Shown: one piece after another, positions 1 through 21,034 of the stretch
How the letters are laid out: each line of letters opens with the position of its first letter
Position numbering within the stretch: position 1 is the first letter of the stretch
Virus record (IMG/VR): IMGVR_UViG_3300036853_000221
Location: 1 to 21,034 of that record
Direction: 5' to 3' (one strand)
Length of the DNA: 21,034 bases
Source of the DNA: a virus
Position numbers and translations under genes: made by a program
Notes under the pieces: model-generated
The model's database searches: none
What the model saw: only the letters and a program-made list of their open reading frames with translations
What the model was told of the DNA's origin: nothing

Positions 1-236
1 TAGGCGGTGAGAAACTTCATCCCCATCACGCCAGTTGCCCCGCTCAGCACCTCGCCGCTGACACTCACCTCCCGGTTGAGTTTGTCCGGCATCGCCCAGC
101 AGCGATTCTGCCCCTGGTAGTTCTCCAGCTTGTCCTTGAACTGCGGGTAGTACCGGCAGGAGAAGGATTCGAGGTTGATCCCGGTTTCATCGGCAGCGTT
201 GCCGCGCGTGACAGTGGATAGGCCGACGTATTGCAT
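1..236 (-). CDS. Partial N-terminus of a probable phage major tail protein
   Basis: Only the first 78 residues are in the window; the C-terminus lies beyond base 1. The ATG at 236 follows the TAA of the upstream gene by three bases, and there is no strong ribosome binding site, so translation is probably coupled. The visible part begins MQYVGLSTVTRGNAADETG and contains an ordered stretch with REVSVSGEV (about residues 53-61) followed by GATGVMGMKFLTA. An E-V-x-V-x-G-E segment followed by a Gly/Met-rich run resembles the N-terminal region of phage tail tube or tail sheath-like structural proteins. That assignment also fits its place after the possible tail-completion gene. It is inferred from position and style, not from a diagnostic motif. 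Confidence 0.6.
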   Translation of the reverse strand, partial: MQYVGLSTVTRGNAADETGINLESFSCRYYPQFKDKLENYQGQNRCWAMPDKLNREVSVSGEVLSGATGVMGMKFLTA

Positions 237-239
237 GGG

Positions 240-605
240 TTAGAGTTCGGCGGCGCCGACAAAACAGGAGCAAGCAGCGGTGTCGGCCTTGCCGTAAAGG
301 GTTGTGGTGCCGGGTTTGAAAATGGTCGCCTCGCCGGGCAGCAACTTCGCCACGAGATTAACTTGCGAGTTGTCGAGGGAGATTTGAACGAAATTGGTCG
401 GGTCCAAGTTCTTCACCATGACGAATCCGATGGTGGTAATGTCGCCGAGAACCAGCGCCTCGCTGGCGGTACCGATGGTCTGCGCATTCCCCACAAACTC
501 CGTCCCCGCCATTGTGAGATTTCCGGAATTGTAGGAACCGGAGACCGTAACTCCGTCCTTGGTGACACTGAAGGAGGTTGAAACCTGGATTGTTCCGGCT
601 GCCAT
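240..605 (-). CDS. Small beta-rich virion protein (unknown)
   Basis: This 121-residue protein starts MAAGTIQVSTSFSV. I chose the ATG at 605 over one six codons upstream because the longer start would fall inside an inverted repeat (609-621). The sequence is rich in Thr, Val, Gly and Ser with few charged residues, as expected of an all-beta virion protein. The segment MVKNLDPTNFVQISLDN (about residues 63-79), then LLPGEATIFKP and TLYGKADTAAC, resembles small proteins that recur among phage tail genes (a name-less family, from memory). It lies between the probable tail-completion gene and the probable major tail gene. The exact role is unknown. Confidence 0.7.
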   Translation of the reverse strand: MAAGTIQVSTSFSVTKDGVTVSGSYNSGNLTMAGTEFVGNAQTIGTASEALVLGDITTIGFVMVKNLDPTNFVQISLDNSQVNLVAKLLPGEATIFKPGTTTLYGKADTAACSCFVGAAEL

Positions 606-608
606 AAT

Positions 609-621
609 GCAAACCACTTGC
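609..621. repeat. Inverted repeat GCAA-N5-TTGC, copy 1
   Basis: Plus-strand sequence GCAAACCACTTGC. It lies in the 46-base gap between the stop of the upstream gene (652) and the ATG at 605, ending three bases before that ATG on the coding strand. Four other copies with the same GCAA-N5-TTGC frame occur in the window (3227, 8873, 11917, 14663). This copy keeps the arms but has the least symmetrical centre. Confidence 0.5.
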
Positions 622-651
622 ACTAAGCCGCCCCAGCCGTCAATCTCTATT

Positions 652-1101
652 TCAGACGTTCAGCACGAGAAAATGGAAAGGCTTGGTGCGGGTGCGGGTG
701 TTGGAGTCGGTCTCATCCTCGCCCTCGTCGGTCTGTTCGAGGCTGGCGTTCGTCAGGGAGCCAAAGGACGCGATCCACGCCACCGCTGCCGCGTCGGGGA
801 TTTGGCCCGCGCACGCGGTCAGGAGTGCGCCGTTGATGGCGGAGATGATGGTGTCATACGCGGCCTCATCCCGGGTGACGTAGTAAAGCTCAATGGAGAT
901 CGGGACGCGGAAGACCTTGATCCGTCCCGCATTGATTCCCTGAAGGGCAGTCTCGTACGTGTGAGCATTGACGACGATCCGGTTTTTCTCCGCCTGCTCA
1001 TCTTCGTCCTTGTGGACAATAGAGAACGTCGTGAGGCCGCTGGTGGCAGCGAGGATCGCCATCACCGCCGACTCACATTTGTTTTCGAGGCTGCTGCTCA
1101 T
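652..1101 (-). CDS. Possible tail-completion (tail terminator) protein
   Basis: A 149-residue protein starting MSSSLENKCESAVMAILAAT. An N-terminal helix is followed by a segment with IVVNAHTYETA and IKVFRVPISIELYYVTRDEAAYDTI (about residues 42-85), then a short acidic, Thr-rich stretch (EQTDEGEDETDSNTRTRT) before a final beta-like FHFLVLNV. Size, the helix plus beta layout with 'interval' strands, and its place just before the probable tail tube gene match gpU/HK97 gp10-type tail terminator proteins. No residue motif proves this. The gene starts three bases after a 22-codon ORF, and its TGA is followed by a gap holding inverted-repeat copy 1. Confidence 0.6.
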   Translation of the reverse strand: MSSSLENKCESAVMAILAATSGLTTFSIVHKDEDEQAEKNRIVVNAHTYETALQGINAGRIKVFRVPISIELYYVTRDEAAYDTIISAINGALLTACAGQIPDAAAVAWIASFGSLTNASLEQTDEGEDETDSNTRTRTKPFHFLVLNV

Positions 1102-1104
1102 GGG

Positions 1105-1173
1105 TCAGAGTAAGAGAAGCGCCATGGCGAGCGCGGTTAGAATCAGGGCAACAATATTGTCGTCGTCACTCAT
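1105..1173 (-). CDS. 22-aa hydrophobic micro-ORF
   Basis: The ATG at 1173 overlaps the TGA of the upstream gene (ATGA), and the TGA at 1107-1105 is three bases before the ATG at 1101. The peptide begins MSDDDNIVAL and is then entirely hydrophobic or small (residues 7-22, ending ALLLL), so it reads as one short membrane segment with three Asp outside. It fills the only space between two well-supported genes and uses the same overlap found at most junctions here. A chance ORF of this length is easy, so the call rests on junction design and composition. Confidence 0.4.
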   Translation of the reverse strand: MSDDDNIVALILTALAMALLLL

Positions 1174-1703
1174 GGGTTCCGCGTGAAGTCTCCGGCGATG
1201 ATGGTGTAGGTGGCCTTATTGGTCTCGGTGAAGGAAAGGACCGAGAGCGTCACGCCCTGGTAAACGATCGTCTGCGTTTTAGTCGGGTCTGATACAAAGG
1301 CGCTGACGGGAACCATGACCGAAAATCCGCCGTTCTCACCAGTGCCGCCATGCACCAGCATCTCGTCGCTGGTGAGTTCGGACGCGATGCAGGCGTAGCC
1401 CACGCCGTTGATGGTCACGACTTCGTTTGCGCCGATCTCTTCCTCGCAGGTCTGCTGAAGCTCGGCGAAGCAATCGGCCCACTCGTTGCCGCTTGGGGCT
1501 GGGGGGGTGTTGAGGGTGCCGGTGTATTGGTCGCCATCGCCCCCATACTGCGTGCCGTTCCGAACGTCCGCGGGCGCGGGGCTAGTCAGGGTTCCCGGAT
1601 TCCCACTGCCATTATCCACCCCATCCCGAACATCGAACGGAGCGGGGAAAGTCCCGCTGACGATCAACCCGTGAGAAAGGGTAGCGATAGTGATCGCGCT
1701 CAT
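1170..1703 (-). CDS. Virion surface protein with DVR-x-G repeats
   Basis: This 177-residue protein starts MSAITIATLSHGLIVSGTF. Residues about 24-67 contain two copies of a short repeat, DVRDGVDNGSGNPGTL and DVRNGTQYGGDGDQYTGTL, of the form P-A-x-D-V-R-x-G...G-T-L. Such repeats recur in phage tail-region proteins and in adhesin-like proteins (general knowledge). The rest is beta-rich with four Cys-containing spots (CFAELQQTC, ACIASE). The ATG at 1703 overlaps the preceding TGA. It is probably a structural or host-contact protein; the precise role is not visible. Confidence 0.65.
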   Translation of the reverse strand: MSAITIATLSHGLIVSGTFPAPFDVRDGVDNGSGNPGTLTSPAPADVRNGTQYGGDGDQYTGTLNTPPAPSGNEWADCFAELQQTCEEEIGANEVVTINGVGYACIASELTSDEMLVHGGTGENGGFSVMVPVSAFVSDPTKTQTIVYQGVTLSVLSFTETNKATYTIIAGDFTRNP

Positions 1704-2182
1704 GCGGTGACACGCCCAGCGGCGGTGACGGTTTGGGTAGCGGCGTTGGAAAGGGTAATGACTGAACCGCTGACGGGCGCGGTGTCGTAAACGGCAGCCT
1801 GGATCTTCGTCACCGACGCACTCACGTCTTTGGCGGTCTGCGTGGTTCCGGCGATACTCTGTACGTCCACCTTAACTTTGCCGGAAGAGGAGGGGTAGAT
1901 GATCAACACCGAGGGGACGCTATCGGTGGTCGTGCTAGTGGTCTTGATCACCACCGTATCGGCGTTCATCTCCGTAAGCGTCAGGTCGAGGGTTCCGATT
2001 CCACTCGAACCGATCTCCGTCCATTCATTTGTAGCGTCCGTGAATGCCTCGCCGTCTTTGCTGATTTCGGTGTCGAGGCCCGCGGGGTTGGGCACCAGTG
2101 CGCCGGCATTATCGAAAATCGGATACGTGGCCCGGAAGGCGATACCCTTTAGCGGAAGTGGAGTTGCGTCGGTAGAGGCCAT
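1700..2182 (-). CDS. Beta-sandwich virion protein (unknown)
   Basis: A 160-residue protein starting MASTDATPLPLKGIAF. It is rich in Thr, Ser, Val and Asp, with a pattern such as EISKDGEAFTDATNEWTEIG and GTLDLTLTEMNADTVVI. This resembles the Ig/BppU-like N-terminal domains seen in many phage baseplate or neck proteins, where alternating strands end in a short 'DTV-x-V/I-K' strand. The start overlaps the stop of the LamG gene by one base (TAATG), and its own stop overlaps the next ATG. The C-terminal third is Ala/Thr/Val-rich and low in complexity. No catalytic motif is seen. Confidence 0.6.
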   Translation of the reverse strand: MASTDATPLPLKGIAFRATYPIFDNAGALVPNPAGLDTEISKDGEAFTDATNEWTEIGSSGIGTLDLTLTEMNADTVVIKTTSTTTDSVPSVLIIYPSSSGKVKVDVQSIAGTTQTAKDVSASVTKIQAAVYDTAPVSGSVITLSNAATQTVTAAGRVTA

Positions 2183-2913
2183 TAGGAGAAGGGATAGGTG
2201 TTGCCCGAGCCGCCGTTGTAGCGGGCGGCGCTGTCGTCAGCGGTGAAGAGGCGATGCCAGAGGCCAAACTCATCCACGCGGCCAGGTAGGAAGAGGACGC
2301 CGTTGCCACGAGAGCCTACCGCAAAGTCTCCGGTGGTTGGAATAAAACCGCCCCCTCCGGTTCCGGTGACTGCTGGGGAACCGCTGTTGTTGATGTCGAT
2401 CCCGATTTGAGAGTGAACAGAGTCATGCCAGCACTCAAAATAATACCAAGTCGAAAGCGAACCGAAACTCTTATCCACCGAGACCAACCCTCCAGGGAAA
2501 ACTCCCCGCCATGTCAGGCTCGTTCCTCCGGGAGCGAACAATTCGTATTCGATGTCCCCGCCGGTCTTCGCAAAGACCATCGGAAAACCGGAGACGCTAT
2601 CGAACCAAACCCACCCGGAAAAGGTGAGGCCAAAGTTTCCGCCGCGAAGCGTGGGGGTATCGGCATGGCTCAGCGATTGATTCGCGCCGTCAAAGGTCGC
2701 GCAGTTGTCCAAGATCCCGGTTGTGAATCCAACGCCGTTGTTGTCGTTGAGTTGATTGACCCCGAGAGAATCGAATCGGGTATCGCTGGTCTCGTCCATG
2801 TTCCAATAGCTGACCAAATCAGTCAAAATCGGCGCCGCTGACCGCGCAGCACCACGCCGAAACTGCGGCTGTAGGAACGGCACCTGGAAGTTGCTGGCGG
2901 GCGCGAGGAACAT
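2182..2913 (-). CDS. LamG/concanavalin-like jelly-roll protein
   Basis: A 243-residue protein. Residues about 33-235 fit the LamG-like jelly-roll (Laminin_G_3) pattern: LVSYWNMDET near the start, then CATFDGANQSLS, LTFSGWVWF, a W-Y-Y-F strand, IGIDINNSGSP, FAVGSRGNG, and the terminal GRVDEFGLWHRLFTADD ending in YNGGSGN. These are the usual conserved positions for the fold, which binds carbohydrate or proteins. In a tail gene block it most likely forms a virion-surface or receptor-contact domain. It begins directly after the TAA of the upstream gene (TAA|ATG). The substrate is unknown. Confidence 0.85.
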   Translation of the reverse strand: MFLAPASNFQVPFLQPQFRRGAARSAAPILTDLVSYWNMDETSDTRFDSLGVNQLNDNNGVGFTTGILDNCATFDGANQSLSHADTPTLRGGNFGLTFSGWVWFDSVSGFPMVFAKTGGDIEYELFAPGGTSLTWRGVFPGGLVSVDKSFGSLSTWYYFECWHDSVHSQIGIDINNSGSPAVTGTGGGGFIPTTGDFAVGSRGNGVLFLPGRVDEFGLWHRLFTADDSAARYNGGSGNTYPFS

Positions 2914-3207
2914 TTAGCCGACGCGGTTGATGAACTCGATGGCGTTGGCGTTTTGGGCAGAGCCATTCAGCGCCAGGACGGTGCCGTTGATGAGGTTGAA
3001 GACCGTCTGCCCCTGTCCCGTGGGGATGCCAAAGATTTCCTCGAAGACCGCGAAGTCCGATGGCGCATTAAACATCCGATACCCGAGTTGCTGACATTCC
3101 GTCAGCAGCTCCACGGCGTTTCGCGTCACCGCGACCGTGTTGATGAGTTTCTGAGCGTGGGTGGCATCGGTGTTATTCCGAACGACAGAGATAAAGTCAG
3201 CGGCCAT
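2914..3207 (-). CDS. Small structural protein, 97 aa (unknown)
   Basis: Starts MAADFISVVRNNTDATHAQKL. It has a good purine-rich ribosome binding site (AGAAGGGGG) seven bases before the ATG at 3207, one of the few clear ones here, which fits its not being coupled to the gene upstream. The protein is mixed alpha and beta, with helical ELLTECQQLGYRMF followed by FAVFEEIFGIPTGQGQTVF. I recognise no family. It is first in the tail-side block after the glycosylation cassette, and inverted-repeat copy 2 lies between the cassette stop and this ribosome binding site. Confidence 0.65.
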   Translation of the reverse strand: MAADFISVVRNNTDATHAQKLINTVAVTRNAVELLTECQQLGYRMFNAPSDFAVFEEIFGIPTGQGQTVFNLINGTVLALNGSAQNANAIEFINRVG

Positions 3208-3226
3208 AATGCCCCCTTCTACTATT

Positions 3227-3239
3227 GCAAGTGACTTGC
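3227..3239. repeat. Inverted repeat GCAA-N5-TTGC, copy 2 (perfect)
   Basis: GCAAGTGACTTGC is a perfect 6-1-6 inverted repeat. On the coding strand it begins one base after the TGA of the glycosyltransferase gene (3241) and is followed by AATAG and a strong ribosome binding site. Copy 4 has almost the same arrangement (stop, two bases, repeat, AATAG), so the conserved unit may be about 18 bases. Confidence 0.6.
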
Positions 3240-3240
3240 G

Positions 3241-4257
3241 TCAACGAGAAGCCGCGATCCGCTCAACTTCATCGGCGACGGTGGCGGCGGCGGCGGCCCA
3301 AGTCGGGGCCTGCCATTCCGGCTTGTGGGTGCGGTGCCACTTATACGCCTCTTCCAGCGCCCTCACGACATCCGGCACGTACTGAGCCGCCCACTTCGCC
3401 TCATCCTCCCTTGCCGGGATTGGGAAAGGGATCGCGCCCGCAATGTCGGCGTGGCCGGTGAGGCGATTGGCCACCACGGGTTTACCGCACGCCGCGTATT
3501 CCATCAGGACAAGATTGGTCCCGCCCTCGCAGCGGTTCGGGAAGAGGCCAACGTCGGTGTTGCGCATGGCGGAGGCGAGGGCCGATTGATCCAACTGCGG
3601 CAGGATGGTGAAGCGGTCGCGGGGGATGCCGTTGGCGACGACGATTTCAGTCAGATACTCTTCAACGGACACCTTTTCTTTTAGGAACAGTGGCACTCTC
3701 ATCCCGTCCTGCTGTGCCTGCTTTACGCCATTCACCACGAGTTCAGGCCACGGATTAAACCACGAGCAAACAAGGTGCGCGTCCAGGTGCGTCTTGGCGA
3801 ACTCCGCAAAGGCCCGGATGACCAAATCCTGACCCTTCCTCCACTCGAACTTGCCGCCGCTGAAGATTCGGAAGCAGTCGCGCATCAGGGGGCGGTCGCG
3901 GGGCTTGAAGATGGAGTGATCGACGCCTTGGATCAGCACCTTCGCATTCGTGATTCCGCGCTCGCGACAGCGGTCGAGGCACCACGTTGAGCCGACGAAA
4001 ACGGTGTCGTATCGCTTCGCGTTCTCGGCGGCATTTTCGCCGAGCGGAAACTCAAAGAACGAGTACGCGATGTTGATGATCCCGCGCGTCTGGCTCGCGG
4101 GGTTGAAGTCATGATCAATGAGGGGCATGAACACGACCTCTCCCGCGCATCCAACATCGAAATACTGCATTAGGGCCGTACGCAAATTGGCGTTGCAGGT
4201 CGCCCAGCCGAAGCCTTTCGCGTCTCGTTGGAAACCGGCGTAGTAGAGGGTTTTCAT
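3241..4257 (-). CDS. GT4-family (group 1) glycosyltransferase
   Basis: This 338-residue protein transfers a sugar from a nucleotide-sugar donor to an unknown acceptor. I start it at the ATG at 4257 (MKTLYYAGFQRDAKG), which overlaps the preceding TGA; an ORF start 20 codons upstream would lie inside the neighbouring gene. The GT-B C-terminal half shows FSGGKFEWRKGQDLVIRAF (132-150) at the donor-site beta/alpha unit and CEGGTNLVLMEYAACGKPV (243-261), the acidic E-x-E signature region of GT4 enzymes in the EGGTNL form. Domain length is normal. It closes the five-gene coupled cassette. The sugar and acceptor cannot be read from sequence. Confidence 0.85.
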   Translation of the reverse strand: MKTLYYAGFQRDAKGFGWATCNANLRTALMQYFDVGCAGEVVFMPLIDHDFNPASQTRGIINIAYSFFEFPLGENAAENAKRYDTVFVGSTWCLDRCRERGITNAKVLIQGVDHSIFKPRDRPLMRDCFRIFSGGKFEWRKGQDLVIRAFAEFAKTHLDAHLVCSWFNPWPELVVNGVKQAQQDGMRVPLFLKEKVSVEEYLTEIVVANGIPRDRFTILPQLDQSALASAMRNTDVGLFPNRCEGGTNLVLMEYAACGKPVVANRLTGHADIAGAIPFPIPAREDEAKWAAQYVPDVVRALEEAYKWHRTHKPEWQAPTWAAAAATVADEVERIAASR

Positions 4258-4439
4258 TGGATGCGAGTATTCCTGAATTTGATGTCGCCGCACTTCTTGC
4301 AGCGGAGGTGATAGCAATAATGTTTGGCGACGACATCACCTCCCCATGTTTGGGTTCCAGTGGTAAGCTGTTCGGTATTCCAGTCGTGCCGACACTGCCA
4401 AAATCTCCCGATGAACATTCGATAAAGCCAGCCGATCAT
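4254..4439 (-). CDS. Small zinc-ribbon-like protein, 61 aa
   Basis: Begins MIGWLYRMFIGRFWQCRHDW. Possible metal ligands are C-x-H (about residues 16-18), YCYH (42-45) and the knuckle C-x-x-C in LRCKKCGDIKF (47-54). This spacing fits a single zinc ribbon of the type seen in small phage proteins. Both ends overlap neighbours by ATGA (methyltransferase stop upstream, glycosyltransferase start downstream), so it is a genuine member of the cassette. Its function is unknown; it may assemble with, or regulate, the sugar enzymes. Confidence 0.7.
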   Translation of the reverse strand: MIGWLYRMFIGRFWQCRHDWNTEQLTTGTQTWGGDVVAKHYCYHLRCKKCGDIKFRNTRIQ

Positions 4440-5041
4440 AGTTTTGGTTTCTGCACGGTGAACGCGAAATAAAGGTCAGGCCCGATCGCGAGGTTGATGT
4501 TGATGGAGGTGTAGGTTTCAGCGCCGATAAAGCCCGCGCGCAGGAGAAGCGAGGACCACATGGCGGGCGTCAGCACCGAATAATGATTTTGGTTGTGGCT
4601 GTGGCGGGCAACCGTGTCCGGCGCGGGCATCTCCAGGTAGAGCCAGCCGCCCGGCTTCAGCACGCGGAAGAACTCCGTCAGGGTGAAGAACGGGATCGGC
4701 GAATGCTCGGCGACGTGCCGCGCCCAGACGGCATCAAAGCGCCGATCCCAATCATCCAGCATCTCGTTTTGGTCGCAGGCGATTACCTGAAGGCCAGCCG
4801 CGACACATACCTCCACATCCGCCCCCAGCCCGATCCCCAGCGGACAAAAGCCGTGATCCACGAACCACCGCATCGCCGGGCCTTGGCCGCAGCCAACGTC
4901 CAGCACCAGCGCGCCCGGTGCCAGCTTGGCCGCGAAGTCCCGCGCCTGCCGAGCCGTGAGTTCGGTGTGGAGTTCGGAGGGGGATTCCGGGTAAACGTCG
5001 GCAACGCAGCGGGCCAGGAAGGCGGGGAGGCGGGGGTTCAT
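4436..5041 (-). CDS. Class I SAM-dependent methyltransferase
   Basis: A 201-residue Rossmann-fold methyltransferase (Methyltransf_11/23 type). Motif I is LVLDVGCGQGP (45-55), binding S-adenosylmethionine. The post-motif strand and helix include FDAVWARHVAEHSP (102-115), with the D and the H-V-x-E-H pattern typical of the family. VLKPGGWLYLEMP (127-139) is the late conserved segment. Enzymes of this type next to glycosyltransferases often methylate a sugar or a glycan end. Its place between two glycosyltransferases in an overlapping operon supports that, but the substrate is inferred. Confidence 0.88.
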   Translation of the reverse strand: MNPRLPAFLARCVADVYPESPSELHTELTARQARDFAAKLAPGALVLDVGCGQGPAMRWFVDHGFCPLGIGLGADVEVCVAAGLQVIACDQNEMLDDWDRRFDAVWARHVAEHSPIPFFTLTEFFRVLKPGGWLYLEMPAPDTVARHSHNQNHYSVLTPAMWSSLLLRAGFIGAETYTSININLAIGPDLYFAFTVQKPKL

Positions 5042-5235
5042 GCTTTCCCCGGTGAAAGTGGCGGCGTGTCGGTGCCGGATTCCAGCGACCTGATGCCGCT
5101 AATTTTACCAGCATTCACGAGCGCCAAAAGGCCGTTGCAGTTATCAAGAAGGGCCTCCGAGCTTGTGCATTTCGGAATGTTTTCGAGAATGTGCGTGACG
5201 GCCTTTTGGTAGAGTTCGGTCTGTTCGATTGTCAT
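5038..5235 (-). CDS. Small protein in the glycosylation cassette, 65 aa
   Basis: Starts MTIEQTELYQKAVTHILENI. It is mostly helical in the first 45 residues, with a Ser/Pro-rich tail. It overlaps the TPR-glycosyltransferase stop by ATGA and overlaps the methyltransferase ATG the same way, so both termini are fixed by the coupling pattern. No family is recognised. Two Cys (positions about 23 and 33) are too few and too far apart for a clear metal site. Confidence 0.65.
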   Translation of the reverse strand: MTIEQTELYQKAVTHILENIPKCTSSEALLDNCNGLLALVNAGKISGIRSLESGTDTPPLSPGKA

Positions 5236-6659
5236 AGTGTCCTCAGTTCCCCGTTGATGCGTTGGATGACAGGCGACCAGTCGTCAGCGGTGGGCTGGCG
5301 GAAGAGGCGCATGGTGGGATACCAAGGGGTTGTTTCGCCACTGAGGCCCCAGCGGAAATCTGGTGAGAACGGGATCGCGACAAACACCGGCACCCCCAGC
5401 GCCCCAGCCAAATGCGCGACCGCAGTATCGCAGCAGACAACTGCGTCTAGCTGCCGGACCGCCTGCGCGGTCGCGGCCCAGCTATCGCCAGCGGCGTGGA
5501 TGGCAGGTGCGAGGTCAAGGACGCCACGGAGGCGTGAGACTTCCTTTTCCCGCGGGCCGAGTTGGAGGCTGTAGAATTGGCACTCGGGATGAGCGTCAAT
5601 GATGGGCTGGAATAACTCAGGTTCGAGTGAGCGCCATTTGTCGCGACCGTGATGGCGGCTTCCAGCCCACACAAGGCCGATTTGGCGGCGACCGGTATCT
5701 GGACGCATCATCCCACGAATCTTTTTCCACGGCGTGATTGATGGCACCTCCGGCCAATCCTCCCGCGCCACAATATACGGCACTTCCGCCGGCACAGTCG
5801 CGAGGGTGGTGCCGAAACGGTGCGGCAGCGAGAGAATCGGAATGTGGTAGTGGTATTCGAACGGCTCGCCATCGCGGATCATCCGGCCCCCTTCGTCCGC
5901 CTCGTAAAACACCCCATCCACGCCCGCGCCGAGCATGAGGTCTTGAAGAAGGACGTGGCCGTAGAACCACACCGTTGCGGTCGGCCACTTGGCCTTAATG
6001 ACCCGTGCGTACCGAATCCCCATAATCGCGTCCCCCATCCCTTGCTCCATCGAGAGCACGATCGCCTTGTCGTCCAACGCCTCACCCTGCCAGCCGGGAA
6101 AGATGCTCTTGAGCGGGCGGCTCGGAAAATCCGGCACCTGGAACCGCCATTCATAATCCGCCCACCCGCGCGCGTATTCGCCCAGCGACAGCGCGATCAT
6201 GCCGCGGCTGAAGTGCGCGCCGGGGTCGTTTTCGTTGAGCCGTAGGACGTGCTCGTACTCCGCATCTGCTTCCTCAAACTTCCCCACCTGCCGCAACGTC
6301 TCGGCGAAGTTTAGGCGTGCGGCGTTGTTGTCAGGATCGATCTGAAGCGCCATGTTGAGGGCGATGCAGGCTTTATCAGTCCGCCCCGCCCGATGCATCA
6401 GGACGCCGAAGTTTTGGAGTGCGTCACTGCGTTGCGCCATCGTGGCCCCGGGCGCGCAGATGACCCGCTCGTAAAAGCTCGCCGCCTCCACCATCCGCCA
6501 CGGGTGGAGGGTCTGTTGTTCGATCATTAGACCGATATTGAAGAGGGCCGCGGGGTCGTCCGGCGCCTCATTAGCCACGTAGTCCTTCCAAATCAATTCC
6601 GCCCCGACGTGCTGCCCCTTCCGTCCAAGTTCCTCCGCAAGTTCCAATTCTGAGTTCAT
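5232..6659 (-). CDS. TPR repeat glycosyltransferase (GT9/GT41-like fold)
   Basis: A 475-residue two-part protein. Residues about 35-175 are tetratricopeptide-like repeats (DPAALFNIG..., DALQNFGVLMHRAGRTDKA, NFAETLRQVGKFEEADAEYEHVL, SRGMIALSLGEYARGWADYEW) that usually bind protein partners. The C-terminal part is a GT-B glycosyltransferase: EQGMGDAIMGIRYA (205-218), GLVWAGSRHHGRDKWRSL (328-345), and CCDTAVAHLAGALGVPVFVA (409-428). These are the positions of heptosyltransferase/SPINDLY-like enzymes, and phage or bacterial TPR-glycosyltransferases share this layout. TPR fusion suggests a protein acceptor. It is the first gene of a five-gene coupled cassette, which starts after the hairpin at 6708-6736. 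Confidence 0.88.
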   Translation of the reverse strand: MNSELELAEELGRKGQHVGAELIWKDYVANEAPDDPAALFNIGLMIEQQTLHPWRMVEAASFYERVICAPGATMAQRSDALQNFGVLMHRAGRTDKACIALNMALQIDPDNNAARLNFAETLRQVGKFEEADAEYEHVLRLNENDPGAHFSRGMIALSLGEYARGWADYEWRFQVPDFPSRPLKSIFPGWQGEALDDKAIVLSMEQGMGDAIMGIRYARVIKAKWPTATVWFYGHVLLQDLMLGAGVDGVFYEADEGGRMIRDGEPFEYHYHIPILSLPHRFGTTLATVPAEVPYIVAREDWPEVPSITPWKKIRGMMRPDTGRRQIGLVWAGSRHHGRDKWRSLEPELFQPIIDAHPECQFYSLQLGPREKEVSRLRGVLDLAPAIHAAGDSWAATAQAVRQLDAVVCCDTAVAHLAGALGVPVFVAIPFSPDFRWGLSGETTPWYPTMRLFRQPTADDWSPVIQRINGELRTL

Positions 6660-6707
6660 GTGATTGACGGTTTTCCGGTTCCCGTTCCGTTTGGGTCGCG
6701 ATGGAAA

Positions 6708-6736
6708 GGCGCCGCCCGGCCCAATCGGGCGGCGCC
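6708..6736 (-). terminator. Strong hairpin between head genes and the glycosylation cassette
   Basis: A perfect 11-bp GC stem (GGCGCCGCCCG with CGGGCGGCGCC) and a 7-base loop. On the minus strand it is followed by only TTTCC, so it is a weak intrinsic terminator at best, or a transcript-stabilising or processing hairpin. It sits 17 bases after the stop of the probable decoration protein gene and 48 bases before the TPR-glycosyltransferase ATG. That position would partly separate head genes from the cassette. Confidence 0.6.
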
Positions 6737-6752
6737 CTGTGAATCCTCAACT

Positions 6753-7130
6753 TTACTGAACCTGTTTCTGACCGACCATGATGAGAGCGGTGGTGATGGT
6801 GCCGGTGGTGCCGGTCGCGAGATGCTTGGCCTGGATATACCGCAGCCGCTTCCGCGTATCGAGCGCCACGCTTTGCAGGGCGGTCGTGGCAGTAACGGGC
6901 GTGAAGGTGACATCCGTGATCGCGCTGAAGGTCGTGTTGTCGGCGCTTTCGAGCAGCGAAACCGTGTTGGTGGTGCTGCCGTCGCCGACGTTACCCACCA
7001 TCGAAAGGATGAGCTTGCACTCACCGATGAAGTCACGGATATCCACGCCCGCGACGGTCGCGGTGCCGGAGCCGGTGGCGACTTGTTTGTTGAGCAGCGT
7101 TACCGCTGTGAATTGTCCATTAACGTCCAT
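6753..7130 (-). CDS. Probable head decoration or related structural protein
   Basis: This 125-residue protein starts MDVNGQFTAVTLLNKQVA. It is Thr/Val/Ala-rich and beta-like (SMVGNVGDGSTTNTVSLLESADNTTF...), and ends with AKHLATGTTGTITTALIMVGQKQ. Proteins of this look occur next to capsid genes in many siphophages. A comparable lambda role would be gpD, although lambda D lies before E, while here the gene follows the capsid gene. The function is therefore inferred from place. There is no clear ribosome binding site. Confidence 0.6.
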   Translation of the reverse strand: MDVNGQFTAVTLLNKQVATGSGTATVAGVDIRDFIGECKLILSMVGNVGDGSTTNTVSLLESADNTTFSAITDVTFTPVTATTALQSVALDTRKRLRYIQAKHLATGTTGTITTALIMVGQKQVQ

Positions 7131-7142
7131 GGTGATGAGTGG

Positions 7143-7415
7143 TTATTTGTGATGCTTCTTCGCCTCGTCGGCTTCCTTCTTGTCTTCCCGCGCCTGCTCG
7201 CGTTCGGAAATCTGCTCCTTGGCTTCGGGCACCGTCAGGGTGCTGGGGATGCCGAGATCCACAGCCTTGGATTCCGAATCGGCAGCTTCGAGCACGCCAT
7301 TTTTGGCGAGGTTGCGAAAAGTGCTTTCGCCCACATCCACGGTGTCGCCGACCTTCACGGTCTTGCCATCGATGATGGTGGGGTTTTTGGGAGTGGCGAT
7401 AACTTTTGCTTTCAT
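7143..7415 (-). CDS. Small phage protein, 90 aa, acidic/lysine-rich tail
   Basis: I start it at the ATG at 7415 (MKAKVIATPKNPTIIDGKTV); a GTG at 7478 in frame is possible but adds a poorly typical segment. Residues 13-50 read as a small SH3-like or beta unit, with GKTVKVGDTVDVGESTFRNLAKNGVLE. That form (D-G-K-x-x-K-x-G-D-x-V-D-V-x-x-x-x-x-x-x-L-x-x-x-G-V) is common in small proteins beside phage capsid genes. The last 30 residues are charged (ISEREQAREDKKEADEAKKH), probably a helix. Role unknown. Confidence 0.65.
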   Translation of the reverse strand: MKAKVIATPKNPTIIDGKTVKVGDTVDVGESTFRNLAKNGVLEAADSESKAVDLGIPSTLTVPEAKEQISEREQAREDKKEADEAKKHHK

Positions 7416-7481
7416 GATCTTTTGCGGTTGTGGATCTGGTAGGTTGATGGATTCGCCGAGTTGGTTGAATCCCTTCACGGG

Positions 7482-9368
7482 TTAGGCGGCGGCAGAATCG
7501 GTCGAAACGTTGAAGGCGAGCGGCTGCCGGACCAGGAAATCCACCATCTCGTTGACGGTGACTTCGATCTGGCCCGACTTCTTGAGCGCGTAGGGATCAA
7601 CGATCAGCGTCCGACCCGCCCAGCGGCCCTGGAGCAACTGTGCCCACACGCCGAAGAACGCGATGTTACCGGTGATCTGATTGGTGCGCTCGTAGCCGTA
7701 GCCGTTGATGTTCCCGTTGTCCTGGATGAGGTACGCGGCGCCGGCCACGGAATCACGCAGGATGGTCTTCCATTTTCCGACGGTCGCGGACGAGAGCGCA
7801 AACTTCATCGTGCCGATGTCGGCATTGTCCACCGCAATGCCTGTCTCGAACTCCACGCAATCGGCCCAAGCCGCGGCACCAGCGAAGGTCACGGTGGCGT
7901 TGATGCCGACAGTATTGGCAACGCCCAGCGGTTCACCCGCACTGCCGCTGCCCTGGAGCCCAGCCGCGTCCACCTTGAGGTTGACGACGGTATCAAGTTC
8001 GTTGCGCGCCCATGCCTCCATCGAAATCGAGGATTGGGCAAGGATCTGAGTGGTGAGGGGGATGGTGGCGCCGACGCGGTGCGGCGTCATGGTCTTGTTG
8101 CCGAAAGTGGCAGCGCTGTCCGTGAGGGCGCCGGTTTCCGAAACCCAATAGGCGGTTGCGCCGCCGGTCTGCACCGGGAAGACGAGATCGCCCTGGAGTC
8201 CGCCCAGCATCGTGATTCCGAGGCGCCCCAGAACAGTCCGGTTGCGGAGAAATTCGATCAAGCCCTGCATTTCATTCGCGACCGTCGCGCCGCCTTCGGC
8301 GAAGATGGAAGCGGATTGCATGGCGCGAGCCATCACCATTGCTTCGAAGCGATCAATCTGGCCTTGGCGCGTAATCTCCACCGGAATCACGAACTCGCCC
8401 TTTTGGGTGAGATCGATCCGCATTTCCTTTTGCGCCGCCTCGCACATGTCCCTTTCGTGACCATCCAGTCTGCCATTGGTGGCCATGTCGCGAATGGCTT
8501 TGAGAACGGAGAAGCGTTTCACTTCCTTTTGCGTCACGCCCGGGATTGTACCGTTCGTATTGACCGGAACCGCCTTGAACTCGCCGACGAAAACCTCGCG
8601 GCAGAAGTCATCGAAAGATTTCCCGCGCTTCTCGCCAGTGAGATATTCCTTCGCCAGCGGGCGAACATCAATGCCGCGTTTAGTGGCGATGGTGTCGCAA
8701 TATTCCTCGAATTGCTTGTGGCGAGCCAGGCCCTCAGTTTCCCATTTGGCGCGTTCCGCCACGAGGTCGATTGTCGTCTTGGCGGGTTCGGTTGCGGGTG
8801 CGTTTTCGGCCATATTCTTTTTGCGGGTTGCTTGCGTTTCGCCTTTTTCTCCCTCCACGTCAATCTCTTTTTGCAAGTCAATTGCATTATCGGCGCGACC
8901 GACGCCGACGGAGCAGTCCGCGGGAATGGTTAGCAGGGAGCCTTCAAAGGGCCGCCAGCCACATCGGAAAATCTGTGTTCCGTCGCTCGTCTTTCCCTCT
9001 TTCTTCATCGAGGTTAGCTCGTAGCCGACGCTCGCATTTCGCAGCACTCCGCTCTTGATGTCCTTCCACCGATCCTCCGCGTCGGCGTTCTCGCCGATCT
9101 TCGCCGTGACGATGAGTTTTCCATTTTCCAGCTTCGCGCTCGTGATGGTGCCGAGATGCTTGGTGCGGTCGTGGCTCCAAAGCAACGGTGCGCCCGCGTG
9201 CATACGGGCGAGATCACAGCCGGCGGGGCTGTGATCCAGGATCTCCATGCCGAAAGAACGCTCATACGGTTCCTCACTGCTGAGGCTTAGCGTCACCGTG
9301 CGTTCGGCTTCGTTGACGGCGCCAAGGTCGAAAGAACCGGAACGGAATAGGAGTTGTGGAATTTTCAT
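7482..9368 (-). CDS. Fused prohead protease - HK97-fold major capsid protein
   Basis: This 628-residue protein joins two functions. Residues about 1-160 are an HK97-type prohead protease (peptidase U35/S78): His in LLWSHDRTKHLGTI (H66), Ser in VLRNASVGYEL (S113), and FEGSLLTIPADCSVG near the end (D151). Residues about 186-628 are the HK97-fold capsid protein: E-loop/P-domain style segments, FLRNRTVLGRLGI, DLVFPVQTGGATAYWVSETGA, TTQILAQSSISMEAW, GSGSAGEPLGVAN. A Lys-rich link (about 165-186) joins them, and an in-frame ATG (8811-8813, MAENAPATEPAK) could start free capsid protein. The protease also cleaves in the fused precursor in related phages (known for the family). Inverted-repeat copy 3 sits in the link. 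Confidence 0.92.
   Translation of the reverse strand: MKIPQLLFRSGSFDLGAVNEAERTVTLSLSSEEPYERSFGMEILDHSPAGCDLARMHAGAPLLWSHDRTKHLGTITSAKLENGKLIVTAKIGENADAEDRWKDIKSGVLRNASVGYELTSMKKEGKTSDGTQIFRCGWRPFEGSLLTIPADCSVGVGRADNAIDLQKEIDVEGEKGETQATRKKNMAENAPATEPAKTTIDLVAERAKWETEGLARHKQFEEYCDTIATKRGIDVRPLAKEYLTGEKRGKSFDDFCREVFVGEFKAVPVNTNGTIPGVTQKEVKRFSVLKAIRDMATNGRLDGHERDMCEAAQKEMRIDLTQKGEFVIPVEITRQGQIDRFEAMVMARAMQSASIFAEGGATVANEMQGLIEFLRNRTVLGRLGITMLGGLQGDLVFPVQTGGATAYWVSETGALTDSAATFGNKTMTPHRVGATIPLTTQILAQSSISMEAWARNELDTVVNLKVDAAGLQGSGSAGEPLGVANTVGINATVTFAGAAAWADCVEFETGIAVDNADIGTMKFALSSATVGKWKTILRDSVAGAAYLIQDNGNINGYGYERTNQITGNIAFFGVWAQLLQGRWAGRTLIVDPYALKKSGQIEVTVNEMVDFLVRQPLAFNVSTDSAAA
8873..8885. repeat. 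Inverted repeat GCAA-N5-TTGC, copy 3 (within coding)
   Basis: GCAAGTCAATTGC. It lies in the linker-coding part of the protease-capsid gene, about 60 bases before the internal ATG of the capsid part. Unlike the other copies it is inside a gene, but it is close to the boundary of the two functional units. Confidence 0.4.
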
Positions 9369-9469
9369 CGTGTGAGGAGTGGTGGAATTTCTTGGTGTTG
9401 AACGATCGGTGTCGGTTCGAGGTCTTGCGGCTTCGGTTTCTTCTTCGGGCGTTTCTTCTTCGCACTCAT
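9365..9469 (-). CDS. 34-aa basic micro-ORF between portal and protease
   Basis: The ATG at 9469 overlaps the portal TGA, and the TGA at 9367-9365 overlaps the protease ATG at 9368; both are ATGA. The peptide starts MSAKKKRPKKKPKPQ and ends in EIPPLLTR, with ten Lys/Arg in its first 13 positions or so. It has the same junction design as three other micro-ORFs in the window. A very basic short peptide next to the scaffold/protease gene could act in head assembly, but no homology is recognised. Confidence 0.55.
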   Translation of the reverse strand: MSAKKKRPKKKPKPQDLEPTPIVQHQEIPPLLTR

Positions 9470-11196
9470 ACGTGGGCTAAGTCTCCGTTGCGGTGCTTCG
9501 TGCCGTTGGGTTTCTTCTTCGGAGGTGTCTCGTCGCCGTCGTCAGCGGCATCGCTGGCTTCTGCCTGTGCGCCCTCCGGCTGCGGAAGTTCGATCCCAAG
9601 CTCCTCGGCGAGCATTTGCTCCTCGGCGATCTCCATCCAAACCTCCTCCAGGTCCTTGCCGTTCTCGTCGAACCATTGGCTGTAAGACATGAGTCGGTTT
9701 TGGATCGCGAGGACCGCGGCCTGTGTTTCCTTGATCGGGTCCACGCCGGCCCAACGCCGCCCGGTGAAGTGCGGCTTGTTGAATTTATTGATCTTCGCGT
9801 ACGGGAGCGGGATCGCGCCGCTGATCAGCGCCATTTCAAGCCAGGCTTCGAAGATCGGACGCTCGGCGGTTTCGATGTCGAAACGTTGAAGGAGTTTCCA
9901 CATTTCGTTCGTGTCGAGACGGCCCAGCCGCCCCGCGCTGAAGTTGATGTTCTCCAGGTCGTTCGCGATGACGTTGTAGTCAGCGCCGGGCAGTCCCGCA
10001 CACCACGAGCGCAGCATCCCGCGCCGGAACGCATCGAAGTTTTGCGTGGGGTGGTTCGGATTCCACTCCTTGAACTTCACACCGAACGGCAAACCCTGCG
10101 CGCCGCCGGGCGACATATCCCAATCTGTGGGCTTTTTGCACGGGTCGGGCTCGGCGAACTGTCCGCCTTCCGGCATCAGATCGCTCTCCAAAAAACCCAT
10201 CTTGCACGCGGCGACACGAGCGGCGATGACCTCGGCTTCCTCGAATTTATCTAACTGCCTGGACTTTTGGATCACCGCGGCGGTCCACGGTGCCCCGCGC
10301 GTGCTGTCACCGAACTCATGGCGAACGTAATGGATGATTTCCTTCGCCTCAATGCGCTCGTGGCCCTTTGAAGCCGCGAGGTTCCAGCCCGGCTGCCCAT
10401 ACTGCCACGACCACGGATCTTTTTTGATGAAATGGTAAGCAATAGGCCGCCCCCAATCATCCATCTCCACCCCCATCCGAATCGAGGTCCCGCGCTCCGT
10501 TTTGGCCACATTGAGGTTGAAGTCACACCACTCCGAATTGATGAGTTGGAGACTGAAGCCGAATTTGTTGACGTTCGCTTCGATCTTTCGGATGAAGAAG
10601 TCGCCGTCGCGGGCGGCGGCGAGGAGGCGGAGATTCCGGGTCTCGTTGTAGGTGAGCTTTCCCGTCATCGTGCAGAACTCTTTCCGCTGCCATTCCTTCC
10701 ATGCGTTTTCGATCACCGTGCAGGCGTAGAGATCCAACGCCCCGGCTTGGATCATGGCCTTGGCGCGGTGGTATCCGCCGCGCAGGAAGGATTCACCGGG
10801 CAACTCCAGACCTTTGCGGACGATATGCGCCCGAATCCGCTCCATTCTCGCAATGTGACCGTCGAGAAAGGATTTCTCGTCTGCCGCATACACGACCCGA
10901 TCCGACTCTTCCTTGACCTTCATCCGCAGCCGCAGCCCGTCCTCACCGTGGACATTGGCGAAAAGCTCCTCCTTGTATTTGCGGAAATAGCAGTCCGTCT
11001 TGAACAGGTCGCGCGAGCGGTCGCGGAGGACGGCCTGATTCTGCCAAAGATCCGCATCTTCGGACAGGAAGTTCATCGCCCAATCGGCATAGGGGCCGGT
11101 GAGGCCGAGGACATCCCGGTAGCCGCGAGTTTCCGCGGGTTTCGCCACGGCCTTTCCCGTCACCGCGCGCCAGATGCTTTTCAGGTAGGCTTTCAT
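9466..11196 (-). CDS. Phage portal protein (lambda gpB family)
   Basis: This 576-residue protein forms the dodecameric ring at the head vertex, through which DNA is packaged and to which the tail machinery attaches. It begins MKAYLKSIWRAVTGKAVAK. Recognisable parts are RGYRDVLGLTGPYADWAMNFLSEDADLW, LRDRSRDLFKTDCYFRKY, FIRKIEANVNKFGFSLQLINSEWCDF, ...GQPGWNLAASKGHERIEAKEIIHYVRHEFGDSTRGAPW (portal core) and GADYNVIANDLENINFSAGR, as in the Phage_portal_2 (lambda) family. It has the usual length, with a polar C-terminal tail. Micro-ORFs overlap both of its ends. Confidence 0.92.
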   Translation of the reverse strand: MKAYLKSIWRAVTGKAVAKPAETRGYRDVLGLTGPYADWAMNFLSEDADLWQNQAVLRDRSRDLFKTDCYFRKYKEELFANVHGEDGLRLRMKVKEESDRVVYAADEKSFLDGHIARMERIRAHIVRKGLELPGESFLRGGYHRAKAMIQAGALDLYACTVIENAWKEWQRKEFCTMTGKLTYNETRNLRLLAAARDGDFFIRKIEANVNKFGFSLQLINSEWCDFNLNVAKTERGTSIRMGVEMDDWGRPIAYHFIKKDPWSWQYGQPGWNLAASKGHERIEAKEIIHYVRHEFGDSTRGAPWTAAVIQKSRQLDKFEEAEVIAARVAACKMGFLESDLMPEGGQFAEPDPCKKPTDWDMSPGGAQGLPFGVKFKEWNPNHPTQNFDAFRRGMLRSWCAGLPGADYNVIANDLENINFSAGRLGRLDTNEMWKLLQRFDIETAERPIFEAWLEMALISGAIPLPYAKINKFNKPHFTGRRWAGVDPIKETQAAVLAIQNRLMSYSQWFDENGKDLEEVWMEIAEEQMLAEELGIELPQPEGAQAEASDAADDGDETPPKKKPNGTKHRNGDLAHV

Positions 11197-11324
11197 TTTC
11201 GCATCCGCAGCTTTCTTCCGCGCAGAACATTTCTCTCCAAATCAGCAGAATATCTCGCAAAATGTGGGTTGGATTTCACAAGCTGCCGCGCACGTTCCCT
11301 AATTGCTTTGAGTGTCGCTTTCAT
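11193..11324 (-). CDS. 43-aa basic micro-ORF between the gpW-like protein and portal
   Basis: The ATG at 11324 overlaps the preceding TGA, and its TGA (11195-11193) overlaps the portal ATG, both as ATGA. The peptide is strongly basic and helix-prone: MKATLKAIRERARQLVKSNP, then HFARYSADLERNVLRGRKLR. Lambda has gpW (68 aa) at this place, but here gpW-like sequence is in the neighbouring protein, so this is an extra factor. The double coupling and the helical, regular composition support a real gene. Confidence 0.6.
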   Translation of the reverse strand: MKATLKAIRERARQLVKSNPHFARYSADLERNVLRGRKLRMRK

Positions 11325-11884
11325 CGGCATCCGCAGAACGCGCTAAGGTTTCCACCGCTACCGAAACGCGGCGCGTAGGTGCGGGAGAGTCCGCCGCGTT
11401 CGGCGATGAGGCGCGCCTCCCAATATGCGAGATCCGCGCGATACCGACTCATGTCAGCGCGGGTGAACGATTGCCCGTTGAACGATACCGAAATTTTGGT
11501 CGTGGCACTGAACTCAGCGAGGATCGCCTGTAACCGCGTCACCTGCGCCTGCGCGAAGCTCGGCGTCTGCACGGTGGCGGGATTGGGGGTGAAGTTGATC
11601 TGGCCAGCCTTCGCCTTGGCGGTTTCGGTGCCGACGTTGGTAACGCGGATCGCGTAGTCGTAAAGGCCGGGTGCCAGCGCAGCGGTCGCCGCCGCCGACA
11701 GCGTGAAGACAAAGGCGCCGCTGACTTCCGTTGCCGTGATCGCCGTCGGCGTCGCGCCGTTCAGGCTCAGATACAGCACCGCGTTCCAATCCGCGACCGG
11801 GTAGTCGGCGAAGGTCTCCGTGAAGATCAGCGTGTCGCCGCTTTCCCACGAGCACGGGATTCCAGTTTGGGCGGTGAGAGCCAT
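11321..11884 (-). CDS. Ig-like domain fused to gpW-like head-tail connector
   Basis: A 187-residue protein in the place of lambda W, between large terminase and portal. Residues about 1-100 look like an Ig/BppU-type beta domain (WNAVLYLSLNG, AFVFTLSAAATAALAPGLYDYAIRVTNVG). Residues about 112-172 resemble gpW (head-completion, W in lambda): QAQVTRLQAILAEFSATTKISVSFNGQSF, then TRADMSRYRADLAYWEARLIAERGG, that is a helix, a beta hairpin with a 'V-S-F-N-G' turn, and a second long helix. gpW normally is a 60-80 residue single domain, so the N-terminal addition is unusual. It follows a non-overlapping gap with inverted-repeat copy 4. Confidence 0.65.
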   Translation of the reverse strand: MALTAQTGIPCSWESGDTLIFTETFADYPVADWNAVLYLSLNGATPTAITATEVSGAFVFTLSAAATAALAPGLYDYAIRVTNVGTETAKAKAGQINFTPNPATVQTPSFAQAQVTRLQAILAEFSATTKISVSFNGQSFTRADMSRYRADLAYWEARLIAERGGLSRTYAPRFGSGGNLSAFCGCR

Positions 11885-11916
11885 GGGGGAGGCTTTACCT
11901 CTGCCGAAACTCTATT

Positions 11917-11929
11917 GCAAGTCATTTGC
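11917..11929. repeat. Inverted repeat GCAA-N5-TTGC, copy 4
   Basis: GCAAGTCATTTGC. On the coding strand it begins two bases after the TAA of the large terminase gene (11932) and is followed by AATAG, then a short gap to the ATG at 11884. This is the same layout as copy 2. Confidence 0.6.
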
Positions 11930-11931
11930 GA

Positions 11932-13851
11932 TTACACCACCCACTTCTTGCCACCAGTGAAACGGTTGAGGGTGGGGCGGGGAGGCGCGGGCGCGACCGC
12001 CGCCTCTTCCTCGACAGGCTTCGCCATCAACTCAGCCTCAATGGCCTCGAAGTTCCACCGCCGAACCTTCATCGCCGCATAGCAGCCGACCAAACAATCC
12101 AGCGTCTCGTTCCGCGCCCCGGGTTCGTTCTTATACCGTCTGACTTCCTGATTCTTCTCATACTCGACGGTCACTTTCTCGACCGTGAGTTGCTGGAAAT
12201 AGGTGCCACCGAGATTCTGGCCAAAGTGAATCCAGCCCGGGCCAATTTCCGCCATTCGGAGCCGGTTATACAGATCGTCCTTGGCCTCATTCGTCCCGAT
12301 CCAATGGCCTTTTAGCTGCTTGGCGAGTGTGCGATACCGGATCTCGACGATCGGGTGCGGGCATTGGCTGGAGCCGCGGGAGGCGCGGATCTTGCCAGCC
12401 AGCAGTGAGGCTTTGGTCCGAAGCATCGCGAGAAACTTCAACACCATCTCGGCGCTGTAGCCGGAATCGATGAAGCCCCAACTGACTCCGATCTGTGGAC
12501 CGTGCTCATGTGCGTAGGTGCGGAGCAGTTCCTTCTCCAGCGCCTCCCAAACGTGCCGCTCGCGGGTGTCGCCGGGGATGATGATGTGTTCGATCACCCA
12601 CGCCTCTTCATCCGGTCCCCATGCGGTCTTTGTGACCTCAAGGCGGTCGCCCTGGACATCGGTAAAGGACGTGAGGACGAGGGCGCGGGCCGGAAGCACG
12701 ATCTTTTTGTCGGTCGCGTAGTCCTCGCGGCGATTAAAGAGCGCCTGAGCATCGGGCGGAATCTCGGACTTGGTGTCGGGATCAAAGGATTCGGCGTCCT
12801 CGGTGTTTTTCGTGACCCGCCGACTCTTTTGCGGATTCTCGCTTTTCTCATCCGCTATCTCCCGCTCCGCCAGCTTTTGCAGGTAGCCGCCCGGGTATTT
12901 GTCGGGATGCTCGTCCACCGGGTGCGGCCACAGCAGGGAGTTGGCGTGGAAACCAGCGCGCCCCCGGTATTCCGCGGTCGGCTTCCAATTATCGAACCCT
13001 TGACCGTGCGCCATCGCGTACCGCTGCGCGTCCGTCAGCAGCCCGCGGCAGCGCGGGCACTCCAGGCGGGCTTCCCGGGTGTTTTTCGGGTCATACCGGA
13101 GCTGTGAACGATGCATCACGAACGGCTCGCCGCCACACAACACGCACGTGACCTGCCACTGCCGACAATCCGTCTCCGCCATCCGAGTATCGATGCGGGA
13201 ACGGCCCACGATGGACGGATACGACGCCTTGACGCTGATCGTGTCGGCAAATTCGTCACCCCGTTTCTCGAAAATCTGTAGCTGATCGCCTTCGTCACTC
13301 TCGTTGCCCTCAATGGCGTCGATTTCGTCCGCGTAGAGGAAGGAGCCCTTGGCGCGCCGCATGTCGCCCGGCGCGTTGGCGCCGAACATGGAGATTTTTC
13401 CGCCCAAGAACCGCTTATTCAGCAGTGTGTTGCCGCTGATCCGCCGCTTCGCCCTGGTGCCGAGCCAATGCAGGCGAGGAACGCAGTCCAGAAGCTCAAC
13501 GACGAGGTTTTCCTTACTGAAAAGCTCGGCGTGAGAGTTGGTCGGCCAAAGACTGAGGATGTCACGCGGCGCCTGATCGATGATGTAGCCGATCGAGAGC
13601 AGGATGACGGTGGACTTGAAGCCGCGGCTGAAGCAGCGGAAGACAGTTTCGATCCGGTGCGGGTGCCAGATTGACCGGAACATCTCGCGACTGAAGGGCG
13701 CGTAGCTGAAACTGAAGCGTCCGCCGTTCGGCAGTCGGTAAACTTCCTCCGCCCATTCCTCGGGCGTCATCTTGCTCCACTCGGCGAAGGCCGCGAGGCC
13801 CGCGCCGCTGGCTATGGCGCGGGCGACAGCGTTTCCGATGGGGTCAAACAT
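11932..13851 (-). CDS. Large terminase subunit, GpA family
   Basis: A 639-residue DNA packaging motor. The Walker A-like segment is RCFSRGFKST (72-81), an adenine-type variant of the GpA loop. Walker B is SFLYADEIDAI (170-180). A four-Cys zinc site (C236-x2-C239, C265-x2-C268) sits between motor and nuclease. The RNase H-like nuclease shows acidic positions in FTDVQGDRLEV (D397) and GFIDSGYSAEMV (D461), and the late NEPGARNETLDCLVG motif matches the family. Length is normal. The ATG at 13851 has GGGAGG 14 bases upstream and overlaps the small-subunit gene by 40 bases. It ends at a real intergenic gap with an inverted repeat. Confidence 0.95.
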   Translation of the reverse strand: MFDPIGNAVARAIASGAGLAAFAEWSKMTPEEWAEEVYRLPNGGRFSFSYAPFSREMFRSIWHPHRIETVFRCFSRGFKSTVILLSIGYIIDQAPRDILSLWPTNSHAELFSKENLVVELLDCVPRLHWLGTRAKRRISGNTLLNKRFLGGKISMFGANAPGDMRRAKGSFLYADEIDAIEGNESDEGDQLQIFEKRGDEFADTISVKASYPSIVGRSRIDTRMAETDCRQWQVTCVLCGGEPFVMHRSQLRYDPKNTREARLECPRCRGLLTDAQRYAMAHGQGFDNWKPTAEYRGRAGFHANSLLWPHPVDEHPDKYPGGYLQKLAEREIADEKSENPQKSRRVTKNTEDAESFDPDTKSEIPPDAQALFNRREDYATDKKIVLPARALVLTSFTDVQGDRLEVTKTAWGPDEEAWVIEHIIIPGDTRERHVWEALEKELLRTYAHEHGPQIGVSWGFIDSGYSAEMVLKFLAMLRTKASLLAGKIRASRGSSQCPHPIVEIRYRTLAKQLKGHWIGTNEAKDDLYNRLRMAEIGPGWIHFGQNLGGTYFQQLTVEKVTVEYEKNQEVRRYKNEPGARNETLDCLVGCYAAMKVRRWNFEAIEAELMAKPVEEEAAVAPAPPRPTLNRFTGGKKWVV

Positions 13852-14297
13852 AGCTTTTTCGCGGCCTCCCGCAGCTTCGTCAGCACGTCCGCCACCGCTT
13901 CCTTGCCGAGAGCGTCCGCCTTGTTCTTCACGATGGCGGCGATGTCGCCTGTGAACTCGTCAAAGACCTCCTGCACGTCGTCACGGTGGATGCGCTCACC
14001 GCTGGTGACTTCGGTCTGGACGATGACCTGCCGCTCCCGCGCCAGCGTCAGCCGCCGCGCCGCCTCCTGTGCCGTCACTTTCTCGCCAGGGTTCTCGGGA
14101 TCAATGCCGTAGAGGATCGGGAGCGCGACGGTGGATTCGAATTGCTTCGCCGCCGTCGGTCCATCGCCATTTAGTTCGAAGTGCAGATCCTTCAGCCTGC
14201 GCAGAACCGTGTCTCGGTCGAAGCCGGTGAGCTTATGCAAGGCGTTGATGGATTGGAGCACGCCGCAACCCGTATCCTTGATCGTTGCTGAAATCAA
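13812..14297 (-). CDS. Small terminase subunit (DUF1441/Nu1-like)
   Basis: A 161-residue DNA-recognition subunit that directs the large subunit to the packaging site. Residues 14-38 (LQSINALHKLTGFDRDTVLRRLKDL) are a helix-turn-helix of the kind found in Nu1-like terminases. The middle is a helical oligomerisation region (AARRLTLARERQVIVQTEVTSGERIHRDDVQEVF), and the C-terminus is Pro-rich. The only start codon is TTG at 14297; no ATG or GTG lies in frame upstream before the stop at 14381-14379. The ORF is open upstream of the TTG for 27 codons, so the true start could differ if a rare codon is used. Confidence 0.85.
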   Translation of the reverse strand: MISATIKDTGCGVLQSINALHKLTGFDRDTVLRRLKDLHFELNGDGPTAAKQFESTVALPILYGIDPENPGEKVTAQEAARRLTLARERQVIVQTEVTSGERIHRDDVQEVFDEFTGDIAAIVKNKADALGKEAVADVLTKLREAAKKLCLTPSETLSPAP

Positions 14298-14411
14298 GAT
14301 TTTATCCCAGGGATAGAGTTTTCTTCTTGCATCGTACGCATCCGGTGGTATTCGTCGCCCGTTCGCGCTACAACCGCGTCAACTGACTTTCATCGGGGCG
14401 ACCCGACGAGA

Positions 14412-14445
14412 CCGCTGGAGAGGTTGTAGCCTCCAGCGGTTTTTT
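14412..14445 (+). terminator. Rho-independent terminator on the plus strand
   Basis: CCGCTGGAG (14412-14420) pairs with CTCCAGCGG (14431-14439), a 9-bp stem around a 10-base loop, followed by six T. This is a textbook intrinsic terminator for rightward transcription. On the minus strand there is no T-run. Every gene to its left is leftward, so it must end an antisense or small RNA transcript, or protect the region to the right from antisense transcription. Confidence 0.75.
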
Positions 14446-14662
14446 CGTTTGGAGGCGCGAACCGCGCGACGGCCTCGCGATCATACCAGCCGCAATCTCA
14501 CGACGTGCGGGCACACCGGAGACAGGCGAAGGCGATGCGCAATTCCAGGCATCCCCGAGGTGCAGAAAAAGGGTGAAGGAAAAGACTCTGGGGTTTGGCG
14601 TGGTAGGCAACGGGATATACTCTGTGGTTCGTCACTCCGATTTATTTCGGCTGATGCGACCT

Positions 14663-14675
14663 GCAAACTCGTTGC
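14663..14675. repeat. Inverted repeat GCAA-N5-TTGC, copy 5
   Basis: GCAAACTCGTTGC, in the noncoding region upstream of the terminase genes. Arms match the other copies; the centre is more diverged (GTTTG/CGTTG on one side), so it is the weakest copy. Confidence 0.35.
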
Positions 14676-14764
14676 CTTCCATTCCAGACCCTAGCCCTTT
14701 TCCTTTTCTTCCTTCTCTTTCGTTTTACCGGATCTCCGGCCCTTACCTTGGTCAATCCACCTAA

Positions 14765-14779
14765 GGGGGATTTAGGGGG
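14765..14779 (+). repeat. Direct G5 pair with AT spacer
   Basis: GGGGGATTTAGGGGG on the plus strand, reading CCCCCTAAATCCCCC on the minus strand. The core resembles a short repeat often seen between genes in several bacterial phyla (from memory). Only one copy is in the window. Confidence 0.4.
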
Positions 14780-14858
14780 TTTCCGTTGTTTGCTTTCGGT
14801 TCGGTTCTTTTCGTTTTGGGTGCTTCCCGCTACACTGCGTTCCGCCACCGCAACCTTG

Positions 14859-14874
14859 CGGGCGCCGGCGCCCG
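14859..14874. repeat. 16-bp perfect palindrome
   Basis: CGGGCGCCGGCGCCCG is identical on both strands. It lies in noncoding DNA, so it is not explained by codon use. It could be a protein-binding site or the base of a cruciform. Confidence 0.6.
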
Positions 14875-15150
14875 ATTCCTCAAGCCTCGCGCGCGGGGTT
14901 AAATCGGTCCTGCTCGTTGCAGGATCGGGCCAAAACTCGTGGCTGCTTTCTGTTCGAGATGCGGAACCTGCGGCGGTCTCAGTCTCCACGGAGGACCCCA
15001 AGTGAAACACAATCAACCACTTACGCAAACTCAACAGAGAGCGATGGTGCATGCATGCTGCTACCTACTGACTCTATCCCTGCGCTGCGCTGTAATCCCC
15101 CACTTGTCCTATAGGCATCCACACTACCGCAACTTCCGCCCTTTGCCGGG

Positions 15151-15348
15151 GTGCATCTCTCCATGCCCGCCCCCGTCCCACATCCGCTCAGTGCCACGGC
15201 CAGAACGGCGCGGTGGCGGGCCAAGCGGCGCGCTGCTGGGCTGTGTGTGAGGTGCGGGCAGCCCTCGCCCACCCGGTGCCTCTGCGGCCCCTGTACGGCC
15301 AAGACCGTAGCCGCGACGGCGATCCGGCGGGCACTGGCCCCTAAGTGA
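15151..15348 (+). CDS. Plus-strand small zinc-ribbon protein
   Basis: The only supportable plus-strand gene. The GTG at 15151 gives 65 residues; the ATG at 15163 gives 61 and is equally plausible. The core is RWRAKRRAAGLCVRCGQPS, followed by TRCLCGPCTAKT: two Cys pairs, C-x-x-C twelve or so residues apart (CVRC and CLCGPC), preceded by a basic R/K-R-A-A-G-L patch. This form (basic helix, then A-G-L-C-x-x-C-G) recurs in small phage and prophage proteins and in HNH-like neighbours. It is likely a small nucleic-acid binding protein. No clear ribosome binding site. Confidence 0.55.
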   Translation: MHLSMPAPVPHPLSATARTARWRAKRRAAGLCVRCGQPSPTRCLCGPCTAKTVAATAIRRALAPK

Positions 15349-15382
15349 CCATTGCCCTGTCCCCGGCAGCGCGAGGGCGGGG

Positions 15383-16141
15383 CTAGGGGTGGTCAGTGGC
15401 TGCCCAATACCCTCCATGCGAGCGCCACCACTGCTGGAACTTGTCCGTTGCCAATGGCGCGATTGCTGTCCACTCGATTGGCCACCCCATGAGCCACTCC
15501 AGAAATCTCGGGTTCGGCGGTTCTCGCCGGCCACAACGCGCGGCCAGTAGTGAGCGCAGCCTGATATAAGTATTTTTCACCGACTCTCCGGATAGCCACC
15601 TCTGAACCTCCCGCATCTCCGATTGGCCTGCTGGCTTGGAGTCGTTTGCCGTTGGCGTGTGCCAGTAAAAACAGCCTCTCCCGTGAATGTGGGGCACCGA
15701 TGGAGCACGCAGAAAACACTCCCCATTTCGCATTATACCCCAATCCGGAAAGGGAGGACAGAACATCTCCCATTCCCCGTCTAGGCAACTCTGGGGAGTT
15801 CTCCACGAAGACGTAACTAGGTCTAATTTCGTAAACCACTCGCGCCATCTGGGTCCACAGGCCGCTTGATTTTCCAACGATTCCTTCGCGCGAGCCAACT
15901 GCGCTGATGTTCTGACAAGGAAATCCCCCGCAGACGACATCCACTCGTCCACGCCAGGGCTTTCCATCGAAAGTTCGGACATCATCCCAGATAGGGAAGG
16001 GAGGGAGGATTCGGTCTCTCTGGCGTTGCAGCAGCACTCGGCGGCAGTAGGGCTCGATCTCGACAGCACAGACGCAGGTATGGCCGAGAAGCACTCCGCC
16101 GAGGATTCCTCCCCCTGCTCCAGCAAAAAGGTGTAGCTCAT
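15383..16141 (-). CDS. Full-length overlapping ORF in the +1 frame of the DNA methyltransferase gene
   Basis: A second open frame of 252 codons lies on the same strand inside the methyltransferase gene; its ATG is four bases further on (ATGAATGAG holds both starts). It begins MSYTFLLEQGEESSAECF and is rich in Cys, Trp, Ser and Glu. Segments SSWRTPQ (111-117), WGIMRNGECF (134-143), WHTPTANDSK (160-169), NPRFLEWLMGWPIEWT (210-225) and LATDKFQQWWRSHGG (230-244) look like a conserved protein, not random translation. I recall similar hypothetical proteins in phages, which is unverified. It may be a dual-coding gene or a frame kept open by codon bias. Confidence 0.45.
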   Translation of the reverse strand: MSYTFLLEQGEESSAECFSAIPASVLSRSSPTAAECCCNARETESSLPSLSGMMSELSMESPGVDEWMSSAGDFLVRTSAQLARAKESLENQAACGPRWREWFTKLDLVTSSWRTPQSCLDGEWEMFCPPFPDWGIMRNGECFLRAPSVPHIHGRGCFYWHTPTANDSKPAGQSEMREVQRWLSGESVKNTYIRLRSLLAARCGRREPPNPRFLEWLMGWPIEWTAIAPLATDKFQQWWRSHGGYWAATDHP

Positions 16142-16145
16142 TCAT
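15393..16145 (-). CDS. dcm: C5 cytosine DNA methyltransferase
   Basis: A 250-residue DNA (cytosine-5) methyltransferase, which transfers a methyl group from S-adenosylmethionine. Motif I is LHLFAGAGGG (4-13), motif IV is GGFPCQNIS with the catalytic Cys77, motif VI is VFVENSP (ENS in place of the usual ENV), motif VIII is SRERLFLLAH (154-163), and motif X is AIGNGQVPAVVALAWRV (230-246). The region between VIII and X is short, so the target-recognition domain is small and the recognition site unknown. It is last in the early transcript and probably protects phage DNA from host restriction. The ATG is coupled to a 32-aa ORF. No partner nuclease is seen. Confidence 0.93.
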   Translation of the reverse strand: MNELHLFAGAGGGILGGVLLGHTCVCAVEIEPYCRRVLLQRQRDRILPPFPIWDDVRTFDGKPWRGRVDVVCGGFPCQNISAVGSREGIVGKSSGLWTQMARVVYEIRPSYVFVENSPELPRRGMGDVLSSLSGLGYNAKWGVFSACSIGAPHSRERLFLLAHANGKRLQASRPIGDAGGSEVAIRRVGEKYLYQAALTTGRALWPARTAEPEISGVAHGVANRVDSNRAIGNGQVPAVVALAWRVLGSH

Positions 16146-16240
16146 TTGGGTCGGTTGGGATTATCGCCCGTCAACGACGCCCCAGGGCCGTGCTGGCCCC
16201 GGGGGCGCCCCGCATCGGCGGTAACGCGCCGGAAGGTCAT
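16142..16240 (-). CDS. 32-aa micro-ORF between helicase and methyltransferase
   Basis: The ATG at 16240 overlaps the helicase TGA as ATGA, and its TGA (16144-16142) overlaps the methyltransferase ATG at 16145, again ATGA. The peptide reads MTFRRVTADAGRPRGQHGP followed by a Gly/Pro/Asn-rich tail, basic and low in hydrophobic residues. The precise fit in the only gap between two certain genes, with the same overlap on both sides, is the argument for it. The composition suggests disorder. Confidence 0.5.
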   Translation of the reverse strand: MTFRRVTADAGRPRGQHGPGASLTGDNPNRPK

Positions 16241-17532
16241 GGCACCACCTCGCGGTAGTCGAACCGGGTCAGGTCCGGGTTGAATTTCAGGCAAAGGTCA
16301 ATGTGGCGCTGGCCCTCGCGTTGCTTCCAGACCGTGACGCGCCCGGGCTCCGGCTCGTCCTTGCCTTCGAGCGGGTGGATTTTGATGAGGGCAGAGGCGT
16401 CGTTCTCGGCGTCTTGGGCCTCTCGTGTCCCGCCGTCCTTGTTTACCTGTGAGGGCAGACACACAATGCATTCGAGTTCACCAGCCAGCAGCTTTGCCCC
16501 TTGGGTGATCTCCGCGATCTGCAGTTGTTTCCGCTCATGCCGACCGTTGCTCTGCACGAGCTGCAGGTAATCGATGAGGATGAAGGTAAAGGGCTTGCGG
16601 GCGTGTTCCTGCCGAATGTCGTTGCGGATCTGGTCCCAACGGAAAAGGTCATCCCGCAGATGAATGTCCAGCGCCGCCAGCGCCCGGGCCGTCTCCACAA
16701 ACTCCCCCACGATCTTCGTCGCATACTCGGACGCCACCGGCTTGCCGATGTTCTCCTTGGCGATCTTCCGCACGAAATCCGCATTGTGCCCGCCCATCTG
16801 CGCAATCGCCCGCTTCATCACCTGCCGCTGGGCCATTTCGAGCGGGTAGAGGGCGATGCGGTGTTGATGTTTGGCGAGCGAATAGCTGATCTGCGTCCCG
16901 AGGGCTGTTTTGCCGCAGGAGGTGGGGGCGGTGATGATGAGGAGGTCTCCACGGTAGAGTTTGAGCCGCCCATGAATCCCCTCCATCGGCACCGGCACCA
17001 AGCCGCTGTCGTCCCGCCCTTCCCTCACCTCGTCCACGATGCTCTGCAGGACTTCGCGATGATTCGGCCGGCGGGTCCGGGTCTGCAGGAGTTGCCCTAG
17101 CGCCCCGTGCGCTGCCGCCACGGCCTCTAGCGGCTCGCTTCCGTCGTAAAGCTCAGTGGTGAGGCGAATCGCGGTCTGCAGCGCGGCGCGGGCGCGGGAC
17201 TTCTCGAGTACGGTTTCCGCGTAGGCTTTGACGTTCGCTGCAGAGGGGACAAAAAAATACAGGTCGCTGACGTACGCCGCGCCCCCGGCCTTTTCGAGAT
17301 TACCCTCGTCACGCAGTTTGCTGCCGAGCGTGATGATGTCCAACGGACCGTTGCCATCCACGATACTGCAGGCGGTCTCGAAAATAATCCGATGCGCGGC
17401 GAGGTTGAAGTCCCGACCGTCCAGATCCCACCGACTACAGCACGCCCGCACGTCCTGCGGGGCGAGCAACAAAGACGCCAACACGCCTTTCTCAGCGTCG
17501 TTATCCTGTGGGAATGCGCGGGTCTCGCTCAC
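16237..17532 (-). CDS. dnaB: DnaB-family replicative helicase
   Basis: This 431-residue hexameric helicase unwinds the replication fork. The N-terminal primase-interaction half (1-150) includes NDAEKGVLASLLL and ITLGSKLRDEGNLEKAGG. The RecA core has Walker A TAPTSCGKTAL (201-211), LEM (231-233), Walker B FILIDYLQLV (317-326), the SQVNK segment (361-365), and WKQREGQ (402-408), the arginine-finger-type end motif. The start is GTG at 17532, overlapping the TGA of the replication protein gene (GTGA). Length is close to bacterial DnaB, so it may replace host DnaB at phage forks. Confidence 0.93.
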   Translation of the reverse strand: MSETRAFPQDNDAEKGVLASLLLAPQDVRACCSRWDLDGRDFNLAAHRIIFETACSIVDGNGPLDIITLGSKLRDEGNLEKAGGAAYVSDLYFFVPSAANVKAYAETVLEKSRARAALQTAIRLTTELYDGSEPLEAVAAAHGALGQLLQTRTRRPNHREVLQSIVDEVREGRDDSGLVPVPMEGIHGRLKLYRGDLLIITAPTSCGKTALGTQISYSLAKHQHRIALYPLEMAQRQVMKRAIAQMGGHNADFVRKIAKENIGKPVASEYATKIVGEFVETARALAALDIHLRDDLFRWDQIRNDIRQEHARKPFTFILIDYLQLVQSNGRHERKQLQIAEITQGAKLLAGELECIVCLPSQVNKDGGTREAQDAENDASALIKIHPLEGKDEPEPGRVTVWKQREGQRHIDLCLKFNPDLTRFDYREVVP

Positions 17533-18263
17533 AGCTTTCCGGCCTCCTTGAGTTCGCGGATCTGGCGGTCAACGTTCAATTCCACAACGGGGGGGGGAAG
17601 GGTTTTTGCGGGCGATTTTGCTGCAGCCGAATCCCACAAAATCCAAGTGGCGTTGCCGTTGATGCTCCGACGTAAGGCCGCGAGCGAAATGCCAGGGCCT
17701 GCACGCTCGCATTCGACAAGCTGACCTCGCCGGGTCTGCGGACTCAAAGTTTTGCCTTTGACACGGCAATGCTCCTCCCATTCCCCGAACAAAGTCACGA
17801 AGTCGGGATCGCGGAGTGTTTCGGGGAAGTGTTGGTGAAGAATTTTTTGTTCCTTCCCTTCCCTTCCCTTCCCTTCCATTACAGGGATTCTGGGTGCTTC
17901 CCCGTTGCTTCCCGACTGCTTCACCGTTGCTTCCGTCACTTCTTCGGGAAAAACTGAGGGTGTTGAGGCTTCTTTTCCCGAGAGCCTTTGATGGCGCGTA
18001 AAGTTAAGTATCTGAATGACATGCCATCCGTCAACATTGTAGCGGCGCACGAATCCGAACCGCTGCAGGTCGCCTAGCATCGCGTCAACGTTGCATTCAT
18101 CGTACGGCAGCACCTCGGCTTTGATGCGTTTTACCTTATCTTCCAGCCGACCCTCCGAATCCGCCATGCACCAAAGGCCGACGAACAAGATCCGGCACAG
18201 CGGATCGAGGCTGGCGAGGTCATCGTGTTTGAAAAACTCGGGCTTAATAGATCGGATTCTCAT
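17529..18263 (-). CDS. Phage replication-initiation/helicase-loading-like protein
   Basis: A 244-residue protein starting MRIRSIKPEFFKHDDLASL. Residues 1-100 match the common phage replication protein form: IKPEFF-x-x-D-x-L, CRILFVGLWCMADSEGRLED, KAEVLPYDECNVDAML, then GFVRRYNVDGWHVIQILNFTRHQ, a winged-helix-like origin-binding region. Residues 100-145 are variable and include a (GGGAA)4 coding repeat. The C-terminal part (HCRVKGKTLSPQTRRGQL) resembles the helicase-loader side of such proteins. It lies directly before the DnaB gene with overlap, which fits origin binding and helicase loading. The coding strand also has a C9 tract at 17589-17597. Confidence 0.75.
   Translation of the reverse strand: MRIRSIKPEFFKHDDLASLDPLCRILFVGLWCMADSEGRLEDKVKRIKAEVLPYDECNVDAMLGDLQRFGFVRRYNVDGWHVIQILNFTRHQRLSGKEASTPSVFPEEVTEATVKQSGSNGEAPRIPVMEGKGREGKEQKILHQHFPETLRDPDFVTLFGEWEEHCRVKGKTLSPQTRRGQLVECERAGPGISLAALRRSINGNATWILWDSAAAKSPAKTLPPPVVELNVDRQIRELKEAGKL
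17589..17597 (-). repeat. Homopolymer tract (C9 on coding strand)
   Basis: Nine identical bases in the last part of the replication gene, encoding PPP. A one-base change would shift the frame near the C-terminus only. Confidence 0.6.
17856..17876 (-). repeat. Pentanucleotide repeat (GGGAA) on coding strand
   Basis: Four GGG runs separated by AA on the coding strand, which is also a minimal four-run G-quadruplex motif (GGG at 17856, 17861, 17866, 17871). Five-base units do not keep frame when the copy number changes by less than three. Confidence 0.7.
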
Positions 18264-18670
18264 AATTTTGAAAGCATGTCGAAAATGGCGGCGAATTTAG
18301 CGGTCGCCTCCGCTTCGCTGATGGGAGCGCCGGGGGCTGGCGCTGTCTCGGGTTCGAGTGGTTCGGGCGGCTCTGGATCGGGAATGGGCTCAGATGCGCC
18401 CTCTTCCATTTCCCACGCTTGGAAAGCTGCAGCGTCGCGCTCATGCACCAGCCGGTGACACGGCGAATCGCAGAGCGGAATGAGGCACCAGTCGGGATAT
18501 TGCCACATCATCCGCCAACCGACGTAGTAGCGGTGGTGGACCTGCAGGAATGGCGTCACCTTTCGGCAGTGCTGGCACGTGCTGCCGTATTTCTCGATGA
18601 TGTACGCGCGCTTCCGCAACCACTTCGGGTGGCGTAGCTGCTCATCTCTCGTTAGCCATTTCTGACTCAT
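18260..18670 (-). CDS. HNH nuclease-like protein
   Basis: A 136-residue protein starting at the ATG at 18670 (MSQKWLTRDEQLRHPKW), which overlaps the TGA of the SPOUT gene. The ORF extends upstream but that part is in the neighbour. The HNH fold shows C32-x-x-C35 (TCQHCRKVTP), the His pair LQVHHRYYVG (45-46), and C67...C71-H72-x3-H76 (LCDSPCHRLVH), all probable metal or catalytic positions. The C-terminal 55 residues are Glu/Pro-rich and probably disordered. HNH proteins next to phage replication genes may cut or process DNA; free-standing homing is also possible. Confidence 0.82.
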   Translation of the reverse strand: MSQKWLTRDEQLRHPKWLRKRAYIIEKYGSTCQHCRKVTPFLQVHHRYYVGWRMMWQYPDWCLIPLCDSPCHRLVHERDAAAFQAWEMEEGASEPIPDPEPPEPLEPETAPAPGAPISEAEATAKFAAIFDMLSKL

Positions 18671-19131
18671 AAATCCTTGCCCTCCCCCTCCCTTCCGCTG
18701 GGGGCAGGGCTTTTGCAAAGGCGGTCGTACAGGACCACATTCACGGCCGCGGCCAAGTTCATGCAATGGGCGGTCGGAACAAAAACCACGTCCCGGCACC
18801 ACGAAATCACTTCCTCGTTCAAGGTCCGATCCTCCCCGCCGAAAATGTAGAAGGCGCGCTCGGGATGCTGATAGGTCGGCAATGGCCTCGCATTCGGCAG
18901 CAAGTCCACCGCGACCGGCACGCAGCCTTTTGGGATCACGGAGCGCAGATCGTCCACTTCCAGAAACGGAATGTGTTTCCAGGCCCGTTGCGTGTCGGTG
19001 CAGGCGTGGCCGTAGCGTTTACCCGACACGACGATCATATCCGCGTCATAGCAGCCGCAGGCGCGCAACACCGAGCCGATGTTTTTGGCGTCCTTCGGTT
19101 GATGAAGGCCGATGCAAGCGAAACCCCTCAC
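18667..19131 (-). CDS. SPOUT (SpoU/TrmL-like) RNA ribose 2'-O-methyltransferase
   Basis: A 154-residue methyltransferase of the alpha/beta-knot superfamily. The start is GTG at 19131 (MRGFACIGLHQPKDAKN), overlapping the upstream TGA. Motif 1 is NIGSVLRACG (17-26), motif 2 is YIFGGEDRTLNEEV (95-108), and motif 3 is FVPTAHCMNLAAAVNVVL (117-134), which together form the knot that binds S-adenosylmethionine. Length matches TrmL-like proteins without an added RNA-binding domain. A phage copy is rare; a substrate such as a tRNA anticodon loop is plausible but inferred. The tail after 140 is charged and low in complexity. Confidence 0.87.
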   Translation of the reverse strand: MRGFACIGLHQPKDAKNIGSVLRACGCYDADMIVVSGKRYGHACTDTQRAWKHIPFLEVDDLRSVIPKGCVPVAVDLLPNARPLPTYQHPERAFYIFGGEDRTLNEEVISWCRDVVFVPTAHCMNLAAAVNVVLYDRLCKSPAPSGREGEGKDL

Positions 19132-19334
19132 GCCCCACCCCCCTCTCGGGTCGCGGCAGCGGCAGGCTCTTCTTCCTTCGCCTTGGCGGCAATTCTGTCG
19201 GCAAGCGTCCTGAAGGCATCGCAAATCTCACTCCATATCTCGCGAGTGTGATCGTGACCTTCGGCGTCGTTGTATCGCTCGGCGTATTCGCCAGCGACAT
19301 CTCGGATGCATTCGATAATAGATTCAGCCTTCAT
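19128..19334 (-). CDS. Small acidic protein, 68 aa
   Basis: Starts MKAESIIECIRDVAGEYAER. It is mostly helical through residue 50, with an Ala/Gly-rich tail (AAAATREGGGA). It overlaps neighbours at both ends (GTGA and ATGA), so it belongs to the coupled early block. No family is recognised. Confidence 0.6.
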   Translation of the reverse strand: MKAESIIECIRDVAGEYAERYNDAEGHDHTREIWSEICDAFRTLADRIAAKAKEEEPAAAATREGGGA

Positions 19335-19531
19335 AATCCTCCTCCCCTCCCTTCACCGCGGGCGGGGCTTGGCGGTGGCTCGGGAAGCGCGACAACTGGC
19401 GCGCCTTCGTTCACTTCGGCGATCCATCGGGCGATGAATCCAAGGCATCCATTGCAGACGTTTCGTTGGGTTTTGCGCCAAGTAATTTTCTCACCCAGCG
19501 GACTGGCGCAGCATTGGCATTGAGTGATCAT
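19331..19531 (-). CDS. Small zinc-ribbon protein, 66 aa
   Basis: Starts MITQCQCCASPLGEKITWRK. It has CQCC (5-8) and VCNGCLGF (25-32), so two Cys pairs about 17 residues apart form a probable single zinc site. The C-terminal 20 residues are Pro/Gly-rich. ATGA overlaps on both sides place it in the early block. It may bind nucleic acid or a protein partner; function is unknown. Confidence 0.7.
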   Translation of the reverse strand: MITQCQCCASPLGEKITWRKTQRNVCNGCLGFIARWIAEVNEGAPVVALPEPPPSPARGEGRGGGL

Positions 19532-19833
19532 ACCGAGCCCTCCTCCGTCCCGCCGGTCGCCGGATCGTGGGTGGCTAAAACCCGGATCCCTTCCACTGCT
19601 GGATAAAGCGCGCCCAGCCGCTTGTCGTAAATCATCCCCTCCTTAACCTTGCGCCGCATATTTTCATCGGCGCGCCGCATGATCCCCGGCTCGTTGATAA
19701 CGTCCCGGCTCCATTCAAGGCGGGTGAGTTCGGCGAAGCTGTTCTTGACCGATTCCACCACCCACCACTTCTTGAATCCGATGGAGCCGGAAGTCAGAAC
19801 AGCGCCGACCTTAAGTTGATTCTTGGCCCTCAC
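19528..19833 (-). CDS. Small early protein, 101 aa
   Basis: Starts at GTG 19833, overlapping the upstream TGA (GTGA): MRAKNQLKVGAVLTSGSIGF. It has beta-like segments (WWVVESVKNSFAELTRLEW) in a short barrel-like core, then a basic helix (RRADENMRRKVKEG). Composition is normal for a small regulatory or nucleic-acid-binding protein, but I recognise no family. Confidence 0.65.
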   Translation of the reverse strand: MRAKNQLKVGAVLTSGSIGFKKWWVVESVKNSFAELTRLEWSRDVINEPGIMRRADENMRRKVKEGMIYDKRLGALYPAVEGIRVLATHDPATGGTEEGSV

Positions 19834-20198
19834 GCCCGCGCCCTCGTGGGGGTGGGGTATTGGTGAACCTTGCGAATGCCGAACTGGTAGCTTTTCTCAC
19901 CGGCTCCAGGGTGGAAGCCGACGTAGCTCCGCCAGAGCTTTCCAACCTTCCAGAGCGCCCACAGATCGGAAAACACTTCACTGGAATGTTTCGCAGCATC
20001 CTCGAAGTGAAATTCTTCTTCCATGCGCTCCCACATAAGGCTCGCTTCAGTCTGCGGACCTTTCTCCAGGAGTCGGTTGATCAGCCAACTCACATCGCGC
20101 CCGCGCAGGTATTCGCGCGCCCGCTGTTTCTCCTCCCGGCGAGCGGCCTTTCGGTCGTCAAGAATCTCCTGCTCAATTTCGGGGAATAGGGATTTCAT
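19830..20198 (-). CDS. Winged-helix-like protein, first gene of the leader-controlled block
   Basis: A 122-residue protein that I start at ATG 20198 (MKSLFPEIEQEILDDRK); a TTG two codons upstream is possible. Residues 1-30 are a charged helix (KAARREEKQRAREYL). Residues about 36-110 read like a winged helix: SWLINRLLEKGPQTEASLMWERMEEEF, then ALWKVGKLWRSYVGFHPGAGEKSYQFG. It probably binds DNA or regulates this operon. It is the first gene after the structured leader RNA, whose T-rich end runs straight into the start. Confidence 0.65.
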   Translation of the reverse strand: MKSLFPEIEQEILDDRKAARREEKQRAREYLRGRDVSWLINRLLEKGPQTEASLMWERMEEEFHFEDAAKHSSEVFSDLWALWKVGKLWRSYVGFHPGAGEKSYQFGIRKVHQYPTPTRARA

Positions 20199-20315
20199 AG
20201 GCAAAAAGAAAACCCCTGTCTCGTGAAGGGCGGTAGCAGAGAAAACAGAGTAGGCATCGCTGCCACTTGGTTGCTCCGCCCCGCACGAGGCAAGGGTCTG
20301 AATAGTTGGTTTCTG
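20199..20315 (-). ncRNA. Structured 5' leader RNA, possible attenuator or switch
   Basis: On the minus strand a 10-bp helix with one bulge (20272-20281 with 20228-20238) encloses a 7-bp stem with one bulge and a GNRA loop (GGCA-GCGA-TGCC at 20264-20253). It is followed by CCCT...AGGG (20230-20214) and a T-rich run (20212-20203). The CCC of the outer helix is shared with the last hairpin, so the two are mutually exclusive. The leader ends at the ATG of a winged-helix-like gene. The frame in register with that ATG stays open back to a stop at 20328, but has no start codon. No riboswitch class known to me fits. Confidence 0.5.
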
Positions 20316-20321
20316 TTCACT

Positions 20322-20350
20322 TTATTACTCTGTCTTTAGGCTTTCGCCAA
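20322..20350 (-). promoter_or_regulatory. Possible sigma70 promoter for the early block
   Basis: On the minus strand TTGGCG (20350-20345) and TAATAA (20327-20322) are 17 bases apart, matching consensus at 4 and 3 of 6 positions. It lies just before the leader RNA and beyond the stop of the 37-aa gene, the one clear gap in the early block. The match is moderate; the position is the better evidence. Confidence 0.4.
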
Positions 20351-20357
20351 GGGTTTC

Positions 20358-20471
20358 TCAGGCCCGGTTTTGGTGCTGTGAATTGATAGCATATTTTCGG
20401 CGGTTAGCCAGCAATAAGACCCGTGCCAAAGTGGCAAAAAGGTGAGGGGATTTGGCGTATTTGTCGGTCAT
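20358..20471 (-). CDS. 37-aa micro-ORF
   Basis: The ATG at 20471 overlaps the TGA of the 119-aa gene (ATGA). The peptide reads MTDKYAKSPHLFATLARVLL followed by a basic tail (ANRRKYAIN), with a short hydrophobic patch. It ends just before the possible promoter, so it is the last gene of the upstream transcript. No homology is recognised. Confidence 0.55.
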   Translation of the reverse strand: MTDKYAKSPHLFATLARVLLLANRRKYAINSQHQNRA

Positions 20472-20827
20472 GGGCGCGGAGGGGTTTGGGTAGCGTCGAG
20501 GACCTTCAAAAGGGCATCGGCACGTTGGGCCGGAGAAGCATGCAGAACATCCCAATCGGACACTCCGGCAGAAGTCATCAGGATGCGCTTTAAGACAGCA
20601 AGAAAAACCGGTTGTTGTTCGTAGGTTAGGACTGCCTTATCTGCTTCCGCGATGGCGTTTAAGTCGCGCAGCCAGTCAGTTTGGACACGCCAGTCCGTAA
20701 GCTCTTTTCGGCGATGCATCCGGCTCTTGCGGACCATGATAATTCCGTTCGGTGAAAGCGAGCCATCGCCTAGGACTTCGAGTCCAAGAGCCTCCGCGAT
20801 CCGCACGCGCTTTTCCTGGTCGGTCAT
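20468..20827 (-). CDS. Small early protein, 119 aa
   Basis: Starts at ATG 20827, overlapping the upstream TGA (ATGA): MTDQEKRVRIAEALGLEVLG. The N-terminal 25 residues form a charged helix, with a short beta-rich part next (GSLSPNGIIMVRKSR), then long helices (DWLRDLNAIAEADKAVL, RADALLKVLDATQ). The gene is typical of small phage early-region proteins. I recognise no family. Confidence 0.65.
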   Translation of the reverse strand: MTDQEKRVRIAEALGLEVLGDGSLSPNGIIMVRKSRMHRRKELTDWRVQTDWLRDLNAIAEADKAVLTYEQQPVFLAVLKRILMTSAGVSDWDVLHASPAQRADALLKVLDATQTPPRP

Positions 20828-21034
20828 GGCCGCTCCTTTCCGGTCAGGGCACGGTAGCGGGCGAGGATTGGCGCGAGAAACTCGGTTACTTTAATCGTCG
20901 GTCTTTCGTCTGTGAATCTGATATAGGCATAGTTGAACCATTCGCTCATGTCCCCCAGCGCCCCCATCGCGTCGGCCAAGAGGCTCTTGTCCTTCGTGGC
21001 CCCGGCCTCCAGTTCGGCGATGCGGGCGAGGGCG
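20824..21034 (-). CDS. Partial ORF, C-terminal part only
   Basis: About 69 residues ending at TGA 20826-20824, and open to the window edge (N-terminus missing). Read in frame: ...ALARIAELEAGATKDKSLLADAMG..., then EWFNYAYIRFTDERPTIKV and LARYRALTGKERP. It is helical and charged. The stop overlaps the next ATG (ATGA), showing it belongs to the same coupled block. Unknown function. Confidence 0.6.
   Translation of the reverse strand, partial: ALARIAELEAGATKDKSLLADAMGALGDMSEWFNYAYIRFTDERPTIKVTEFLAPILARYRALTGKERP

Follow-up and report, generated by a model that had tools for sequence, protein, structure and literature searches.

Two overlapping reading frames at one locus

The DNA analysed here (the window, 21,034 nt) comes from a virus record and encodes terminase, portal and head proteins (PHROG matches) elsewhere along its length; it is therefore a fragment of a tailed-phage genome. 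On its minus strand, about 760 bases carry two open reading frames (ORFs), here called alpha and beta, that overlap almost entirely and are both started by ATG (Table 1). The start codons lie 4 nt apart and the stops 10 nt apart, and the coordinates confirm the preliminary description of a methylase gene accompanied on the same strand by an ORF in its +1 frame. All four peptides quoted in that description were located in beta.

The upstream 50-codon ORF has a possible internal ATG at 16240, which overlaps the helicase stop as ATGA. The TGA at 16144-16142, within the tandem start, falls in the beta frame. No clear Shine-Dalgarno sequence was seen upstream of the start in the window. Translational coupling from the 50-codon ORF to alpha and beta is possible, as an inference only.

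Table 1. Features of the overlapping gene pair, its neighbours and the one-shift relatives (window coordinates unless a locus is named)
Feature	Position	Strand	Remarks
Alpha ORF	15393..16145	-	250 aa; C5-cytosine methyltransferase chain with motifs I, IV, VI, VIII and X, without motif IX
Beta ORF	15383..16141	-	252 aa; +1 frame of alpha; holds recognition region and motif IX
Tandem start ATGAATGAG	16137..16145	-	Alpha ATG 16145-16143; beta ATG 16141-16139
Upstream 50-codon ORF	16142..16294	-	Its own TGA overlaps the alpha ATG
DnaB-like replicative helicase gene	16237..17532	-	Upstream neighbour; phrog_19, 4e-59
Alpha residues 1-162, motifs I-VIII	15660..16145	-	Mainly the alpha frame constrained; confidently folded (predicted), like M.HhaI and M.HaeIII
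Beta residues 1-94	15860..16141	-	Predicted without structure; stop-free; some protein-level constraint at 3-72, none at 72-95
Beta residues 95-162 (SSWRTPQ, PDWGIMRNG)	15656..15859	-	Both frames constrained, most clearly at codons 95-140
Beta WHTPTANDSK	15635..15664	-	(W/L)PTPxAxD element directly after motif VIII
Alpha residues 176-224	15474..15620	-	Predicted disordered, pLDDT under 50; out-of-frame reading of the beta recognition/IX region
Beta motif-IX-like stretch NPRFLEWLMGWPIEWT	15467..15514	-	Matches Spartoi single chain 299-332, hhalign E 2.5e-6
Alpha motif X RAIGNGQVP	15435..15461	-	Begins 6 nt past the beta motif IX stretch
One-shift split methylases (Vash, TiroTheta9, Geodirt)	L007 875-1931; L008 806-1901; L182 858-2079		

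The alpha chain

Alpha matches the catalytic family PF00145 of Pfam (2.3e-32) over profile positions 3-168 of 324 and, among the PHROGs, phrog_363 (1.1e-66). Motifs I, IV (GGFPCQ), VI (VENSP), VIII (GAPHSRERLFLLA) and X (RAIGNGQVP) were located in it; with catalytic motifs I, IV, VI and VIII in one chain, alpha meets the criterion for a C5-cytosine DNA methyltransferase. Motif X, which lies beyond the Pfam match and was assigned by pattern, is conserved in 61 sequences. Motif IX is absent from this chain, which holds I-VIII, and is found in beta instead. The structural model of alpha has an HhaI-like fold at residues 1-169 and a C-terminal helix that carries motif X. The match to M.HhaI and M.HaeIII extends only through motif VIII; these enzymes share the fold of alpha 1-169 but contain their own recognition domain and motif IX in a single chain, and no match to beta was found in sequence or in fold. 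Apart from stop avoidance, alpha residues 176-224 are under no constraint.

The beta chain

Beta matches phrog_1008 (1.6e-22) and two short PHROGs of unknown function. PHROG 1008 is an existing phage family labelled 'DNA methyltransferase' (329 positions), yet beta has no match to the catalytic PF00145 or to any other Pfam family, and neither have the other beta chains. Its best-conserved residues are T115, P132-W134-G135, G140, G158-T162-P163 and P211..E215..M218-G219.P221..W224, the last of which (P211 to W224) is the pattern of motif IX. The (W/L)PTPxAxD element of beta also follows motif VIII in single-chain enzymes, there in frame. It resembles the TL motif of recognition domains, published as P(STCA)PT(ILV)(TASV) (PMC2413257), without matching it exactly. 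The region between VIII and IX can be expanded: in some relatives (L012-L016) it contains repeated PTP elements, five of them in L014, and both frames remain open across about 320-350 codons.

When the window was concatenated with the frame switched, the Pfam score was not raised (111.7 versus 113.2 bits), and the only gain against the PHROGs was a longer coverage of PHROG 116. Because of this lack of Pfam gain, the assignment of motif IX rests on the conserved pattern and on the single-chain relatives. A regular expression for motif IX matched the +1 frame in 238 of the fetched loci, the alpha frame in 4 and the +2 frame in 1; it had no match in 21 fetched loci with alpha, and one locus was without alpha. 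Two of the alpha-frame cases and the +2 case (L167, L241 and L264) were considered as further frame arrangements and set aside, as they look like single-base indels, decayed copies or sequencing error.

Modelled alone, beta is predicted to fold poorly (mean pLDDT 59). Nothing was found when its profile was searched against PDB sequences and its model against PDB folds, or when the Vash beta chain was searched against PDB sequences. A poor predicted fold without a PDB match fits a chain that depends on a partner, without showing it.

The second frame is kept open beyond chance

When the alpha codons of the window alone are shuffled synonymously, 8% of trials leave the +1 frame open; a single window is thus weak evidence, and relatives are needed. 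We retrieved 80 viral contigs with the alpha profile only and, with the window added, analysed 81 loci. All 80 retrieved contigs have an open +1 frame across essentially the entire gene; the stops usually seen in it are the TGA that the alpha start forms and another close to the end. In 77 of the 81 loci the core contains no +1 stop, for which the mean probability in shuffles is 0.007 with 4.5 stops expected, whereas the +2 frame of the same loci averages 14 stops. As a control, only 2 of 145 other ORFs of at least 180 aa on the same contigs are open in +1. An open frame arising by chance from base composition is thus ruled out by the shuffles, the +2 frame and the control ORFs.

The preliminary description had proposed a codon-by-codon comparison of homologues and an inspection of the second frame in distant relatives, and both were carried out. 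Among pairs of relatives, in the part of the gene where alpha is the constrained frame, none of 2018 changes at fourfold-degenerate third positions of alpha creates a beta stop, against about 98 expected; a rerun with independent pairs gave 0 of 944 such alpha-silent changes. In distant relatives, from a Leptospira plasmid, Microcystis, Bacteroides, Mycobacterium and Paenibacillus phages and a Nostoc plasmid, the +1 frame remains open for 180-285 codons. The outcomes named beforehand as refuting, namely second-frame stops in most homologues or a substitution pattern fitting the methylase only, were sought and neither was found. Alpha and beta are a conserved, same-strand overlapping gene pair, in which the second frame is open and is selected beyond what the first imposes.

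The constrained frame switches along the gene

Substitution rates at alpha codon positions 1/2/3 were obtained from 73 close pairs of genes. Before motif IV they are.107/.040/.237 and from motif IV to VIII.156/.095/.308, which is the pattern of an ordinary gene in the alpha frame. From VIII to IX the rates are.316/.231/.199, and in the 20 codons preceding X they are.191/.092/.095; from VIII to X the fastest position is therefore position 1 of alpha, that is, position 3 of beta. From X to the end the alpha pattern is seen again (.145/.137/.336). When each gene was used once, the pattern was of the alpha type before VIII in 58 of 58 pairs and of the beta type between VIII and X in 40 of 52. The other 12 of these 52 independent pairs lack the beta signature and count against a two-chain model. 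Aggregated P values rest on related sequences, and the rerun with one use per gene is the safer version.

In the beta-constrained stretch no alpha stop occurs in any of 121 genes, for which the mean shuffled chance is 9%. Against a null that excluded stops, codons 3-72 and 95-140 show an excess of conservative beta changes, and no such excess was detected at codons 72-95 or 140-162. This null applies one substitution spectrum to all contexts, so its P values are approximate. Because the alpha frame dominates upstream of VIII, part of the similarity among beta N termini is imposed by alpha.

The tandem start is conserved

Codons 2-3 of alpha are AATGAG or CGTGAG in most of 137 distinct genes. 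Codon 2 is AAC in only 2; nearly always it is AAT (116) or CGT (10), followed by GAG or GAA, and as a consequence an ATG or GTG sits four bases after the alpha start. AAT thus accounts for 116 of the 118 asparagine codons at this position, compared with 39% for asparagine elsewhere in these genes. Where the first aligned codon of alpha is not a start (TTA, CTT or CTA), the beta start is mostly still present. In 117 of 138 genes a beta-frame stop is created by the alpha start, and many of these genes have an upstream ORF that terminates at it; re-initiation after this stop is a possible way of reaching both starts, which we infer only.

Relatives with one frame or a single shift

In two relatives, Rothia phage Spartoi gp40 (365 aa) and Mycobacterium prophage prophi104-2 gp17 (416 aa), motifs I-VIII, the PTP elements, IX and X all lie in one frame. 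The PTP elements are followed by EWMMG.P.GW or EWMQG.P.GW (motif IX) and then by IGNGVVPQQA. Residues 12-197 of Spartoi gp40 match the alpha profile (1.7e-32) and residues 299-332 the beta profile (2.5e-6). By BLASTP the Spartoi chain matches both gp78 of TiroTheta9 and the frame of its gp77, and prophi104-2 gp17 has matches to each of the two Geodirt chains. Alpha matches PHROG 116 over its positions 211-380, and the Vash beta chain matches it over 409-497. These two proteins and PHROG 116 have the motifs of the window in the same order, but in one chain and one frame.

An arrangement with a single shift is found in TiroTheta9 gp78/gp77, Vash 32/33 and Geodirt, where beta holds both IX and X. 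These genes are annotated as two neighbours in Vash and TiroTheta9, and the Geodirt annotation covers only the beta part.

The single-chain prophi104-2 gene (L183) retains a beta-like N-terminal reading in its +1 frame at 970-1419 (YSETWPTSGTTRNG...LLPTPRATDGTKGG), as if it had been re-fused from a two-frame gene.

Proposed: one methyltransferase in two chains

In this group of loci both frames are open and conserved, the tandem start is fixed, the constrained frame switches along the gene, and single-chain relatives carry the same parts in frame. We interpret the locus as encoding one C5-cytosine DNA methyltransferase made as two chains from the same DNA, a reading to which we give a probability of roughly 0.85, its translation, assembly and activity being inferred. 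Ribosomes would begin at either of the two start codons, four bases apart. Alpha would contribute the catalytic and AdoMet-binding part (I-VIII) together with motif X, and beta would contribute what separates VIII from X in an ordinary enzyme, that is, target recognition and IX. The order on the DNA would remain the ordinary one, I-VIII (alpha), recognition and IX (beta) and X (alpha), as though a segment had been shifted by +1 and then back. Each chain would read its partner's segment out of frame, probably as filler or linker, and the two are proposed to assemble in trans into the active enzyme. That both chains are translated and needed, that they assemble and are active, and which sequence they recognize are likewise inferences. 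The constrained beta codons 3-72 have no role within this two-chain model.

The preliminary description had left two explanations standing: one gene making two proteins, for example a methylase and a partner, or conserved methylase codons fixing the other frame. The former is supported by the beta-frame constraint from VIII to X, the fixed beta start and the avoidance of beta stops, and the partner is most likely the methylase's own missing part. The latter had to be rejected as the main cause, since from VIII to X beta is conserved better than alpha, the beta start is fixed and beta stops are avoided.

Programmed double frameshifting, in which translation starts on alpha, shifts by +1 after VIII and returns before X to give one ordinary chain, is improbable, although it survives better than the other alternatives. 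The DNA order is exactly that of an ordinary enzyme, IX and X are only 6 nt apart and single-chain relatives are known, all of which it would accommodate. It needs neither a fixed beta start nor stop-free beta codons 1-95, however, and both are kept; a message that needs one shift forward and one back would also be unusual.

Slightly less probable still is that both proteins are made and beta does another job outside the methylase, for example in inhibition, counter-defence or regulation. Such a job could account for the N-terminal beta constraint, which a role in recognition and motif IX does not explain, and would suit a chain that by itself has no structural match. It would leave alpha without the motif IX that beta contains, and it disregards both the beta segment that single-chain methylases carry in frame at the corresponding position and the precedent of M.EcoHK31I.

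That alpha alone is made, with methylase codons and base composition passively keeping the second frame open and similar, draws on the dominance of the alpha frame in substitutions upstream of VIII and on the 8% shuffle chance in the window, but we consider it very improbable, because from VIII to X it is beta that is constrained, no beta stops arise at alpha-silent changes where about 98 were expected, the AAT codon that creates the beta ATG is fixed, single-chain homologues carry the beta segment in frame and alpha by itself lacks motif IX.

Comparison with known split methylases

The beta chain of M.EcoHK31I is also read in an alternative frame within the alpha gene; it is shorter (about 176 aa) and begins inside alpha, whereas the two starts in the window lie within 4 nt and the overlap is near-complete. 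M.EaeI is similar to M.EcoHK31I. In M.EcoHK31I (YGGCCR), which has served as a naturally split methylase (PMC3439449), the larger chain contains I-VIII, X and a predicted recognition domain and the smaller polypeptide contains IX only (PMC3404938). The window likewise has I-VIII and X on the large chain and IX on the second. Its recognition region differs: the stretch from VIII to IX is constrained in beta, and alpha is predicted to be disordered there. The locus can therefore be said to work like M.EcoHK31I without being a member of that type, because the criterion of a recognition domain in the large chain fails. M.AquI (CYCGRG) has two subunits, with I-VIII on one and IX on the other, the small subunit also carrying X (PMC3404938). 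I-VIII and IX are thus on separate chains as in the window, but X is on the small subunit instead of on alpha. The split in TiroTheta9 gp78/77 and Vash 32/33, with IX and X together on the small chain, is nearer to M.AquI. In laboratory work on M.HaeIII, frame-shifted versions of the gene were partly bypassed to function (PMC3812077), and by analogy such a bypass is a plausible route to the first shift.

As far as found, the arrangement has been described before for one bacterial enzyme; literature searches, of partial coverage, returned no account of such an arrangement in phages. Three features appear to be new: the tandem starts with their near-complete overlap, the location of the recognition region in beta and the spread over phages and prophages of many phyla.

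Distribution and implications

The beta of the window has matches in 62 phage records, the TiroTheta9 frame in 560 and the Paenibacillus frame in 70. IMG/VR contains at least 444 candidate beta-like stretches. A further 135 beta-like matches lie in bacterial and archaeal genome contigs, two archaeal bins included, among them Pseudomonas, Acinetobacter, Chromobacterium, Akkermansia, Opitutales, Myxococcus and Patescibacteria; others are in eight plasmids, and one subgroup is present in 4 of 5426 complete E. coli genomes. All these counts refer to beta-like sequence, and the relation of the frames was checked only in the loci screened with the motif-IX expression. In the records that were opened, usually one of the two frames is annotated; some Paenibacillus phages annotate both, as nested genes.

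It is conceivable, and we suggest it only tentatively, that these genes form an extensive and old class of phage and prophage methylases, for the most part unannotated, whose catalytic and recognition parts are encoded in two frames from one tandem start pair. The recognition chain, being made apart, might then be exchanged, multiplied or dosed independently.

Same-strand, near-complete overlaps of 230-350 codons with assignable roles for both proteins are rare, and this one turns up repeatedly in phages, prophages and plasmids from many bacterial phyla. How two frames share selection can be tested cleanly here, in that the constrained frame changes at known domain borders and single-frame relatives are available for comparison. 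Current annotation of such enzymes misses half of their parts, and expression of only the annotated chain should be expected to fail. The tandem start lends itself naturally to studies of start choice and subunit ratio.

Other reading frames in the window

Several further ORFs in the window were assigned by reading the sequence. A 185-aa ORF (18667-19224, minus strand) resembles SpoU/TrmH-type RNA 2'-O-methyltransferases by reading only, which is unusual for a phage; it has no PHROG match at 0.001. Three minus-strand ORFs are interspersed with structural genes: one at 3241-4317 that is glycosyltransferase-like, a small one at 4436-5041 that is methyltransferase-like, and one at 5232-6659 for a TPR-like protein of 475 aa. 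A 490-aa ORF on the plus strand (7461-8933), opposite the major head protein gene, is probably an antisense artefact of composition.
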